Shown one piece after another: positions 1 through 64,000 of a DNA stretch of 64,000 nucleotides; within the stretch, counting starts at the first letter, position 1; each line of letters begins with the position of its first letter. The translations under genes and the position numbers were made by a program. Below the pieces are notes generated by a model that saw only the letters and a program-made list of their open reading frames with translations, was not told where the DNA came from and did no database searches. Source of the DNA: Methanobacteriota archaeon (lineage in GTDB: Archaea; Halobacteriota; Methanomicrobia; Methanomicrobiales; Methanoculleaceae); the NCBI GenBank assembly GCA_016841955.1, contig JAENYE010000001.1, positions 570,025 through 634,024 on the forward strand, in the 5' to 3' direction.

Positions 1-63
1 CAGCCGCGAGAAGATCCCACTCTTCCCGACGTTCGGGTTGCCCATCAGGACGACGGTCTTCAT
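1..63 (-). CDS. feoB: Ferrous iron transport protein B, N-terminal 21 codons (cut by window edge)
   Basis: FeoB is the membrane Fe(II) permease with an N-terminal G-protein domain. Only the first 21 codons are inside the window, but they contain the complete G1/P-loop motif GNPNVGKS right after the start, the signature of the FeoB GTPase domain. The ATG overlaps the feoA stop as ATGA, so translation is coupled and the two genes form an operon under the palindromic site upstream of feoA. Everything after residue 21 lies outside the window. Confidence 0.9.
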   Translation of the reverse strand, partial: MKTVVLMGNPNVGKSGIFSRL

Positions 64-302
64 GCGGCCACGTCCACGATGACTTTTCGGGCCATTCCCC
101 GGCCGAGCGTCACTTCCCGCCCGTCTACTTCGACCACCACCGGACCGCCGAGGGGGTGTCTGGCGACGACGGTAAGGGTCTTGCCCTCCCTGATACCGAT
201 GGTCCTGAGTTTCCGGACAAAGCCCGGATTTCCCGCAAACCGGGTGAGGGTTCCCCGCATGCCCGGTTCCAGATCAAGCAGCGTCTTTTCCATGGCGATC
301 AT
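60..302 (-). CDS. feoA: FeoA, SH3-like accessory protein of Fe(II) uptake
   Basis: An 80-residue protein of the FeoA family, a small cytosolic SH3-like domain thought to interact with FeoB and support ferrous iron import. The family pattern is visible: an early Pro-Gly turn (LEPGMRG), a central LRTIGIREG segment, the PLGGPVVVEVDG strand pair and a basic last strand. Its TGA overlaps the feoB ATG. Two starts are possible, ATG at 302 or ATG at 293. Neither has a Shine-Dalgarno sequence and the palindromic operator abuts the first, so the transcript is probably leaderless or nearly so. Confidence 0.9.
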   Translation of the reverse strand: MIAMEKTLLDLEPGMRGTLTRFAGNPGFVRKLRTIGIREGKTLTVVARHPLGGPVVVEVDGREVTLGRGMARKVIVDVAA

Positions 303-303
303 T

Positions 304-319
304 TTTAGGTATACCTAAA
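304..319. promoter_or_regulatory. Perfect 16-bp palindromic operator of DtxR/MntR type in front of feoAB
   Basis: TTTAGGTATACCTAAA is a perfect inverted repeat ending 2 bp before the feoA start. It resembles the TTAGG...CCTAA sites bound by DtxR/IdeR/MntR metalloregulators. A TATA-like TTTATGG (minus strand, 336-342) would put the transcription start inside the palindrome, so a bound repressor would block initiation. That the regulator is a DtxR homologue is inference; no such gene is in the window. Confidence 0.7.
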
Positions 320-402
320 TCTGGGTGCGGGAAGTCCATAAATCTTGCTCCGCGCCCGGCGGCACCTGTCCCGGCTCCGCCCCTCCCGGGTTTCCGGCCG
401 GA

Positions 403-430
403 GGCGTAGGTTTATAGGCGTAGGTTTATG
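403..430 (+). repeat. Tandem 14-bp repeat carrying two TATA-like boxes upstream of the ROK kinase
   Basis: The unit GGCGTAGGTTTAT plus one base is present twice in direct succession (403-416 and 417-430; only the last base differs). Each copy carries a TTTAT core, so the duplication doubled the likely TATA element of the ROK gene. From spacing alone, transcription would start near 437-455. Confidence 0.5.
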
Positions 431-487
431 CCGGTGATCCGCGTAATTCGAGAGAAGAAGCACCTGCCACCGAAAGGAATGATCCGC

Positions 488-1414
488 ATGACGACCGTGA
501 TTGCCGTCGACCTCGGCGGGACCAACCTCCGCGCTGCCCTGGTAGGCTCCGAAGCGACCGTACTGGCCCACGACGCCGTCCCGACGCCGACTACGGGGCC
601 TTCCGGGGAGGTGATCACCGCCGCGATCACGGCCCGGGTAGAGGCCCTCCTCGCGTCACCGGGGGGCAGGGACGTCACGGCCATCGGCGTCGCATCGGCC
701 GGCCCCCTGGACCTCGGCCGCGGGTGGGTCACGAACTCCCCGAACATCGCTTTCCCGGTCGTGGAGATCACCGGCCCGCTCCGGGAGCGGTTCGGGCTGC
801 CGGTGGCCCTGATCAACGACGCACGGGCCGGCGTCCTCGGCGAGCGGTGGGCAGGCGCCGCCCGCGGCTCCGATAACGTCGTATACATAACCCTCTCGAC
901 CGGCATCGGCGGCGGCGCGGTAGTGAACGGTTGTCTCCTCCTCGGGATGAACGGGAACGCCGGGGAGATCGGGCACATCCCCGTCGATACCCGTTACAAC
1001 CTCGTCTGCGGGTGCGGGTTTGCCGGCCACTGGGAGGGCTACGCCTCGGCGAAGTACGTCCCCCGATTCTTCGCGATTTGGCGGGAGGAGGCCGACGTCC
1101 GGCGGGTAGCCTTCGACGCCGGCTCCACCCGGGCGATCTTCGAGGCGGCCCGGGCGGAGGACCCGGTCGCCCTCGCCTTCATGGAGGCGCTCGGGGAGGT
1201 GAACGCCCGGGGCGTCTCGAGCGTCATCGTCGCCTACAACCCCGAGGTGATCGTGCTCGACGGGCCGCTCGCCCGCTACTACGGCGATATCGTGATCCGG
1301 CACATGGAGCCTTTCATCGACCGTTACCTCGCCCTCCCCCGGATCGTCGTCTCCGGCCTTGCAGGACAGGCACCGCTCCTCGGGGCGGCGGCGTACGCGC
1401 TCGAGACGCGGTGA
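488..1414 (+). CDS. ROK-family sugar kinase (glucokinase-like)
   Basis: A 308-residue ROK kinase that would phosphorylate a hexose such as glucose with ATP in the cytosol. Visible motifs are the phosphate loop DLGGTN at residues 8-13, the catalytic aspartate in the IND-A segment near 111, the STGIGGG loop near 137-143, and the metal cluster with H163 and CGCG at 174-177. The usual third cysteine of the ROK zinc motif is histidine (H181). ATG 488 was chosen because AAAGGA lies nine bases before it; an in-frame ATG at 428 has no such signal. The phosphatase follows after 16 bp, so the two are probably co-transcribed. Substrate is not fixed by sequence. Confidence 0.88.
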   Translation: MTTVIAVDLGGTNLRAALVGSEATVLAHDAVPTPTTGPSGEVITAAITARVEALLASPGGRDVTAIGVASAGPLDLGRGWVTNSPNIAFPVVEITGPLRERFGLPVALINDARAGVLGERWAGAARGSDNVVYITLSTGIGGGAVVNGCLLLGMNGNAGEIGHIPVDTRYNLVCGCGFAGHWEGYASAKYVPRFFAIWREEADVRRVAFDAGSTRAIFEAARAEDPVALAFMEALGEVNARGVSSVIVAYNPEVIVLDGPLARYYGDIVIRHMEPFIDRYLALPRIVVSGLAGQAPLLGAAAYALETR

Positions 1415-1430
1415 GGAGGGGACTGGAAGC

Positions 1431-1940
1431 ATGATCGAGATCTACCAGAACCTGTATATCGGGACGCAGGAGGACTACGAGGTCGCGGTGGAGGCCCACG
1501 AGACCTGGTGCGTGGTGCACGCCTGCCGGAGCCCCTACCACTGCCTGGCGGTCACCTACTCGCCCCTCGGCACGGTGCCGCCGGATCACCCCGAGCACCT
1601 GGTCGCCCGGCGGGGGAACCGGCTGATGCTCAACCTGGTCGACTCGAGGGATCCTGCCGACGTCCCGAAGGAGGCCGTCGATGCCGCCCTGCGCTTCATC
1701 CACCGGTGCCTCGGGGAGGGCCGGCAGGTGCTGGTCCACTGCGGCTTCGGGGTCTCCCGGTCGGCCGCGATCGGGCTCCTCTACCTTGCGGCTTACACCG
1801 ACGTCCTGCCGACGGAGAGCCTTGCCGATGCCGAGGCGGCCTATCGCCGCATATACCCCCCGTACAAACCCGGCCGGGGGATCCGGGGATTCCTCGAAGC
1901 GCACTGGGACGAGTACGCGAGGAGGCGGGTGACGGCATGA
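1431..1940 (+). CDS. Dual-specificity protein phosphatase-like protein
   Basis: A 169-residue cytosolic phosphatase of the cysteine-dependent (DSP/PTP) class. The catalytic P-loop HCGFGVSRS gives the CX5R signature with Cys104 and Arg110. A candidate general acid is the aspartate of LVDSRDP near 71-74. The start is set by a strong GAGGAGGG ten bases upstream. It follows the ROK kinase closely and overlaps the next small frame by ATGA. Substrate unknown; archaeal members may act on phosphoproteins, RNA caps or sugar phosphates. Confidence 0.85.
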   Translation: MIEIYQNLYIGTQEDYEVAVEAHETWCVVHACRSPYHCLAVTYSPLGTVPPDHPEHLVARRGNRLMLNLVDSRDPADVPKEAVDAALRFIHRCLGEGRQVLVHCGFGVSRSAAIGLLYLAAYTDVLPTESLADAEAAYRRIYPPYKPGRGIRGFLEAHWDEYARRRVTA

Positions 1941-2104
1941 CCGCGGAACCCCTCGGCGCCGCCGTGACCGAGGTCCGGCGGTCCCGGTTCTATGCCCATC
2001 TCTCCCGGGTCTTCGGCGAGGTGCTCCTCGGCCCCGGCAACGTTACCCGGGCGTTCCGCGACGCAGGCGAGAGCGCGATCCGCGAGGCAGCGGCTACCCG
2101 GTGA
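1937..2104 (+). pseudogene. IMPACT/YigZ-family remnant with an internal deletion
   Basis: This 55-codon frame starts inside the phosphatase stop (ATGA). Residues 13-24 (EVRRSRFYAHLS) match the beginning of the YigZ/IMPACT fold, and residues 26-45 (FGEVLLGPGNVTRAFRDAG) match the YFGG-KLG-GGL-RAY strand-helix that lies much later in the family. The intervening stretch, including the DDGEP segment, is absent, although the frame is open. I read it as an in-frame internal deletion of a roughly 110-200-residue protein. A very short functional protein cannot be excluded. Its 3' end overlaps the convergent gene by 11 bp. Confidence 0.55.
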
Positions 2105-2486
2105 CGGGAACCTGCCGCCGGGCGGCCGGGCCGCCTCCGGGGAGGATCGCCGCGACGGGGGCGAAGGCACAGGTGCGGGCGAGGACCGCCCGGAGTGCCG
2201 CCGCCGGTACCGTGTAGCGCTCCCCGGCGATGAACTCAAAGATGATCGCCGCCCCCGTTCGGGACCGCTCCGCGCGGCCGACCGGATCGCCGAGGACCGG
2301 GCCCCGGTCGTGGCGAAGCGGCCCGACCCGGGCAGGGCGCCGGCCGTCGAGCGCCTGCCTGAGTTCGCCGACCCGGACCCCGAATCGCCGGCCGTCCAGG
2401 GCGACCTCGACGATCCGGCAGGTTCTCCCGTCTTCGTCGACCGTGGTGCACCTGCCTCTCTCGAGGTAGCCTGCTCTTCGTAGCAT
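2094..2486 (-). CDS. Conserved-looking hypothetical protein, 130 aa
   Basis: I do not recognise the family. The protein is arginine-rich with two beta-rich segments, one around residues 20-38 (DGRTCRIVEVALDGRRFGV) and one around 80-95 (AAIIFEFIAGERYTVP), and no membrane segment or metal motif. Codon usage and composition match neighbouring genes better than the antisense frames do. It converges on the IMPACT remnant with an 11-bp overlap and lies downstream of the ABC permease on the same strand (72-bp gap), so it could be read through from that operon. The start at 2486 is the only ATG near the observed beginning. Confidence 0.55.
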   Translation of the reverse strand: MLRRAGYLERGRCTTVDEDGRTCRIVEVALDGRRFGVRVGELRQALDGRRPARVGPLRHDRGPVLGDPVGRAERSRTGAAIIFEFIAGERYTVPAAALRAVLARTCAFAPVAAILPGGGPAARRQVPVTG

Positions 2487-2558
2487 ACTCCCGAGTCTCC
2501 CGCACCGCTCTTGAAGGCGCGCCGTGCGGGGGGTGAAAGTGAGAGGTGCAACGGGGGT

Positions 2559-3965
2559 TCAGTACCCCGGCATCTCCCACGCCTGCCACTTCGTCCGCCC
2601 GCGGGAAAGGAGAAGCGCCGCCGGCACGATGAGGAGGAGGCTCAAAGACGCGTACGCAGGGTCGAAGATCGAGGCAAAGATGAGGAGAAGGAGCGCCGGG
2701 CTTATCGCGAGCAGGTAGCGGAGGAAGACCCCGGCGTGGTAGAGCATGACGTTCGGGTGGAGCCCGGTGAGGTAGACCGTCACCGCGAGGGTGTAGGCCG
2801 AGACCGAGAGGAACGTGGCGAGGGCCGGGAGGAAGGTCCCCGCCCCGCCGGCGGTCGCCGCCGCAAGCACGAGCACCGTGACCGGGAGGAGGTTCGCGAG
2901 GCCGTAGCTCTTCAGTTTTGCATCGATCACCTCCGGAACCTCCACCGGCAGGAAGGCGTAGGACGTAAAGGAGTCGAACTCGGTCAGCCAGTTGTAGATG
3001 GTGGCCGAGATCACCCCGAGCAGGACCGCAAAGACCACGAGGGGATCGAGCCCCGGGATGAACCGGATCAGGACCCGGAGGCAGACCCAGACGAGGCCGA
3101 GGGGGAGGAGGAACGAGAAGATCACCTTCCCGGCCCCGCCCTCGCTCCGCAGGAGGTCGAGGGCGTCCTTGGCGATGAAGTGCGCGCTCCCGAGGGCGCG
3201 GACCCTCCCCGCGAGAGGGTCGAGGCTGTTTTTGAACCGCTTCGTCCGGTCCGGGTATTCGACGGTGACGAAGAGCACCGAGACGGCTGCCGGGACCAGG
3301 ATGAGGAGGAGCGAGAGCGCGAGCGGTTCCGGAGCCGGGTCGATGAAGAAGGCGTACGGGGGGAGGGCGGCGGGGACGGCGGCCGCCCCGAGGCGGAGCG
3401 CCGCAAGCGCGAGCACCGATAACGCCGCGACGGTTCCGGCGAGGAGCGCAACAGAGCGTGCGTAGAGGGTCGAGAGGCAGCAGACGATGGAGAGCCCGAG
3501 GAGGAAGGCGAGCGTCAGGGAGACGAACGCAATGAGGCCGTAGCCGGGGTCGAGGGAGACAAACGGCGTTGCCGCGGCAAACCCCACCGCGAAGGGGAGG
3601 ACGTAGAGCAGGATGTAGTAGACCGTATCCTTCACCAGGAACGCGGCAAATATCCGCCGTTCCGAGACGGGGAGGCTCCGGGAGGCGTAGGCGACGAGGC
3701 TTGCCTGCCCGAACCGGCGGTTCATGAACTCCCGGCCCATAAGCCCGAACGACCCCACCATCACGCCCACGAGCAGGAAGAGGATGTGCGCGAGGAGCGC
3801 GACCACGGCATACGGGAGCACATCCGAAAAGATCGGGAGTGCGAGCGACCCGAGGAAGGCGAAGGAGGCGACCACCGCCGGGAAGAGCGCGAACCCGAGG
3901 CTCCCGAAGATCGTCGAGTGGATCCGCCACTCTTCCTTCATCATCGCGAGGAAGAGGTCAGGCAC
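2559..3965 (-). CDS. ABC transporter permease, multi-spanning membrane protein
   Basis: The integral membrane subunit of a two-gene ABC system; it follows the ATPase gene and overlaps its end. About 468 residues carry ten or more hydrophobic helices: one near the N-terminus (FGSLGFALFPAVVASFAFLG), clusters in the middle, and several near the C-terminus (ALLLLIFASIF, LLLIVPAALLL). No substrate-binding protein is encoded nearby, which fits an exporter or membrane-remodelling type rather than an importer. The start at GTG 3965 has GGTGAT just before it; GTG 3974 is an alternative. Substrate unknown. Confidence 0.8.
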   Translation of the reverse strand: MPDLFLAMMKEEWRIHSTIFGSLGFALFPAVVASFAFLGSLALPIFSDVLPYAVVALLAHILFLLVGVMVGSFGLMGREFMNRRFGQASLVAYASRSLPVSERRIFAAFLVKDTVYYILLYVLPFAVGFAAATPFVSLDPGYGLIAFVSLTLAFLLGLSIVCCLSTLYARSVALLAGTVAALSVLALAALRLGAAAVPAALPPYAFFIDPAPEPLALSLLLILVPAAVSVLFVTVEYPDRTKRFKNSLDPLAGRVRALGSAHFIAKDALDLLRSEGGAGKVIFSFLLPLGLVWVCLRVLIRFIPGLDPLVVFAVLLGVISATIYNWLTEFDSFTSYAFLPVEVPEVIDAKLKSYGLANLLPVTVLVLAAATAGGAGTFLPALATFLSVSAYTLAVTVYLTGLHPNVMLYHAGVFLRYLLAISPALLLLIFASIFDPAYASLSLLLIVPAALLLSRGRTKWQAWEMPGY

Positions 3966-4683
3966 CGGTATCACCCTTGACGAGGTCGAGGAAGAAGGAC
4001 TCCAGGTGCCTGCCGGACCCGACGAGGTCTTCGAGCTGACCGGAGTGAAGGAGCCTGCCGTTGTGTAGGATCCCGATCCGGTCGCAGATCTCCTCGGCGA
4101 TCTCGAGGATGTGGGTGGAGAAGAAGACGGTCCCGCCGTCCCGGACGTACTCTTGCAGGAAGTCCTTGACCGTCCGCTGCATGATGGGGTCGAGGTTGAT
4201 CAGCGGCTCGTCGATGAGGGCGAGCCGCGGCTCGTGGAGGAAGGCCTGCGCAAACATCAGTTTCTGCCGGGTGCCCCGCGAGAGGTCCTTGCAGAGGACG
4301 TCCCGCTTGTCCCCAAACTCCAGCAGGTCGAACCAGCGGTCGCACCGCTCGTCGACGCGGTCGAGGTTCCGGATGCTGGCCACGAAGTGGAGGTACTCCT
4401 CCGCGGTGAGGAAACTCGGCGGCGTCTCCTGCTCGGGGATGATCCCGACGAGTCCCCGGACTCCGACGGGGTCTTTCGCTGCATCGAGCCCCATCACCCG
4501 GGCCGACCCGGAGGTCGGCCGGACCTGCCCGGTCAGCATCCGGATCATCGTCGTCTTGCCCGAACCGTTCGGCCCGAGCAGGCCGAAGAGTTCCCCTTCC
4601 GTGACAGAGAACGATACCCTGTTCACCGCAGTGACATTACCGTAGTCCTTCGTAAGGTCGTTCGCCTCGATTATCTGCCGCAC
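3958..4683 (-). CDS. ABC transporter ATP-binding protein
   Basis: The cytosolic ATPase that powers the adjacent permease. In order: Walker A GPNGSGKT, a Q-loop glutamine in IIPEQE, signature LSRGTRQK (the canonical LSGGQ is changed), Walker B LALIDEP, D-loop, and the H-loop STHILE. The domain is of the CcmA/DrrA type used by exporters, about 241 residues. GTG 4683 is favoured because GGAGGGG lies about ten bases upstream; GTG 4692 is too close to it. A TATA box at 4735-4745 fits this start. Confidence 0.9.
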   Translation of the reverse strand: MRQIIEANDLTKDYGNVTAVNRVSFSVTEGELFGLLGPNGSGKTTMIRMLTGQVRPTSGSARVMGLDAAKDPVGVRGLVGIIPEQETPPSFLTAEEYLHFVASIRNLDRVDERCDRWFDLLEFGDKRDVLCKDLSRGTRQKLMFAQAFLHEPRLALIDEPLINLDPIMQRTVKDFLQEYVRDGGTVFFSTHILEIAEEICDRIGILHNGRLLHSGQLEDLVGSGRHLESFFLDLVKGDTGA

Positions 4684-4734
4684 GCCAATCACGCCCCTCC
4701 GGGTTTTTTTAGTGAAGGAACATCGGCAACAGGT

Positions 4735-4745
4735 GCATATAATAC
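4735..4745 (-). promoter_or_regulatory. TATA box of the ABC transporter operon
   Basis: On the minus strand GTATTATATGC stands about 50 bp before the ATPase start; initiation would fall near 4710-4715, leaving a short leader with the GGAGGGG site. The rest of the 324-bp gap 4684-5007 holds no convincing gene. Confidence 0.5.
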
Positions 4746-5007
4746 CTTTCCGTTCTCTTCGGCTGCCTTGCGGCAGAATTCGTAGAAACTGTCTCTGCAA
4801 TCCCCACCATTCTCCCGGCAGGGACCAGCACGTCGCGCGGGTCTTGCCGGTACCGGACGGCGATAGCCTTCCCTCTCGCGATACCGCCCCCCGGGAAGCC
4901 GTGAGAAACGGTATATCCGCGGTTGGTTGTTATCCGGCGCCTGCCGCACCGGGTCTGCGCCGGGCGGCATAGGCAGGTATAAACGTCGGGGTTCGTAACC
5001 GGAACAT

Positions 5008-5286
5008 ATGGACGAACAGGACGGTTATGCTCGTGCGAAGAGGCGGGTCGAGGAGATCCGGGGGTTCTACATGCACCTTGCGGTCTACATCGCCGTCAAC
5101 CTCCTCCTCTTCGCGATCAACATGGTGTCCAGCCCCGGGACGCTCTGGTTCTACTGGGTGACCGTTTTCTGGGGAATTGGCCTCGCCTTCCACGCGCTCC
5201 AGGTCTTCGGCAGGGATCGGTTCCTCGGCAGGGAGTGGGAGGAGAAAAAGATCCGGGAAGTTATGGAGCGCGAAGAACGGCGGTGA
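5008..5286 (+). CDS. 2TM domain protein, small membrane protein
   Basis: 92 residues with the layout of the 2TM family: a charged amphipathic start (YARAKRRVEEIRGFYMHL), helix 1 (LAVYIAVNLLLFAINMV), a short loop with a tryptophan, helix 2 (FYWVTVFWGIGLAFHALQVF), then the conserved basic tail FGRDRFLGREWEEKKIRE. In other genomes the domain is found alone or fused to histidine kinases; its role is unknown. A TATA box (GGTATAAAC, 4976-4984) lies about 28 bp upstream of the ATG, so the mRNA is probably leaderless. Confidence 0.82.
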   Translation: MDEQDGYARAKRRVEEIRGFYMHLAVYIAVNLLLFAINMVSSPGTLWFYWVTVFWGIGLAFHALQVFGRDRFLGREWEEKKIREVMEREERR

Positions 5287-5354
5287 ACCGGTTCCTGCCC
5301 GACCGCCCCTCGTGACAGAAGCACTTATCAAGTGCAACAGGTAATGCCGGTCGG

Positions 5355-7568
5355 ATGAAGACGGAGATACTCTACGACCGGTTCGTCCATGTCCCGGAAC
5401 GGATCTTCGGGCTGGTCGACCTCGCGTACAACCTCTGGTGGAGCTGGCACTCCTCGGCGAGCGTGCTCTTCAAGATGCTGAACCGGGCGGAGTGGAAGAT
5501 GAGCCGTCACAACCCGGTCAGGATGCTCCTTGATACCCCGCCCCGGTTCTTCGAGCGGGCGGCAGCGAATCCGGAGTACCTTCGCCGCTACGATATCATC
5601 ATGCACCGGTTCCGGGGGTACATGATGCCGGGGACGAGCTGGTTTGCGCAGCATTATCCCGAACGGACGCCGCTGACGATCGCCTACCTATCAAGCGAGT
5701 TCGGGCTGCACCACTCGCTCCCGTTCTACGCGGGAGGGCTCGGGATCCTCGCGGGCGACCACGTCAAGGCGTCGAGCGACCTCGGCGTGCCGACGGTCGC
5801 CGTCGGGTTCATGTACGCCGAAGGCTACCTCCACCAGCACATCGAGGGGAACGGATGGCAGAAGAACGTCGCGGAGATCCTGGACCGCGACGCCGCCCCG
5901 GTTCTCCGGGTGCTCGACGACGACGGGAAGCAGCTTGTGGTGCAGGTACCCCTGATCGAGCCGCCAATCTATGTCGCGGTCTGGAAGGTGCAGGTAGGAA
6001 GGGTCCCGCTCTACCTCCTCGATACCCATATCGACGAGAACCTCCCCGAGAACCGGAGCATCTCCCACCGCCTTTACTTAAAGGAGCTCGAATGCCGGCT
6101 CCGGCAGGAGGTGGTGCTCGGTATCGGCGGGAGGAAGGTCCTCCATACCCTCGGCGTGGACTACTCGGCGATGCACTTAAACGAGGGTCATTCTGCGTTC
6201 GCCATCCTCGAGCGGCTCCGGGAGCGACTTCTCGCAGGGATGCCGCCCGACGAGGCGCGCGAGCAGGTCCGGGGCACCTCGGTCTTCACCACCCACACCC
6301 CCGTCCCGGCCGCCCACGACGTCTTCCCCGAAGACCTGATGGCGAAGTACTTCCGCAGTTACTGCCCGTCGCTCAATCTCACCTGGGACGAGTTCATGGC
6401 GCTCGGGGAGGACCCGCATAACCCGGGCGCCGGGTTCAACATGACCGCCTTTGCGCTCCGGATGAGCCGTTTCCACAACGGCGTCTCGCAGAAACACGGC
6501 CGGGTCGCCCGGGAGATGTGGCAGCCTCTCTGGCCCGATCTCGCTCCCGAGGAGGTGCCGATCGATGCCATCACCAACGGCGTTCACGTGCCGACGTGGC
6601 TGAACCACCGGATCGAGGCACTCCTTGACCGGTACATGGACCCGGTCTACCCGAACTGGCGGGAGGACTACGATAACCCGGCCATCTGGGAGGTGGTCGA
6701 CGAGATCCCGGACGACGAACTCTGGAGTGAGCACCAGTGGCTGAAGATGAAACTCTTTGCCCGGATCCGGGAACGGAAACGCCGTAAGTGGGCGGGACAC
6801 CGGGATGAGCCCGCGAATCTCGCGGCCGAGGGGCTCCTGCTCGATACCTCGGCGCTGACGATCGGGTTTGCCCGCCGGTTCGCTGAGTATAAGCGGGCGG
6901 ATCTCATCTTCGAGGACCTGGACCGGCTCGACCGGATCGTGAACAACCGCTGGAGGCCGGTGCAGTTCATCTTCTCGGGGAAGGCCCACCCGGCCGACGA
7001 GCGGGGCAAGCGGATCCTTCAGGAGATCTACCAGTATTCCCAGGATCCCCGGTTTGGAGGCCGGATATCCTTCATCGAGGACTACGATGAGCAGCTTGCG
7101 CGCTACATGGTCCACGGCGCGGACGTCTGGATGAACACCCCCGTCCCGCTCATGGAGGCGAGCGGCACGAGCGGGATGAAGGCGGGGATGAACGGTGTGC
7201 TGAACCTCTCGGTTCTCGACGGCTGGTGGGTCGAGGGTTACAACGGCCTGAACGGCTGGGGCTTCGAGGGCCGTGCTCCCTATACGGGGGACAACCGGGC
7301 GGACGCGGAGACACTCTACGACCTCATCGAGAACGAGATTGCGCCGCTCTACTACTCGCGGACGATGGACGACGTCGCGCACAAGTGGGTCCGGATGATG
7401 AAGGAGTCGATCAAGAGCATCGCCCCGCAGTACTGCGCCCTCCGGATGCTCAAGGAGTACGTCACCAGATACTATCCCTCGATCTGCAGGTATGCGGCCG
7501 AACCGGGGAGGCAGCTGGCCGGCACCGAGGGGGTCTGCCCCCCGGGCCCCGTGCACAGAACGAGGTGA
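5355..7568 (+). CDS. glgP: Alpha-glucan (glycogen/maltodextrin) phosphorylase
   Basis: A 737-residue GT35 phosphorylase that releases glucose-1-phosphate from glycogen or maltodextrins in the cytosol. The N-terminal 100 residues form the DUF3417-like lead typical of the archaeal/Thermotoga type (LVDLAYNLWWSWH). The catalytic core includes the EFGLHHSLPFYAGGLGILAGD region, the NEGH motif, and the pyridoxal-phosphate segment EASGTSGMKAGMNGVL near residues 598-613. With the ROK kinase and phosphomannomutase in the window it suggests a glycogen reserve in this methanogen. The last ~20 residues are proline/glycine-rich and partly duplicated in the DNA just downstream. Confidence 0.92.
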   Translation: MKTEILYDRFVHVPERIFGLVDLAYNLWWSWHSSASVLFKMLNRAEWKMSRHNPVRMLLDTPPRFFERAAANPEYLRRYDIIMHRFRGYMMPGTSWFAQHYPERTPLTIAYLSSEFGLHHSLPFYAGGLGILAGDHVKASSDLGVPTVAVGFMYAEGYLHQHIEGNGWQKNVAEILDRDAAPVLRVLDDDGKQLVVQVPLIEPPIYVAVWKVQVGRVPLYLLDTHIDENLPENRSISHRLYLKELECRLRQEVVLGIGGRKVLHTLGVDYSAMHLNEGHSAFAILERLRERLLAGMPPDEAREQVRGTSVFTTHTPVPAAHDVFPEDLMAKYFRSYCPSLNLTWDEFMALGEDPHNPGAGFNMTAFALRMSRFHNGVSQKHGRVAREMWQPLWPDLAPEEVPIDAITNGVHVPTWLNHRIEALLDRYMDPVYPNWREDYDNPAIWEVVDEIPDDELWSEHQWLKMKLFARIRERKRRKWAGHRDEPANLAAEGLLLDTSALTIGFARRFAEYKRADLIFEDLDRLDRIVNNRWRPVQFIFSGKAHPADERGKRILQEIYQYSQDPRFGGRISFIEDYDEQLARYMVHGADVWMNTPVPLMEASGTSGMKAGMNGVLNLSVLDGWWVEGYNGLNGWGFEGRAPYTGDNRADAETLYDLIENEIAPLYYSRTMDDVAHKWVRMMKESIKSIAPQYCALRMLKEYVTRYYPSICRYAAEPGRQLAGTEGVCPPGPVHRTR

Positions 7569-7609
7569 TCCGGAGCCGGAGCAGATGGCTGGCGCCGAGA
7601 GGGTCTGCC
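7511..7609 (+). repeat. Imperfect direct repeat of the glgP 3' end
   Basis: Bases 7512-7540 (starting GCAGCTGGCCGG) recur at 7581-7609 (starting GCAGATGGCTGG) with about 25 of 29 identical. The second copy lies after the glgP stop codon. It looks like an old tandem duplication of the gene's end. The rest of the gap to 7859 holds only promoter-like AT-rich sequence before the next gene. Confidence 0.5.
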
Positions 7610-7859
7610 TCCTCCGCTAACCGGTTCCGGCATATTCGCGGGGTACCGGGAGGTTACGTACGGGATCCCATCCGATTCTGGTCCGGCGTGCGGGCATACC
7701 TCTTCCGGCGGCCGTTTGCGAGCCGCTCCGGTGCGGCCTTATGTATCTATCCCGTATTAGCTCGTTTCGGAATAAACGTCCCCCCGAGCGAAACAGTTAA
7801 CGTTTTTTAACGGTCGATAGCAAACATCTCTACCGGAGGCCGTTGTTCGAGGTTCCGAT

Positions 7860-8819
7860 ATGGAGTGGAAGGACGTTTTCCCGGTTCTCGCGGGCGGGCT
7901 CGTGATCCTGATCGTCGCTCTCGTAGTGAAACCCGTCCTCCTCGGGGAGCCGATCGGCCTCGTCTCTCCCGGACCTGCGGCGGTCCAAAAACCGCCCGTA
8001 TATGTCCCGCCCGCACCGGTACCGTCGGCTACTCCTTTCCCGGATGACGGCGCGGCCTACACCCGGAATTTCCGTTGGACGGCGATCGACGGCGGCGTCC
8101 AGACGACGCAGGTTCGGATCCCGGAGGCGCTCTTCCTTGCGCACCGGGAGACACCCCAGATCGCCGACCCGCTCGCCTGGGGAAGGTACGCCATCGCCGA
8201 TGCCGACCGGCCGATCCTCGAGGACCTCGCCCACCGGATCGCTCCCCCCGCCGGAAATCCGGAGGAAGATTACTTCCGGCTGATGAACCTCGTCTTCTTC
8301 GTCCAGCAGATCCCGTATGAGCTCGACAGCAGCACGGACTCCTACGTCGAGGGGGTCATCCCCCGCAACGCCGTGCGCCAGGGTGGGGAAGCCGGATACT
8401 CCAAGTATCCCGTCGAGATGCTCGTCGACGGGAGGGGGGACTGCGAGGATGCGTCTATCCTGATGGCGGGGCTCCTCGACGCTCTCGGCTACGACACGGT
8501 GCTGCTCAGGTACCCGGAGCACATGGCCCTCGGCATCCGGATGAATGAGTTCAACCCCTACTACGCGAAGTACACGCCGAAATACTTCGCATACGAGGGG
8601 AAGCACTACTACTACGTCGAGGGGACGGATTTTGACTGGGTGAACATCTCGGCCGACTCCCCGGTGCGCCGGGGAAAACCGTTCCCCATCGGAGACGCCG
8701 ACGGCACGGGCATCCCGGGCGTGAGGTCGGGGACACCGGAGATCATCCCCCTTCACTACGTCCCCACGCCCGCTGAATACCGCATCCGCCCGGCCCGGCT
8801 GCCGGCGGGGGGAGCGTGA
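7860..8819 (+). CDS. Membrane-anchored transglutaminase-like protein
   Basis: 319 residues: one N-terminal transmembrane anchor (VLAGGLVILIVALVVKPVLL, about 9-28), a proline-rich linker, then an extracytoplasmic papain-fold transglutaminase-like domain. The probable catalytic cysteine is in GDCEDAS near residue 199 and the histidine in YPEHMALGI near 221, followed by a tyrosine-rich KYFAYEGKHYYYVEGTD segment carrying the acidic residue. Activity could be proteolysis or cross-linking at the cell surface. GAGGTT sits seven bases before the ATG. It overlaps the next gene's region and forms a two-gene unit with it. Confidence 0.8.
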   Translation: MEWKDVFPVLAGGLVILIVALVVKPVLLGEPIGLVSPGPAAVQKPPVYVPPAPVPSATPFPDDGAAYTRNFRWTAIDGGVQTTQVRIPEALFLAHRETPQIADPLAWGRYAIADADRPILEDLAHRIAPPAGNPEEDYFRLMNLVFFVQQIPYELDSSTDSYVEGVIPRNAVRQGGEAGYSKYPVEMLVDGRGDCEDASILMAGLLDALGYDTVLLRYPEHMALGIRMNEFNPYYAKYTPKYFAYEGKHYYYVEGTDFDWVNISADSPVRRGKPFPIGDADGTGIPGVRSGTPEIIPLHYVPTPAEYRIRPARLPAGGA

Positions 8820-8824
8820 GGCCC

Positions 8825-9418
8825 ATGGACCTGAAGGTTCCGAAACTCGAAAAGCCCAAACTGCCGAAGATCACCATCAGCCGGAGGCAGGCGCTCACTG
8901 CCGCCGGGACGGCGGTTGCCGTGATAGCCATCGCCTTCATCGGGGGGGCGCTTCTTCTCGACTACACCGGAGACCGGCAGGTTGCAACGTTCGGCAGCCA
9001 TGTGGCGGCATCGGAGGGCGACCTCTCCCTGGTCTCCGGGAAGATCTCCTCTCTTATGCGCTCTTCTCCGGACGACCTGTCGGTTGCCGAATGCGACGCC
9101 TACATGCGGGAGTTTGCAGCCATCGCCGACTACGGCATGGGGGTCACGGCCTGCCACCGGCAGATCGTCGGGGCCGACAGGGTCCCGGGAGCGTATGCCG
9201 GAGCGCAATTGGCCTACGTCCGGGCGCTCGATAACCTGAACCGCGCGTTCTCGCTCTGGTCGTCGGCCGCGGCCGCTTACGACGCAAAAGCCTATACCGC
9301 GGCGAAAGAGAACCTCGCCCGGGCGGATCAGGCGTGGAAAGAGTACACTGCCGCGGTTGAAGACTACGACCGGGAGCTCCGGAGTGCAGAAGAGGGAGGA
9401 TGGATCCCTCCCGTCTAG
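8825..9418 (+). CDS. Single-pass membrane protein of unknown function, partner of the transglutaminase-like gene
   Basis: About 197 residues: a lysine/proline-rich cytosolic start (LKVPKLEKPKLPKITIS), one transmembrane helix (ALTAAGTAVAVIAIAFIGGALLL), and an external, mostly alpha-helical domain with alanine-rich helices ending in acidic residues. I do not recognise a family. ATG 8825 has GGGGGGAG ten bases upstream; GTG 8816, overlapping the preceding stop as GTGA, is the alternative. Its stop TAG shares the same CTAG tetranucleotide with the stop of the convergent lipoprotein gene. Confidence 0.65.
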   Translation: MDLKVPKLEKPKLPKITISRRQALTAAGTAVAVIAIAFIGGALLLDYTGDRQVATFGSHVAASEGDLSLVSGKISSLMRSSPDDLSVAECDAYMREFAAIADYGMGVTACHRQIVGADRVPGAYAGAQLAYVRALDNLNRAFSLWSSAAAAYDAKAYTAAKENLARADQAWKEYTAAVEDYDRELRSAEEGGWIPPV

Positions 9419-10068
9419 ACGAGGTACTTCTCCGGGACCAGGATAGAGATCTCAAGCGCTTTTAAGGACCCGGAACGAACGATAAAGTAATAATCCCCGT
9501 ACCCCTCGAGAATCGTGAACTGCTCTTTCTTTTCCTTGAATTTGCTGTCCTCATACGGGAAGTCGTTCCGGGAGTAGCGGATGGTCTTAATGTCCCGGTT
9601 GGGGTCGTCTTTTTCGTGGATCTCGATCGCAAGCCAGGGATAATCGCCAATCGGCGTTGCGCTCACGTTGACGGCCCAGTACGGGAAGGGAATATGGTAG
9701 ACTTCGGTGGCGAGAACGGAGGGAACGGAGGGAAGGTCCGTGCAGGCCACCCTCGCGTACCTGGTCATGCCGCCGGAGACCTGGATATTTTCGGGCGGTT
9801 TCATCATCGTCGTCGTGGGCGTCGGGGTTGCGATGTGGTAGGTCTGCGGGTCGACGAACTCCACGCTCAGCGGCATCTTATCCCCCCGGACGGGTCCGGC
9901 CGGCGTGGGGGCCGGCAGGCCCGCCCCTACCGCCTGCACCTCCGTCGGCGCCGGTGTCGGGGTGGGGGAGACCGGTTGTGCGTTCCCGGCATCCCCGGCG
10001 GCGGTACAGCCTCCGGCGACGACGGACGCCGCTAGAAGGATCAGGAGCAGGATATGGCGCCCTTGCAT
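9415..10068 (-). CDS. Lipoprotein with Pro/Thr-rich stalk, unknown function
   Basis: 217 residues. A signal peptide ends in the lipobox VVAGGC, so the mature protein should be lipid-anchored outside the membrane. Residues 24-62 are a Pro/Thr stalk (PVSPTPTPAPTE), then comes a beta-rich domain (YARVACTDLP, PFPYWAVNV, IEIHEKDDP, YGDYYFIVRSG). No named domain recognised. It converges with the transglutaminase partner and shares its CTAG stop. Confidence 0.75.
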   Translation of the reverse strand: MQGRHILLLILLAASVVAGGCTAAGDAGNAQPVSPTPTPAPTEVQAVGAGLPAPTPAGPVRGDKMPLSVEFVDPQTYHIATPTPTTTMMKPPENIQVSGGMTRYARVACTDLPSVPSVLATEVYHIPFPYWAVNVSATPIGDYPWLAIEIHEKDDPNRDIKTIRYSRNDFPYEDSKFKEKKEQFTILEGYGDYYFIVRSGSLKALEISILVPEKYLV

Positions 10069-10272
10069 GGTATTCTCTTTCTTAATGGGCCCTATTAGTA
10101 GTTACCCATCCGCAACGCCCCTGTCCGGGAAGATCAGCCTGGTCAATTCCCGGGCGACGGAATGCCTCGCGCCCGATCGCCAACCAGGAGAAACCGGGGG
10201 CGGTGGTACACGGATTATATGGGCGAAAGACGCATCATGTATACAACAGGCCGGTAATCAGGGGGATCATTC

Positions 10273-11010
10273 ATGGAGAAGAATGAACTTGTCAGCATAT
10301 CGCAGGGAACGCTCGCGATCATGAACCCCACCACGCCGGAGAAGGTGCTTGCCGCCGGGCGGGCGGCAGGGCTCCGGGAGGAGTCCCGTGTCGTGGAGAT
10401 CGGGTGCGGAAACGGGACGATCCTCGCTCTCTGGGGGCGCGAGTACGGGATATCCGGCCTCGGCATCGAGGCCCGCGAGGATGCCTGCAGCCGGGCGGAG
10501 GAGACGTTCCGGGCGTCGGGGCTCGGCGACCGACTTTGCGTCCGGTGCATGGACGCCCGGGAGTACGTCCCCGACGAGCCGTTCGACTGTGCCGCGGCGA
10601 TCGGGGCGTCCCACATCCGGGGCGGGTTTGCGGCGACGCTCGACGCCCTCCTTGGCATGGTCTCGGACGAGGGGACCATCGTCATCGGCGACCGCTGCTG
10701 GCGGTCCGACCGCACCCCGCCCGAGTTCGCCCGGGAGTGGCCCGACGTCCTGACCGAGTACGAGATCCTCGGGGCCGCGCGGGAGGCCGGGCTCGACGTC
10801 GCCGCCGTCGTCCGGTCGGACGCGGACGACTGGGACCGTTACGAGTCGGGGATCTGGCAGTCGGTCCTCTCCTGGCTCGGCGACCACCCCGATCATCCCG
10901 AGCGCGACTTCATGATCGACTACCTTCACCGTATCCAGGACGAGTACTTCGGCTACGGTCGCGAGCACATGGGCTGGGCGATCTTTGTCCTGGTGCCCGG
11001 GTTCTGGTGA
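10273..11010 (+). CDS. Class I SAM-dependent methyltransferase
   Basis: 245 residues of a Rossmann methyltransferase. Motif I is VVEIGCGNGT (about 41-50), followed by the acidic ribose contact in LGIEARED and motif IV near CAAAIGASHIRGG. The C-terminal half is aromatic and resembles small-molecule methyltransferases of the UbiE/arsenite class rather than rRNA enzymes; substrate unknown. A TATA box ATTATATGG (10213-10221) and CAGGGGGATC before the ATG support the start. A 26-codon frame (11007-11087) begins in the stop codon (GTGA) but is too short to call. Confidence 0.82.
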   Translation: MEKNELVSISQGTLAIMNPTTPEKVLAAGRAAGLREESRVVEIGCGNGTILALWGREYGISGLGIEAREDACSRAEETFRASGLGDRLCVRCMDAREYVPDEPFDCAAAIGASHIRGGFAATLDALLGMVSDEGTIVIGDRCWRSDRTPPEFAREWPDVLTEYEILGAAREAGLDVAAVVRSDADDWDRYESGIWQSVLSWLGDHPDHPERDFMIDYLHRIQDEYFGYGREHMGWAIFVLVPGFW

Positions 11011-11205
11011 GCGAGCTGGAAGGCTCTCTGGAGCTACCCGACATAAACCCGGACAATACCCCGTTGCTGATGGAAGTCAGGCGGTGACTCTGATGGAAGT
11101 TCTCAGAATGCCGGGATATGCGAGCGAGAGCACCGTCGGGTGCGAATCGCGACGCTCCATCAGGAGCGGGGCGTGAGAAGATCGAAGGTCTTTGAATCGA
11201 CAGGA

Positions 11206-11284
11206 TCTCACGCGAAGACGCGAAGGCGCGAAGTCGGAAGAGTTGTTGAGAGTCCCCTTCGCGTCCTTCGCGGCTTCGCGTGAG
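11206..11284. repeat. CGCGAAG-heptamer hairpin element, copy 1
   Basis: The left arm is three CGCGAAG heptamers after CTCA (11207-11233) and the right arm (11257-11284) is their near-perfect reverse complement ending CGCGTGAG; the loop is about 23 bases. It lies between two convergent genes, downstream of both. The remaining 406-bp gap (11011-11416) has other short hairpins (GCTCC-ATCA-GGAGC near 11154-11167) and no supported gene. Confidence 0.85.
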
Positions 11285-11416
11285 GCAACGAGGTAGGGAC
11301 TGCTATTAGAATTACTCCCCCCAATTCCCCGGGAGAGTAACCCCACCGTCGACGGAGGCAGGTGGTATGACCTCGGGCAGGGGTTTTTCTTCGGAGCCAA
11401 AAAAGGGAAGTTCCGG

Positions 11417-13072
11417 TTACGCCCCGGCGTATACCCCGGAGCCGACGAACCATTCCCCGTCCACCGGGGCCACATAACATAGTTTCAGCCCGTCAAGGCC
11501 GGTATCGGGGTTATAGTAGGTGACGTACACGTACCCGCCCCCGGCCTGTGCGGCGGCGATCTCGAGCATGGTCACCCTGACACCGAACCGGTCCTCCAGA
11601 CCCAGGCGGTTCGTCCCGACGAACTCGGGCTGGTAGGGCAGTGCGAGCGTCGTCCCGTCCGTCTCGTATGCGAAGATATACGCCCCGCCGTCGGCAAAGT
11701 CCCCGGAGAGGTCGTTGAACGCGGCGCATGCCGCCTCTCTTCCATGCTCCTGCGCATAGTCTCTTGCAGACTTCACCCGCTGCACGAGGGTCTCCCTGAC
11801 CTGTGTGTCAAACCCGGTCCCGACCCCCGGCATGTAGACGCCCGAACCGACGAACCAGGTCTCGTCCACCGGCAGGACATACCCGAGTTTGAGCTCTTCG
11901 GCATACCCGTTTGCCGGGTTAGGATAGACGTAGTAGATGCTGCCGCCCCCTTCCGCCGCAATCCTGCTCATGCCATAGATGTACGCCACGCCGCTCGAGT
12001 CGTGCACGCCGCTGCGATCCGTGCCGATGAACCCCTGCTGGAAGGGAAGGGCAAGGACGGTGCCGTTCATGTCGTAGGCGAAGATGTAGAGCTCACCCCT
12101 GACGAACTCACCGTCCGGGTCGTTGAACGCGGCAAGTGCGTCGGTGCGTCCGTGCTCCCGTGCGTAGAGAGCCGCCCCGGCAACGAAGGCCTTCATCTCG
12201 TCGGCTGCATCCGCCGCAGGCTGCCTCTCGCGTATTGCAGCCTGCAGATCTCCCGCATCGGTGTTCCGCGTGACGACGACGCGCCACTCGGCTCCGTCGA
12301 TGCCGGCGGTATCCCATTTCGCCTCCTTCGTCACGTTCCGCTCCCAGTTCCTGTCCCAGAACGAGTATTCGAGGGATCCGGAGGGTTCGGCAACGATACG
12401 GCCGAACGCCTCCTGGAGCCCCGGGGATTGGTATCCCGGATCCGAGAAGAGGTTGCGCCCGATCTCCTCGGGGGTCGTGTCGTAGATCACCCGTCCGTCG
12501 GTCTGCGTCACCCAGACGTCGTACGGCGTGCCGTTCGTCAGGGGCGCGATCACCCGATCGATAAGAGCGTCGGGCCGATACGCGATACTTACGAATCCCA
12601 GGTACTCCTCCTCCTCCCCGAAGACCGGATAGCTCTGGGCGATCCCGGAGAACCCTTCCTCCAGAGAGAAGACCTGGCTGACGATCGGCGCCTGCTCCAG
12701 GACTGCCCGCTGTGTCTGCGGGTTGGACGAGAGGTCACTGTTCATCAGGTCGGCGTAGTTCTCGGGCACGGCCGTAACCACGATACCGTCTTTCGTTATC
12801 ACCAGGGCCGACTCCGTATAGGGGTGGTCCAGCATCGTCTGCCGCACCGCCTCCTTCCCGGCGGTACTCGTAAGCCCGGTCCCCCCGAGCGCCCGGGCGT
12901 CCTCCGCGGTCGAGGCACGGACCGACTCAAGTTCGTCGTTTATCCCGGAGACGGCATCCAGGAGGACCGAATCCCCGGTTACCTGCTGAGGGGGTTGACC
13001 CTCTTCCGTGCAGCCTGCCCCGATTACCGCGGCGGCGATGAGAAGGGTGGCGATTATTGCAGTTATTCGCAT
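11417..13072 (-). CDS. Cache-domain lipoprotein sensor (no signalling domain)
   Basis: 551 residues, with a signal peptide ending in lipobox AVIGAGC. Residues ~35-270 look like a double Cache (PAS-like) ligand-binding domain as in chemoreceptors (ESALVITKDGIVVTAVP, LGFVSIAYRPDALIDRVI, DVWVTQTDGRVIYDT). Two tandem copies of a single-Cache module follow, each with YAREHGR/YAQEHGR, AAFND, YIFAYD/YIFAYE, ALPFQ/ALPYQ and WFVGSGVY. There is no membrane-spanning helix into the cytosol and no kinase or receptor tail, so it acts as a surface binding protein, perhaps feeding a separate receptor. Ligand unknown. Confidence 0.82.
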   Translation of the reverse strand: MRITAIIATLLIAAAVIGAGCTEEGQPPQQVTGDSVLLDAVSGINDELESVRASTAEDARALGGTGLTSTAGKEAVRQTMLDHPYTESALVITKDGIVVTAVPENYADLMNSDLSSNPQTQRAVLEQAPIVSQVFSLEEGFSGIAQSYPVFGEEEEYLGFVSIAYRPDALIDRVIAPLTNGTPYDVWVTQTDGRVIYDTTPEEIGRNLFSDPGYQSPGLQEAFGRIVAEPSGSLEYSFWDRNWERNVTKEAKWDTAGIDGAEWRVVVTRNTDAGDLQAAIRERQPAADAADEMKAFVAGAALYAREHGRTDALAAFNDPDGEFVRGELYIFAYDMNGTVLALPFQQGFIGTDRSGVHDSSGVAYIYGMSRIAAEGGGSIYYVYPNPANGYAEELKLGYVLPVDETWFVGSGVYMPGVGTGFDTQVRETLVQRVKSARDYAQEHGREAACAAFNDLSGDFADGGAYIFAYETDGTTLALPYQPEFVGTNRLGLEDRFGVRVTMLEIAAAQAGGGYVYVTYYNPDTGLDGLKLCYVAPVDGEWFVGSGVYAGA

Positions 13073-13278
13073 AATCGAAGGTACTCGGTAGTATTATTTA
13101 ACATGCTGGATTTTGTAGGTCTGTTTGCGAAAAAACGTGATAACAGGTGGGTTAACACGCTCTCCGGCGGCGTGCAGAGGTGCATGGCGCCGGGCCGTAA
13201 GCCTGCCTGCAACTCGCGGTACTCCGGACGCGATACCTACCGAAAAATTGTATTGCCTGCCTGCCGAAGGGTCCCGGC

Positions 13279-13971
13279 ATGGAGGTCTCTGTCGGCACGA
13301 GCGGGTGGGCGTACGCGTGGAACCGGGGAAGGAGCCTCGCGTGGTTCGTGGAACACTCAGGCCTCGATGCTATCGAGTTGAACGCGAGTTTTTACGGGTT
13401 CCCGTCGGAGAAATCGGTCCGTTCGTGGGCCGATACAGGATCGGCACTGCGGTGGAGCGTCAAGGTGAACCGGTCGGTCACTCACCGGCACCGGTTCAAC
13501 GAGAAGGCGATCCCCGTCTGGGAACGGTTCCGCGAGCGGTTCCACCCCCTCGACGATATTGTCGACTTCTACCTGTTCCAGGCACCACCGGCGTTCACGG
13601 ACGTCGATCGCATCATCGCATTTGCAGAGGCGATCGATCTTAGGCGGCGGTGTGCCGTGGAGGTCCGCAACCCCACGGTGCTCGGTGACGACGAGGCGTG
13701 CCGGAGGCTGCGGGAAGCGGCCGTCCTGGTCTCGGTCGATTCTCCCGACTTTTGGGAGCGGATATTCCCCGACGATACCGTCTACCTCCGGATGCACGGC
13801 CGTGAGGGCTGGTACCGGCACGACTATACCGAGAGCGAACTCGCCGCTGTCCGGGATCGAATCGTCGGCATCGGCCCGGAACGGGCGTATATCTTCTTCA
13901 ACAACGATCACGCCATGCTCGAGGACGCGAGAGCGATGGTGCGCCTCTTCGAGCGGAAGTCTCCTGTCTGA
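13279..13971 (+). CDS. DUF72 (YecE-like) TIM-barrel protein
   Basis: 230 residues of the DUF72 family. The opening VSVGTSGWAYAWNRG and the ELNASFYGFPS, WSVKVNRSVTH, CAVEVRNPTVLGDD and VYLRMHGREGWYRHDYTESEL segments are characteristic strands of this barrel. Function is not established. It stands alone, divergent from the Cache lipoprotein. The AT-rich sequence upstream (AAAAATTG, about 13243) may be its TATA element, but I cannot fix it. Confidence 0.85.
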   Translation: MEVSVGTSGWAYAWNRGRSLAWFVEHSGLDAIELNASFYGFPSEKSVRSWADTGSALRWSVKVNRSVTHRHRFNEKAIPVWERFRERFHPLDDIVDFYLFQAPPAFTDVDRIIAFAEAIDLRRRCAVEVRNPTVLGDDEACRRLREAAVLVSVDSPDFWERIFPDDTVYLRMHGREGWYRHDYTESELAAVRDRIVGIGPERAYIFFNNDHAMLEDARAMVRLFERKSPV

Positions 13972-14200
13972 CGGCGAGAAACAATCGTCTTCTCTCTATA
14001 GCGTTGATTTCTCGTTTGTTTCAATTCAATAGCCACGCCGCTACACCTATACGGGAAAACACCAGACCATTCAAAATTCTTTCGGCAAATTGGGGCAAAA
14101 ACGGGGATTGATTGGCGATACGAAATAGAATCGTATAAATATCGCATGGATCATCTAATAGCTTGGGGAACTATTACCCCGGTGACATGAGAGAACTTAG

Positions 14201-14330
14201 ACGCGAGTGGGACGCTTCCCCACGGGGAAGTGTCCGCACTCACTCGTCGCGTGCGGCGTTTGCCGCGTTTGGGCGGTCGGGTGGGCATCCACCCCCCGCA
14301 CCCCCTCTAGCGCTGGAGCGCTCTCTTTTC
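14201..14330. repeat. Cluster of palindromes forming the 3' end of larC
   Basis: A long imperfect inverted repeat (14201-14252) is centred on CTTCCCCACGGGGAAG; it is followed by GCGGC-GTTT-GCCGC, GGGTGG-GCAT-CCACCC and AGCGCT-GG-AGCGCT. The cluster supplies the stop and the last ~30 codons of larC. The stretch 13972-14200 before it is AT-richer and holds no gene I can support. Confidence 0.6.
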
Positions 14331-15532
14331 CATTCCGATATGCGCAGCCTGACCGCATCGTCCACGAACCGGAGAGGGATTCCCTGTTCCCGTGCGATCG
14401 CCGCGAGGTCGTCGTACTCGGGTTTCTCTGCGATCAGACGGCCGTTGACGGTCGAGGTCTTCACCCGGACGGGATACACCCTGCCGCCGAGACTGACCGG
14501 CACAGTCTCCTTCTCCCGGGCGGCCACCACCTTCCGGAACTCGTACACCCGCACCCCGAGAGTCCCGGTCTCCTCCATGAGAACCCGGACCAGGTGGTCT
14601 TCATCTCCCGCCGCCGCCATCACCGATACGACGCTGACCGGCCGGTTCTTCTTCCCGAGCGCCGGGGTGACGAAGACGTCCACCGCCCCCTCCGCAAAGA
14701 GGCGCTCGACCGCGTACCCGACCACCTCCCCGGGGATATCGTCGAGGTTCGTCTCGAGGATGACGATCCGGTCCTCTCCGGGAGGGAGGCTCTCCCCCTC
14801 CACCACCCGGAGCAGGTCGGGCCGCCCAGGAACCTCCCGGGTGCCGGTACCGTAGCCGACCCGGACGGGGACCATGGCCGGGTAAGGACTCACGGCACGC
14901 TCCGCGAGGCCGGCGAGCAGGGCCGCCCCGGTCGGCGTGGTCAGCTCCACGTCGACGGGCGCGGAGGCGTACGGGAACCGGTGCCGGGCGAGGATATCGA
15001 GCGTCGCCGGCGCGGGCCCGGGGATCTCGCCGTACTCCGTCCGGATGGTCCCGGCGCCGAGCGCCGGCGGAGTTGCAACGATCGTACCCTCGAGGAACCC
15101 CGCCCGGTCGAGGAGCAGCATCGTGCCGACGACGGAAAAGATCGTCTCTACCGGGACGATTGCGTGCGGCGAAAATCCGGACCGGTGGAGGTGCGCCTCG
15201 GCGGCGGCGAGGTCGTCAAGGATCGCAAGCGTCCGGGAGCATGCGCCCGGCGAGAGGCCTGCCGCACCAGCGGCCGTGGCAGCCGCCTCCAGGAGGTCGT
15301 TCGCGTCCCTCGCGCCCTCCTCCCGGATGGCGATCGCAAGGCGGGTCGCCGTGATCCCGCCGGCATCCACGGTCTCCGCCTCGTAGCTGAACTCCCGGCA
15401 GATCTCGAGGTCCCGGATCGCGTCCGCAAGCGGATCGAGTGCGCGGGACTCGCCGAGGAGATCGATGAGGGACGCAAGGAGCATATTCCCTGCTATCCCC
15501 GCGCATGCCGGGTCGATGACGAGGACCTTCAT
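14240..15532 (-). CDS. larC: LarC-like nickel-pincer cofactor biosynthesis protein
   Basis: About 430 residues of the LarC/UPF0272 family; in lactobacilli LarC inserts nickel into the pyridinium dithiocarboxylate cofactor of lactate racemase. Conserved parts are MKVLVIDPACAGIAGNMLLA at the start, HLHRSGFSPHAIVPVETI, TPTGAALLAGLAE, LETNLDDIPGEVVGYAVERL and DVFVTPALGKKNRP. ATG 15532 lies 16 bp after the stop of the upstream unknown gene, an operon arrangement. The last ~25 residues (SSARGGAGGGCPPDRPNAAN) are encoded by a palindrome cluster and look acquired. No larA, larB or larE is in the window, so the target is unknown. Confidence 0.85.
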   Translation of the reverse strand: MKVLVIDPACAGIAGNMLLASLIDLLGESRALDPLADAIRDLEICREFSYEAETVDAGGITATRLAIAIREEGARDANDLLEAAATAAGAAGLSPGACSRTLAILDDLAAAEAHLHRSGFSPHAIVPVETIFSVVGTMLLLDRAGFLEGTIVATPPALGAGTIRTEYGEIPGPAPATLDILARHRFPYASAPVDVELTTPTGAALLAGLAERAVSPYPAMVPVRVGYGTGTREVPGRPDLLRVVEGESLPPGEDRIVILETNLDDIPGEVVGYAVERLFAEGAVDVFVTPALGKKNRPVSVVSVMAAAGDEDHLVRVLMEETGTLGVRVYEFRKVVAAREKETVPVSLGGRVYPVRVKTSTVNGRLIAEKPEYDDLAAIAREQGIPLRFVDDAVRLRISEWKRERSSARGGAGGGCPPDRPNAANAARDE

Positions 15533-15548
15533 GTTCCTCGCAGGGTCC

Positions 15549-17393
15549 TCACTCCGCTCCCTCGAGCGGCTCGCTGAGGCTCGTATACACCGTTCGCGCA
15601 AGTTCCGCGACCTGTTCAGCCGTCTCCCGGCCGCCGGAGATGGCGTTCGTCAGGTATGCCCCCTTCGCGGCCGTCTTCGCCGCCTGGGCCGGGTCGGTGC
15701 CGAGCGCGGCCGCGACCGCTGCGGGCACGACCAGGTTGATGATGGTGTGTCCGATGTACTGCATCTCCTGGGTGAGGACCGCACCGACGAAGATGGCGGT
15801 GCCCATATCGGGGTCGTCCCGGCCCTTCCCCTTGAGCGCGTACTCCGGGACAACCCGGGCGGTGAGGTTCTCGATGTGGTAGTCCTTCCCGTCGATGACG
15901 ATATCGTAGGATACCTTCGGGTCGAACCCCCAGTACTTCGCGGTGAACGGGTCCGTCCGCCGCCCGTGGGGCGCGATCTCCGTGAAGTGGAACACGATCT
16001 CTTTCCCCGTGAACCCGGAGAGGGCCGCGGAGCCCCGCTGCTCGACGAGGGCTCTCCGCTCCTCGTCGAGAGCACCGGCCGCCTCTTCAAGCGACTTCCC
16101 CGCCTTGAGCATCTCGTAGACCTTCGCCGCCCGCCGGTAAATCGCCCGGTCCCGCACCGGTTCGCTCGCCCGGATGCAGGCCTCCGTCACCGAGCCCCGG
16201 TTCACGACCTCCGCCTTCCGGACGATGGTGTTCAGGCCGCAGAGGGCGAGCTCCGGGTCGATGAAGGACTGCAGCTTGTAATCCCGGATCGTCGTTGCGG
16301 TTGCATCGACGTCGCCGCCGTTCGCAAGAAGCAGCCGCAGCGCCGGCAGGATGTCGCCGGCGAGGTGGCCGAGCGGAACGTTCACCGGCCCGCCGGAGAA
16401 CCCGGCCCCGATGATGGCGGACTCCTGGAACCCGGCGAAGAGCTCGTTCGTGACCATCGACCCGATCACCGACGGCCCGCCGATGTCTTTTAAGATCAGC
16501 CCGAAGTCGCCTACGACCCGGGCGGTGTCGTACTCTTCCCCGGTTCCCCGCATGTGGAGCTTCTCCGGGAGTTTCGCCGCCTCTACGGCTCCTTTCCCGG
16601 CGAGATAGGCGGAATCGACCTGCCCGAACTTCCCGAACTCCTCCCCGAGGAGGGCGTCCGGGTGGACGAGCTCCATCGTCACCGCCGCCGCGATCAGGGC
16701 CGGCCAGAGGGGGTAGGGGGTCGTCCCGGCACCCTCCATGCTCCGCATCATCGCCTCGGTCCCGACCTTTGCGGCGTTTTTGGCGAGTTCGGGGATGTTG
16801 TAGTCCTCGCCGAGCGCGGCGTGCCCCATGACGCCTCCCCCGGCGACGAAAGGCGGCAGGACCGCGCCGTCGAGGCGGGTCAGCCGCTTCTCCCCCAGCG
16901 CCTCGTAGATCGCGAGGTACGCGGGGAATGCCGGGACACGGTGGGTGAACTTGTTCGTCGTCAGGGCGATGGCGCTCGTCCGGTCACCGCCGGCGTGCAT
17001 CCGGGCGATGGCGCCGAGTTTCCGGTTCCCGAGCGGCACGCCGGCGCGGGCGCAGCTCCCCGAGAAGTAGGCGAGCGTGGCGACGATCAGCGCCGCGTTC
17101 GCCGGCTCCGCCCCGCCCCGTTTCGCCTCGCCCACCGCCTTCCCGATGATCGCATCGAGCGGCAGGTGGGGGGCCGAGGCGTCGACCACCGTCATGTTCA
17201 TCAGACGCATCTCCGGGGCGCCGATGTTGCAGAAGATATCCTCCGCAAGCGAGTTCGCCGCGGCAAACGCGGGGATCACGAGCGCCCCGTGTCCCCGGGT
17301 CGCCGCCTCCAGCTTGTCGACGGTCATGTAGTCGGGCTTGAACGTCACTGCATGGGCCGCGGCGAGGAGCACCTTCTCTCGTTCGGTATTCAT
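15549..17393 (-). CDS. Large conserved-looking protein of unknown function, upstream of larC
   Basis: 614 residues; I do not recognise the family. It is rich in Ala/Gly with conserved-looking blocks (HGALVIPAFAAANSLAEDIF, GRKLGAI-type segment GNRKLGAIARMHAGGDRTS, FVAGGGVMGHAALGEDYNIP, GAGFSGGPVNVPLGHLAGD). The C-terminal third has FTAKYWGFDPKVSYDIVIDG and a hydrophobic stretch INLVVPAAVAAALG that may be buried rather than membrane-spanning. The ATG has AGGAGGT nine bases upstream. It is followed at 16 bp by larC, so a shared pathway, perhaps a nickel or sulfur cofactor, is possible but unproven. Confidence 0.7.
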   Translation of the reverse strand: MNTEREKVLLAAAHAVTFKPDYMTVDKLEAATRGHGALVIPAFAAANSLAEDIFCNIGAPEMRLMNMTVVDASAPHLPLDAIIGKAVGEAKRGGAEPANAALIVATLAYFSGSCARAGVPLGNRKLGAIARMHAGGDRTSAIALTTNKFTHRVPAFPAYLAIYEALGEKRLTRLDGAVLPPFVAGGGVMGHAALGEDYNIPELAKNAAKVGTEAMMRSMEGAGTTPYPLWPALIAAAVTMELVHPDALLGEEFGKFGQVDSAYLAGKGAVEAAKLPEKLHMRGTGEEYDTARVVGDFGLILKDIGGPSVIGSMVTNELFAGFQESAIIGAGFSGGPVNVPLGHLAGDILPALRLLLANGGDVDATATTIRDYKLQSFIDPELALCGLNTIVRKAEVVNRGSVTEACIRASEPVRDRAIYRRAAKVYEMLKAGKSLEEAAGALDEERRALVEQRGSAALSGFTGKEIVFHFTEIAPHGRRTDPFTAKYWGFDPKVSYDIVIDGKDYHIENLTARVVPEYALKGKGRDDPDMGTAIFVGAVLTQEMQYIGHTIINLVVPAAVAAALGTDPAQAAKTAAKGAYLTNAISGGRETAEQVAELARTVYTSLSEPLEGAE

Positions 17394-17582
17394 GATCCGG
17401 TAACCTCCTGTTCCTGAACGCGGACTGGAGGCTCCCGACATAAAAACGTGCCGCTCGGGGAGGTGCCGGCGGTTCCGGTTACATCCCGGGGCTTTCAGGC
17501 TGCAACGACAGACGCCTGGCTTTCATCACCGGGACTCATACTCTCTTCGCGCGAGGTTGCGTTACCATCCATACGCCACTAA

Positions 17583-17660
17583 TTCACGCGAAGGCGCGAA
17601 GACGCGAAGTCCGTGTGGTTGTTGACGAACCCCTTCGCGTTCTTCGCGGCTTCGCGTGAG
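17583..17660. repeat. CGCGAAG-heptamer hairpin element, copy 2
   Basis: Left arm 17583-17609 (TTCACGCGAAG followed by two further heptamers), right arm 17633-17660 (CTTCGCG...CGCGTGAG), loop about 23 bases. It lies beyond the 3' end of tsr3 and upstream of the 614-residue gene. The rest of the 306-bp gap 17394-17699 contains no gene that I can see. Confidence 0.85.
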
Positions 17661-17699
17661 ACTCCATCGCAATGTAGCCCCCGGTCAACCCGGAGTGCA

Positions 17700-18191
17700 T
17701 CACATATACAGCGCCTGGAGGGCGACGACCTCGGCGCTGTCCTTTGCCCGTGCGTAATCCTCGAGAGGCTCGGCGTTCACCTCGATAAAGCGCAGGCCCC
17801 ACCCGAACGGAGCGAGGATGGTCCGGGCCTGCTCCTTCTCCCCGAGGATGTAGAGCGCCGCGGCCATCGCCTCCACAGAGGTCAGCCGGAACGGCCGGCC
17901 GAAGTTCACGGGGTTTGCGGCCACGAGGAAGGGGAGCGCCCGGCGGTTGCGCCAGGAGGCGACGGCCCCGGTATCGAGCACCTCCCAGGAGCAGTCGAGC
18001 GCCGTTATCGAAGGGAGGTGCCGGTCGGCGGGGGAGACCGCCTGCTCGGCCGTCGGATCGAGGAGGAGGGTCGAGCGGGGGATCTTTGCGACTGCGGTGA
18101 CGATCCTCGCAAGTCCGCGCCGGGCCAGTTTCTTCACCGTGCATTTCCGGGGATCGCAGGTGTTGTCCCGATAGGCGTAGAGCGGTATCAT
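17700..18191 (-). CDS. tsr3: Tsr3, small-subunit rRNA aminocarboxypropyltransferase
   Basis: 163 residues of the Tsr3/DUF367 family, which transfers the 3-amino-3-carboxypropyl group of SAM to a hypermodified pseudouridine in helix 31 of small-subunit rRNA. Family motifs are the opening IPLYAYRDNTCDPRKCTVKK, LLLDPTAEQAVSPADR, ALDCSWEVLD, RRALPFLVAANPVNFGRP and LTSVEAMAAALYILG. ATG 18191 aligns with the family start. It diverges from the TudS-like fusion gene with only 35 bp between the two ATGs, so both transcripts are probably leaderless. Confidence 0.92.
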   Translation of the reverse strand: MIPLYAYRDNTCDPRKCTVKKLARRGLARIVTAVAKIPRSTLLLDPTAEQAVSPADRHLPSITALDCSWEVLDTGAVASWRNRRALPFLVAANPVNFGRPFRLTSVEAMAAALYILGEKEQARTILAPFGWGLRFIEVNAEPLEDYARAKDSAEVVALQALYM

Positions 18192-18226
18192 CTGTCTTGT
18201 TATGGTACGCCGTCCAGGTACTATCA

Positions 18227-19114
18227 ATGTACGTGCTCATCGCTCCCTGCATCCAGAACCCCGCGTGCCGTGCCCGCGGAATAACGACCGATGAGGACCT
18301 TCGCTGCTTCCGCCTGGCCGTGGAGCGCTGCCGGCGCTTCTCGATCGAGATGGTCCCGCTCCCCTGCCCGGAGACGATCTACCTCGGTCCCGACCGGGAA
18401 CCGGGATCATATCTCGACCTGGTCGGACCTATGGCCCGACCGGGTCGGTCCCACAGGGACCGACACCGGCTCGCGACCGACGAGTTTGCCGCGCTCCTCG
18501 ACCGGCTCGAGGCGGAGGTCCGCGCCGTCATCCGGGAGCGTGGGGAGCCGCCGCTCGCGATCGTCGGGGTGAACTCCTCCCCCACCTGCGGGGTGAACAC
18601 CACCTACTACTCGTCCGTAAAACAGCCTGGACGCGGGGCGTTCCTCGCCCGGTTCCCGGATATCCCGGCGATCGACGTGGAGGAGTTTGCCCGTTACCGG
18701 GTCTACCTCGCCGGCCCGCTCTTCTCCGAGGCGGAGCAGGCCTACAACCTCGCGCTCCGCGACCTCCTTGAAGCGCACCTCTTCGACGTCTACCTCCCGC
18801 AGGAGGTGGGGGACACGAGCCACACACGGTGCAGCGAGGAGCACCAGGCCATCTTTGCGCAGCACCTCATGGCGCTCCGCGATGCCGATATCGTCGTCGC
18901 GGTCATCGACGGTGCGGACGCCGATTCCGGGACGTCCTGGGAGATGGGATATGCATATGCCCTCGGTAGAAGGATCGTCGCGCTCCGCACCGACTTCCGG
19001 GCCGTCGGCCACCACGAACGGGTCAACCTGATGCTCGAGGAATCCGCGACCGTGGTCACGGCAAAAGAGAATCTTCCCCGGGCGCTCGGGTCGCTCATCA
19101 AGGCGTCAGGATGA
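18227..19114 (+). CDS. DUF523/TudS-like domain fused to a nucleoside 2-deoxyribosyltransferase-like domain
   Basis: 295 residues in two domains. Residues 1-145 resemble DUF523/TudS, the Fe-S 2-thiouracil desulfurase fold, with cysteines at C8, C14, C47 and the VNSSPTCGVN motif (C121). Residues 157-295 form a nucleoside 2-deoxyribosyltransferase-like fold: VYLAGPLFSEAEQ, then the catalytic-type SGTSWEMGYAYALGRR. Together they suggest salvage or clean-up of sulfur-modified bases, in which one half removes sulfur and the other cleaves or exchanges the deoxyribose; this is inference. Residues 65-82 are encoded by a palindromic insertion absent from the domain pattern. Start ATG 18227 is the family-like start. 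Confidence 0.78.
   Translation: MYVLIAPCIQNPACRARGITTDEDLRCFRLAVERCRRFSIEMVPLPCPETIYLGPDREPGSYLDLVGPMARPGRSHRDRHRLATDEFAALLDRLEAEVRAVIRERGEPPLAIVGVNSSPTCGVNTTYYSSVKQPGRGAFLARFPDIPAIDVEEFARYRVYLAGPLFSEAEQAYNLALRDLLEAHLFDVYLPQEVGDTSHTRCSEEHQAIFAQHLMALRDADIVVAVIDGADADSGTSWEMGYAYALGRRIVALRTDFRAVGHHERVNLMLEESATVVTAKENLPRALGSLIKASG
18421..18470. repeat. Palindromic DNA insertion kept in frame inside the TudS-like domain
   Basis: The segment contains GTCGGTCCC-ACA-GGGACCGAC (18444-18464, perfect 9-bp stem) and, before it, GGTCGG ... CCGACC. It codes for an Arg/His/Gly-rich stretch (LVGPMARPGRSHRDRHR) between LD and ATDEF where the domain would normally continue. Confidence 0.55.
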
Positions 19115-19516
19115 CGCCGGCCGCTTCTTCTCCATCGAAAGGACGTTCCTCTCACCCTCGCGGGCGTAGGCCACGCTGTCCATCACCGTCCGGATGAAGT
19201 GGATCCCGAGCCCCCCGACCGGTCGCTCTTCCGCGGGGATGTCGAGGAGCGGCGGCGGGGCGGTGAGCGGGTCGAACGGAACGCCGTCGTCGGTGATCGT
19301 CACGCGGACGGCGTCGTCGTCCATGGTGCAGGCGATCGTGATCGTCCCGGCCTCCCCGCCGGGATACCCGTAGAGAATGGTGTTGCTGCAGGCCTCGTCC
19401 ACGGCGAGCTGGACCGCAAAGACCAGGTCGTCGCCGCTCCCGGCGAGCACCCCGGCGAGAAAATCGGCGATCGCCGCGAGTGCCCCAAGATCCGCCTGCA
19501 CGGTGAGTTCCGCCAT
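19106..19516 (-). CDS. RsbW-like serine kinase / anti-sigma-type HATPase
   Basis: 136 residues of the GHKL ATPase fold used by RsbW/SpoIIAB. The N-box is AVQLAVDEACSNTILYGYPG, the G1 box TITDDGVPFDP and the G2 box GGLGIHFIRTVMD. In bacteria it binds and phosphorylates a STAS antagonist and sequesters a sigma factor; archaea have no sigma factors, so the downstream partner is unknown. The ATG overlaps the phosphatase stop (TGATG), giving translational coupling. Third gene of the STAS-phosphatase-kinase cassette. Confidence 0.9.
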   Translation of the reverse strand: MAELTVQADLGALAAIADFLAGVLAGSGDDLVFAVQLAVDEACSNTILYGYPGGEAGTITIACTMDDDAVRVTITDDGVPFDPLTAPPPLLDIPAEERPVGGLGIHFIRTVMDSVAYAREGERNVLSMEKKRPASS

Positions 19517-20883
19517 CACACCACCCGGAGAACCATGAGGGTCAGGTCGTCGAACTGCGGTTCGTCTCCCGAGAACTCCGTGACCGCGTCGCGTATCCGG
19601 TCGACGATCTCGCCCGGGAGCAGGTCGCGGCAGCCCGTGACGGTCTCGATCAGCCTTTCTTCCCCGAACTGCTCCTCGCCGGGGTTGATCGCCTCGGTGA
19701 CGCCGTCGGTGTAGAGCAGGACGAGATCCCCGCTCTCAAGGCTGATCGTCTCCTCGCCGTAATCGGCCTCCGGCATGACCCCGAGGATGATCCCGGTTCC
19801 CTTCAGTCCTACAGGCCGGCCGCCGCCCGACCGGAAGACGAGAGGCGGGTTGTGCCCCGCGTTGACGTAAGTGAGCGTCTTTTTTGCCGGGTCGGCGACC
19901 GCGTAGAAGAGAGTGACGAACATCCCGGACTTCGCGTCCTCGGCGATCAGCATATTGGCCTCCCGGATGGCCTCGCGGGCGCTCCGCGGCACCAGCGCGT
20001 TCGCCCGCAGCACCGTCCGCGAGAGCGCCATGAAAAGCGCCGCAGGGACGCCTTTCCCCGAGACGTCGGCGATGACAAGAGCGGTCCGGCCGCCGGGGAG
20101 GGGGATCGCGTCGTAGAAGTCCCCGCCGACCTCCTTTGCCGGGAGCGAGAGAGCGGCGAGTTCGAAGCCCGGAACCTCCGGCAGCCGGTCGGGGAGGAAA
20201 CTCATCTGGATGTCGTGGGCGATCCGGAGTTCGGCCTTCTTACGCTCGAGTTCCGAGAGATAGGTGTCCCGTTCCGCCTTCGTCTGCCGCTCGGCGATCA
20301 GGTTTCCGATGATGAGCGCGAAGAGAAAGACCCCGGTGGCGTTGGCGATGATCATCGGGAAGGCCACCTCCTCGACGACCTCAAGCGCCTCGTCGAACGG
20401 CCGGCAGAGGAGAAGGGTGATCCCCATGTGGAACGACTCCATGCCTACGGCGAAGAGGACCGCACCGTGCATCCCGATAAACTTGCGGCCCACGGCAAGG
20501 AAGATCAGTCCCCCGAAGAGGCCCGCGAGGACGGTTGCGGTCGCGCACGGGACGGCGGTGAATCCCCCGAGGGAGAAGCGGTACGCCGCGCCGATCAGGC
20601 CGGCGCCAAGCCCCACCACCGGGCCGCAGGCGAGCCCCCCGACCATGGGACCGAGGTCGCGGACGTTCGCGGTGGCGCCGAGGATGGTGATACCGCTCTC
20701 GGTGCCGTAGATGGAGAGGGCCCCGAAGAGGAGGGTGAGAACCGCCTGGCTCTTCCAGGTGACGAGACCGTCGAGCACCCGGGTGAACGACGCCGTCCGG
20801 GTGATCAGGTAGGCGACCACCATGACGACGCAGATCATCTGCAGAAGCACGAGGAACATATCACCAATGATAGAGAACGCCAT
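19516..20883 (-). CDS. Membrane-bound SpoIIE/RsbU-type PP2C phosphatase
   Basis: 455 residues. The N-terminal ~190 form a multi-spanning sensor of the LytS 5TM type (GPMVGGLACGPVVGLGAGLI, RFSLGGFTAVPCATATVLAG), a short coiled linker follows (ERKKAELRIAHDIQMSFLP), then a SpoIIE-class PP2C domain. The metal aspartates are in EVGGDFYD and ALVIADVSGKGVPAALFM, VNAGHNPP and LLYTDGVTEA are clear, and the C-terminal PQFDDLTLMVL closes the site. It would dephosphorylate the STAS protein encoded just upstream in response to a membrane signal. Overlaps the kinase gene. Confidence 0.92.
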   Translation of the reverse strand: MAFSIIGDMFLVLLQMICVVMVVAYLITRTASFTRVLDGLVTWKSQAVLTLLFGALSIYGTESGITILGATANVRDLGPMVGGLACGPVVGLGAGLIGAAYRFSLGGFTAVPCATATVLAGLFGGLIFLAVGRKFIGMHGAVLFAVGMESFHMGITLLLCRPFDEALEVVEEVAFPMIIANATGVFLFALIIGNLIAERQTKAERDTYLSELERKKAELRIAHDIQMSFLPDRLPEVPGFELAALSLPAKEVGGDFYDAIPLPGGRTALVIADVSGKGVPAALFMALSRTVLRANALVPRSAREAIREANMLIAEDAKSGMFVTLFYAVADPAKKTLTYVNAGHNPPLVFRSGGGRPVGLKGTGIILGVMPEADYGEETISLESGDLVLLYTDGVTEAINPGEEQFGEERLIETVTGCRDLLPGEIVDRIRDAVTEFSGDEPQFDDLTLMVLRVV

Positions 20884-20908
20884 ACCGGTCTACCCGCCCG
20901 GGGTGCCC

Positions 20909-21265
20909 TCAGGGCCCCGCCGTGAACCCGGCAAGCGCCGCCGCTTCGTCGGGGGCGAGGGAGAAGATCCGGTGAAACCCTGCCATGGTGAAGACCTCGA
21001 GGATCTGCGGTTGTGCGCAGGCTATCCGGAGCGCCCCGCCGTCCTTCTTCAGTCGCTTCAGTGCGGCAAGCAGGACCCGGAGGCCGGAGCTGCTGATGTA
21101 GTCGAGGTCGCAGAGGTTGACGAGGAGGCTTCTCCCCCCGGCATCGAGCAACTTGTTGATCCGCTCTTCCGCCTTCTCCGAAGAGCCGGCGTCAAGCCGG
21201 CCCTTCACCACGATGATATCGACGGTGCCCGCTCTTCTCTCGGTGATCTCAACATGCCCGCTCAT
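20909..21265 (-). CDS. STAS-domain protein (anti-anti-sigma factor-like, RsbV type)
   Basis: 118 residues. The switch serine lies in the conserved LDYISSSGLRVLLAALKRLK segment (residues 54-73), the site phosphorylated by RsbW-type kinases. It is the first gene of the cassette, 25 bp before the phosphatase. The start at ATG 21265 fits the domain; longer frames upstream are not protein-like. Promoter not resolved. Confidence 0.9.
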   Translation of the reverse strand: MSGHVEITERRAGTVDIIVVKGRLDAGSSEKAEERINKLLDAGGRSLLVNLCDLDYISSSGLRVLLAALKRLKKDGGALRIACAQPQILEVFTMAGFHRIFSLAPDEAAALAGFTAGP

Positions 21266-21710
21266 TGAACGAGTTTTCGATCTGATGGAAGATAGATGTT
21301 GCTTTCTGTTCCGGAGCCTTCTCCTGCCGAGACAACAAAAAAAAGAAGGTGTATTGTCGGGTGTGTGATAACCATGCGGTGGATTGAGACAGTCCCCGGA
21401 GCGGTTGTGCCTCCCGCCCGGGCCCCCATCCACCGTGCCGGTATGAGTGTTTAGAGAGGTGTGCCCGGGTGTACCGGGGGTCTCCCGGTGCACCGCGACG
21501 TTGATGCAATCAGCGTGGTGAATGTTCCGTTCACCGATCCCAGCCGTTTTTGTGCCGGTCCGGACCACATGTGCCCGTGTGGCCCGGGCTGTCGGAGAGA
21601 TTCCCCGTCTCTCGACCCTGGGGATCACAAATTGATCTGTTTAGTTTATATTGCTTTCGGCTAATGCCTTGCATTGTGGTGTGGCATTATACTATGCAGC
21701 ACTGCAAAAC

Positions 21711-21720
21711 ACTATATCTT
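21711..21720 (+). promoter_or_regulatory. TATA box of the HTH-PAS regulator
   Basis: ACTATATCTT is centred about 28 bp before ATG 21744, so a leaderless transcript is likely. Upstream, TTGCATTGTG (21669-21678) and CAGCACTGCAA (21696-21706) form an imperfect inverted repeat that could be an operator. The rest of the 478-bp gap 21266-21743 shows no gene. Confidence 0.5.
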
Positions 21721-21743
21721 CAGGCGCGAAACTCTGTTTGCAC

Positions 21744-23420
21744 ATGGATCCCACTACCGACGCACTCTCTCTCCTGCTTGGCGCCTTGAAGGGGCACCCG
21801 CGCGGCATGTCGGTCTCCGATCTTGCTGCCGCCGTCGGGATCAACCGGAACACCGTCTCCCGGTACCTCGACGTCCTCCTCGTATCGGGTCAGGTGGAGA
21901 TGGAGACCTACGGCAAGGCCAAGGTCTTCTACCTCTCGCAGAGGGTTCCGATCGCCGCCATGCTCAACTTCTCGTCGGATCTCGTGCTGGTGCTCGACCG
22001 CGACCGCCGGATCGTCCAGGCAAACGATGCGGTCTGTGCGTTTTCGGGGAGGGAGCGAGACGATATCATCGGGAACAGCATCGAGACGTCGCCGCTCGCC
22101 GCGTTCGACCACCCGCTGATACGGGGCCGGATCACCGACGCCTTGAACGGCCGTGAGGTCACGGAAGAACTCCGGTTCCTGCGGCTCGACGAAGAGCTCT
22201 TCTTCCGGATCAAGTTTCTTCCGACCGTCTTCAACGATGGAGCGCCGGGGGTCACCATCATCCTCGAGGACATCACCGAGGGGCGGCGGGCGGAGGAGGC
22301 TCTGCGCGAGAGCGAGCTGCTCTTCCGGAGCCTCGTCGAGAACATCAGCGACCTGATCCTGAACGTCGACGAGGCCTGCACGTTCACGTATGTCAGCCCC
22401 AAAAGCCAGGAGGTCCTCGGCTACACACCCGAAGAGATGCTTCAAAAGACACCCTGCGACTTCATGCCTCTGGAGTTGCAGGAACGGGTCAGAGAGCAGT
22501 TTACCGCGCTCTTCGTCGACCCAAAACCCGGAGTCCTCTTTGAGTGGACGATGCTCCACCGGGACGGGAGCCCCGTCATCCTCGAGGTGAGCGGGACGCC
22601 GGTCTACGACATGATCGGCGACTTCACCGGCTACCGGGTGGTCTGTCGTGACGTCACCGAACGGGCGCGTGCCGCAAAACGGGTGGCCCAGTGGAAATCG
22701 TTCCTCTACTCGGTGGTCAACAACATCCCGAGCATGGTATTCGTCCGGGAGGTGGAGGGGAACACGTTCGTCTTCTCGAATAAGGCCGCCGAGACGTTCC
22801 TCGGGATGACGCAGGAGGAGATGGCGGGAAGGAGGGCTGCGGACCTCTTTCCGCAGGAGATGGCGGCTTTCTTCGCCGACGGCGACCGGGAGCTCTTAGA
22901 GCGGTCGGTCGCCCTTGAGGAGAAGGCCCGCCTCGCGAGCGGGCGGACGCTCTCCATGAAGAAGATCCCGATCTTCAACTCCCGGGGCGTGCTGAAGTAC
23001 ATGCTCGGGATTGCCGAGGACGTCACCGACCGCGCCGCCGCCGAAGACCTCCTGGTCGCCGAGCGCGACCGGGCGCAGGGCTACCTGGAGGCGGCCGGCG
23101 TGATGATCGCGGTGATCGGGGCGGACGGCACCATCGACCTCGTCAACCGGAAGGGGAGCGAGATCCTGGGGTATGCCGAGGGAGACCTCGCCGGGAAGAA
23201 CTGGTTTGCGACGGTCGTCCCGGAGCGCCTGCGCGACCGGCTGGCGCAGAACTTCGGCCGTCTGGTGGCCGGCCGGATCGAGCCGCCCCCATTCGAGGAG
23301 AGCCCGATCGTCACCCGGGACGGCCGGGAGCGGCCGGTACTCTGGCACAACGCCCTCCTGCGCGATGCGGACGGCAACGTCGTGGCGATGGTGAGCTCCG
23401 GCGAGGAGATCGCGGAGTAA
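21744..23420 (+). CDS. HTH-PAS multi-domain sensor/regulator
   Basis: 558 residues: an N-terminal winged-helix/HTH (SVSDLAAAVGINRNTVSRYL, residues ~23-42), then four PAS modules (about 75-190, 195-320, 325-450, 455-558), recognisable by DLVLVLDRDRRIVQAN, DLILNVDEACTFTYVS, TFVFSNKAAETFLGMT and MIAVIGADGTIDLVNRKG. No histidine kinase, GGDEF or methyl-accepting domain follows, so the PAS signals probably feed straight to the DNA-binding domain. Methanomicrobiales have many such proteins. Ligands unknown. The in-frame extension upstream to 21651 crosses the TATA box and is rejected. Confidence 0.85.
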   Translation: MDPTTDALSLLLGALKGHPRGMSVSDLAAAVGINRNTVSRYLDVLLVSGQVEMETYGKAKVFYLSQRVPIAAMLNFSSDLVLVLDRDRRIVQANDAVCAFSGRERDDIIGNSIETSPLAAFDHPLIRGRITDALNGREVTEELRFLRLDEELFFRIKFLPTVFNDGAPGVTIILEDITEGRRAEEALRESELLFRSLVENISDLILNVDEACTFTYVSPKSQEVLGYTPEEMLQKTPCDFMPLELQERVREQFTALFVDPKPGVLFEWTMLHRDGSPVILEVSGTPVYDMIGDFTGYRVVCRDVTERARAAKRVAQWKSFLYSVVNNIPSMVFVREVEGNTFVFSNKAAETFLGMTQEEMAGRRAADLFPQEMAAFFADGDRELLERSVALEEKARLASGRTLSMKKIPIFNSRGVLKYMLGIAEDVTDRAAAEDLLVAERDRAQGYLEAAGVMIAVIGADGTIDLVNRKGSEILGYAEGDLAGKNWFATVVPERLRDRLAQNFGRLVAGRIEPPPFEESPIVTRDGRERPVLWHNALLRDADGNVVAMVSSGEEIAE

Positions 23421-23546
23421 CCGGCCCGGATCTCGGCGATACGGGGAACCCCGGGAGATCTGACCATACCCACGCTTTCAGACTGCTCCTTCCTGTGGTT
23501 TCGGGGGGTCATCCCTTAAATACGCCGCAGGGCACATAGAGTATTG

Positions 23547-24122
23547 GTGACAACTTTGGTGGACATCATCTCCCTTGTCCTTATCGCTGTCGTGGTGCTG
23601 ATCGTCATCGGCGTCGCGGCGGCCGGCGTAGGCATCTATAACCGGTTCTTCTCCCTCAAAAACTCCGCCGAAGCAACGGTCGGGCAGGTGAAGGTCGCGA
23701 TGAAGAAGCGGCTGGATATGATCGAGCAGCTCCTCGGTGCGGTGAAGAGCTACGCGGCCTTCGAGAAGGAGACCCTGACCGATGTGACCGCGATGCGGGC
23801 CCGCATCGGCAGCGCCGGTCCCGGCGACTTGAACGAACTCGAACGCGAGTCCCGGTCGGTCCTCGGGCGGCTGCTCGCCGTCGCGGAGAACTACCCCGAC
23901 CTCAAGACCTCGCAGACGGTGCAGGACCTGATGGGCGCGGTCAGGGGGGTCGAGGACGAGATCGCCCGGCATCGCTACACCTACAACAACATCGCCCAGC
24001 AGTACAACACCATGACCGATACAGTCCCCTCGAACCTGGTCGCCAGCATCATGGGCTTTACGAAGCTGGATTACCTGGAGTTCGGCGAGGAGATCGAGCG
24101 GGTTCCGACAATAGCGTTCTGA
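23547..24122 (+). CDS. LemA family membrane protein
   Basis: 191 residues: one N-terminal transmembrane helix (ISLVLIAVVVLIVIGVAAAG) followed by a long helical domain with the LemA pattern YNRFFSLKNSAEATVGQVKV, RLDMIEQLLGAVKSYAAFE and YPDLKTSQTVQDLMGA, ending IMGFTKLDYLEF. GTG 23547 is taken as the start (TTG 23544 possible); a TATA-like TTAAATA (about 23517) stands about 27 bp upstream. It pairs with the DUF2207 gene six bases downstream, a known gene neighbourhood of unknown envelope function. Confidence 0.88.
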   Translation: MTTLVDIISLVLIAVVVLIVIGVAAAGVGIYNRFFSLKNSAEATVGQVKVAMKKRLDMIEQLLGAVKSYAAFEKETLTDVTAMRARIGSAGPGDLNELERESRSVLGRLLAVAENYPDLKTSQTVQDLMGAVRGVEDEIARHRYTYNNIAQQYNTMTDTVPSNLVASIMGFTKLDYLEFGEEIERVPTIAF

Positions 24123-24128
24123 TAGACC

Positions 24129-25952
24129 ATGCGCGTGACTGAACGGCAGCAGATCCTCATCCTTGTTGCCATCACCCTGCTCGTCGGGGTGCTGGCGGTC
24201 GCCGGAGCGACCGCGCTCCCCGCCCTCTTCCGGGGAAACCTGGATATAGAGCAGTACGATGCCGTCTTCTACGAGAATGGAACCCTGATCGAGCGCTACA
24301 CCTACGACGTCCGATCGGCGGGGGAGTACAGGATGCTCTTTCGCTACTGGGACGCGCCGCTCACCTTCGCTGCCATCGACCGGCCGCACATCGAGTTCCT
24401 GAGGATGACGGCCCCGCCCGGGACCATCGGCTACGTCAAGGACTACCGGGGCGAGGTGCGGACTGCCGCCGGGAGCGTGAGCCCCGCCGACCTCGCGACG
24501 ATCCGGAACCTTGCGTTCGATAACGAGGTGGGTCTCTACAACCCCAACTACTTCGCCCCGGGCACCTACACGGTGGAGTACCGCTACCGGGTCCGGCCGC
24601 CGGTCGAGTACGACGACCAGTGGGCACACCTGAACCTGAAACTCGTGGACGAGCACGTCCCCTACCGGGGCCTCCGGATCACCCTCCCGTTCGCCGGTGA
24701 TATCGAGGAGGTCTACACGCATCCCCCGACCCTCGAGGTCGAGCGGACGGCGGAGGCCGTCGTCATCACGGGGAGCGCTCCCCAGGACGACGCGCTGAAT
24801 GTCGAGCTGATCCTCGATCCGGCGTTCATGGAAGAGATCGACGGGTTCCCGGAGTTCGTCCCGGACGTGCGGCAACAGGCGGCCGACGCCAACAGATGGC
24901 CCCCGATCCTCTACGGGGCGGCGAGCGTCCTCTACGGCCTTGCGACCGCCCTCGTCCTCGCGATGCCGTTCATCCTCCTCGGCGTCTACCTCCGCTACGG
25001 CAGGGAGAAACCGTTTACGGTGCCGGAGTACCTGAGTTTCACGCCGAATACCGCGCTCAAACCCTGGCAGGTGAACCTGCTCTTCAAGGGTGACGCCCTC
25101 GAGTTCGACGACAACGGGTTCTACGCGACGGTCCTCGACCTCCACCGGCAGAAAAAGATCGTGGTGGCCGAGAAACCGGACGGCAACGGGGTCACGGTCC
25201 GGATTGTCTCGGGAGAGTCGTCCGACCCCTACGAGCAGCGGGTGCTCAATTTCCTCGCAAACGTCGCCGACGACCATGTCGTGGATACAGCAGACCTTGA
25301 AAAGTTCGCAGAGACCGCCCGGCGGAGCCCCGGCTACCAGCACCGGATCCTGCAGTACAAGCAGTCGCTTGCCGCCCTGACCCGGGACGTGGACACCACC
25401 CTCGCCCGGCGGTACATCAAGGACGGCCGGACGATGATCCTCCCGCTCATCTTCCTCGGCGCGATCCCCTGCGGGCTTGCGATCCTGGCGTTCATCCTCG
25501 CACCGGGCGCAGCCTACCTCCTCATCCCGGCCGGCATCCTCTCCTTCATCGTCGCGGTCCAGATCGGGATCGCGGCCCTATTCCCCTCGACGCTCTTCGG
25601 CTTCTGGAAGGGCGACCATTACCGGGAGAAACTCGAGTGGGACGCGTTCGCCTACTTCCTCTCGGACCTCGCCCTGATCCGGCAGTACTCCCCCGCAGAC
25701 CTCTCGATGTGGGGAGAATGGCTGGTCTACGGGACGGCGCTCGGCTTCGGCGATAAGGTCGAGCAGGCGATGAAGAACCTGAATATCAGTCTCCCGGACG
25801 TCGGGATGCCGCTCTACTCGAACATGCCGGTGATCTTTGCCCCGATCATCCTCTACTCCCCGCCGTCAAGCGGCGGCAGAGGAGGGTTCGGGGGCGGCGG
25901 GTCTTTCGGCGGTGGTGGCGGCTTCGGCGGCGGCGGTGTCGGGGGACGGTGA
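24129..25952 (+). CDS. DUF2207-type membrane protein with Gly-rich tail
   Basis: 607 residues. An N-terminal hydrophobic segment (ILILVAITLLVGVLAVAGATA) is followed by a ~220-residue external beta domain (GTYTVEYRYRVRPPVEYDD, GLRITLPFAGDIEEVYTHPP), a helix near 258-285, a cytosolic middle part and two helices near 438-475. The C-terminus is a Gly/Phe-rich tail (GGFGGGGSFGGGGGFGGG). This layout is that of DUF2207/YciQ-like proteins. Expressed with LemA; role probably in the envelope. Confidence 0.85.
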   Translation: MRVTERQQILILVAITLLVGVLAVAGATALPALFRGNLDIEQYDAVFYENGTLIERYTYDVRSAGEYRMLFRYWDAPLTFAAIDRPHIEFLRMTAPPGTIGYVKDYRGEVRTAAGSVSPADLATIRNLAFDNEVGLYNPNYFAPGTYTVEYRYRVRPPVEYDDQWAHLNLKLVDEHVPYRGLRITLPFAGDIEEVYTHPPTLEVERTAEAVVITGSAPQDDALNVELILDPAFMEEIDGFPEFVPDVRQQAADANRWPPILYGAASVLYGLATALVLAMPFILLGVYLRYGREKPFTVPEYLSFTPNTALKPWQVNLLFKGDALEFDDNGFYATVLDLHRQKKIVVAEKPDGNGVTVRIVSGESSDPYEQRVLNFLANVADDHVVDTADLEKFAETARRSPGYQHRILQYKQSLAALTRDVDTTLARRYIKDGRTMILPLIFLGAIPCGLAILAFILAPGAAYLLIPAGILSFIVAVQIGIAALFPSTLFGFWKGDHYREKLEWDAFAYFLSDLALIRQYSPADLSMWGEWLVYGTALGFGDKVEQAMKNLNISLPDVGMPLYSNMPVIFAPIILYSPPSSGGRGGFGGGGSFGGGGGFGGGGVGGR

Positions 25953-26053
25953 TACCCTTTTTTCCGGCCGAGATACGGCCTCCCCTGAACGGATAGGTCC
26001 GAATCCCTTCGTAGTTAAGGCAATCTACTTACCTCCGGCGGAAGCATGTATCG

Positions 26054-26560
26054 ATGTTGATGCCTATGACGGGATCTTATCCGAACTATCTGGTCGTCGT
26101 CCTTGCTCTCTTCGGGGCGGTCATCGCATGCGGGTGCATGGCTGCCGGGGGAGAGGACGGAACGGCCGACCGCATCTCCGGGAACGGCACGGTCACGTAC
26201 GTCGATCTCGAGGGCGGGTTCTACGGTATCGTCGCCGACGACGGCGAGCGTTACCTCCCCGCCGACCTCCCGGCTGAGTACCGGCAGGACGGCCTCCGGG
26301 TCAGGTTCGTCGTCGATGTTATGAAGGATACGGCGACCATCCAGATGTGGGGGACGCCGGTCGAGATAGTCGATATCCCATGGGCCTGCGCCCGGTGCGG
26401 CGGAGACGCTGGCATCGCGAACCCGGCCGCGGTCTGGTGCACGGAGCAGGGCCACACCTACGAGATCCGGAAGAACCCCGACGGCAGCGAGTACGGCGTC
26501 TGCATCTTTGCGAACGGCACCGAGGTCGATGCCTGGGACTACTACCGGCGGACCCACTAA
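26054..26560 (+). CDS. Lipoprotein with C-terminal DUF333 domain
   Basis: 168 residues. A signal sequence with a lipobox-like AVIACGC (cysteine near residue 26-28) is followed by a small beta domain (GTVTYVDLEGGFYGIVADDG) and a DUF333-like module: CARCGGDAGIANPAAVWC, then YGVCIFANGTEVDAWDYYRR. DUF333 is a short disulfide-type domain of envelope proteins with unknown function. Alternative starts a few codons inside (MPM, MTG) are possible. Two hairpins follow the stop. Confidence 0.8.
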   Translation: MLMPMTGSYPNYLVVVLALFGAVIACGCMAAGGEDGTADRISGNGTVTYVDLEGGFYGIVADDGERYLPADLPAEYRQDGLRVRFVVDVMKDTATIQMWGTPVEIVDIPWACARCGGDAGIANPAAVWCTEQGHTYEIRKNPDGSEYGVCIFANGTEVDAWDYYRRTH

Positions 26561-26575
26561 CCATTCTTTTTTGAA

Positions 26576-26634
26576 GGGGCTTACGCCCCTGCGTAGGCTC
26601 TGCGTAAGCCCCGGTGAAAAGCGAGCGCTTTTTT
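26576..26634 (+). terminator. Two successive hairpins, the second followed by a T run
   Basis: GGGGCTTACGC (26576-26586) pairs with GCGTAAGCCCC (26602-26612). Right after it AAAAGCG-AG-CGCTTTT runs into TTTTTT (26617-26634). The place, between the lipoprotein and the STAS gene, suits a transcription terminator or a 3' stabiliser. Confidence 0.6.
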
Positions 26635-26657
26635 CCTCCTCGTGCCGATAGTGGACC

Positions 26658-27026
26658 ATGGACGTAACAGTCAACGAACGGGACGATACGGCAGTCGTAT
26701 CGGTGGACGGCAGAATCGATGCCGAATCGGCGGAACGCCTGGATACGGCAATCTCCGGGGTGCTGGCCCGGGGCGGGAAACGGGTGCTCGTGAACCTGGA
26801 GAAAGCGGCCTATATGAGCAGCAGCGGTCTCCGGGTGCTCCTTGGTAAGTTCCGTGATCTGAGGCGGGTGGACGGGGAGATGGCGCTCTGCTCGGTCCAG
26901 CCCGATGTCTACCAGGTCTTCCTGCTCGCGGGCGTGCACGAGGTCTTCCCGATCTACGTGGGCCTGGACGAGATCCTCGCCTCGAACGACCCGGAGGAGG
27001 AAAAGAAGGGGAAAGAGTCACCGTGA
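26658..27026 (+). CDS. STAS-domain protein (second anti-anti-sigma factor-like)
   Basis: 122 residues, with the RsbV-type core AYMSSSGLRVLLGKFRDLR around the switch serine (residues ~54-72) and an acidic/lysine tail (EEEKKGKESP). It may be another substrate of the RsbW-like kinase 7 kb away, or a stand-alone switch. The next gene, a HEAT-repeat protein, starts within its stop codon (GTGA), suggesting that they work together. Confidence 0.9.
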   Translation: MDVTVNERDDTAVVSVDGRIDAESAERLDTAISGVLARGGKRVLVNLEKAAYMSSSGLRVLLGKFRDLRRVDGEMALCSVQPDVYQVFLLAGVHEVFPIYVGLDEILASNDPEEEKKGKESP

Positions 27027-27334
27027 CGGACAGGATCGAAGGGCTGATCTGCATCCTCCGCGACGGCGGGAGTGCAGACCGGATGGCAGCGGCGACGGAT
27101 CTCGCTGCCCTCGGCCCGGCCGCCTCCCCTGCCCTTCTTTCCGCGCTTGGCGACCCCGACCCCCGCCTCCGGATGTGGGCCGCTTACACCCTCGGGATGA
27201 TCGGGGACGCGAGAGCGGCCCCGGCACTCATGCAGGCGCTCGAAGACGCCGACCCGGGTGTTGCAAAGTGGGCGGCCGCCGCCCTCCGCCGTGTCCGGGA
27301 CGCGGCCGGGGGCTGCGGCTGCCGGTTCTGCTGA
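27023..27334 (+). CDS. Small HEAT-repeat protein
   Basis: 103 residues made of two to three HEAT/PBS-type helical repeats: DRMAAATDLAALGPAASPAL, DPDPRLRMWAAYTLGMIGDA, DADPGVAKWAAAALRRVRDA. Such repeats bind proteins or phycobilin-like ligands. The C-terminus GGCGCRFC has three cysteines that could bind metal. GTG start overlaps the STAS stop. A regulatory partner of the STAS protein is the simplest inference. Confidence 0.75.
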   Translation: MTDRIEGLICILRDGGSADRMAAATDLAALGPAASPALLSALGDPDPRLRMWAAYTLGMIGDARAAPALMQALEDADPGVAKWAAAALRRVRDAAGGCGCRFC

Positions 27335-27340
27335 CTTCTC

Positions 27341-28345
27341 TTACCGGCGCCTGCCGATGAGGATGGCGGCGAAGCCGAGCGCCGCGACGGCAGCCGCGAC
27401 CGGGAGCGGCGCAGCGGTCGGCGTGGGGGTTGCCGGCACCGTCGTCGCGGTTGTGACCGGCGTGACCGTCTCCGTCTCCGTCTCCGTCGGTGCGGTCGTG
27501 GGCGGGGTCGTCGGGGCCGCGGTCGTCGGCGTGGCCGTCACGGTCGCGGTGGGCGTCGGCGTCCCGGTATCGACCCCGACACGGTTCCCGACCGCGAACG
27601 TCACGGGTTCGGAGTCGGGAGCGGAGGCGTCGAACCCTGCCGGCGTCCTCCACACGGCCCGGACGGAATAAGTCCCCGGCCCACCGAGCCCGGAGAGCGG
27701 GATCGCGCCCGGCCTGCCGGGGTCGTCGGTGTAGAACCGGGTCGAACTGATGTTCAGCCCGGCGAAATTGATCCCACTGATGACGGTGCTCTCCGCGCCG
27801 CCCGGATAGGTGAGGACGATGTCGACCGTCGCCGGATAGACGCCGCCCGCGTGGTAAAAGGCCCCGACGTCGGGGGAGGCTATCCGGAACGCGATCCGGG
27901 TGTTCTCGGAGACGGCGAGTCCGGCCAGGGGCTCGTTGTGGTAGGGGTTCGCGAGCACCACGTCGAGGTAGATCTCCGGCTCGCGGATCATCACGAGCGC
28001 CGTCGCGCCGTCCGCGGGGTTGAAGGCGTAGTAGGTCCCGTAATCCTCACCTACGAGGATATCCTGCACCTCGAAGTTCGTGTCGTCGATGACCGGGATG
28101 CTCCTCGTGACCCCCCGATCAGGGTTGTCGTCCTGGTACTTCCGGAGCGCCGTGACGGGGTTATCCGTGGTCGCGTTGCGGAGCTGCGAGAGATCGAGCC
28201 CCTCTTCGTAGACGAAGATCGTGTCGTAGGGCTGGATATCGCTGATCGTCGGGCCGCGGGCTCCGGCCAGCCCCACGCAGAGGGCAAGGATACAGACGGC
28301 GAGGAGGATCGGGAGGCCTCGCCTGCGGATCCAATCCGGTGTCAT
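27341..28345 (-). CDS. DUF3821-type surface protein with Thr/Pro stalk and C-terminal anchor
   Basis: 334 residues: signal peptide (LPILLAVCILALCVGLAGA), then a domain beginning ISDIQPYDTIFVYEEGLDLS, which I recognise as the DUF3821 type common in Methanomicrobiales. A 60-residue Thr/Pro/Ala stalk follows (TPTPTATVTATPTTAAPTTP) and a C-terminal hydrophobic helix with RRR (VAAAVAALGFAAILIGRRR), the pattern of archaeosortase-processed or membrane-anchored S-layer-associated proteins. The Thr stalk is likely glycosylated. Converges with the HEAT gene at 6 bp. Confidence 0.78.
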   Translation of the reverse strand: MTPDWIRRRGLPILLAVCILALCVGLAGARGPTISDIQPYDTIFVYEEGLDLSQLRNATTDNPVTALRKYQDDNPDRGVTRSIPVIDDTNFEVQDILVGEDYGTYYAFNPADGATALVMIREPEIYLDVVLANPYHNEPLAGLAVSENTRIAFRIASPDVGAFYHAGGVYPATVDIVLTYPGGAESTVISGINFAGLNISSTRFYTDDPGRPGAIPLSGLGGPGTYSVRAVWRTPAGFDASAPDSEPVTFAVGNRVGVDTGTPTPTATVTATPTTAAPTTPPTTAPTETETETVTPVTTATTVPATPTPTAAPLPVAAAVAALGFAAILIGRRR

Positions 28346-28544
28346 GACACCCCGTTATGCTGATTCTGCTGATATAGGTTGGCATGGTGCCGGGACGGTC
28401 CCACTCCGTCCGTCCCGGCCATAGGACAGCAGGGATCGACCGGCAAGGACCGGGCGGCACAGGGCGGCCTGGTTTCTGCTGTAAATCCTGAAATCCACCG
28501 CAATTCGTTTCCTTACGCTTAAATAATCTCTTCCCCAAATTCTG

Positions 28545-30056
28545 ATGATGAACAAGGTCGCCGTTATCATTGTATCGCTCCTCGTCTTCTTCGCGGTCCT
28601 GGCGATCCCTGTCGACCCCGGCCTTCTTGCGCCCGAGGCCAAGTCCGTTGCGGCAGTGACCGTCCTTATGGTCCTCTTCTGGGTCACGGGGGTCATTCCC
28701 CTTGAGGCGACCGCCCTGCTTCCACTGGTCCTCTTCCCGGCGCTCGGGATCCTCTCCCCGACGCAGGTGGCAAAATCCTATGGCGACCAGGTGATCTTCC
28801 TCTTCCTCGGTGGGTTCATCATCGCGATGTCGATGCAGCGGTGGGGCCTGCACCGGCGCATCGCCCTGAATATCATCCGGGTCGTGGGGACGAGCCCCAG
28901 GCGCCTGGTGCTCGGGTTCATGGTCGCCACCGCGTTCCTCTCGATGTGGATCTCGAACACCGCCACCGCGATGATGATGATCCCGATCGCGGTCGCGATC
29001 ATCCTGACGATCATGCCCGGCGCCGACCGGGCGCTCGAGAGCCTCGAGGGAAAAGAGCAGACGCTCGCCCGGTGCCTGATCATCTCCATCCCCTACGCCG
29101 CGACAATCGGGGGGATCGCCACGATCATCGGCACGCCCCCGAACGGGATCTTCATCTCCCAGCTCGCGACGATCTTTCCCGCTGCGCCCACCATCGACTT
29201 CTTCACCTGGATGAAGTTCGGCGTCCCGTTCGCCGCGATATTCCTCTTCCTTGCCTGGATCTGGCTCATCGAGGGTCCTTACCGGCAGATGGGAGCGACC
29301 CTCCCGAGCGCCCGGGGGATCATCCGGGAGGAGCTCGCGAAACTCGGCCCGATCTCCACGGGAGAGCGGTGGACGCTCATCGTCTTCGCCCTGACCGCCT
29401 TCGCCTGGATATTTGCGCAGACAAAGAATATCGGCGGGTTCGTCATCCCGGGCCTGGACATGATCTTCCCCGGCATCAAGGACTCCACTATCGCGATCTT
29501 CGGGGCGCTACTCCTGTTCATCCTCCCGGTCGACCGGAAGGAGGGCATCTTCACCATGGACTGGGAGTGGGCGGTGAAGATCCCCTGGGGCATCCTGCTC
29601 CTCTTCGGCGGTGGCATCGCCCTTTCGAACGGGTTCCTCGAGAGCGGGCTTGCCGCGGCGATCGTCGAGTCCCTCACCCTCATCCACGGGCTCCCGATTG
29701 CCCTCCTGATCCTCATCGTGGCGCTGGGGATCGTGCTTGCGGGGGAGATCGCCTCGAACACCGCCATAGCCGCCATCCTGATGCCGATCATGGCGGTCAC
29801 TGCCGTCAGCATGGGGGTCAACCCGATCGTCCTGATGATGACCGCCGCGGTCTGTGCATCGATAGGATTCATGCTCCCGGTCGCCACCCCCCCGAACGCC
29901 GTCGCCTACGGGAGCGGCTACATCGACGCCAGGGACCTTCTCCGATCCGGCTGGGCGCTCGACTTCATCGGCGTCGCGCTCTGGATGATCTGCCTCTACA
30001 CGATCGTCTTCTGGGCGCTCGGGGTTCCTCTCGGCCTTCCCGCCTGGGCGCTCTGA
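28545..30056 (+). CDS. DASS/SLC13-family anion transporter
   Basis: 503 residues with about 11-12 transmembrane segments. Two SNT signature motifs are present, WISNTATAMMMIPIAVAI (about 126-143) and IASNTAIAAILMPIM (about 404-418), each with a GTPPNG/ATPPNA partner loop downstream, as in DASS carriers of dicarboxylates, phosphate or sulfate coupled to sodium. Substrate not determinable. CTTAAATAA (28518-28526) lies about 25 bp before the ATG pair, so the transcript should be leaderless. Confidence 0.9.
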   Translation: MMNKVAVIIVSLLVFFAVLAIPVDPGLLAPEAKSVAAVTVLMVLFWVTGVIPLEATALLPLVLFPALGILSPTQVAKSYGDQVIFLFLGGFIIAMSMQRWGLHRRIALNIIRVVGTSPRRLVLGFMVATAFLSMWISNTATAMMMIPIAVAIILTIMPGADRALESLEGKEQTLARCLIISIPYAATIGGIATIIGTPPNGIFISQLATIFPAAPTIDFFTWMKFGVPFAAIFLFLAWIWLIEGPYRQMGATLPSARGIIREELAKLGPISTGERWTLIVFALTAFAWIFAQTKNIGGFVIPGLDMIFPGIKDSTIAIFGALLLFILPVDRKEGIFTMDWEWAVKIPWGILLLFGGGIALSNGFLESGLAAAIVESLTLIHGLPIALLILIVALGIVLAGEIASNTAIAAILMPIMAVTAVSMGVNPIVLMMTAAVCASIGFMLPVATPPNAVAYGSGYIDARDLLRSGWALDFIGVALWMICLYTIVFWALGVPLGLPAWAL

Positions 30057-30097
30057 CCCCCGGCACCTATTTTATTCCGGATGTCTATCCCGGTCGG

Positions 30098-31453
30098 ATG
30101 GCAGACGACCGGCATTACCATCGGGCGGTGGAGACGCTTGCCCGCCCGGATCTCGACGCGCTCATCGATGAGAGGGTCCGCTCGACCGTCAGGTACGCGC
30201 AGGAGCATTCTCCCTTCTACCGCCGCTGGTTCGAACGGCACAACGTCCGCCCGGAGGCGATCCGGGAGCACGAGGACCTCCGCGACCTCCCCATCATCTC
30301 CGGGGCGACGATCCGGCGTTACCAGCCCCCGCAGGCGAAGGAGTTCTGCTTCAAGAGCGTCCCCTGGGAGGCGGTCTTCACGGTCAACGAGACCTCCGGG
30401 ACGAGCGGGACCCCGAAGAGTTTCTTTCTCACCTGGGAGGACTGGGAACGGTACGCGGAGAAGTACGCCCGGCTCTTCGTCTCGCAGGGGTTTCGAGCTG
30501 GCGACCGGGTGGTGGTCTGCACCTCCTACGGGATGAACGTCGGTGCAAACACCATGACGCTTGCCGCCCGCGATCTCGGGATGGCGATCGTCCCGGAGGG
30601 GAAATGCACCTTCCCGGTCCGGGTGATGGCGCAGTATCGCCCGACGGCGGTGATCGGGAGCGTCTTCAAGCTCCTCCGGCTCGCCCGCCGCATGGAAGCG
30701 GAAGGGTTCCGACCGCGGGACGCGGGCGTCGCCCGGCTGGTCATCGGGGGCGAGAGTTTCGCCCCGGAGTCCCGGCGCTACGTGGAGGAGGTCTGGGGCT
30801 GCCCGGTCTACAACACTTACGGGAGCACCGAGGGGACGATGTGCGGCGAGTGCACCCGCCAGGCCGGACTCCACGCCCCCGAAGACCTGGTCCACTTCGA
30901 CCTCTACGACCCCGGGATGGAGCGGTTCGTCAGGGACGGCGAGTCCGGCCGGCTGGTCTATACGACCCTGCTCCCGCCCGGCGAGAAGGCAGGGACGCTT
31001 CTCATCAATTACGATACGGAGGATACCTGCTCGGTCGTCTCCCGGGAGCGGTGCGGGTGCGGGCGGACGCACATGCGGATCGACTATCCCCGGCGCGAAG
31101 CAGAGACGTTCCTGCTTGCAGGGGTCCCGCTCAACCGGGTGGACGTGGAGGCGGCGGTCTTTGAGCCCCACAATATGGCATACCTGAACGGGGAGTACGA
31201 GGCGTTCATCTACGGCGGCGACGAGGCCGGAGAGACAGTTCTCCGGGTGAGCATGGAGTGCCTCGACCCCACCCGCGTCGACCCGGGCGAGGTCGAGGAG
31301 ACGTTTCTTGCCGCCCTCTTCCGGTCGGTTCCGGGTCTTTCGGCGGTTTACGAGGACGGCTCGCTGCGCATTATCTGCACCGTCACGCCGCCGGGCGGGC
31401 TCGAACTCCACCGGGCGCCCGGCCGGCCGAAGCGGATCGTGGACCGGCGGTGA
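30098..31453 (+). CDS. Phenylacetate-CoA ligase family protein, probably coenzyme F390 synthetase
   Basis: 451 residues of the PaaK/FtsA branch of adenylate-forming enzymes. In methanogens this branch includes coenzyme F390 synthetase, which links AMP or GMP to F420 under oxygen stress. Motifs: ATP loop NETSGTSGTPKSFFLTWEDW (about 94-113), YNTYGSTEGTMCGEC (A5), INYDTEDTCSV, and the C-terminal GVPLNRVDVEAAVF. Several cysteines (CGECTRQ, RCGCGRTH) may bind metal. TTTTATTCC about 25 bp upstream of ATG 30098 implies a leaderless start. A simple acyl-CoA ligase is the alternative. Confidence 0.78.
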   Translation: MADDRHYHRAVETLARPDLDALIDERVRSTVRYAQEHSPFYRRWFERHNVRPEAIREHEDLRDLPIISGATIRRYQPPQAKEFCFKSVPWEAVFTVNETSGTSGTPKSFFLTWEDWERYAEKYARLFVSQGFRAGDRVVVCTSYGMNVGANTMTLAARDLGMAIVPEGKCTFPVRVMAQYRPTAVIGSVFKLLRLARRMEAEGFRPRDAGVARLVIGGESFAPESRRYVEEVWGCPVYNTYGSTEGTMCGECTRQAGLHAPEDLVHFDLYDPGMERFVRDGESGRLVYTTLLPPGEKAGTLLINYDTEDTCSVVSRERCGCGRTHMRIDYPRREAETFLLAGVPLNRVDVEAAVFEPHNMAYLNGEYEAFIYGGDEAGETVLRVSMECLDPTRVDPGEVEETFLAALFRSVPGLSAVYEDGSLRIICTVTPPGGLELHRAPGRPKRIVDRR

Positions 31454-31484
31454 GGTTGCGAAAAGGGAGTGCGAAAGGCAGTAG

Positions 31485-31566
31485 TCTCACGCGAAGAGCG
31501 CGAAGCCGCGAAGGGGGTTGCAACACCTCCTTACCTGACTTCGCGTTCTTCGCGGCTTCGCGTGAG
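31485..31566. repeat. CGCGAAG-heptamer hairpin element, copy 3
   Basis: Left arm 31485-31513 (TCTCACGCGAAG, then further heptamer units), right arm 31539-31566 ending CGCGTGAG; loop of about 25 bases. It starts 32 bp after the ligase stop. Confidence 0.85.
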
Positions 31567-31591
31567 CTAACGGGTGCAGATAGCGATACAG

Positions 31592-31722
31592 TCTCACGCG
31601 AAAGACGCGAAGCCGCGAAGGAGAGTAACTCACAACCAAACTGGTCTTCGCGTTCTCGAAGACCTTCGGTCTTCTCAAGCTCCGGTTCTAACGAACCGTC
31701 GTTCTTCGCGGCTTCGCGTGAG
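31592..31722. repeat. CGCGAAG-heptamer hairpin element, copy 4, with an internal insertion
   Basis: Left arm 31592-31620. The right arm is interrupted: CTTCGCGTTCT (31646-31656) is followed by about 45 foreign bases that contain GAAGACC-TTC-GGTCTTC, then GTTCTTCGCGGCTTCGCGTGAG resumes to 31722. The remainder of the 411-bp gap 31454-31864 contains no gene. Confidence 0.8.
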
Positions 31723-31864
31723 ATTGTAGCATCACTTCATACACTATCTGCTCACGTGATGTGCGATGGAAGTCCCGTCTGGAGTTTGAGCACCATCTGG
31801 TAAGTCTCGCGAAGAGAGGGGCGTGCCTTCAAGGCCTGACCAAGAAAAAAAAGCAACCCGCCCC

Positions 31865-32422
31865 CTACCGCCGCCGCATCACGTAGCCGGCCAACCCGGC
31901 CGCAAGGACCGCCGCCACCGGGAGAGCGGGTCCGGCCGCGGTCGGCGTGGGGCTCGGCGCCGCCGTCGTTGCCGGCGGCGTGGCGACGGTGGTGGCCGGG
32001 GTTGCCGTCGCCGTCGGGGTGGCCGCCGCCGCCTCGGTGACGGTGAAGGTGGTGCTTGCGGTGGCGTCGCCCTCGACCCACTCCACGGTCACGGTGTATT
32101 CACCGGGCTCAAACCCGGACGTATCCACGGCAAACGACCAGGTGTTCGCGGTGGCGTTCCCCTCCTGCACGATGGCCATCCCCGACGTGCCTCCCGCCCC
32201 GGATGGGGCGGATTTGTTCGTCGGCTCGAACCCGACCGGTGTCACCGTGACAAGCAGATGGTTGCCGGGAGCGAGGTTCGTCGTCCCGCTGATGGTGACC
32301 GTCTCCCCGGCGGCGACGCTGCCGATCTCGTTGATGCTCGTCCCCTGTGCGGCGGCAGTGCCGCAGATCCATGCCGCGAGCACGAGCGCAGCCGCGACTC
32401 CGGCAAGTCTCCTGACGTTCAT
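31865..32422 (-). CDS. Secreted surface protein, Ig-like fold with Pro/Thr stalk and C-terminal anchor
   Basis: 185 residues: signal peptide (LAGVAAALVLAAWICGTAAA), one beta-sandwich domain (GETVTISGTTNLAPGNHLLV, DTSGFEPGEYTVTVEW), an Ala/Thr/Pro stalk (TATPATTVATPPATTAAPSP), and a short hydrophobic helix ending MRRR. The same stalk-helix-RRR tail is seen in the DUF3821 protein at 27.3 kb, so both probably use one anchoring system. Function beyond the cell surface is unknown. Confidence 0.75.
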   Translation of the reverse strand: MNVRRLAGVAAALVLAAWICGTAAAQGTSINEIGSVAAGETVTISGTTNLAPGNHLLVTVTPVGFEPTNKSAPSGAGGTSGMAIVQEGNATANTWSFAVDTSGFEPGEYTVTVEWVEGDATASTTFTVTEAAAATPTATATPATTVATPPATTAAPSPTPTAAGPALPVAAVLAAGLAGYVMRRR

Positions 32423-32583
32423 ACCCTCTCTTCACCTCACCTCTCCTTCCTGCACGGTGGGATAAGAAGCTACCCGAGCCCGGCCATCCGGCCGGGCTAT
32501 CCTTCTTCCGGGAAAACCCACCTGTTTTTTCTCCTTTGCGGTGCAACACTGGTCCGTTATCCCTATCGGGCCGGGTGCGCGCA

Positions 32584-34230
32584 ATGCTTGAAGACCAACA
32601 ATGGCAGCCGGTGCCGGGAACCGCCGGCGCCGAGATCTACCCCTTCCTCCGGAAACCGGACGTCACCTGTTCGAACGCCTACCTCATCCGGACACCCGGC
32701 GAGATCCTGCTCATCGATACCGGGGCCGACGCCGCCCAGATGGACCGGATCATGGCGCTGGTGGAGGTTCTCCTCAGGGAGGCCCCGCGACCGGTCCTCC
32801 TCCTCCTCACCCACTGCCACGCCGATCACTGCTACCAGGCCACCCGGGACCGGCGGTTCCGGTCTCTCCCGCACCTCTGCATCGCCGTCCAGGAGGAGGG
32901 GGCCCGGGCGCTCGAGGCCGGCGATGCGGCCCGGACGATTGCGGAACTCATCGGGTGGGAGATCGAGCCGCTCCCGGTCAGCCTCCACCTCCTCACCGCC
33001 CGCGACCGCGAGACCCTGGAGACGGACGGCGGCATCAATCTCCACCGGCAGCAGATCCCGCTCTGCTCCGGGGACGTCCTTTCGGTCTACCACACCCCCG
33101 GGCACACGCACGACAGCGTCTGCATCCGCCTCGGCGATTACCTCTTCATTGGCGACCTCCTCTTCTCCACGAGCCCCGGGATCGCGGGGATTGCCGGGTG
33201 GGACCAGCCGGCGCTGCTTGCGTCCGTAGGAAGGGTCCGGTGGATCCTCGCCCACGAACCCGTGAGCCTCTGCTGTCCGGGCCACGGCAGGGGTATTCCG
33301 GCCTCTGCAATGCCGGCGCTCCTCGACCGGCTGCAGGGGGAGGCGGAGAAGATGGCCGACATCGGCACCTTCGACCGGGAACGGCTCGCCGACTCCCTGG
33401 AGCACGCCGTCGACCTGCTCCAGGAGGCCAACCGGATCTTTGCGGTGATCGCGGGGCGCCTCTACGCCCTCGCCTACCTCCTTGACGACCTCGGCGAGGC
33501 CTCCGAGGCCCGGCGTTACCAGGAACTCCTGGAATCCGACCAGATCGACGGGTTTCTTGCCGATTTTTCACGGTTCACCGACGAGTTCAACGCCGGAGAG
33601 AAGTTCGAGGTCCAGCTGGTCCTCAAGGCCGTCCAGGTGATCCAGCGGATCGAGGCCCACTTTGCGGGTGACCGGCTCAACCACGTCGTCGATGCGTCGC
33701 TTCTCCACCGGGCCGACCGCCTGCTCACCGACTTCATGAACACGATCATGGGCTACCGGGAGACCGCGCACCTCTCCGCTGCCGACCTCCCGTCGGTGCT
33801 CCGCGACCTCGTTGCCGGGGTTCTGACGCGTCCGTTCTCGGACGAGGCGTTCATCGATTCGGCGGACGACCCGGCGGCATACCGGGCGGAACTCGTCTCC
33901 CGGCTCGCCTATCTCCCGCTCTTCGAGGGGGTCGACCTCGTTGTCGACGAAGACGGCGCCCCCCTCCCGCCGGTGCTGATCGACCGGGAACGGTTCTCCG
34001 ACGAGATCGTCGGCGTCCTCGAGGATATGGCGGCCGCCGGTGCCCGGACGATCCGGCTCTCCTCCCACAGGGAGGGGGATGCGGTCGCGCTCCGGATCCG
34101 GGGTTCCGGCACTCTCTCTCCCCGGAGGTTCCGGTTCTACCGGCGGAAATTCGGGCTCTGTGGGGCATCGCTTGCGATCTCCCGGGACGGTGCCGGCCTT
34201 CTCCTCCTCCTCAAGCCCGCCTCCTCCTGA
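32584..34230 (+). CDS. Metallo-beta-lactamase-fold protein with a C-terminal kinase-like region
   Basis: 548 residues. Residues 1-245 form an MBL hydrolase: THCHADH metal motif at 76-82, YHTPGHTHDSVCIRLGDYLF, and CCPGHGRGIP. A helical region follows (ERLADSLEHAVDLLQEANRI). From about residue 380 the sequence resembles a histidine kinase DHp plus GHKL ATPase in outline: FMNTIMGYRETAHLSAADLP, VLIDRERFSDEIVGVLEDMA (N-box position), then a weak strand-Gly pattern. Neither a phosphorylatable H-box histidine nor intact G boxes can be pointed to, so the kinase part may be degenerate. No partner response regulator is adjacent. Confidence 0.75.
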   Translation: MLEDQQWQPVPGTAGAEIYPFLRKPDVTCSNAYLIRTPGEILLIDTGADAAQMDRIMALVEVLLREAPRPVLLLLTHCHADHCYQATRDRRFRSLPHLCIAVQEEGARALEAGDAARTIAELIGWEIEPLPVSLHLLTARDRETLETDGGINLHRQQIPLCSGDVLSVYHTPGHTHDSVCIRLGDYLFIGDLLFSTSPGIAGIAGWDQPALLASVGRVRWILAHEPVSLCCPGHGRGIPASAMPALLDRLQGEAEKMADIGTFDRERLADSLEHAVDLLQEANRIFAVIAGRLYALAYLLDDLGEASEARRYQELLESDQIDGFLADFSRFTDEFNAGEKFEVQLVLKAVQVIQRIEAHFAGDRLNHVVDASLLHRADRLLTDFMNTIMGYRETAHLSAADLPSVLRDLVAGVLTRPFSDEAFIDSADDPAAYRAELVSRLAYLPLFEGVDLVVDEDGAPLPPVLIDRERFSDEIVGVLEDMAAAGARTIRLSSHREGDAVALRIRGSGTLSPRRFRFYRRKFGLCGASLAISRDGAGLLLLLKPASS

Positions 34231-34309
34231 TCCCGCGTGCCGGTGCCAGGGGCAAACTACTTACCTCCTGCCCCGGAGTCAGGGTGATGGCAACAGAGGG
34301 GGGTTTCCG

Positions 34310-34591
34310 ATGGCGATGGAGCACGTGCCTGGAGTTGACCGCGGCAGAGTGATCCTCTACGCCCTGAGCACCTGCGGCTGGTGTGCCCGGACCAAGCAGC
34401 TCCTCACCGACCTCGGCGTCGGGTTCTCGTACGTCTATGTGGACCTGCTCGCGGGCGAGGAGCGTGACCGCGTGGTCCGGGAGGTCGAACACTGGAACCC
34501 GAAACTTTCTTTCCCGACGGTCGTCGTCGATGACGCGAAGGTGATCGTGGGGTTCCGCGAGAACGAGATCCGGGAGGCTCTCAATGCCTGA
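34310..34591 (+). CDS. Glutaredoxin-family protein
   Basis: 93 residues of the thioredoxin fold with active site STCGWCARTK (C-x-x-C at residues 22-25) and the cis-proline segment SFPTVVVDD. GAGGGGGGT lies seven bases before ATG 34310. It overlaps the downstream FTR-rubredoxin gene by 8 bp, so the two make one redox unit: the FTR-like protein could reduce this glutaredoxin in place of glutathione, as described for similar archaeal systems. Confidence 0.9.
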   Translation: MAMEHVPGVDRGRVILYALSTCGWCARTKQLLTDLGVGFSYVYVDLLAGEERDRVVREVEHWNPKLSFPTVVVDDAKVIVGFRENEIREALNA

Positions 34592-35096
34592 CGGGACGAG
34601 CAACGGGGATCTGGACCGGTTTACGAACGACCTCGACCTCGAGGCGGAGGCCGGCGGATATCACCTCAACCCGGACCGGGAGTTCACCCGGGACCTTGTC
34701 CGGGGCCTGCTCGCGAACCGGGAGCGTTACGGCTACATCTCCTGCCCTTGCCGGCTCGCCTCCGGGAAGCGGGAGGACGACCTCGATATCATCTGCCCCT
34801 GCGACTACCGGGACCCCGATCTCGCCGACTACGGCGCCTGCTACTGTGCCCTCTACGTCACCGCCGACGTGGAGGCCGGCCTCTCCACCCCCGACCCCGT
34901 CCCGGAACGGCGGCCGCCACCGGCGGAACGGCAGCGGCAGAAGGAGGAGCGTGCCGCGGCCGGCCGGGCCCCGGGAGACCTGAAGTATCCGGTCTGGCGG
35001 TGCCGGGTCTGCGGCTACCTCTGCGCCCGGGGCGAGCCGCCCGAGACCTGCCCGATCTGCCGGGTGCCCCGCGACCGGTTCGAGCGGTTCATGTGA
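34584..35096 (+). CDS. Ferredoxin-thioredoxin reductase catalytic subunit fused to rubredoxin
   Basis: 170 residues. Residues 15-100 are the FTR beta chain with the cysteine pattern CPC (54-56), CPC (71-73) and CYC (86-88), which holds a 4Fe-4S cluster beside a redox disulfide. After a Pro/Arg linker the last 35 residues are a rubredoxin with CRVCGY (140-145) and CPICR (156-160). The fusion lets one-electron carriers reduce a disulfide in the neighbouring glutaredoxin. Its 3' end overlaps the convergent permease gene. Confidence 0.92.
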   Translation: MPDGTSNGDLDRFTNDLDLEAEAGGYHLNPDREFTRDLVRGLLANRERYGYISCPCRLASGKREDDLDIICPCDYRDPDLADYGACYCALYVTADVEAGLSTPDPVPERRPPPAERQRQKEERAAAGRAPGDLKYPVWRCRVCGYLCARGEPPETCPICRVPRDRFERFM

Positions 35097-36475
35097 GCCG
35101 GACGAGGCACGCGTAGACGAGGAACGCAGCGACGATCCCGTTCACGGGGGGGGATGCCCGGGACCAGGAGGGCGGCGAGGGAGCCGGCAGCGTAGGCCGC
35201 GAGCCCCTGCCGGTTGAACCGGGGGACGACCTCCTCCTTGAGCGCGGGGTAGCGCACCCGGTGGCGGACGAAGAAGTCGGCCATGATCACCCCGCCGAGC
35301 GGGGGGATGAGCACCCCGAGGAGGACCATGTAGGGGATCAGCCAGTCGTACATCCCGAGGAGCGCGAGCAGGGTCCCGGTGGCGGCGCCGGCGAAGGTGA
35401 CCAACCGCCGGCGTTCGGTCCTGCAGAAGTGGCATCCGGCGACCGAGAAGTTGTAGATGGTGTTGTCCTGGGTCGTCCAGATGTTTAAGAAGAGCATCAG
35501 GACGCCGGCGACGAGGAGGCCCTGGACCGCCAGCACCTCGACGATGTCCGAGAGGCCGTAGACAGCGGCGCCGACGGCTCCGACAGCGATCATCAGTCCG
35601 TTCCCGAAGAAGAACGCGAGGAGCGTGGAGCCGACGGCGGTCCGCACCGACCCGGCGAACCGTGTCCAGTTGGCGACCTGGGTGCCGCCGGAGACGAAGG
35701 TGCCGACGACGATTGTGAGGGCTTCGGCGACCGTGAGCGCTCCCGCCGTCCCCGGTGGGAGGAGACCCGTCACATTTCCGGCGTCCCGGAGGGCGACCAG
35801 CACGCTTGCGGCAATGAGGAGGAGCATCGTCGGGACCGAGACCCACGAGAGGGCTGCAATCCCCCGGCAGCCGACATACGCCGTCAGGCAGAAGGCGAGG
35901 CCAAACGCGACCATCAGGGGGGCCTCGCAGCCCGCATCGAGATCCAGCAGGCGGGCGAGGACGATCGTGACCGTCGCGGTTCCCCAGGCGTACCACCCGA
36001 TCTGGGTGAGCCCGAGGAGGGCGTCCGACCACCGGCTCCCCGCATCGCCGAAGGCGAACCGGGCGGAGAGGACGGTGGAGAGGACGGTTTTGTAGCCGAC
36101 ATACCCGAGGCCGGCGACATAGACGGCGAGGATCGCGCTCCCGCAGAGGATGATGCCGACGAGGTCGGGCCAGAACCGGAACGCGACCCCGATCCTCGCG
36201 CCGCCCCACATCGTGGCGGAGAAGAAGGTGAACCCGAGCAGCACCAGGGTGATCGGCCAGAACCCCTCCCGGGCGAAGCCCGGGACGGCGGAGAGCGGGT
36301 AATCCTCCGTGCCGCTCCGGCCCGTCGCTTCGTCTGTTTCCTCCTCCGGGATCACTGCTGCTCTCGCGATGGTTGAGTTTCTCTGTTGCGGCGTGAAATT
36401 CCTTCCGAATTTCTGCCGCGCAAAGCCCGCGCGGCGTCGCAAGGGCCGGCCCTGCGCCCGCTCCCTCCCCTGCAT
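35015..36475 (-). CDS. NCS1-family (cytosine permease-like) transporter with a C-terminal frameshift
   Basis: About 12 transmembrane helices of the NCS1/CodB nucleobase-cation symporter family (EDYPLSAVPGFAREGFWPIT, GFTFFSATMWGGARIGVAF, GTQVANWTRFAGS, IWTTQDNTIYNFS). After LVPGIPP the frame shifts at a run of eight G (plus strand 35146-35153). With seven G it would read VNGIVAAFLVYACLVRLT and stop at 35089-35091; as given it runs 49 codons further into the convergent FTR gene. The start is uncertain: ATG 36475 adds an unusual basic leader, part of it from a GAAATTC-CTTCC-GAATTTC palindrome (36395-36413), while GTG 36355 gives a normal length. Confidence 0.8.
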   Translation of the reverse strand: MQGRERAQGRPLRRRAGFARQKFGRNFTPQQRNSTIARAAVIPEEETDEATGRSGTEDYPLSAVPGFAREGFWPITLVLLGFTFFSATMWGGARIGVAFRFWPDLVGIILCGSAILAVYVAGLGYVGYKTVLSTVLSARFAFGDAGSRWSDALLGLTQIGWYAWGTATVTIVLARLLDLDAGCEAPLMVAFGLAFCLTAYVGCRGIAALSWVSVPTMLLLIAASVLVALRDAGNVTGLLPPGTAGALTVAEALTIVVGTFVSGGTQVANWTRFAGSVRTAVGSTLLAFFFGNGLMIAVGAVGAAVYGLSDIVEVLAVQGLLVAGVLMLFLNIWTTQDNTIYNFSVAGCHFCRTERRRLVTFAGAATGTLLALLGMYDWLIPYMVLLGVLIPPLGGVIMADFFVRHRVRYPALKEEVVPRFNRQGLAAYAAGSLAALLVPGIPPRERDRRCVPRLRVPRPAHMNRSNRSRGTRQIGQVSGGSPRAQR

Positions 36476-36585
36476 CGTCTCCCCTGCCCGGTGAGGGAAA
36501 AAACGGCTCGTTGTATCTGAAAAAGCCCTCTGTTATCGGCGGCTGATCCAGAGGTGTCATATAGCGGGCCGGGCGATTCTCATGT

Positions 36586-36801
36586 ATGCCGAGCGTGCGG
36601 ATCAACGATGGAGACCTCCCCTCCGGGACCGGCGTGGAGGGGGGACGGAAGAAGAGGCCCGGCGAAACCCCGGACCCCGCCCGCCGGGAGCCCGAACCGG
36701 AGACCGCGAAGACGAAAGAGAACCCCAGGAAGCCCCGGCGAGGAGAGCCCCTCTTCGGGGATGCCGACGGCGCCGATATATTCTACACGAAGCAGAAGTA
36801 G
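36586..36801 (+). CDS. Small charged hypothetical protein
   Basis: 71 residues, very rich in Pro, Arg, Lys, Glu and Gly (GGRKKRPGETPDPARREPEP), likely disordered, with a more ordered end (GEPLFGDADGADIFYTKQK). No homologue recognised. TCATATAGC (36558-36566) is a TATA box at the right distance for a leaderless start at 36586. It stops 1 bp before the stop of the convergent gene, consistent with a real, tightly packed gene. Confidence 0.5.
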   Translation: MPSVRINDGDLPSGTGVEGGRKKRPGETPDPARREPEPETAKTKENPRKPRRGEPLFGDADGADIFYTKQK

Positions 36802-36802
36802 G

Positions 36803-37168
36803 TCACTTCAGTACCCGGATGTCCCCGGCGGAGGCCACCACCACCTCTCGCTCCCCGCGGTAGGTCTGGACGATCCCATAAAGCGTTATGTTCTCGTTCT
36901 CGTGGAGTTCAAGCGCTGCGGCCACGTTCCGCGGCAGAAAGACCGGGGTGCCGTTGACGGTGAGGACCAGGTGTGCGCCGGTCGAAGTCGTTCTGATCTC
37001 TTCGATATTCCCCTCGAGGAGGACCAGCGCCCCGTCAGGAACCTCTGGTGAGTACGGATCCGCCACCAGCGGCCGGCCGACGGCGTCGAAGAGGAGGTGC
37101 GCCGCAAGCACGATCCCGACGACGCATACGAGCACGGCGAGTGCTGCTTTCTCCTGCCGTTCCAGCAT
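36803..37168 (-). CDS. Membrane-anchored OB-fold-like small protein
   Basis: 121 residues: one N-terminal transmembrane helix (LAVLVCVVGIVLAAHLLFDA) and a small beta-barrel of OB type (GALVLLEGNIEEIRTTSTGA, HLVLTVNGTPVFLPRNVA, NITLYGIVQTYRGEREVVV). Such a domain outside the membrane may bind nucleic acid or sugar; no specific family recognised. Divergent from the HTH pair at 37.2 kb. Confidence 0.7.
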   Translation of the reverse strand: MLERQEKAALAVLVCVVGIVLAAHLLFDAVGRPLVADPYSPEVPDGALVLLEGNIEEIRTTSTGAHLVLTVNGTPVFLPRNVAAALELHENENITLYGIVQTYRGEREVVVASAGDIRVLK

Positions 37169-37239
37169 AGATACCCTATAGACCCCCCGGAGTTATAACA
37201 TCCGTCAGTTTGATATGTTAACAGCGTTAACTATCCTGC

Positions 37240-37473
37240 ATGGATGATGTGAACCTGCCCCCGTCCTCCCGCAAGATCCTCCTGCTGCTTGAGGACGGGG
37301 GCGCCCTGACACACAAGGAGCTCGTCCGCCTCAGCAGCCTGGCCCCCCGCACCGTTCGCTATGCTTTAAAGAGGCTCAAAGATAACGATATGATCGTGGA
37401 GAAGTTCAATTTCAGGGACGCCCGGCAGATCCTCTACGAGTACAAAGAATCCCAGATGGTGTCTGCGCAATGA
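37240..37473 (+). CDS. Small winged-helix (MarR/ArsR-like) transcription regulator
   Basis: 77 residues forming a lone winged helix: SSRKILLLLEDGGALTHKEL, the recognition helix APRTVRYALKRLKDND, then a wing ending in DARQILYEY. Overlaps the next HTH gene by ATGA. Two different small DNA-binding proteins made in a 1:1 coupled fashion suggest a regulatory pair. Target unknown. Confidence 0.85.
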   Translation: MDDVNLPPSSRKILLLLEDGGALTHKELVRLSSLAPRTVRYALKRLKDNDMIVEKFNFRDARQILYEYKESQMVSAQ

Positions 37474-37787
37474 CCGAGCCTCCTTCCTGCGACATCATGC
37501 GGTGCGACACCCTCGTCCGCAGACTGCTCCCCCAGATGCGTGCCGAGATGGTCTATCGCCTGGTGAACGAGCGCGGGATCAGCCAGAGCGAGGCCTCAAA
37601 GCGTCTCGGGATCAGCAGGGCCGCGATATCCCAGTACATGAGCCGAAAGCGCGGATTTAACCGGGAAGACTTCCCCGGCGACCTTGAGGTGGTCATCGAG
37701 CGGTGGGTTTCCGCCGTCGCCTCGGGCGAGGGGACGATCACCATCTGCGACGTCTGCCGCTCCGCCGATCCTGTCGGAAGACAGTGA
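37470..37787 (+). CDS. Small HTH transcription regulator with flanking cysteines
   Basis: 105 residues. The HTH is GISQSEASKRLGISRAAISQ (about 36-55), followed by YMSRKRGF. Cysteines sit at both ends (CDIMRC near the start, ICDVC near the end) and could bind a metal or a 4Fe-4S cluster; this cysteine-flanked HTH layout is common in methanogens. ATG lies inside the preceding stop (ATGA). Stops 4 bp before the convergent phospholipase D-like gene. Confidence 0.85.
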   Translation: MTEPPSCDIMRCDTLVRRLLPQMRAEMVYRLVNERGISQSEASKRLGISRAAISQYMSRKRGFNREDFPGDLEVVIERWVSAVASGEGTITICDVCRSADPVGRQ

Positions 37788-37791
37788 GGCC

Positions 37792-39468
37792 TCAGGTGCG
37801 CTTCCGCCGGTAGAGGTAGAGCCCCGTAAGCCCGGCGAGTATGCACGCCGCCGCCACTATTTTGAGCCGGTCCGGCCCGGGAGCGCCGCTCGCTCCTTTT
37901 TCCTTCGAGGCATTCCAGTCGTCCAGAAAGACCCTGGTGTAGTAGGCGGCGATATCCGGGTGCTCGATGATCACGCCCGCTTCCCGGTTGAACGCCGGCG
38001 AGTTGGCGTTCCAGTTGATGCTGCTGACGAGCACCGCCCGGCCGTCGACGATGACCCCCTTGTTGTGGATCTTCGCGAGGTTGTTCGCTTCGAGATCCGC
38101 GAGCCTTGCTGCGAGCGGCAGCCCTTCGGCCGCGGCGATCCGGTTGACGACCTCGACCATCTCGTCGTTGTCCGCATCGCCCTCGGTGTTGAACCAGGCG
38201 GAGTCAAGGAGCACCCGCACGAGAACCCCCCGCCGGGAGGCATCGATCGCGGCCGCAAGGTAGGGGTTCAGGCCGTAGGCGGTCTCGTTTGTGATGTAGG
38301 CCTGCTCGATCGCGATGCTCTCCTCCGCGCCCTCGATCAGCCGGAGGATGAGCGCGCTCGTATCGGGGGATACGACCGGAGTCACCCGCGCTCCCACCGC
38401 GCGGCAGGCAGTAAACTCGACGGTGTAGGGGGGTGCCCAGGGCGTGCTGAGATTGGCCGTCGTGCCCTCGAGCGGGACGATATCCCCGCCCGCCGTATCA
38501 AGGAGGAAGACCTCACGGAAGTAGGCCGCGAGCCCGGCGTCCTCGAGGCAGACCCCCCACCCGCGGTTGCCCTGCAGCCCCGGAGCCGGGTAGCCGCCGG
38601 GCTTGAAGTTCTCGCTCCCGAGCAGAACGGTGCTCCCGTCGATGACCAGGTACTTGGCATGGTCGTAGCGGTACTTCGCATGGGCGGCGTCGGTCGTCGT
38701 CATCGAGAGGACCGGAATACCGCTCCGGTTGAGGGCGCCCGCGACCGCCCGCTCCTCCGGCGGCAGACCACCCACCGGCCCGCCCTCGAGGAGGACGGTC
38801 ACGGCCACGCCCCGTTCGCGGGCGCGGACGAGATCGGCTGCCATGGCCGGATCGGTGAACTCATAGACGTTTGCCAGGATCTCGCGTTCCGCCCCCGCGA
38901 CCGCCGCCGAGAAGACCTCGTACGAGCAGTCCGGGGCGGCAAAAGCGGTCACTGCGACGCCCTCGAAGGTTGCGGGCAGGAGACGGGACTGGCCGATGGA
39001 GAGCGGGCGCGGGTCCCAGACACCTTCCTCGAGGTAGTGGATCTGTCCCTCCCGTGGGTGGACGTCGGCGGGCCAGGCGACCTGCTGGATGAGGGTGGTC
39101 CCCCGGTAGAGGAGGAGTTCGTCGGCCCGGTTCGCCATCAGGAGGTTCCCGTTCGGGATCACGTCCGGCACGGCCGGCGTCCGCGCCTCGATCTCGAAGT
39201 CGGGAGGGTAACCGTGGGCCTGCTCGAACGCGGGGCCGTTCCTCGCGATCACCAGCCGCCCGTCGATCGGGGTCCCCGGCGGGAACCGGTACCCGCCCTC
39301 GCCGTCCGAGAGGACGAACCCGTCGAGCACCCCCGACCCCTCGAGCACCAGGTACTCGTCGGGGTCGCCGGGCTGGTAGGGGTCCGGACAGAACTCGACG
39401 ATCCGGACGCCGCCGGCCGTGCAGGCAAGGAGGCAGAGGAGCAGGACAACCGTGGCGATCCGGCGCAT
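37792..39468 (-). CDS. Surface phospholipase D-like protein with lamin-tail-like N-terminus
   Basis: 558 residues. A signal peptide (IATVVLLLCLLACTAGG) is followed by a lamin-tail-like beta domain (VRIVEFCPDPYQPGDPDEYL ... FVLSDGEGGYRFPPGTPIDG), then two PLD half-domains with HKD motifs HAKYLVIDG (about 266-274) and HNKGVIVDG (about 463-471), and a C-terminal helix plus RRKR anchor. The paired HKD motifs make one active site, which would cleave phosphodiesters (lipid or nucleic acid) outside the cell. Shares a 40-bp divergent promoter region with the mfnE-like gene. Confidence 0.87.
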   Translation of the reverse strand: MRRIATVVLLLCLLACTAGGVRIVEFCPDPYQPGDPDEYLVLEGSGVLDGFVLSDGEGGYRFPPGTPIDGRLVIARNGPAFEQAHGYPPDFEIEARTPAVPDVIPNGNLLMANRADELLLYRGTTLIQQVAWPADVHPREGQIHYLEEGVWDPRPLSIGQSRLLPATFEGVAVTAFAAPDCSYEVFSAAVAGAEREILANVYEFTDPAMAADLVRARERGVAVTVLLEGGPVGGLPPEERAVAGALNRSGIPVLSMTTTDAAHAKYRYDHAKYLVIDGSTVLLGSENFKPGGYPAPGLQGNRGWGVCLEDAGLAAYFREVFLLDTAGGDIVPLEGTTANLSTPWAPPYTVEFTACRAVGARVTPVVSPDTSALILRLIEGAEESIAIEQAYITNETAYGLNPYLAAAIDASRRGVLVRVLLDSAWFNTEGDADNDEMVEVVNRIAAAEGLPLAARLADLEANNLAKIHNKGVIVDGRAVLVSSINWNANSPAFNREAGVIIEHPDIAAYYTRVFLDDWNASKEKGASGAPGPDRLKIVAAACILAGLTGLYLYRRKRT

Positions 39469-39508
39469 ACGCAGGGTTATGTCTTTTCCGGTTTAATAGC
39501 AGAACGAT

Positions 39509-40111
39509 ATGACAACGCTTGCATCCCCGCTGGTCGTCAAGGTGGGTGGAAGCCTCTTTGACCGGGTCGTCCCCCTGCTCGACATCTTCCGCGAGGTCGG
39601 GCGCCCGGTGCTGATCGTGCCCGGCGGCGGGAAGTTCGCCGACCTCGTCCGGCGGCTGAACGTCTCCGATACCGCCGCCCACTGGATGGCGATCGCCGGC
39701 ATGGAGCAGTTCGGGTGGTATATCGCCTCGCACGGCGTCCCGGCGGTCTCCGCTCTCACGCTGCCGGCGGAGGTGACGGTCCTCCTCCCCTACTGCGCTC
39801 TCCGGCAGGCTGACCCCCTCCCTCACTCCTGGAACGTCACCTCCGACACGATCGCCGCCTGGGTCGCGAAAGAACTCTCGGTCGACCTCCTCCTCCTCAA
39901 ATCGGTCGACGGTATCCACCACCACCGCAGGCTCCTCTCAAGGGTCGAGGACCCCGCCCTCGCCCCCGACGAGGTCGATCCTTCGCTCATCCGGTTCGTC
40001 TTCGAGCACGATCTGCGGGCCAGGGTGGTGAACGGCAGGCATGACGACCGGGTCCGCCGGGCCCTCCGGGATGAGGCGGTTGTGGGGACTCTCGTCGATC
40101 CGAGATTTTAA
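39509..40111 (+). CDS. mfnE: Amino-acid-kinase-fold protein, probably MfnE of methanofuran biosynthesis
   Basis: 200 residues. The ATP/substrate loops VVKVGGSLFD and LIVPGGGKFADLVR are those of the amino acid kinase superfamily, and NVTSDTIAAWVAKELSVDLL plus LLLKSVDGIH match the short methanogen branch that phosphorylates (aminomethyl)furan-methyl phosphate for methanofuran. Other short kinases of this fold cannot be wholly excluded. Methanofuran is the first C1 carrier of CO2-reducing methanogenesis, so this gene supports the methanogen assignment. Downstream come the Zn-ribbon and EF-1beta genes. Confidence 0.8.
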   Translation: MTTLASPLVVKVGGSLFDRVVPLLDIFREVGRPVLIVPGGGKFADLVRRLNVSDTAAHWMAIAGMEQFGWYIASHGVPAVSALTLPAEVTVLLPYCALRQADPLPHSWNVTSDTIAAWVAKELSVDLLLLKSVDGIHHHRRLLSRVEDPALAPDEVDPSLIRFVFEHDLRARVVNGRHDDRVRRALRDEAVVGTLVDPRF

Positions 40112-40156
40112 TTGCTGCGGGGGCGATATGATAGGTTAACATTCGAGGAAACAACG

Positions 40157-40321
40157 ATGACAGCGAGAGATCGATGTACCTCCTGCAACGCCACACTGGC
40201 CGAGGACGGCTCCACCTGGTTCCCGTGCCCGGTGTGTGCGCACGAGATTAACAGGTGCTACCGGTGCAGGGAGCAGAGCATAGGCTACACGTGCCCGAAA
40301 TGCGGGTTCCGGGGGCCATAA
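40157..40321 (+). CDS. Small zinc-ribbon protein linked to EF-1beta
   Basis: 54 residues with four CxxC knuckles: CTSCNATL, CPVCAHE, CYRCREQ and CPKCGFRG, enough for two zinc sites. The family occurs across archaea directly upstream of the elongation factor 1-beta gene and is thought to be RNA-binding. GAGGA seven bases before ATG 40157 sets the start. The stop is 2 bp before the EF-1beta ATG, so co-translation is likely. Confidence 0.9.
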   Translation: MTARDRCTSCNATLAEDGSTWFPCPVCAHEINRCYRCREQSIGYTCPKCGFRGP

Positions 40322-40323
40322 CA

Positions 40324-40578
40324 ATGGGAAACGTAGCCATAATCGTGAAGATAATGCCCGAATCCCCCGATGTCGACCGTGAAGCACTCAAAGCAGCGGT
40401 CAAGGCGGCCGTCCCGGTCGACGATATCAGGGAAGAGCCGATCGGCTTCGGTCTCGTGGCACTGAAAGCCGCCATCGTCGTCCCCGATAAAGCGGGGGCT
40501 CCCGATGAAGTCGAAGCAGCGCTCCAGAATCTTGAAGGCGTCGCAAGCGCCGAGATCATCGAATCCACGCTTGTATAA
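40324..40578 (+). CDS. ef1b: Translation elongation factor 1-beta (archaeal)
   Basis: 84 residues of archaeal EF-1beta, the guanine nucleotide exchange factor for EF-1alpha. Visible family blocks: GNVAIIVKIMPESPDVD, IREEPIGFGLVALKAAIVVP, and the terminal EGVASAEIIESTLV. Length is normal for the archaeal form (about 85-90). It ends 29 bp before the convergent malate dehydrogenase stop. Confidence 0.95.
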   Translation: MGNVAIIVKIMPESPDVDREALKAAVKAAVPVDDIREEPIGFGLVALKAAIVVPDKAGAPDEVEAALQNLEGVASAEIIESTLV

Positions 40579-40607
40579 GTGGATCCTTGATACCCGTTTT
40601 TTCCGAT

Positions 40608-41561
40608 CTAACGGACTTCTTCGAGCCGCTCCATCACTTCGGCAGTGATCCTGCGGATCTTCCTGACCGACTCCTTAAATCCGGCGACTTCATCCTCTTC
40701 GAGGCTGAGCGGAACCGGGAAGACGCCGTTCCGGTTGATGCGGGCGGGCACGCCGATGCAGACATCGCCGATCCCGTGGATCTCGCTTTTGATGTAACTT
40801 GATACGGTGAGGATCCGGTTCTCGTCCCCAAGGATCGTCCGGACGAGGGTTGCAATCGCTTCTCCGGGCCCGTAGACGGTAGCGCCCTTATCCCTGATGA
40901 TCGCCTCGCCGCTCGTTCTGACGGTGTCGATCATCTCCTGCGCGGGCAATCCTGAGAAGGTGGGCAGGTTGCTGATCCGGATGCCGCCGATCGTCGTCGC
41001 CGACCAGAGCGGGACCATGCTCTCGCCGTGCTCGCCGATGATGCGGGTATGCACCTCGCTGACGTGGACCCGGAAGTATCGCGCGATCAGGGACTTTAAG
41101 CGCATCGAGTCGAGGTGCGTCCCGAGGCCGAAGACCTGTCTCGGCTGGAACCCCGAATACTTCAGGGCGACGGCGGTCATGACGTCGACGGGGTTTGTCA
41201 CCAGAAAGAGAATAGCGTCGGGCGAAGACCGGCCGATGGTCTCGGCGGTCTCGGCGATAATCTTCGCGTTCTCGAAGGCGAGGTCGTTCCTATCCTGGCC
41301 GGGCTGACGGGGCGCTCCTGCTGTACAGATGAAGATATCCGAGCCTTGTGCGTCCGACAGACTGGTGCTATACGAGAGCCGGATATCGGTGCCTCGTGCA
41401 GCGAATGAATCAGAAAGGTCACGGCAGCAGCCCGCGAGAAAATCTTCGCGTCCGGGCCTCCCGACGAGCAGCATATCGCTGACGTACGGGATCTCGGATA
41501 TGGTGTGGGCCGCAAATATGCCGACGTTCCCTGTAGCCCCAAGAATCGTTACTTTTGCCAT
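40608..41561 (-). CDS. mdh: Malate dehydrogenase (LDH-like type)
   Basis: 317 residues. NAD(P)-binding GATGNVG at residues 8-14, the specificity loop GAPRQPGQDRNDL with the malate-type arginine, NPVDVMTAVA, GTHLDSMRLKSLI with the catalytic aspartate, and GEHGESMVPLWS with the catalytic histidine. It interconverts malate and oxaloacetate in the incomplete reductive TCA branch of methanogens. The ATG lies 13 bp downstream of the SRP RNA 3' end, on the same strand, with no room for a separate promoter outside the RNA gene. Confidence 0.93.
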   Translation of the reverse strand: MAKVTILGATGNVGIFAAHTISEIPYVSDMLLVGRPGREDFLAGCCRDLSDSFAARGTDIRLSYSTSLSDAQGSDIFICTAGAPRQPGQDRNDLAFENAKIIAETAETIGRSSPDAILFLVTNPVDVMTAVALKYSGFQPRQVFGLGTHLDSMRLKSLIARYFRVHVSEVHTRIIGEHGESMVPLWSATTIGGIRISNLPTFSGLPAQEMIDTVRTSGEAIIRDKGATVYGPGEAIATLVRTILGDENRILTVSSYIKSEIHGIGDVCIGVPARINRNGVFPVPLSLEEDEVAGFKESVRKIRRITAEVMERLEEVR

Positions 41562-41574
41562 GGAGATCGCCGTT

Positions 41575-41880
41575 GGGGACACGTCCTCGGTCGACCGTGC
41601 GCACAAGCATTCACCGCTGCATCCCTCCTCCACCCCGCAACCCCATGGGCGCCGAACGTCCACGGTAAGTCTGCTCCCTTCCGGGCCTGAACCGGTACCC
41701 GCGGCAAAAGGTCGCCGCCCCCTCCGGGGCTTTGATACCTCTCCGCCGACCTCATGGGACGAGGCTTCTCCGTCGGGACGCAGTGGATCCTGCAGGCCGC
41801 TGCGGCCTTCCTCAGACTTCGCCCCCCGCTAACGGCGGTTTCGGGTGACAGGTGACGCCGAGCCACCCAGGCTAGTCCCC
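41575..41880 (-). ncRNA. ffs: Archaeal 7S signal recognition particle RNA
   Basis: About 306 nt. The universal helix 8 motif is present as GGCCCGGAAGGGAGCAG (41671-41687 on the minus strand), the apical SRP54 site. The 5' part reads CTAGCCTGGGTGGCTCGGCG, TCACCTGTCACCCGAAACC as in archaeal SRP RNAs (helices 2-4). The ends pair as GGGGAC (41880-41875) with GTCCCC (41580-41575), forming helix 1. A TATA element stands 25 bp upstream. End coordinates are inferred from the helix 1 pairing and may be off by a few bases. Confidence 0.93.
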
Positions 41881-41894
41881 GTATATACTGTAGT

Positions 41895-42917
41895 CTATGG
41901 GATAAAAATAGCTCCGCCCACCCGGGCCTGCCATGCCTCGGTGATCCGGCCGACCTTCCCGGCGTCCGCCTTCTCGAAGAGGTCGAGAGCGGCAAGGTCG
42001 ATCTGGGGCGGGAGGACGGCGGGGAGCAGGCGGAAGTCCCCCTGGTAGACCTCGATCTCCTGCGCGCCGGCGGCGGTGGCGACGAGGACGGGATCCCGCG
42101 CGACCGGTCGGCGCCGGAGGTCGTCGTAGGACCGGTGCATCGTCACCTCGCCGATCTCGAGGAATTCCCGGTTCACCCGGAGGTTGCAGGCGGTCCAGTA
42201 GGCGGCCGCGTACCAGGCGTCGTTGCAGATCACGTGAGGGACGCCCGCCCGGGCGGCGGCGAGTCCGAGGGTGCCGGCGCCGGAGCAGGCGTCGACGAAG
42301 GTCCGGGGCCGGCGCTCCTCGATCTGGTGCTCGAGCGAGAGAATCTTTTCGTCGCGGTCCCGGGGGAACTCGACATGCAGGGCCGACTGCTGCTTGTAGA
42401 CGACTACGGGTCCTCTACGAGTGGGGAAGATGTCGGCCCGGACGTCGCACCCGGCAAGCAGGGTATGGGTCTTTGGTTCCGCGTCGGTATCCCTGACTCC
42501 CGGCGTCCCGGCACCCGCCCGGACGACCCCCCGGACCTCCGGGACCTCGGCGATCAGGCGGGCGGCGGCCCGCTCCCCGACCGACCGGGAGAGGAGGACG
42601 AGTGAATTGGGCGGGAGATAGGGGGCTCTCCGCATCGCAAATCCGGGGTGGACGAGCGGCGTCCCGGCGGCGCCGAGGGGTTCGGTCCCGGCAAGGTCTC
42701 CTTCAGTGACCATCACCCGGTAGATGTGGGCGAAGACCTCGTCGATGAACCGCTTCCCGCAGGAGCAGGGCTCCGCCGGATCGATATCGGGCGGGGGGCT
42801 GCGCTTGTCGTAGACGAGCCCCATGCAGTCGGGGCAGGGGGCGAAGGTGTGCGGCAGCCGTGCAAGGAGCGCAGGAGCGTCCTCGATGCAGTCTCCCCCG
42901 CAGACCGGACAGTTCAT
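41895..42917 (-). CDS. SAM-dependent methyltransferase with N-terminal Zn-ribbon-like cysteine clusters
   Basis: 340 residues. Three cysteine clusters at the start (CPVCGGDC, CPDCMG, CSCGKRF) suggest one or two zinc knuckles. A class I methyltransferase core follows from ~205: TFVDACSGAGTLGLAAARAG (motif I) and VICNDAWYAAAYWTACNLRV (post-I). The protein is probably an RNA or protein methyltransferase but I cannot name it. CATATTTATG (about 42942-42951) is a TATA box for a near-leaderless start. Its last codons contain the SRP RNA TATA box. Confidence 0.75.
   Translation of the reverse strand: MNCPVCGGDCIEDAPALLARLPHTFAPCPDCMGLVYDKRSPPPDIDPAEPCSCGKRFIDEVFAHIYRVMVTEGDLAGTEPLGAAGTPLVHPGFAMRRAPYLPPNSLVLLSRSVGERAAARLIAEVPEVRGVVRAGAGTPGVRDTDAEPKTHTLLAGCDVRADIFPTRRGPVVVYKQQSALHVEFPRDRDEKILSLEHQIEERRPRTFVDACSGAGTLGLAAARAGVPHVICNDAWYAAAYWTACNLRVNREFLEIGEVTMHRSYDDLRRRPVARDPVLVATAAGAQEIEVYQGDFRLLPAVLPPQIDLAALDLFEKADAGKVGRITEAWQARVGGAIFIP
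41902..41909 (-). promoter_or_regulatory. TATA box of the SRP RNA, inside the 3' end of the methyltransferase gene
   Basis: TTTTTATC on the minus strand is centred about 25 bp before the inferred SRP RNA 5' end at 41880. It overlaps the last five codons of the upstream methyltransferase gene. Confidence 0.7.
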
Positions 42918-42969
42918 GCCAGTTCATTGGCCGTCGATACATAAATATGCGTACGGCAGCGGCGCCTGC

Positions 42970-44892
42970 TCAGAAGAACCCTTCTACAAGCAGGCCGAAA
43001 ATGAGCGCGGTGATGTACGCCAACGGGTAGAGCCAGACCATCACCCGGTCGATCCGCTCGGCGATCTCCTTCTGCGCCGCAGTCGCCAGCCATCTCAGGT
43101 AGAGGTTGTAGGCTACCGTAGCGCCGGTGATGACGAAGGTGGCGATCAGAATGGAGTCCAGGAAGGTCAGGTAGCCAAGGTGCGGCAGGTTTCCGGCGAT
43201 GGTGAAGTTGAACGCGATGAAGAGGAGCAGGTTTGCGGCTGCAATATCGGCCCGTTTGGCGTAGTCCTTGAGAAGGAACGTGATGTAGGTCAGGAGGATG
43301 ATGATCAGGATGGGCAGCAGGATGCGGAGGAGGTAAAAGGTCAGGTGGCGGGCAGCGATAAAGTTGAATGAGTAGCGGGAGTTCTGGGTCGTGATCTCGA
43401 TCGTGCTGATGTTGGTATCGCTCGAGGTGATGTACCATTCCTCCTCTCCGAGCTGGGTGCCGACGGCGGTCTTCTCCGGCCAGGGTTCATAGACATACAG
43501 TTCTTCGGGATAGAGCGAGTCGATCCGGATGAAGAACTCCTGGGTATCGAACGGGTAGGCCCTGAAATTGAATTCAGGCGCCTGCAGGGTCGTCCAGAAG
43601 TGCTCGAAGTAGGTGGCGGTGCCGTTGGGCTGCACCACGATGATCTGGTTCTGCGTCCAGCGCTGCGCCTGCTGGTTGTAGAGCGTAAACTCCGGCCACC
43701 GTGACCCCTCGGCCGCGACGAAATCGTCGATGCTCCGGTAGATCTTGACCCGGCAATTGCATTCATCCGGGCTGAATGCCAGAGCAGGATCGTTCCACTC
43801 CATCCAGATGTTGGCCACCACGGCGAAGTTCTCGCTGACCTGGTCCACGTTGGTGATCTGGTCCAGTTCGACGCCCACTTTGACCGGAATGGGCTCCTGC
43901 AGGACGGAGCGCCCTCCGGGCGACTCGTTGCCCGCCAGCACGCCGGGGGCGTTCAGGCCGGTCAGCAGGCGGAAGTCTCCTGTCGTGTTGGCCCCGTTCA
44001 GCGGGCTTGAGAGCACCTCCAGCCGGTTGTTGCTGCTGGCGCCGGAGAAGGTGTACTGGAGCGTGGCGCTGGTCTTCCCCGTTTCAGAAGCCACCGCGGC
44101 GAGGGGCTTGCCGCCGTAGTCCCGCAGGACCATCGCCGGGATCAGGTTCCCGGAGGTCGCTTCGATGAAGGCGTAGAAGGTATCGTTCGTTTCTATTGGA
44201 CTGAGGGTGTAGTAGGTCGATGTTTTGTTGGCGGAGAGGTTCCCCGTCACCTCCTGGACACCGACGCGCATCTTCGAAGCGGAAGCATTCAGGATCGCGA
44301 TAGTGGCCCCGGTCGGCTCGGCCTGGCCGGTCAGCACCTGCGGGGTGTCGATCCCGACCAGGAGGCGGTAATCCCCGAAGGTTTGGCCTCGTTTTGCCGG
44401 AGAGCCGATGACGATCAGGAGGTAGTTGCCGTCTGCGGGAATGCTGTACTGCAGGGCGGAGTTGTAGGTGCCGTTCGTATCATCGTTCCAGGCGAGGAAG
44501 TACCGGCCGGCGATCTCCGGGATCACCTTGAGCGGGTCCTCCCCCGCCGCCAGGGAGAGGTTCACCTCGTTTGCGAACTCGGTACGCACCCGGCTCGTGT
44601 TGAGATCCGGGTTCGCTACGGCGAGGAACGGGTCCAGGTCTCCCGATGATCCCTCCTCATAGGCGTACAGGGTCTGGCCCGCCCGCATGTCGGGAAGATC
44701 ATAGATAATTGCCTGACCGGGTTCTATTCTCCCGGTCAGCTCCTGAACATCGGCATTCTCCTGCATCTGGGCGGCCCCGGTGCACACCAGTACTCCGAGC
44801 AGGAGAGCCAGGAAGAGCGCTCTCCCTACTGCACGGGCCCGACCGTTCCGGCTTCCCGGTTCCCGCACCGGCCAACCGGTCCGGGCATGCAT
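42970..44892 (-). CDS. Pentameric ligand-gated ion channel (Cys-loop receptor homologue) with large N-terminal extension
   Basis: 640 residues after ATG 44892. Signal peptide near 20-42 (ALFLALLLGVLVCTGAAQ); residues ~45-335 are an N-terminal extension of two or three similar beta-rich repeats (GQTLYAYEEGSSGDLDPFLA, TFYAFIEATSGNLIPAMVL), reminiscent of PPC-like domains. Residues 337-515 form the ligand-binding domain: VKVGVELDQITNVDQVSENF, MEWNDPAL, and FRAYPFDTQEFFIRIDSLYP at the loop position. M1-M3 span about 516-600, and M4 runs 617-640 at the C-terminus. As in other prokaryotic members the Cys-loop cysteines are absent. It should form a surface-gated channel; ion and ligand unknown. TATA AAAAAATATCC at about 44939-44949. 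Confidence 0.88.
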   Translation of the reverse strand: MHARTGWPVREPGSRNGRARAVGRALFLALLLGVLVCTGAAQMQENADVQELTGRIEPGQAIIYDLPDMRAGQTLYAYEEGSSGDLDPFLAVANPDLNTSRVRTEFANEVNLSLAAGEDPLKVIPEIAGRYFLAWNDDTNGTYNSALQYSIPADGNYLLIVIGSPAKRGQTFGDYRLLVGIDTPQVLTGQAEPTGATIAILNASASKMRVGVQEVTGNLSANKTSTYYTLSPIETNDTFYAFIEATSGNLIPAMVLRDYGGKPLAAVASETGKTSATLQYTFSGASSNNRLEVLSSPLNGANTTGDFRLLTGLNAPGVLAGNESPGGRSVLQEPIPVKVGVELDQITNVDQVSENFAVVANIWMEWNDPALAFSPDECNCRVKIYRSIDDFVAAEGSRWPEFTLYNQQAQRWTQNQIIVVQPNGTATYFEHFWTTLQAPEFNFRAYPFDTQEFFIRIDSLYPEELYVYEPWPEKTAVGTQLGEEEWYITSSDTNISTIEITTQNSRYSFNFIAARHLTFYLLRILLPILIIILLTYITFLLKDYAKRADIAAANLLLFIAFNFTIAGNLPHLGYLTFLDSILIATFVITGATVAYNLYLRWLATAAQKEIAERIDRVMVWLYPLAYITALIFGLLVEGFF

Positions 44893-45020
44893 CAGGTCCG
44901 CTCCATCATCAGTCCAATCACCTCGTAGACGACATTTATTGGATATTTTTTGGGTTTGATCGCAGGTTTTGGTGGATTGCATTATTATTGCCAATATATT
45001 ACATTTTGGGAGCACGCGGC

Positions 45021-46073
45021 CTATCGGTCCGTGGACCGTTTTTCAGGACTTCCAACATCCTCGGACCGCTCCATCAGTATCGCCATCCACCGTGTCTCTT
45101 CCGAACTCGACAGCACCGCCTTTACGAGCAGAGTCAGGGGAGCACCCAGAAACAGCCCCGGGACGCCGAGCACCAGCGTCCAGGCGAGGACCGAGAGGAT
45201 GATCGTCAGTGGGGAGATTCGGAGCGCCCGCTCGGCAGGGTACGGCAGGAGGAAGCGGCGGGCGAGAAGGTCGACGATAAAGATGCCGACCGCAACGGCA
45301 AGTGCCCCCGGGAGGCCGTGCTGGAGCCAGGCGAGCCCGATAGGGGGCACCGATGCGATAGGCAGCCCGAAGTAGGGGATGTAGCCGAGCACGACGATCA
45401 GGACCGCCCAGAGCGCCGGGGCGTCGATCCCGAGGAGCAGCAGGAGAATCGCGACAGCGATGCCGGTCGCAAGCCCGCCCCGGGTGCGCAAGGACGCATA
45501 TGCAACCAGATTACTCGCAGAGCGGTTGAGTTCCGCTATAGCGTCGAGTCCGAGGCTCTTCTGGAGTTTTCCCCGGATCGAGGCTACTTCCAGAAGCATG
45601 AAGACGGCCACGATCAGGATGACCAGAAAATCGACGACCAGAATGGAGAGACCGACGAGGATCTCCCCGAGCGAGGGGATGAGCAGAGGGCCTGAAGATA
45701 CATCGGGCAGCTGGGGAGAGGTCGTGATCCCGAGGTCCGCAAACCACGCCTGCAGTGTCTCCAGCTGCGCCTGCAACAGATCCTGGTAGGCGGGCAGGGC
45801 GCTGTCGAGCTCGATCAGCGACAGGCTGAAGACGGCGACGAGCAGCAGGGCAACCCCGGCGATCCCCCCGATCATCGCCAGCACCCCTGCCGCCCGGGGC
45901 AGCCCACGCTCTTCCAGGCGATGCACGGTCGGCGTGACGATGACCGCCAGGATGAACCCGACGAGCACCGGGCTCACAATCGCGGCGCCGAGGTACATAC
46001 CGGTGACGACGATGGCGCCGCTGACGAAAACCCGGGTGAGGGATGCGAGGCGGGACGGAGCGGGCACGGTCAC
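45021..46073 (-). CDS. AI-2E family (PerM-type) transporter
   Basis: 350 residues with the family layout: two N-terminal helix pairs (FVSGAIVVTGMYLGAAIVSP, GFILAVIVTPTVHRLEERGL), an extracellular helical part (140-165), then five more helices with LIVVLGYIPYFGLPIASVPP and ILSVLAWTLVLGVPGLFLGAP near the end. Members export small molecules or act as Na+/H+ antiporters. A second member is at 54.9 kb. Divergence from the ion channel is not seen: both are on the minus strand, with this gene upstream. Confidence 0.87.
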   Translation of the reverse strand: MTVPAPSRLASLTRVFVSGAIVVTGMYLGAAIVSPVLVGFILAVIVTPTVHRLEERGLPRAAGVLAMIGGIAGVALLLVAVFSLSLIELDSALPAYQDLLQAQLETLQAWFADLGITTSPQLPDVSSGPLLIPSLGEILVGLSILVVDFLVILIVAVFMLLEVASIRGKLQKSLGLDAIAELNRSASNLVAYASLRTRGGLATGIAVAILLLLLGIDAPALWAVLIVVLGYIPYFGLPIASVPPIGLAWLQHGLPGALAVAVGIFIVDLLARRFLLPYPAERALRISPLTIILSVLAWTLVLGVPGLFLGAPLTLLVKAVLSSSEETRWMAILMERSEDVGSPEKRSTDR

Positions 46074-46136
46074 CCCCCACTTACAGGAGAAGCGGCTGTT
46101 GTTGAGTGAGGGTTGTCCATGCCGACATCTCCGGAT

Positions 46137-46610
46137 CTAAAGCCCCAGGAGCTGCTTCTTTTTGGCCTGGAACTCTTCCTCGGTGATGATCCCTTTATCC
46201 CGAAGCCCGGCAAGCTTCTCCAGTTCGCCGATGTAAGGCGGTTCGGCAGGCACAGCCTCGGGTGGAGGGGCTGCCGGGGGCGCTGCGGCAGGCTGTGGGG
46301 CCTGCTCTTTCGCCATGCCCGCCTCGATCGCGGCCACGTCCTGGTCGGTCAGCTCCTGCTCCTCGATGCCAAGGTCGTCCATCGCCCTGTCGAGCTCCTG
46401 CTCGGAGAGGTCTTCGGCCTTCTTGCCCGTATGCTGCTCGATGCGGTCGACATCCTTCTGTGAGAGTTTGATCGCGGCGGCGGTCCCGCCGACGGCAAGT
46501 GCAACCGTCCCGCCGACCAGAACGGTCCGCCGTATGGTACGGTGCATGACACGGCGCGATGTCCGGCGAGCGGTTCTCCGTGCGGTCCTCCGGGCTCCCA
46601 TGCGAAACAT
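46137..46610 (-). CDS. SHOCT-domain protein with Arg-rich N-terminus
   Basis: 157 residues: a basic repeat TARRTARRTSRR at the start, one hydrophobic segment (VLVGGTVALAVGGTAAAIKL), an acidic helical region, a Pro/Ala linker, and a C-terminal SHOCT module LEKLAGLRDKGIITEEEFQA-KKKQLL. SHOCT helices are oligomerisation tags of envelope proteins. A TATA box (TATTATAAAAAC, about 46693-46704 on the minus strand) predicts a leader of about 60 nt. The 472-bp stretch 46611-47082 has otherwise no gene; it holds the inverted repeat GAAGGCC ... GGCCTTC near 46988-47016. Confidence 0.8.
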   Translation of the reverse strand: MFRMGARRTARRTARRTSRRVMHRTIRRTVLVGGTVALAVGGTAAAIKLSQKDVDRIEQHTGKKAEDLSEQELDRAMDDLGIEEQELTDQDVAAIEAGMAKEQAPQPAAAPPAAPPPEAVPAEPPYIGELEKLAGLRDKGIITEEEFQAKKKQLLGL

Positions 46611-47082
46611 ATTCCTGCTCCATAGGTTGTGACGCGGTGTGTGCGGTGATGCCGCGGTTCTCCCGTCTCAACCGGTTCAGTCATAGGATCCGGTTTTTAT
46701 AATACTTTCCAGATAATGCCCATCCTTTTCGATTGACAGGTATCCTCCGGCAGTAACGGTTGCCTGCCTCACCAGGCCCACCGCCGCTCCTCACATGTCC
46801 GGAACTTTCAAACCTGCTTGCCGGGTTGCCCGCCGGTGATGACCTTGAACGCACGACCCGCCCGGACTATGGCCGTACTGCCGTGGTCGGCGCGGTTGAG
46901 GGCTGCAGTCTCGAACACCGCTGAATCTACTGCAGGAGATCCGGCAAATCCCCTTTTTGGAGATGAAAAATAGGTGGATGGGCCGGGAGAAGGCCTTTCA
47001 CGGGCATCTTGGCCTTCAGTTAATTTTATATTGCCGATCGAATATCGAGTTCCTTCATGCCCGACTTAAGGAGGGCTTATCG

Positions 47083-47310
47083 ATGTTGAAGAAACTGATC
47101 CTGCTGATCCTGCTGATGGTGGCAGCGGCGGTCCTGGTGGCAGGGTGCGTTTCGCCGGCGGGGAACGCGACACCGGCGGCAACGCCGACCGAAACGACAC
47201 CCACGACCACTGAAATGACACCGTCTGAAACGATGACCACCGAGACGACACTGACGGTAACGCCGACCGAAACAATGACGACGGCGGCAACCGGAGTGCC
47301 GGGGTACTAG
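47083..47310 (+). CDS. Small Thr-rich lipoprotein
   Basis: 75 residues: signal peptide KKLILLILLMVAAAVLVAGC with the lipobox cysteine at ~22, then a tail of Thr/Pro/Glu/Met (TPTETTPTTTEMTPSETM) with no folded domain, probably a glycosylated surface peptide. AAGGAGGG eight bases before the ATG and TTTATATT (47025-47032) give a well-formed promoter and start, so the gene is expressed. Function unknown. Confidence 0.75.
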   Translation: MLKKLILLILLMVAAAVLVAGCVSPAGNATPAATPTETTPTTTEMTPSETMTTETTLTVTPTETMTTAATGVPGY

Positions 47311-47586
47311 ACCCGGACATCTCACTCTTCATTTTTCGAAATGCCAGGCTTCTTTTCCGCTTTCGATTCAAGAGCGCCCTTTTGAGAAAAACCTTGTTCA
47401 CATTGCCGATTCTCGTTGCAGCCCCGGGAGGAGTCTTTCTCCTCATGCTTTACGTAAAATTTGACGCGGCCATTGTCTGGATGGCAGTCGGCCAAAGCAC
47501 GCTGACGATCGCTGCCGGGAACCGGAGTGTGGAGAGAGGGTTATTCAGCGTATAGCCGATGAATCAACCCGGCGATCTGCGGCTTT

Positions 47587-48264
47587 TCACTGCGTTTTCG
47601 TCTTCAAGGAATGTTTGAGGGCCCGTCCAAAGAACAGGGGATGGATGATAAAGTAGAGCGCCACGGAGATGTAAATCGCGATTGCCAACAGAGGCAGGAA
47701 CAGCGCGAGCAGCACGCCGATTCCATTGAAGATGACGCCGTACCGCCTTCGGCGCACCAGGACCCGCAGATCGTCTTCCGCAAGCCCGTCGACGAGGAGC
47801 TCAGGACGCCGGGCAAGGTAGCGCATGATCGTGTTCAGCATATACGATGCAACGAGCAGGTCCAGCCCGTAGATGAGGACCGACAGCCGTGAACCCGCCC
47901 CGGCGATGTGCGTGGCCATCAGTCTCGTGGAGAACGGAAGCAGGGAGACGAAGAAGAGCATCACGAGCGTCAGACGGAACGTGACTCCGTCTTCCTGCTC
48001 CGTCAGCCGGGTGATGGACGAGTGCGTGATCCAGAACCCGCCGATAAATGCAAAGCTGATGACGTAGGCGAGGAAGTCGGCCCACTCTTCGAGAAGCGCC
48101 CACAGCAGGCCTTCGGCAACGTCCGGCACGGGGAGTTCGAGGACGAGCAGCGTGATGACGATCGCGAAGACACCATCGGCAAACGCATTGAGCCGATCTG
48201 GGGGAAGAACGTCGGTCAGGCGGCTCCGGCCGGATCTCTTCGGGCTCTCATCAGGGGCAGCCAT
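47587..48264 (-). CDS. TMEM175-like (DUF1211) potassium channel-type membrane protein
   Basis: 225 residues with five to six helices. The first helix carries PDRLNAFADGVFAIVITLLV, equivalent to the R-x-x-x-F-S-D filter-helix signature of TMEM175 channels but with Ala in place of Ser. The next helices (FLAYVISFAFIGGFWITHSS, LTLVMLFFVSLLPFSTRLMA) also match the family. Bacterial/archaeal members are tetrameric leak channels for K+. The start is ATG 48264 or GTG/ATG one codon earlier. Confidence 0.82.
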   Translation of the reverse strand: MAAPDESPKRSGRSRLTDVLPPDRLNAFADGVFAIVITLLVLELPVPDVAEGLLWALLEEWADFLAYVISFAFIGGFWITHSSITRLTEQEDGVTFRLTLVMLFFVSLLPFSTRLMATHIAGAGSRLSVLIYGLDLLVASYMLNTIMRYLARRPELLVDGLAEDDLRVLVRRRRYGVIFNGIGVLLALFLPLLAIAIYISVALYFIIHPLFFGRALKHSLKTKTQ

Positions 48265-48512
48265 CACTCATCACCTGCACACCGGCATGGACTGAAGAAG
48301 AGATGAAAAAAGTTTGGTTGCGCTTCGTCGCCCGGGTCGGTTCTTTTATCCATGAACGAAATTGGCGAGCTTTCCGGGTCGGAGAGGCAAAAAGATCGAA
48401 ACGCTGTCCGGGCCATCTCCATGATTCCGGCCAGGATGGACCTGAAAATTATTCGGTTATGATATCTATCGGTGTATTCGTCCTCTTTGCCGCGGATTGC
48501 CGTATTTCGGCA

Positions 48513-48740
48513 TTATCTCCTGAAGATGCGGCAGTTGTAGTACATATGCAGCACCAGCACGATCAGGAATGGACCCCAGAGAAGAAAGTGGATCTGCTGG
48601 GAGAGCGCCTTATCGAGAAGCCCAAACGTCAGGGGCCGCACCAGCCATGGTTCCGTGATCCCGAAGCCGCTGATCAGGAAGAGGAGCGTAAATGCGAGGA
48701 GGGTCCAGGAGACCAGTTTCCGATATGTGAACCGCACCAT
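48513..48740 (-). CDS. Small two-helix membrane protein, probable haem b anchor of the adjacent oxidoreductase
   Basis: 75 residues with two membrane segments (LVSWTLLAFTLLFLISGFGI and IHFLLWGPFLIVLVLHMYYN). The two histidines of the second segment lie 14 residues apart, as in cytochrome b-type haem ligation, but partner histidines in the first segment are missing, so a dimer or another subunit may be needed. It follows the molybdopterin oxidoreductase gene by 12 bp. The pair resembles bacterial MsrP-MsrQ/YedYZ. The 245-bp gap 48268-48512 downstream has no gene. Confidence 0.7.
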   Translation of the reverse strand: MVRFTYRKLVSWTLLAFTLLFLISGFGITEPWLVRPLTFGLLDKALSQQIHFLLWGPFLIVLVLHMYYNCRIFRR

Positions 48741-48752
48741 CTTTGTTCCTTC

Positions 48753-49439
48753 CTATCCCCGATCGAAGAAGGATCGGTCAATGCTCCCGTTGTTCGCATA
48801 CCCCCGGCTCTCCCAGTAGCCGCGGTAGTTCTCATCGTCGGATACCTCGATCCGGGTCACCCATTTCACCCACTTATAGCCCCAGCGGTCCTCGGCCACC
48901 AGCTGAAAGGGGAATCCCCGCTCCGCCGGCAGGGTGACGTTGTTCATGGCATAGGCCAGCAGGATGTCCCGGTCCTCGATGTAGGCAAGGGGAAGTGAGG
49001 AGGAGTAGCCGTCCTCCGCGTAGAAGATGACCGTATTTGCCCCCGGCTTCACCCCCGCCTCCTGCAGGAGATCCTGTACTCTTATTCCCTCCCAGAGGAT
49101 GGTGACATCCCAGCCTTCCACACAGTGGAGGGTAACGACCTTGCGGTAGTGAGGGAACTGCTCCATGAGCGCATCATAGGAGTATACCTTTCTGCTCTCC
49201 ACCAGTCCATCGATGGTGAGAGTGTAGGTGCTCGCATTTACGTGCTGCGGGCCACGGATCGAGTTCTCACGAAAATCCGCAATCGAGGAGAGCTGCTCCC
49301 CCTGGTACTCCCGCACCTCCGCAGGTGCAAGCTCCGTCACTTCCGGTCCGCTCTTCGCCAGGTCGAGGGCGTAGAGGATGATGATGGCGCCGATCAGCAA
49401 TATGACTATGATCCGGCCCGTGCGGCGTCCAATGCGCAT
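48753..49439 (-). CDS. Membrane-anchored molybdopterin oxidoreductase (sulfite oxidase/YedY fold)
   Basis: 228 residues: N-terminal helix (IIVILLIGAIIILYALDLA), then an external oxidoreductase domain of the sulfite oxidase fold. The cofactor cysteine is in VVTLHCVEGWDV (near residue 104), with YTLTIDGLV before it and ERGFPFQLVAEDRWGYKWVK as the conserved C-terminal block. It likely reduces or oxidises a small sulfur compound or methionine sulfoxide at the cell surface, with electrons through the small haem-type subunit. GGAGGAACC precedes the ATG, and a TATA box TTTATATGG is near 49491-49499. Confidence 0.85.
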   Translation of the reverse strand: MRIGRRTGRIIVILLIGAIIILYALDLAKSGPEVTELAPAEVREYQGEQLSSIADFRENSIRGPQHVNASTYTLTIDGLVESRKVYSYDALMEQFPHYRKVVTLHCVEGWDVTILWEGIRVQDLLQEAGVKPGANTVIFYAEDGYSSSLPLAYIEDRDILLAYAMNNVTLPAERGFPFQLVAEDRWGYKWVKWVTRIEVSDDENYRGYWESRGYANNGSIDRSFFDRG

Positions 49440-50568
49440 GAAGGTTCCTCCACCTGATTCCTATAGGCGCTGGAGCGTGGCACCCGGTCCATATAAATGC
49501 ACTGCAGCTCCCCCGGGAGGAGCTCCGCAGGCCGATTGCGTAGCGACAGGATGTTCTCGGTGACGTGTCCCCTCCTTTCGGCTGGCGCTTCCGGCATTCT
49601 TCCCCCGATCGTGGCCCCTGGCTGCGCAGAAAAAGGAATGCTGCTCCCTTCTCTCCGCTCCTCATCCCTGCGATGCCTTCGTGGACTCCTTCCTGGGGAG
49701 CTCCTGGTGCCGCCTCCGCCCGCTTGCCCATCTCCCCGCCGACGAACATCAGCAGCACGAGACCGACCAGCGCCACGACGAGGATCATCACCATCACGTC
49801 AGGGTCGGTGAAGTTGAGGGCGGCAATAGCCAGTGCCGCCGAGAGATTGCGCTGTGCCGTCCCGACGGCGAGCACACGTCTTGTCCCGCCGCCCGGGCCG
49901 CCGAGGACGTAGCCGATCACAAGCGAGACCGCTATGAAGATGATCGTTGCGAGGATCGCGGTGGTGCCGATGATCCCCACGAGGTCGGTGAAGTAGACCA
50001 CGAAGAACGACACGATCAGCGTGAGCAATGAGAGATTCGTCGCCTGGTTCATCAGGGGCAGGAGGCCCGCCGCCACGCTCGCGTACCGCGCTCTGACGAA
50101 GAGAGCGATCGCGAGCGGGACGAGCATCAGCAGAATGAGCGACCGGGCGATCGCGCAGGGATCGATCGCGACCCTTGGGAGCAGCAGTGGCAGGACGATC
50201 GGCACGTAGGCGATCGTCACCGCCATCAGGAGCACCATCAATCCCACGGCAAAGGCGATATCCCCCTTCGCCACCTGCGCAAGTTTCGGCAGGAACGGGG
50301 CTCCTGCGGCAGTTCCGAGGATGAACAGGCCTATGGAGAGCCCTTCGCTAAGCGGAAAGATCGTCAGGAGAACGAGCGCGAGCAGCGGCACCAGGACGAA
50401 GTTCGCCGCCAGGGAGAGGATCACCAGCCGTGTGTTCTTCAGCGGTTCGATGATCTCGCGCACGGTCAGGGAGAAGCCCATGCCGAGCATACTGGAGATC
50501 ACGAAGATTAGTGCCGCAAGAACGCCGATCGTCCCAAGGAAGTCAAGAAACGATACGGTTTCTACCAT
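49267..50568 (-). CDS. Bile acid:sodium symporter (BASS)-type transporter, apparently reading through at its 3' end
   Basis: 433 residues. The first ~310 are a normal BASS/ArsB-like transporter with nine to ten helices (VLAALIFVISSMLGMGFSL, LILGTAAGAPFLPKLAQ-type segment GTAAGAPFLPKLAQVAKGDI, AQRNLSAALAIAALNF). The last ~120 residues are Arg/Ser/His-rich and not membrane-like, and the frame runs 173 bp into the downstream oxidoreductase gene on the same strand, across its promoter. This looks like loss of the original stop by a frameshift or point mutation after GGEMGKRAEAAPGAPQEG. Substrate unknown. Confidence 0.75.
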   Translation of the reverse strand: MVETVSFLDFLGTIGVLAALIFVISSMLGMGFSLTVREIIEPLKNTRLVILSLAANFVLVPLLALVLLTIFPLSEGLSIGLFILGTAAGAPFLPKLAQVAKGDIAFAVGLMVLLMAVTIAYVPIVLPLLLPRVAIDPCAIARSLILLMLVPLAIALFVRARYASVAAGLLPLMNQATNLSLLTLIVSFFVVYFTDLVGIIGTTAILATIIFIAVSLVIGYVLGGPGGGTRRVLAVGTAQRNLSAALAIAALNFTDPDVMVMILVVALVGLVLLMFVGGEMGKRAEAAPGAPQEGVHEGIAGMRSGEKGAAFLFLRSQGPRSGEECRKRQPKGGDTSPRTSCRYAIGLRSSSRGSCSAFIWTGCHAPAPIGIRWRNLHAHWTPHGPDHSHIADRRHHHPLRPRPGEERTGSDGACTCGGAGVPGGAALLDCGFS

Positions 50569-51119
50569 TTCGTCACTCCACTCGCCGGATCGGCGGCAGG
50601 TACCACTGGCTCTCGTCGAATGCCTCCTGCCCCGGCATGTACATGCGGAGAATGGGGCGGAATGCTCCGGCCGCTGCCGGTTGCTCGTGTGCCGACGTAT
50701 GCTAAGTTGTTCGACCGGGCATCCACGAACTGCATCACGTAGGAGCGGTTCCCCGTGGCGGGCGCGTGGAAAACGAGCGGTTCATTCCCGGGATCCACCT
50801 GCGACATCGAGTAGAGCGTATCGTTGTTGGGCGACGCTATTCCCAGGCGTCGGCCGGTGAGAAGGCAGGCCCGGGTGGGCGAGCGGAGCGCTGTTGTGTG
50901 CCACTGCGTATACAAAAGACCGTTTGCCCCCAGCCGGTCGATGTTTGGTGTCTCTATCAGGCCCCCGTAGCAGGACATGGCGGAGAATCCGACGTCGTCG
51001 AGGACGATCATCAGGACGTTGGCCGCTCCTTCGGGTGCCTTTGGTTCTTCATACGGCATCCGGTCAGGGACCGAATCCCGAATGTCGACGTTGATGACGC
51101 CGCCAAATGTGCGTTTCAT
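50562..51119 (-). pseudogene. Chimeric remnant: sulfatase N-terminus joined to a DUF1254/DUF1214 tail
   Basis: Residues 1-~90 are the start of a large arylsulfatase (VLMIVLDDVGFSAMSCYGG, TPNIDRLGANGLLYTQWHTT). The formylglycine site should read C-S-P-T-R but reads R-S-P-T-R (codon 50883-50885). Immediately after LLTGRR the sequence becomes DUF1254-like (SPNNDTLYSMSQVD, YVMQFVDARSNNLAYVGTRA). After a frameshift near 50670 the natural DUF1214 end MYMPGQEAFDESQWYLPPI, then RRVE and stop at 50573-50575, is readable in another frame. At least two deletions are needed. No catalytic activity is expected. Confidence 0.75.
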
Positions 51120-51277
51120 AGACGTTCCCCCAGCGGTGGGGGCGAGAGGTCCCGACCGGATAGAGTCCTCTGCCTAATACAATAGGTTAAAAACCAATTG
51201 GTCGTCAGGATCGATACTCAGGCGGCGCCCTCTCCGGCATCGGCAGGAGGAGTGCGGGCCGGCGGCTAACCAAAACC

Positions 51278-51670
51278 TCATTGCGGGGCCAGAGGGACCA
51301 CGAGCCCTTCCCGGAGCCAGCCCCAGGCGTCCCTGAGACGGCTCTCCGGGAAGTAGCGCACGTCGATCCCGGAGAACCCGACAAAGAGCCCCGGCAGGTG
51401 GTTCATCCATTCCCGCCACCGCTCTCCGCCGACGACGGCGATCCGGTCGACACTCTCCGTTCCCGGCCACTGCTTGAATGCGTCCCAGGCCTCGCCGGGC
51501 CTCCAGCTGCGGAAACCCTCGATCTTTAAGAGGATCCGGACGTTGTGGTGGTCTTTCATCGCTCGTTCGAGTTCCGGGATCAGGACGGTGGCATAATCGC
51601 TCTCGCTCAGTTTCCCGTCGAACCGGAACCCGAGAACACTTCCAGAACTTTCCTTCATCCGGTCAAGCAT
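51278..51670 (-). CDS. SpoIIAA-like (STAS-related) cytosolic protein
   Basis: 130 residues of the SpoIIAA-like/DUF3478 family: SVLGFRFDGKLSESDYATVL, VRILLKIEGFRSWRPGEAWD, RIAVVGGERWREWMNHLPGL, then GFSGIDVRYFPES. Fold is STAS-like but lacks the SSSG switch, so it is unlikely to be an RsbV substrate; the family may bind lipids. A close paralogue lies at 53.1 kb. ATG 51670 has GGAG five bases before it. The gap 51671-51870 shows no gene. Confidence 0.82.
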   Translation of the reverse strand: MLDRMKESSGSVLGFRFDGKLSESDYATVLIPELERAMKDHHNVRILLKIEGFRSWRPGEAWDAFKQWPGTESVDRIAVVGGERWREWMNHLPGLFVGFSGIDVRYFPESRLRDAWGWLREGLVVPLAPQ

Positions 51671-51870
51671 GGGTGCTCCTATGGGCCTCCAAAGAAAAAA
51701 AGGTATGGCTGGTCGGCGGTGATGCGCCGGTGGGTATGCGTATATACTCCTGTGCGTGATAGACGGCAATATCCTGTCGCGTCAGGGGGTCCCGCGAATG
51801 GAGCTGGAGCTCTCAATCGGGTTCACCTGCCCCTCAACGTCATATTCGCCGTCACGATCGTCTTCTTAGA

Positions 51871-52119
51871 GCGGAGAAACCCGTCGTCGACGGGAAGGCG
51901 GGCTCGGTCGGAAGCGCGAACCGGGACGTCCGGAGTTTCCGGCTGAACTTCGAGGCGAACGCCTTCTTCTACGATGCGGCCGTCGGGGCTGGCCTCACGC
52001 GGGCCTTCGAGGAGGATCTCGCCTTCTCCACCGAGATCACACTGGATAGCTACCGGGCGCGGTCCCTCCGGGTCCGGGTGAAGGAGTCGATCTCCGGGCT
52101 CTTTTCGCCGCTCGGGTGA
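51871..52119 (+). pseudogene. C-terminal remnant of a cardiolipin synthase/PLD-type gene
   Basis: An open stretch without a start codon codes for 82 residues that match the end of cardiolipin synthases: KPVVDGKAGSVGSANRDVRS (second HKD block, its histidine lost), FRLNFEANAFFYD, EEDLAFSTEITLDSYRARSL and RVRVKESISGLFSPLG-stop. All upstream domains are missing. It faces the PHP gene, whose stop is 6 bp away. The adjacent sulfatase remnant suggests a decaying accessory region. Confidence 0.75.
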
Positions 52120-52125
52120 GGTTTT

Positions 52126-52992
52126 TCACCGGTTCAGCCGGCCCTGGACGAACTTCCTGATCCGGGGGAGGCCCTGCTCCCAGCGGGCCTGGAGGATGGG
52201 GACGGTGTAGGGAAGGTGGTGCGGGAGGACCGCGGTTCCCATCACCGCCTTCTCGACGAATGGCCGTTCGCGGCCGATGATGACCGTTTCTCTCTTGCGG
52301 ATGGCGTCCAGGAACTCTTCCACGGTATCTGCCTCGGCGCAGGTGACGACCCCGCCGAGTTCGTGGAGGAGGTGGCCGTCGGTCCCGCCGGTCCGCCCGA
52401 GGCCGTGGGTGACGGCGAGCCCGGTCGCCTTCAGGTTATGGGACCGGGCCATTCCGCCGCAGATCACCTCGAGGGCGTCGAGGCGGGAGAAGACACCTTC
52501 GCCGATGCACGCGCCGGCGACGCAACGCTCGACCCCCCTGTTCAGGAAGGCGTAGCCGCAGGGGTGCGCCTCGGCGGCGATGCAGGCGTAGTCCTCCCGG
52601 CGATCGAGGATCTCGGGCGTATCGAGGCGTATCGCGGTAAAAGGCCCGTTCCTCCTGTTTTTCTCGACATGGCGCCGGTAGAAGTCCTGAAGATCGGACG
52701 TCGAGTAAAAATAGAGGAGGATGTGCGGGCCGTCATTGGCGCTGACCTCGATCCCGGGGACGAGGGGAACCCGGATTCCCTGCCGCTCCGCCTCGGCCAC
52801 GCCGCCGACCTGGTTGTGGTCGGTGATCGCAAGCCCGACTCCCCGCCGGGCTGCGAGTTTCAGCGCGTCCCGCACCCGGGTGGCGGAGTCGGAGTGCCGG
52901 GTGTGGAAGTGGAGGTCCGCCGGGAGCAGGTCGAGGCACCGGATCTCTTTCGGCAGAGGCTTCTCGAATATGACGTTCTTATAATAGCGCAT
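52126..52992 (-). CDS. PHP-domain phosphoesterase
   Basis: 288 residues of the PHP superfamily, with metal-binding motifs in order: ADLHFHTRHSDS, LAITDHNQVGG, GIEVSANDG, CIAAEAHPCGYAF and RTGGTDGHLLHELGGVV. These bind two to three metal ions and hydrolyse phosphoesters of small molecules or nucleic acids; the substrate is not evident. Conserved and apparently intact, in contrast with the broken genes on its left. Confidence 0.88.
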   Translation of the reverse strand: MRYYKNVIFEKPLPKEIRCLDLLPADLHFHTRHSDSATRVRDALKLAARRGVGLAITDHNQVGGVAEAERQGIRVPLVPGIEVSANDGPHILLYFYSTSDLQDFYRRHVEKNRRNGPFTAIRLDTPEILDRREDYACIAAEAHPCGYAFLNRGVERCVAGACIGEGVFSRLDALEVICGGMARSHNLKATGLAVTHGLGRTGGTDGHLLHELGGVVTCAEADTVEEFLDAIRKRETVIIGRERPFVEKAVMGTAVLPHHLPYTVPILQARWEQGLPRIRKFVQGRLNR

Positions 52993-53085
52993 GGGATCGC
53001 TGTCTGTCTGATCACCGGTAGGTCGCGGGGGGTGAAAAAGGGTTGCCTGTTCTCCGGGGAGGCGGTCTTTCGCGCCCCGATGGTG

Positions 53086-53487
53086 CTATCCCATCCCGAC
53101 AGCGGCCTCTTTTGTGACCATCGGCTCCCGCAGCCAGTCGAGGGCTGCCGCCAGGTGGTCGTCGGTGAAGTAGCGCACGTCGATCCCTGTAAAACCCACA
53201 AAGAGTCCCGGCAGGTGGTTCATCCACTCTTCCCACTTCTCCCCGCCGACGATCGCGATCCGGTCGACCTTCTCCATCCCCGGCCAGTCCTTGAGGCCCT
53301 CCCAGTACCCGTGCGGCTTCCAGCCGTGGAAGTTCACGATATGAAAGAGTATCCGGAGGGTCGGGTGGCTCTTTTCCGCCTCCTCAAGCGCCGGGATCAG
53401 CGTTCTGTCGTAGTCTCCGGCCGTCATCTCGCCGTCGAACCGGAACCCGACGACCGCTCCTGCACCTGTTGCCATCCCCTCAAGCAT
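53086..53487 (-). CDS. SpoIIAA-like (STAS-related) protein, paralogue of the 51.3-kb gene
   Basis: 133 residues that align throughout with the 51.3-kb paralogue: AVVGFRFDGEMTAGDYDRTL, RILFHIVNFHGWKPHGYWEG, DRIAIVGGEKWEEWMNHLPG, LFVGFTGIDVRYFTDDHL. The two copies flank the cardiolipin-synthase remnant and the PHP gene, so a local duplication with intervening insertion is likely. The gap 53488-53676 has a CCGGCCG-TCACC-CGGCCGG hairpin (53523-53541) and no supported gene. Confidence 0.82.
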   Translation of the reverse strand: MLEGMATGAGAVVGFRFDGEMTAGDYDRTLIPALEEAEKSHPTLRILFHIVNFHGWKPHGYWEGLKDWPGMEKVDRIAIVGGEKWEEWMNHLPGLFVGFTGIDVRYFTDDHLAAALDWLREPMVTKEAAVGMG

Positions 53488-53676
53488 GGCGCCCCCTCTC
53501 CGGGGCGAATCAGAAAAAGGTTCCGGCCGTCACCCGGCCGGGGCTCTTTTGGGACCGCCACCTTCCCGGCGAGTTCCTCCTTTGATGACTCCGAGAGGCA
53601 GCGGTTCCCGGCGTGTGCGACGTCGATCGCGCCGACGAGGACGAAGATCACCGAGCGCGGTGTCGTCGAGACCGCG

Positions 53677-54237
53677 TCACCATTCCTTAACCCCGATCTC
53701 GATGCCTGCGAGTTTCCGGTAAATCCGGCGTTTTCGTATCTCGCGCCGGTAGTCGTAGACGAAGTACTCGTAGGTGTCCCAGACCGTCACCCAGTTCAAG
53801 ATGGTGATCAGCCCGCCGAGCAGGATGATGACGGGCCCATCGAGCGATTCGGAGAAGAGCGCGACGAAAACGATTGCGACCGCCGCATTGAGGGTGGCGA
53901 GGGCGAGACTGATCCTCCCTTCCCGGCGGGAGACCCGTTTATCGTCGTCGAGGTCGCGCAACCGGAACGAGAAGTGCCGCCGGATCGTCTCCGGGAGGAG
54001 CGCGGCCTCCTCCGGAGAGAGCGAATCCTGCGGGAGGCCGATGGTGATACCGGCGATCTCTTTGATGTCGTAGCCGTCGAGATAGCCGGCGATATACTCC
54101 TCGGCGAACTCTGTGAGTTCCCGATCCGGGAGAGAAGACGGGTCGTCCGGGTCAAGGATCTGCTCCGCCGCCTTGAATCGGAACGTGATCTCTACTGCCC
54201 CTTCTTGCTCCGTGCGGATGACCCCGACTTCCCTCAT
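53677..54237 (-). CDS. Two-helix membrane protein of unknown function
   Basis: 186 residues: an acidic cytosolic start (AAEQILDPDDPSSLPDRELT), a helical region (TIRRHFSFRLRDLDDDKRVS), two adjacent membrane segments (LATLNAAVAIVFVALF and GPVIILLGGLITILNWVTVW) and a basic tail (YDYRREIRKRRIYRK). No family recognised. ATG 54237 is preferred. The upstream DUF1269 frame runs into this gene because of a 14-bp duplication; without it, the spacing would be 77 bp. Confidence 0.7.
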   Translation of the reverse strand: MREVGVIRTEQEGAVEITFRFKAAEQILDPDDPSSLPDRELTEFAEEYIAGYLDGYDIKEIAGITIGLPQDSLSPEEAALLPETIRRHFSFRLRDLDDDKRVSRREGRISLALATLNAAVAIVFVALFSESLDGPVIILLGGLITILNWVTVWDTYEYFVYDYRREIRKRRIYRKLAGIEIGVKEW

Positions 54238-54850
54238 ACCCCAGTCCGGCCCCCTGCATGCCGCTCTCCACGGGGCTGCTGTATCGGGGAGGGCAACCGT
54301 CTCCACCCGGCCGCTCACACGGCGGGCGGCGGAACCTCAGCCGGTGCCGCCGTCCCGGTGCCGCCGTCCCGGTGCCGAAGGCGTCGCGGAGGTTCGCCTC
54401 CTCCGTCTCCGAGAGCGACGTCCGGACGACGCGGCCCCCGTACTCCTTGATGGCGTCGACCACCTTGTCCGGGGTCATCTTCCGGATGAGCAGGAAGACG
54501 GCGGAGTTGCCCGGCCCGACGTTCTCCGCGACCTCTTTGATGAATTTGTCGTCGATGCCGTAGTCGGAGAAACGCCCGGCGAGTGCCCCGGCGATCGCGC
54601 CGACGGCAAGCCCGAAGATCGGGGCAAAGAAGATCAGGCCGATCAGGAGCCCCCAGAAGGCGCCGGAGAGCGCCCCCATGCCGGCCAGGTTGGTGGCCTG
54701 CTTGATCTCGGTCTTCCCGTCCCGGCGGTGGACGACGACCACCAGGTCCTCCAGTTCGATGATGTGCTCCTTTGTCAGGTCGACAAGCCTGTCCCTGACC
54801 CGGAACGCGGTTTCCTCGCCATCGTAGGCGATGGCAATCAGATCACTCAT
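54152..54850 (-). CDS. DUF1269 membrane protein, 3' end shifted by a 14-bp tandem duplication
   Basis: Residues 1-~155 are a DUF1269 protein: ferredoxin-like halves (LIAIAYDGEETAFRVRDRL, EDLVVVVHRRDGKTEIKQAT) around a Gly-rich membrane hairpin (SGAFWGLLIGLIFFAPIFGL, AVGAIAGALAG), then KFIKEVAENVGPGNSAVFLL and TSLSETEEANLRDAFGTGTA. From residue ~160 the sequence is Arg/Gly-rich nonsense overlapping the next gene by 86 bp. Removing one copy of the 14-bp unit at 54342-54369 restores APAEVPPPAV and a stop at 54315-54317, a normal family length. Confidence 0.82.
   Translation of the reverse strand: MSDLIAIAYDGEETAFRVRDRLVDLTKEHIIELEDLVVVVHRRDGKTEIKQATNLAGMGALSGAFWGLLIGLIFFAPIFGLAVGAIAGALAGRFSDYGIDDKFIKEVAENVGPGNSAVFLLIRKMTPDKVVDAIKEYGGRVVRTSLSETEEANLRDAFGTGTAAPGRRHRLRFRRPPCERPGGDGCPPRYSSPVESGMQGAGLGYEGSRGHPHGARRGSRDHVPIQGGGADP
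54342..54369. repeat. 14-bp tandem duplication causing a frameshift
   Basis: CGGTGCCGCCGTCC occurs twice in direct succession (54342-54355, 54356-54369), followed by a partial third unit CGGTGCCG. The length is not a multiple of three. Confidence 0.85.
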
Positions 54851-54934
54851 AGACCCCCCACTGCAATTGAGATGCAGGCGAAAATATAATTGAGGATATA
54901 TATTTCCTGCGGTCGGTCCGGTGCAGGGTGCGGT

Positions 54935-55957
54935 CTACTCCTCTCGGCCCCCGTTGCCCATCAGCTCCCCGATCCACCGGGTCTCCTCCCAGCTCTCGAG
55001 GAGGAGCTTCACCGCGATCGTCAGCGGTATGGCGAGGAAGACCCCGACCGCCCCGAGGATGAACCCCCAGAAGACGACGGAGAAGAGGACGACGAACGGC
55101 GAGAGGTTGAGTTCCCGCCCGGCCATCCGGGGGAGGACGAGGTTCTCGGCGGCGGCGTCGACGAGGGTCATAGCGACGATGACGGCCAGGGCCCCAGCCG
55201 GCCCGAACTTGATGAGAGCGAGGAGGGTGGGCGGGATCGCGGCTGCAGCGAGGCCGATGTAAGGGACGTAGCTCAGGACGAAGGCGATGAACCCCCAGAG
55301 CACCGCAAAGTCGACCCCGAGGAGGGCGAGGAAGAGCCCGGTCCCGACGCCGGTGATCAGGTTCACCTTCGTCCTGACCACCACGTAATCGATGAGGATC
55401 CGGCCCGACTGCGAGAAATGCCGGTAGAGGGGGCTCTGTGGCCCCAGGCGCCGCGCGAGAGCAGCCTTGACGCGGGGCCCCTCAATGAGAAGGAACCCGA
55501 TCCCGATGAAGGCGAGAAGGGCGTCGAAGGTGATGGTCCCGACCTGCCGGGCAAGCCCGGCCACCTGCTGGATCACGAACCCCTGGTCGATGTAGTCCCA
55601 TACCGTGAAACTGCCGGGATCGATGCCGTAGTCGGCGAGTACGGCCGCCTGCGCCTCGAGGCTCGCCTGGTACTGCGGCAGGGAGCGGATAAACCCGGTG
55701 AAAGCCATGCCAAGGAAGGCGAGCACCCCGACGAGGATCCCGATGAGTCCTGCGACCACCGTTCCGGCGGCGAGGACCGGGGGTACTCCCCGGCGGGTCA
55801 GCCACGTCATGACGGGCGCGGTGATCATGGCAAAGAAGACGGCGACGAGGAACGGGCCGAAGATCGGGGTGGCCACCCGGACTCCCGCGAGCACGATGAC
55901 GACCGCCGCCCCGATGATCGCGGCACGGGCAGGGGGGGAAAGGCTCTCGGCGGTCAT
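54935..55957 (-). CDS. AI-2E family transporter (second copy)
   Basis: 340 residues with the same plan as the 45-kb gene: paired N-terminal helices (IIGAAVVIVLAGVRVATPIF, FLVAVFFAMITAPVMTWLTR), a helical external part, then FIAFVLSYVPYIGLAAAAIP and FSVVFWGFILGAVGVFLAIP. Identity with the first copy is only moderate by eye, so they are old paralogues. ATG 55957 was chosen over GTG 55963. The SulP gene lies 54 bp upstream on the same strand. Confidence 0.87.
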   Translation of the reverse strand: MTAESLSPPARAAIIGAAVVIVLAGVRVATPIFGPFLVAVFFAMITAPVMTWLTRRGVPPVLAAGTVVAGLIGILVGVLAFLGMAFTGFIRSLPQYQASLEAQAAVLADYGIDPGSFTVWDYIDQGFVIQQVAGLARQVGTITFDALLAFIGIGFLLIEGPRVKAALARRLGPQSPLYRHFSQSGRILIDYVVVRTKVNLITGVGTGLFLALLGVDFAVLWGFIAFVLSYVPYIGLAAAAIPPTLLALIKFGPAGALAVIVAMTLVDAAAENLVLPRMAGRELNLSPFVVLFSVVFWGFILGAVGVFLAIPLTIAVKLLLESWEETRWIGELMGNGGREE

Positions 55958-56011
55958 ATTCACGAGGAAGGTATGGGCGCTCCCGAAAGAAAGAGTTTTC
56001 CGGACGGGGTC

Positions 56012-57661
56012 TCACTCTCCGGCCTCTGCCACCCGGATTGCCTCCATGAGCGACTCCCAGACGACCGGCGTCGCGACGAAGATGTTCCCGTGACCGATGA
56101 CCGCCGCCGCCCCGGTCCCTTCGAGGCCTGTAAGAAGCCGGGGGTCGACCTCGGCGAGGATGAGCCGGTTCCCCCCGGTCGCGACCTGCCGGGCGTAGTG
56201 CTCCAGCATCCTGAAGAGCCCGGTCCCGGCCTCGACCCTCCCCCGGAGGGCGAGGATCACGACGGCGCCCTCTGCCCCCTCCGGGGACGGGAGCGACCGC
56301 TCGATCGCCCGGAGGGTGGCGAAGTAGACGCTGCCGGAGATCGAGAGCACGGTGAGGCGGCCGCCCGGGAGCCGGTCGGGCGCCGGCTCTTCCCGTAACA
56401 TCCCCCCTCCCGCCGGGACGAGGCGGACCACGGTCGCCTCTCGGGTGGAGGTGACCAGGTAGATGGCAAGCGAGAGGAAGACGCCGACGTAGATGCTGTA
56501 CTGGAGCGGGATGACCTGGGTGGAGGCGAAGGTGGCGACCATCGCCCAGCGCCCGGAGCGGGAGTACTTCCAGATGCAGGCGATCTCGCGGGGCCGGTTC
56601 ATGAGTTCGGCCCCGATGAGAATCAGGATGCCGGCGAGGGCCGGGAGCGGGATCAGTTCCGCGAGCGGTCCCGCGAGGACGACGACCACCGCGACGAGGG
56701 CGCCCGAGATGAGGTTCGCTGCCCTGGTCTCTGCCCCCGCGGCGACGTTGAGCGCCGTCGCGGAGAGCGACCCGCTCGCCGGTGCGCACTGGAGGAAACT
56801 GCAGAGGATGTTCGTGATCCCCTGTCCCGAGAAGTCCCGGTTCACGTCGGCGATGGTGCCGTCGCGCTCCGGGTTCGTCTCCGTGATCCCGACCGTCATC
56901 ACGAGCCCGATGATGGCGAGGGCGAGCGCCGGGACGAGGAGGCCGGGCGCGAGGGCGAGGTCGGGGGCGGCAGGGACCGGGAGGCCGGCGGGGATGGCGG
57001 CGATATCGCCGACGAGCGCGACCTCCGGGAATACGGCCGGAACGAGGAGGGTTGCGATAATGACCGGGACTGCGAGTGCGACGGAACGAAGGTGCGGCAC
57101 CCGCCTGAAGGCGAGGACGAGGGCGATGGTGAGGAAGCCGACCGCGAGCGCCTGCGGCTGGATTTCGCCCGCGTGGAAAAGGAGGTCGGGCACGGCGAGG
57201 ATCCGGATCGCTTCTCTCGGGAGTTCGTAGCCGGTGAGGTTCCCGAGCTGCCCGAGGACGATGAGGAGCGCTGCTCCCGTGACGAACCCGGTGAGGACGG
57301 CGTTCGAGACGAACCGTGTCAGGCTGCCCGCCCGAACGAGCCCGAACCCGAGCTGGAAGAGCCCGACGAGGAGTGTCAGGACAAAGAGTGTGGTCGGGAC
57401 GTCGGCCTCCGGGACCGGGACGAGGACCGAGTAGATCGAGACCGCGAGGACGTTTGAGAGCATCACCTTGAGGTAGGAGGAGCCGGTGACGAGCGCCCCG
57501 ATCGCCGTCGCGAACGCGGCGGTATAGAGGCCGTAAAGCGGGTTGATCCCGGCGACGAGGGCGAACCCCATCACCTGCGGGATGCCGACGAGGGCGGTGG
57601 TCGCCCCGGCGACCAGGTCGGCCGGAAGGCTCCTCCTCCTGTTCGGCTCACCGGCGGGCAT
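56012..57661 (-). CDS. SulP-family anion transporter with C-terminal STAS domain
   Basis: 549 residues: about 11-12 membrane helices typical of SulP (GATTALVGIPQVMGFALVAG, GLYTAAFATAIGALVTGSS, PASGSLSATALNVAAGAETR), then a cytosolic STAS domain (LTVLSISGSVYFATLRAIER, VVILALRGRVEAGTGLFRML). SulP carriers move sulfate, bicarbonate or related anions. In an autotrophic methanogen, bicarbonate or sulfate are both reasonable; sequence alone does not decide. Confidence 0.9.
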   Translation of the reverse strand: MPAGEPNRRRSLPADLVAGATTALVGIPQVMGFALVAGINPLYGLYTAAFATAIGALVTGSSYLKVMLSNVLAVSIYSVLVPVPEADVPTTLFVLTLLVGLFQLGFGLVRAGSLTRFVSNAVLTGFVTGAALLIVLGQLGNLTGYELPREAIRILAVPDLLFHAGEIQPQALAVGFLTIALVLAFRRVPHLRSVALAVPVIIATLLVPAVFPEVALVGDIAAIPAGLPVPAAPDLALAPGLLVPALALAIIGLVMTVGITETNPERDGTIADVNRDFSGQGITNILCSFLQCAPASGSLSATALNVAAGAETRAANLISGALVAVVVVLAGPLAELIPLPALAGILILIGAELMNRPREIACIWKYSRSGRWAMVATFASTQVIPLQYSIYVGVFLSLAIYLVTSTREATVVRLVPAGGGMLREEPAPDRLPGGRLTVLSISGSVYFATLRAIERSLPSPEGAEGAVVILALRGRVEAGTGLFRMLEHYARQVATGGNRLILAEVDPRLLTGLEGTGAAAVIGHGNIFVATPVVWESLMEAIRVAEAGE

Positions 57662-57881
57662 GCTCCGTGAGGGTGCGGAGCGTGGAATATAATGGTTACC
57701 CCGGCCGGTACAGCGCCCGGTCGAACTCTCTGAGTGCGGGCACTGTGGTCCAGCTGGCTATGGTGCCGCCCTGAATAGGCGACATTAACTAGACCACCAC
57801 ATTCCGGGAGCACCTCGCCCTGCCGCATCAGATGCTTTAATGTATTTTTACTCATATGCGTATTAATTGAGGTGATACAAC

Positions 57882-58082
57882 ATGCCAGGATTTGATGGAA
57901 CCGGTCCGGCTGGCCGCGGCCCGATGACGGGCGGCCGCCGGGGCCGGTGCGTCCTGCCCGGGACGCCGGCGGCGGAAGACGAATCTTCCGCACCGGTGCT
58001 TCGCGGCATCGGCCGGGGCGGTATCCCGTGGGGATGCGGTCGCGGCTTTGGCCGCGGCGGCCGGGCACGCGGCCGGTGGTAA
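57882..58082 (+). CDS. DUF5320-type small Gly/Arg-rich protein
   Basis: 66 residues opening MPGFDGTGPAGRGPMTGGRR, the hallmark of DUF5320 proteins, ending in a Gly/Arg-rich tail (GGIPWGCGRGFGRGGRARGR). These genes are usually found beside NifX/NifB-type iron-molybdenum cofactor proteins and DUF134 regulators; here DUF134 follows after 65 bp and a NifX-type gene begins at the window end. GAGGTGAT precedes the ATG by five bases. Confidence 0.82.
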   Translation: MPGFDGTGPAGRGPMTGGRRGRCVLPGTPAAEDESSAPVLRGIGRGGIPWGCGRGFGRGGRARGRW

Positions 58083-58147
58083 CCGCCGTCGCGGAGCGAA
58101 GGCACTATCTGCATGTGGGACTGAGCTCTTCTCCAGAGATGCTACCC

Positions 58148-58534
58148 ATGAACGAGAGAGAGCCCGGCGAGGGGCGCGGCCGCCGTGGGCGGGGCCGCCC
58201 CCGGGTCCGCCGGATAATCGGGGGCCAGGGGACGTTCCGCTGTTTCGGCCCCCTCTGCGGGAGACCCGACGAGTTCGTTGTCATCCTCCCCGAGGAGATG
58301 GAGACCCTGCGGCTCGTCGACCTCCAGGGACTCGAACAGGAAGAGGCCGCCCTCGCCCTCGGCGTCTCCAGAAAGACCCTCTGGCGCGACCTCCACGAGG
58401 CGCGGGCGAAGGTCGCCGACGCCCTGGTGCACGGGAAGACGATCCGGCTCGTCGGGTGCGGCCGCCGGCCCCAAGAGGGGTGTCCCGAGGACGAGGGTAA
58501 CTCCGCCGCCGGTGCCGATCCTTCGCCCCGGTGA
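58148..58534 (+). CDS. DUF134 family HTH protein
   Basis: 128 residues. After an Arg/Gly-rich start (EGRGRRGRGRPRVRRIIGG) come the DUF134 marks: RCFGPLCGRPDEFVVILPEE, a sigma-70 region 4-like HTH EAALALGVSRKTLWRDLHEA and a tail GKTIRLVGCG. Such proteins are presumed DNA-binding regulators of the neighbouring cofactor genes. The start at 58148 fits the domain; longer in-frame sequence upstream overlaps DUF5320 and is rejected. Confidence 0.85.
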   Translation: MNEREPGEGRGRRGRGRPRVRRIIGGQGTFRCFGPLCGRPDEFVVILPEEMETLRLVDLQGLEQEEAALALGVSRKTLWRDLHEARAKVADALVHGKTIRLVGCGRRPQEGCPEDEGNSAAGADPSPR

Positions 58535-58588
58535 GGAGACAACCCCTGCAGGGCATCCGCTCTGCACAGTTTTCGAAGAAAACGGAAG

Positions 58589-58663
58589 TGGGCCCGGAGG
58601 GATTCGAACCCACGACCGCCCGGTTATGAGCCGGGCGCTCTGACCGGACTAAGCTACGGGCCC
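58589..58663 (-). tRNA. tRNA with CAU anticodon (tRNA-Ile2 more likely than elongator tRNA-Met)
   Basis: 75 nt: acceptor GGGCCCG/CGGGCCC plus A73, D-arm GCTT...GAGC, anticodon stem CCCGG-CTCATAA-CCGGG with anticodon CAT, and T-arm GTGGG-TTCGAAT-CCCTC with one T-T mismatch. The GGGCCC acceptor resembles archaeal Ile2 tRNAs, whose C34 is modified to agmatidine, more than elongator Met. CCA is not encoded. A minus-strand TATA (TTTATATGCA, 58742-58751) lies upstream of a short leader. Confidence 0.9.
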
Positions 58664-58789
58664 TGATACAAACGCTTAGGTGCCACCGATCCGGGAACAG
58701 CGCAAATTCCTGCCCCTCCCAGGATCGTCGATGACCCCGGTGCATATAAATGTCTCCCTTGGACGATAAATACGTTGTGCGCGCCGCCC

Positions 58790-60136
58790 TTACACCTCCC
58801 TTGCCGCCGGGTCGGCGTCCCGGATGACCGAAAGGACCTCCCGCTTCTTCTCGTCGAGAAGGCTCCCCGTATCCGCCTCGAGGTTCAGCCGCACCACCGG
58901 CTCGGTGTGGGAGCGCCGGATGTTGAACCACCAGGCGGGATAGGTCGCCGTCAGCCCGTCCAGGCGGTCGAGGTCCGCGTCCCGGTAGCGCGCCGCGAGC
59001 ACCGCGAGCACCGCCGAGGGATCGCTCACCCGGAGGTTGATCTCCCCGGTCGAGGGGTAACGGTCCAGCGGCCGGACGAGTTCGGAGAGCGGCCGGCCGC
59101 TCGCGGCGATGAGGTTCGCGATATAGACCATCGTCAGAAGCCCGTTGTCGACAAAGCCCATGTCGCGGTAGTAGTAGTGCCCGGAGAGCTCCCCGGCGAA
59201 TATGGCGTCCTCCTCGCGCATCAGGGCCTTGATGAAGGCGTGGCCCACCCGGGACCGGACCCCCCGCCCTCCGGCCCGGGCGATCGCTTCCACGACGGCC
59301 CGGCTCGACCGGAGGTCGTAGAGAACGGCCGCCCCCGGGTTTTCCTCAAGCAGGAACGCCGCGATGAGCCCGGTCACCAGGTCCTCCCGCACCCGCTCCC
59401 CGCGCTCGTCGATGAACCCGCACCGGTCGCCGTCGCCGTCGAACGCGACCCCCATGTCCGCCCCCTCCGCGACGACCCGGTCCTGCAATTCCCGGGTGGT
59501 TTCGGGGTCGAGGGGGTTCGCGTGGTGGTGGGGGAACCGGCCGTCGGGCTCGAGATACATCGCCACCAGCCGCCACGCCGGGACCCGGGAGAAGAGACGG
59601 GGCACCTCCGGCCCGGCCATCCCGTTCCCCGCGTCCACGACGACCGTGAGCGGTTTCGGCGCCCGGACGAACCCGGCCACCCTCCCGATGTAGGCATCGC
59701 ACATATCGACCCTGCGGCAGGTCCCGGCAGCGCGGGCTACCGGCTCCTCCCCGACCCTCGTCTCAAGGAGCGGCAGGTCCCGGTCGCCGGAGAGAGGGAT
59801 GGCGTTTTCCCGGGCAAGTTTGAACCCGTTCATCTCCCCGGGGAGATGGGAGGCCGTCACCATCGCCCCGCCGTCGAACCCCCCGGCGATGACGGCGTAG
59901 TTGAGGAGGGGCGTGCTCGCCATTCCGATATCGGCGACGTCCGCCCCGGCTTCAACCGCCCCCTCTATAAACGCACGGGCGAGCGGGACCGACGAAAGAC
60001 GCATGTCCCGCCCGACGACGACCCTCTCCGCCGCAAGGAGCGCGACGAAGGCGTTCCCGATCCTCTGCGCCGTCGCTTCATTGAGTTCGTCCGGGTAGCG
60101 CCCCCGGATGTCGTAGGCCCGGAAGATCCCGGCCAT
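58790..60136 (-). CDS. Phosphomannomutase/phosphoglucomutase
   Basis: 448 residues of the alpha-D-phosphohexomutase family: start FRAYDIRGRYPDEL, active-site serine loop TASHLPGEMNGFK (the usual N-P is L-P), metal loop FDGDGDRCGF, sugar loop GELSGHYYYRD, and phosphate loop RRSHTEPVVRLNLE. It interconverts hexose 6- and 1-phosphates for glycogen and nucleotide sugars. The stop of the cysteine desulfurase gene is directly adjacent, so the lon-like, desulfurase and mutase genes read as one operon. Confidence 0.92.
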   Translation of the reverse strand: MAGIFRAYDIRGRYPDELNEATAQRIGNAFVALLAAERVVVGRDMRLSSVPLARAFIEGAVEAGADVADIGMASTPLLNYAVIAGGFDGGAMVTASHLPGEMNGFKLARENAIPLSGDRDLPLLETRVGEEPVARAAGTCRRVDMCDAYIGRVAGFVRAPKPLTVVVDAGNGMAGPEVPRLFSRVPAWRLVAMYLEPDGRFPHHHANPLDPETTRELQDRVVAEGADMGVAFDGDGDRCGFIDERGERVREDLVTGLIAAFLLEENPGAAVLYDLRSSRAVVEAIARAGGRGVRSRVGHAFIKALMREEDAIFAGELSGHYYYRDMGFVDNGLLTMVYIANLIAASGRPLSELVRPLDRYPSTGEINLRVSDPSAVLAVLAARYRDADLDRLDGLTATYPAWWFNIRRSHTEPVVRLNLEADTGSLLDEKKREVLSVIRDADPAAREV

Positions 60137-61321
60137 TCACGTCTCCCCCCGGAGCGGCGACATCGCCCGCAGACGCTCGATAACCCCGGGGAGGATGTCG
60201 AGGACGTAGTCGACGTCGGCGTCGGTGTTTCCGGGCCCGAGGGTGAGCCTGAGCGAACCGTGGGCATGCTCGGGCGGAAGGCCGCACGAGGTGAGGACAT
60301 GCGAAGGCTCGAGCGTTGCCGAGGTGCAGGCGCTCCCCGTGGATGCGGCGACCCCGAGGGCGTCGAGCAGGAGGAGGATCGACTCCCCCTCGACGTGGCG
60401 GAACGCGATGTTCACGTTGTTCGGGAGCCTTTCTGTCGGGTGGCCGTTCAGCCGGGTATCCGGGATCGTCTCCAGGACCCCCCGGATTAGCCGGTCCCGC
60501 ATCGCGGCAATCCGGGCGGCCTTCCCGGGGATATCGGCGGTCGCGAGTTCGATCGCCCGCCCGAGCCCCACGATCCCGGGAACGTTCTCGGTCCCGGCCC
60601 GCCGGCCCCGCTCCTGCGCCCCGCCGTCCATGAACGTCCCGACCCGGGTCCCACGCCGGACGTAGAGCGCCCCCGTCCCCTTCGGGCCGCCGAACTTGTG
60701 GGCCGAGAGCGCGAGAAGGTCGGCCCCCATATCGTCCACGTCCACCGGAAAGGCCCCTATCGCCTGGACGGCGTCGGAATGAAATGGGATCTTGTGGTCG
60801 TGTGCGATCTCCGCGATCGCCCGGACCGGCTGGATCGTCCCGATCTCGTTGTTCGCGGCCATCACCGAGACAAGGACGGTCCTGTCGGCGATGGCCTCCT
60901 CGACCCTCTCCGGTTCCACGCGGCCGAACTCGTCCACGGGCAGGTAGGTGACCCGGTAGCCCTGCTTCTCGAGGGCCCGGCAGGGGTGGAGGACGGCGTG
61001 GTGCTCGATCGCGGAGGTGACGATACGGTCGCCCAACTTCCGGTTCGCCGCCGCCGTCCCCTTGACCGCCCAGTTGTCGGCCTCCGTCCCCCCGGAGGTG
61101 AAGAAGACCTCTTCGGGGCTCGCGCCGATCGCCGCCGCCACGCGTCCCCGGGCTTCCTCCACCGCTTCCTCAGCCTCGCGGGCGAGCGCGTAGAGCGAGG
61201 AGGGGTTCCCGAACCGCTCCGAGAAGTAGGGGAGCATCGCCTCGACGACCTCGGGCCGCACCGGCGTCGTCGCCGCATGGTCCATGTAGACCGACCGTTT
61301 CGCTCGCTCCATCCCGGTCAC
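60137..61321 (-). CDS. Cysteine desulfurase (NifS/IscS type)
   Basis: 394 residues, a PLP enzyme that takes sulfur from cysteine for Fe-S clusters or tRNA thiolation. Seen: YMDHAATTPVRPEV, SGGTEADNWAV, NEIGTIQPV, SDAVQAIG, the PLP lysine in ALSAHKFGGPKGTGALY, and the catalytic cysteine loop STGSACTSATLEPSHVL. GTG 61321 overlaps the preceding stop (GTGA); ATG 61312 is an equally good start. No IscU-like scaffold gene is nearby. Confidence 0.93.
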   Translation of the reverse strand: MTGMERAKRSVYMDHAATTPVRPEVVEAMLPYFSERFGNPSSLYALAREAEEAVEEARGRVAAAIGASPEEVFFTSGGTEADNWAVKGTAAANRKLGDRIVTSAIEHHAVLHPCRALEKQGYRVTYLPVDEFGRVEPERVEEAIADRTVLVSVMAANNEIGTIQPVRAIAEIAHDHKIPFHSDAVQAIGAFPVDVDDMGADLLALSAHKFGGPKGTGALYVRRGTRVGTFMDGGAQERGRRAGTENVPGIVGLGRAIELATADIPGKAARIAAMRDRLIRGVLETIPDTRLNGHPTERLPNNVNIAFRHVEGESILLLLDALGVAASTGSACTSATLEPSHVLTSCGLPPEHAHGSLRLTLGPGNTDADVDYVLDILPGVIERLRAMSPLRGET

Positions 61322-63714
61322 TTCGTCATCGTCGGCTGGAACCCGCGCATCGTCTCGGCCATCTCCCGGAGCCGCCGGTCCACTAGGAAGTTCACGGTCC
61401 CTTCCTCGTAGGTCCCGTCCTCCCGCCGGGTGCCCGCCGGGACGCCCGTGAGGATCTCGATCCCCTCGTCGATCGTCCGGACCGGGTAGATCCGGAACTT
61501 CCCGGCTTTCGCGGCCTCGACGAGCTCTTCCTTGAGCATCAGGTTCTGGACGTTGCTTGCCGGGATCAGCGCCCCCTGGTTCCCGTTGAGCCCTTTGGCC
61601 TTGCAGACCTCAAAGAACCCCTCCAGTTTCTCGTTCACGCCGCCGATCGCCTGGACCTCGCCCTTCTGGTTCACCGATCCCGTGACGGCGAGGTACTGTT
61701 TTAAGGGGAGGCCCGAGAGCGCCGAGAGAAGGGCGTAGAGCTCGGTACTCGACGCGGAATCGCCCTCGATCCCCTCGTAGCTCTGCTCGAAGACAAGCCG
61801 GGCCGAGAGGGAGAGGGGCTTGTCTCCCGCGTAGTTGTTGTTGAGGTAGCCGTTGATGATCAGGACGCCCTTGGTGTGGATCGGCCCTCCGAGGGCCGCT
61901 TCCCGCTCGATATCCACGATCCCCTCGCGGCCGACCCCGATGCTCGCGGTCACCTTCGACGGCCGGCCGAAGGCGAAGTCCCCGAGCCCGATGACCGAGA
62001 GGCCGTTCACCTGGCCGACCTTCTCCCCCTCGGTCTCGATGAGGAAGATTCCCCGCCGGATATACTCCTCGATCTTCTCCTGGATCAGGTTCGAGCGGTA
62101 GACCTTCTCCTCGATCGCCTTCGTGACGTGCTTTTTCTCGATGAGCTCCGCCCCGTCCCCCGCGGCGTAGAAGTTCGCCTCCCGGATGAGGTCCGCGACG
62201 GCGGCGAACCGGGTCGAGAGTTTCTCCTTGTCCGCGGCGAGTCTCGAACCATACTCGATCACCCGGGCGATCGCCTCCCGGTCCAGGTGCCGGAGTTTCT
62301 CCTCCCTGACGAGTGTGCACATGAAGTCGGCGTATTTCCCGGCGTTCTCGTCGCTCCTCTCCATCACGGTGTCGAAGTCGGCCTTGACCTTGAAGAGCTC
62401 CTTGAAGTCGGTGTCCATCTGGTAGAGGAGCTGGTAGAGCATCGGGGTCCCGATGAGGGCCACCTTGATGTCGAGGGAGATGGGCTCGGGCTTGATGGTC
62501 TTTGCCGTGATGAACCCCATCCGCTCTCCCGGCTCCTCGATGACGGCTTCTCCGGTCTTTAAGGCCGTCTTGAGCCCGTCCCAGGAGAGAGGGGCGCGCA
62601 GGAGGTCTTCGACGCCGAGGATGAGGTAGCCGCCGTTGGCCTTGTGCAGCGAGCCCGGCCGGATCATCGTGAAGTCGGTCGTGAAGATCCCGAACTGGAC
62701 CTCTTTTTCGATCTTCCCGAGGAGGTTCTGGAAGGTGGGGTTCTGCTCGAAGATTACCGGGGCGCCTGCCGTGCCGGCGTTGTCCACGATGACGTTCACC
62801 TCATACTTCCGGAACGGGAGCTCCCGGATGAAGGCCTGGAACTGGGGCGGGGCGCCCGGCTGCTCGGGGACCCCGAGAAAGGCCTGGAGGTTCTCGAGGA
62901 TGTCGTTCTGGACGGCGTCGATGTAGGCCGGGACCTCCGGGACGTCGGCATACTTCTCCTTGAGTTCGGCGACGAGGTTGCCTATCGCGTAGAGTGCGAT
63001 GTCGTGGTTCACGTTCTTGACCGCCTCCGCCCCCCGCCGCTCGATGTCCTGCACCTGCCGGAGCGTGCTCCGGAGTTCGGCGTTGAGGGCGTCCCGTCGC
63101 CGCTGGACCTCCGCCCGCACTTCATCGGGGAGGTTGATGAACTCCTCCTCGGGGACCGGCCTCCCGTTGATGACCGGGATGGTCAGGAGGCCGATGGGGC
63201 TCATCTGGATGACGAAGCCCGCCTCCTGGGCGCGCTGGTTGATCCGGGCAATGAGGTCGGTCCTGCTCCCCTGGAGCGACTGGAGGGTCTCGTCCCGCCG
63301 TTTGGCGTACTCCTCGCTCTCGAACGCCCGTGGGAGCGCCTGCCGGGCCTCCTCGATGAACCGCTTCACATGCTCCCTGAACCGGGGCCCCCTCCCTGCC
63401 GGGAGGGCGATGGCGTTGGGCTCGTACTGGTTCTCGAAGTTGTGGACGTAAACCCAGTCGCTCGCCCGGGATTTGGTCTTCGCGAGTTCGTCGAGGAAAC
63501 TCCGGACGGCCCTCATCCGCCCGGTGCCCTGGGCTCCCGCGGTGTAGACGTTGAACCCGGACTCCCCGATCTCGAGGCCGAACCGCAACGCCCGCAGGGC
63601 CCGCTCCTGGCCGATGATCTCTTCCAGCGGCCGCATCTCCCCGGTGCTGGCACACTCTACTTTTCCCGGCTCGTAGACGTTCCGGTACTCTCCGATATCC
63701 AAAGGCTGAACCAT
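61318..63714 (-). CDS. Lon-family protease with degenerate ATPase site (LonC-like)
   Basis: About 798 residues. The C-terminal Lon protease domain is intact: catalytic serine in EGDSASSTELYALLSALSG and lysine in GGVNEKLEGFFEV. The AAA part has a P-loop TAGAQGTGRMRAV with Arg/Met instead of G-K-T/S, and the Walker B-like GGYLILGVEDLL lacks the D-E pair, so ATP hydrolysis is doubtful, as described for LonC. A long coiled insertion (about 150-280) separates the parts. ATG 63714 has GGTGAG just upstream; GTG 63726 is possible. No transmembrane segments, unlike archaeal LonB. Confidence 0.85.
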   Translation of the reverse strand: MVQPLDIGEYRNVYEPGKVECASTGEMRPLEEIIGQERALRALRFGLEIGESGFNVYTAGAQGTGRMRAVRSFLDELAKTKSRASDWVYVHNFENQYEPNAIALPAGRGPRFREHVKRFIEEARQALPRAFESEEYAKRRDETLQSLQGSRTDLIARINQRAQEAGFVIQMSPIGLLTIPVINGRPVPEEEFINLPDEVRAEVQRRRDALNAELRSTLRQVQDIERRGAEAVKNVNHDIALYAIGNLVAELKEKYADVPEVPAYIDAVQNDILENLQAFLGVPEQPGAPPQFQAFIRELPFRKYEVNVIVDNAGTAGAPVIFEQNPTFQNLLGKIEKEVQFGIFTTDFTMIRPGSLHKANGGYLILGVEDLLRAPLSWDGLKTALKTGEAVIEEPGERMGFITAKTIKPEPISLDIKVALIGTPMLYQLLYQMDTDFKELFKVKADFDTVMERSDENAGKYADFMCTLVREEKLRHLDREAIARVIEYGSRLAADKEKLSTRFAAVADLIREANFYAAGDGAELIEKKHVTKAIEEKVYRSNLIQEKIEEYIRRGIFLIETEGEKVGQVNGLSVIGLGDFAFGRPSKVTASIGVGREGIVDIEREAALGGPIHTKGVLIINGYLNNNYAGDKPLSLSARLVFEQSYEGIEGDSASSTELYALLSALSGLPLKQYLAVTGSVNQKGEVQAIGGVNEKLEGFFEVCKAKGLNGNQGALIPASNVQNLMLKEELVEAAKAGKFRIYPVRTIDEGIEILTGVPAGTRREDGTYEEGTVNFLVDRRLREMAETMRGFQPTMTK

Positions 63715-63835
63715 CAGTCTCACCACAGTTGCTGCAACTACACCGCAGGATGTCGCTCGCCCTAAAAAAGGTTCCCCGTTCCGGCACCGGATGGTACGAT
63801 AGGTGGTTTTAATTTATTTCGCGCATATGTGTAGT

Positions 63836-63877
63836 ATGTTTGGATGCGGTTCCGCACGGGGCCGCAAGGATCGGTGA
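63836..63877 (+). CDS. Possible 13-residue leader peptide before the NifX-type gene
   Basis: ATG 63836 opens MFGCGSARGRKDR and stops 4 bp before the next ATG. The Phe-Gly-Cys-Gly start recalls the Gly/Arg-rich DUF5320 style. A TATA element TTAATTTATT (63811-63820) lies at the right distance. It may be translated and coupled to the following gene, or be chance. Confidence 0.35.
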   Translation: MFGCGSARGRKDR

Positions 63878-63881
63878 AATT

Positions 63882-64000
63882 ATGAGGATAGCGATTGCAC
63901 AGGACGGAAACCGGGTATCCGAACATTTCGGGCACTGTGAAGGGTATGCAATATTTGACGTTGAGGAGTCGATCATCTACCGGAGGGACGACCTCCCGAG
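63882..64000 (+). CDS. NifX/NifB-type iron-molybdenum cofactor-binding protein, N-terminal part
   Basis: The first ~40 codons, cut by the window end: MRIAIAQDGNRVSEHFGHCE followed by GYAIFDVEE. The S-E-H-F-G-H-C-E motif is the hallmark of the dinitrogenase iron-molybdenum cofactor superfamily in its stand-alone form. In methanogens these small proteins occur with DUF5320 and DUF134 genes, which are present 5 kb upstream. Role in Fe-S or Mo-Fe cluster handling rather than nitrogen fixation is likely. Confidence 0.85.
   Translation, partial: MRIAIAQDGNRVSEHFGHCEGYAIFDVEESIIYRRDDLP

Follow-up and report, generated by a model that had tools for sequence, protein, structure and literature searches.

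The channel gene and its flanking features

In the window, the 64,000-nt stretch of DNA analysed here, the minus strand carries an uninterrupted open reading frame, running from an ATG at 44892 to a stop at 42970, for a pentameric ligand-gated ion channel (pLGIC) with an additional N-terminal domain (NTD), a canonical extracellular domain (ECD) and a transmembrane domain (TMD) (Table 1). A putative ribosome-binding site, GGAG, lies 8 nt 5′ of the ATG and is retained by most of the congeneric genomes sampled; it supports the start at 44892, as does an N terminus that is conserved among close relatives. The conserved TAATATAT block, located ~105 nt 5′ of the ATG and absent in L010 among the Methanoculleus-type relatives examined, suggests that the channel gene may be transcribed from its own promoter. 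All mature channel domains are under purifying selection, with dN/dS below 0.45 for every domain in all comparisons and mostly 0.2-0.4 in the NTD.

An assignment of the adjacent AI-2E protein as a Na+/H+ antiporter is not supported, as it lacks most residues of the antiporter subgroup motifs of PMC7221264; by eye, motifs B, C and D are without their K/Q, D and E residues.

Table 1. Features of the channel gene and its surroundings, in window coordinates (AF2, AlphaFold2).
Feature	Position	Strand	Evidence
TMEM175-type K+ channel (prokaryotic), 2.6 kb upstream of channel	47587..48267	-	PF06736, E 2.2e-25
SHOCT-domain protein, upstream	46137..46610	-	PF09851
AI-2E/UPF0118 family membrane transporter, adjacent, upstream	45021..46073	-	PF01594, E 1.2e-34; synteny
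TATA-like promoter block TAATATAT	44994..45001	-	conserved in most genus relatives examined
CDS, 640 aa, DeCLIC-type pentameric ligand-gated ion channel	42970..44892	-	ORF, Pfam, homology, Foldseek
Signal peptide region, residues 1-42, poorly conserved	44767..44892	-	dN/dS higher and uneven at residues 2-45
NTD1 jelly-roll lobe, residues 46-181	44350..44757	-	AF2 model of the lobe alone, pLDDT 90.8; TM 0.86 to DeCLIC NTD1
Ca2+ site 1, D87-P88 (DeCLIC D76-P77)	44629..44634	-	invariant in every NTD-bearing member; ligand role in DeCLIC, PMC12664993
Ca2+ site 1, D137-D138 (DeCLIC D123-D124)	44479..44484	-	invariant
NTD2 jelly-roll lobe, residues 211-313, without acidic Ca2+ ligands	43954..44262	-	repeat of NTD1; alignments
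Canonical ligand-binding/extracellular domain, residues 330-514	43351..43905	-	PF02931; DeCLIC alignment
Ca2+ site 3 acid, E354 (DeCLIC E347)	43831..43833	-	alignment; PMC12664993
CxC motif, C378-C380 (DeCLIC C371-C373)	43753..43761	-	alignment
Pro-loop FNFRAYPFDTQ, residues 441-451, without Cys-loop cysteines	43540..43572	-	sequence
Loop F QLGEEEW, residues 480-486, part of Ca2+ sites 3 and 4	43435..43455	-	alignment
Transmembrane domain M1-M4, residues 516-639	42976..43347	-	DeCLIC alignment; AF2 model
M2 pore helix: 2′ D549, 9′ L556, 16′ F563	43195..43263	-	aligned to DeCLIC E547, L554, F561
Methyltransferase-like gene, downstream	41895..42917	-	adjoins AI-2E directly in three relatives lacking the channel

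Homology to DeCLIC and domain architecture

In a phmmer search against all solved structures, residues 31-632 of the window protein align to full-length DeCLIC (434 bits over 602 residues, E 8.6e-129), and the next matches, sTeLIC and then GLIC, cover the core alone. Neur_chan_LBD (PF02931, residues 332-507, E 4.9e-13) is the sole Pfam match, and transmembrane helices are predicted at 517-540, 544-566, 577-604 and 608-639. Together with the Pro-loop, these features bear out the preliminary description, which had recognised a pentameric-type channel core with a YPFDTQ loop and four helices. The AlphaFold2 model of the full chain, computed from 23 archaeal sequences and of moderate confidence (pLDDT 79, pTM 0.59), has two beta lobes at its N terminus and four membrane helices; its 20 best Foldseek matches in the PDB are all DeCLIC, at TM scores of only 0.5-0.6 that are consistent with hinged lobes and the moderate confidence of the model. 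As judged from the full-length alignment, the window protein is a direct homologue of DeCLIC. The earlier choice of DeCLIC as the comparison was therefore correct, and the N-terminal region is homologous to that of DeCLIC rather than an analogous, DeCLIC-like extension. The same homology across the NTD rules out a novel receptor architecture: the architecture itself is already known, and what is new is the spread of the family and its pattern of conservation.

The extra N-terminal region, initially read as ~290 residues of repeated PPC-like modules, is the DeCLIC NTD itself, composed of two PPC-like jelly-roll lobes. The repeat, fold and motif of that reading stand, while the region proper spans ~280 residues (46-325) preceded by a signal peptide, and the window protein does not reach the gathering score of Pfam PPC (PF04151), a model that detects 3 of 14 family members, with E 0.0034 at best. 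NTD2 is an internal repeat of NTD1 (hhalign 98.7%, E 4e-16). After DeCLIC NTD1, the structural neighbours of the NTD1 model are PliG, Tk-SP and clostridial collagen-binding domains, which are likewise the neighbours reported for DeCLIC (PMC12664993). The PPC and collagen-binding domains (Tk-SP, 3AFG; ColG, 1NQJ) and PliG resemble each NTD lobe in their jelly-roll and share the LDP and NDD calcium motif, but their TM scores to the lobe are only 0.5-0.57 and the window protein falls below the Pfam PPC cut-off.

DeCLIC (from Desulfofustis; PDB 6V4A, 6V4S, 9EV8 and others) and the window protein have in common the NTD1-NTD2-ECD-TMD order, both Ca2+ sites, the Pro-loop, the gate residues 9′ Leu and 16′ Phe, the 2′ acid and the CxC motif; their NTDs are ~30% identical and their cores 44%. 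The outward face of DeCLIC, a bacterial protein, points to the periplasm, whereas that of the archaeal protein would point to the medium. sTeLIC (PDB 6FL9) shares the core channel, the ECD calcium residues E, P, F and L and an LGEEE loop F, but has no NTD match and no CxC in its solved chain, and is reportedly opened by alkaline pH. GLIC (PDB 4HFI), which is proton-gated, has the same Pro-loop channel fold at ~25% core identity but no NTD in its matched chains. The pLGICs of Methanosarcina are also archaeal and also bear extra N-terminal domains (Tasneem et al. 2004, PMC549065); theirs, however, are MCP-N and Cache, and a Pfam search of the window protein returned neither. In contrast to metazoan Cys-loop receptors with their disulfide cysteines, no Cys flanks YPFD. 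Every defining DeCLIC-type feature examined is present in the window protein, namely the ligand-binding domain with its Pro-loop, M2, the NTD lobes and Ca2+ sites 1 and 3.

M2 has the pore-like pattern expected of a channel: both hydrophobic gates of DeCLIC, 9′ Leu and 16′ Phe, are kept, and the 2′ position is occupied by Asp versus Glu in DeCLIC. This 2′ acid fits cation selectivity, which we infer for the window protein.

C378 and C380 are the sole cysteines of the mature protein and may form a disulfide or a metal site. DeCLIC and the Chloroflexota proteins have the ECD CxC (SPDxCxC), as do most of the archaeal copies; sTeLIC, L050 and the subclade L019-L021 have lost it.

Calcium sites and candidate gating signals

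Site 1 of DeCLIC is formed by the side chains of D76, D123 and D124 and the carbonyls of P77, D123 and Y129, and site 3 by E347 with P434, F436 and L477 (PMC12664993). Their counterparts are present in the window protein (D87, P88, D137, D138 and Y143 at site 1; E354, P439, F441 and L481, plus the GEEE of loop F, at site 3), such that both well-supported DeCLIC Ca2+ sites are conserved in the alignment; the carbonyl positions of site 2 are N/T versus G/G in DeCLIC. Across 19 non-redundant members (<80% identity, DeCLIC included), 13 of 282 NTD columns are invariant, and the D, P, D and D columns of site 1 are four of those (hypergeometric P 2.8e-6). The DeCLIC NTD contains 44 acidic residues, and the ones invariant across these members are exactly the three Ca2+ ligands. 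When NTD1 is aligned separately for 22 sequences, DeCLIC not among them, 9 columns are invariant, 4 of which are site 1. The site 3 acid (DeCLIC E347) is kept except in one lineage, and loop F is acidic throughout.

By these alignments, the Ca2+ site is the most constrained NTD feature in the family, which points to calcium, and not an organic ligand, as the common signal. PPC-type domains frequently bind Ca2+ for folding or stability only; therefore, the conservation of site 1 may be structural rather than regulatory. The family alignment contains no conserved aromatic residue in loop C, which leaves a classical amine site unsupported. Where the preliminary description left the ligand of a ligand-sensing channel unspecified, conservation of both DeCLIC sites and the lack of a conserved loop C aromatic narrow the candidates toward Ca2+.

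DeCLIC is inhibited by Ca2+ and conducts cations on Ca2+ depletion, and its NTD is stabilised by Ca2+ (PMC12664993). The window protein is probably a homomeric pentameric cation channel of the DeCLIC family, shut by external Ca2+ and serving as an envelope ion-homeostasis valve. Its two-lobed NTD would lie on the outside of the cell, where, by homology to DeCLIC (PMC12664993), extracellular Ca2+ occupying NTD1 and the interface between ECD and membrane would keep the pore closed and stiffen the NTD. Ca2+ depletion, possibly helped by acid, would loosen the NTD and open the pore, and the resulting cation flux would tune the membrane potential or ion content in ionic stress. The channel would thereby act as an environmental ion valve and not as a neurotransmitter-style receptor.

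Alternatively, the NTD and ligand-binding domain could bind an organic ligand (an amine, carboxylate or amino acid), with opening reporting nutrients or neighbours to the cell and Ca2+ merely folding the NTD, a structural use of Ca2+ of which PPC-type domains are capable. The canonical ligand-binding domain is intact, a close core homologue, sTeLIC, has been solved with 4-bromophenethylamine, and prokaryotic channels have been proposed as chemotaxis receptors (Tasneem et al. 2004, PMC549065). A small-molecule-gated receptor is nevertheless unlikely, as the family shares no conserved aromatic residue in loop C, the NTD fold is not a known small-molecule sensor fold, and, among the lineages examined, the channel has no recurrent sensory or chemotaxis neighbour. 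We similarly doubt that the channel is mainly proton-gated, as are GLIC or DeCLIC at pH 5, with Ca2+ secondary. The PDB titles of 9FTH (Ca2+ present) and 9FTI (EDTA) both describe open DeCLIC at pH 5, and the window protein aligns well to GLIC, but the invariant NTD acids are exclusively Ca2+ ligands and GLIC has no such NTD. For the Ca2+-shut valve that we favour, the same titles suggest that acid may add to gating.

Distribution and genomic context

Of 100 relatives from Methanomicrobiales, where the family is common but patchy, 25 carry an NTD-type copy, as do 10 of 35 genomes of the genus; three further matches among the 100 are weak and lack the NTD. Sampled evenly across the phylum, 18 of 394 genomes carry an NTD-type channel, and these same 18 are the only carriers of a Pfam-detectable pLGIC. 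In public genomes the family extends to Methanotrichaceae, Methanophagales, Chloroflexota and Nitrospirota. That a methanogen possesses such a channel is upheld by the full-length ORF and its homology, and the survey of archaeal homologues recovers the same NTD; the supposed rarity of the extension, described as known in only a few bacterial channels, gives way to a domain that is widespread in the order and present in every Pfam-detectable pLGIC of the 394 genomes. Archaeal pLGICs were reported in earlier surveys (PMC549065, PMC4795631), and among the papers available to our literature search none ties a DeCLIC-type channel to Methanoculleus.

In the tree, Methanomicrobiales and Methanotrichaceae form one clade (support 100/99), while the order of Methanophagales versus two Chloroflexota groups is ambiguous and DeCLIC, L050 and sTeLIC sit on long branches; the tree therefore does not set the direction of transfer between bacteria and archaea. 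A search for plasmid carriage returned no match to the channel in 72,556 plasmids. One genome (G017) has two paralogues in different neighbourhoods (L006, L029), which share 87% and 67% identity with the window protein, and three genomes of the same order (G096, G053 and G048; L026, L027 and L028) encode distant pLGIC-like proteins of ~340-360 aa that match the core only and are missed by PF02931 at E 1e-5.

In three channel-less relatives (G011, G030, G001), AI-2E directly adjoins the methyltransferase, and the channel is therefore a clean presence/absence gene at this locus. It is very improbable that the channel is a functionless gene, decaying or a passenger, that came from bacteria and is now disappearing: against its patchy presence in the genus, its exact absence from that junction and the one relative with halves in different frames stand the lack of internal stops in other copies, dN/dS well below 1 in each mature domain, the conserved promoter-like block and calcium ligands that are invariant across archaea and bacteria. 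The relative with split halves is G098 (L024, L030, L051), in which the channel NTD and core lie in overlapping different frames, possibly through a frameshift, an assembly error or a split gene. In G011 (L127), the end of AI-2E upstream of the methyltransferase contains ATGGAGCGGACCTGATGCA, nearly identical to the start of the window channel, which looks like a putative deletion scar between short direct repeats.

No gene qualifies as a universal operon partner, as neighbours vary by lineage. Near neighbours elsewhere include a Na+/H+ exchanger (G013), ClC (G072, G087), TrkH/TrkA (G068), a KcsA-like channel (G252), a cation-efflux (CDF) protein (G175) and, 117 bp downstream of the channel at L039, a P-type pump that, among solved structures, is closest to Ca2+-ATPases; L090 and L094-L096 have no such ion-transport neighbour. 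Of 12 genomes, 6 have a member of one of six ion-transport families, chosen post hoc after having been seen nearby, no more than 5 kb from the channel, as against ~0.8 expected from the background gene density given by family searches over the 12 genomes (P 6e-5). Removal of one sister lineage leaves 5 of 11 genomes (P 5e-4), a class 3-4 times broader weakens the result to P 0.04-0.11, and a comparison of near versus far genes is marginal (P 0.05, or 0.08 per unit). DUF1269, with 23 matches in 14 archaeal genomes (1-3 per genome where present), is no more than 10 kb away from the channel in 5 of the 14, from three lineages, and is also found beside Chloroflexota copies. The neighbourhood is thus suggestive of an ion-homeostasis role.

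We tentatively raise the possibility that, in Archaea and Chloroflexota, a conserved extracellular-calcium-gated pentameric channel serves as a dedicated ion-stress valve with local K+, Cl-, Na+/H+ and Ca2+ transporters and DUF1269-family membrane proteins. If true, this would be the first physiological role for the NTD-bearing prokaryotic relatives of neurotransmitter receptors, of which DeCLIC is the only one whose NTD has been characterised so far, its NTD calcium site having been resolved only in 2025 (PMC12664993). The family supplies dozens of natural archaeal variants with which to approach the NTD and the cellular role of prokaryotic pLGICs, and DUF1269, TrkAH, ClC and the Ca2+-ATPase are candidate partners for physiology. 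A recurring archaeal and Chloroflexota island (L040, L043, L075, L083, L084, L085, L086, L087) combines DUF1269/DUF6325, SHOCT, AI-2E, LURP-one, DUF308 (HdeD-like), sulfatase and radical-SAM genes, sometimes with the channel.
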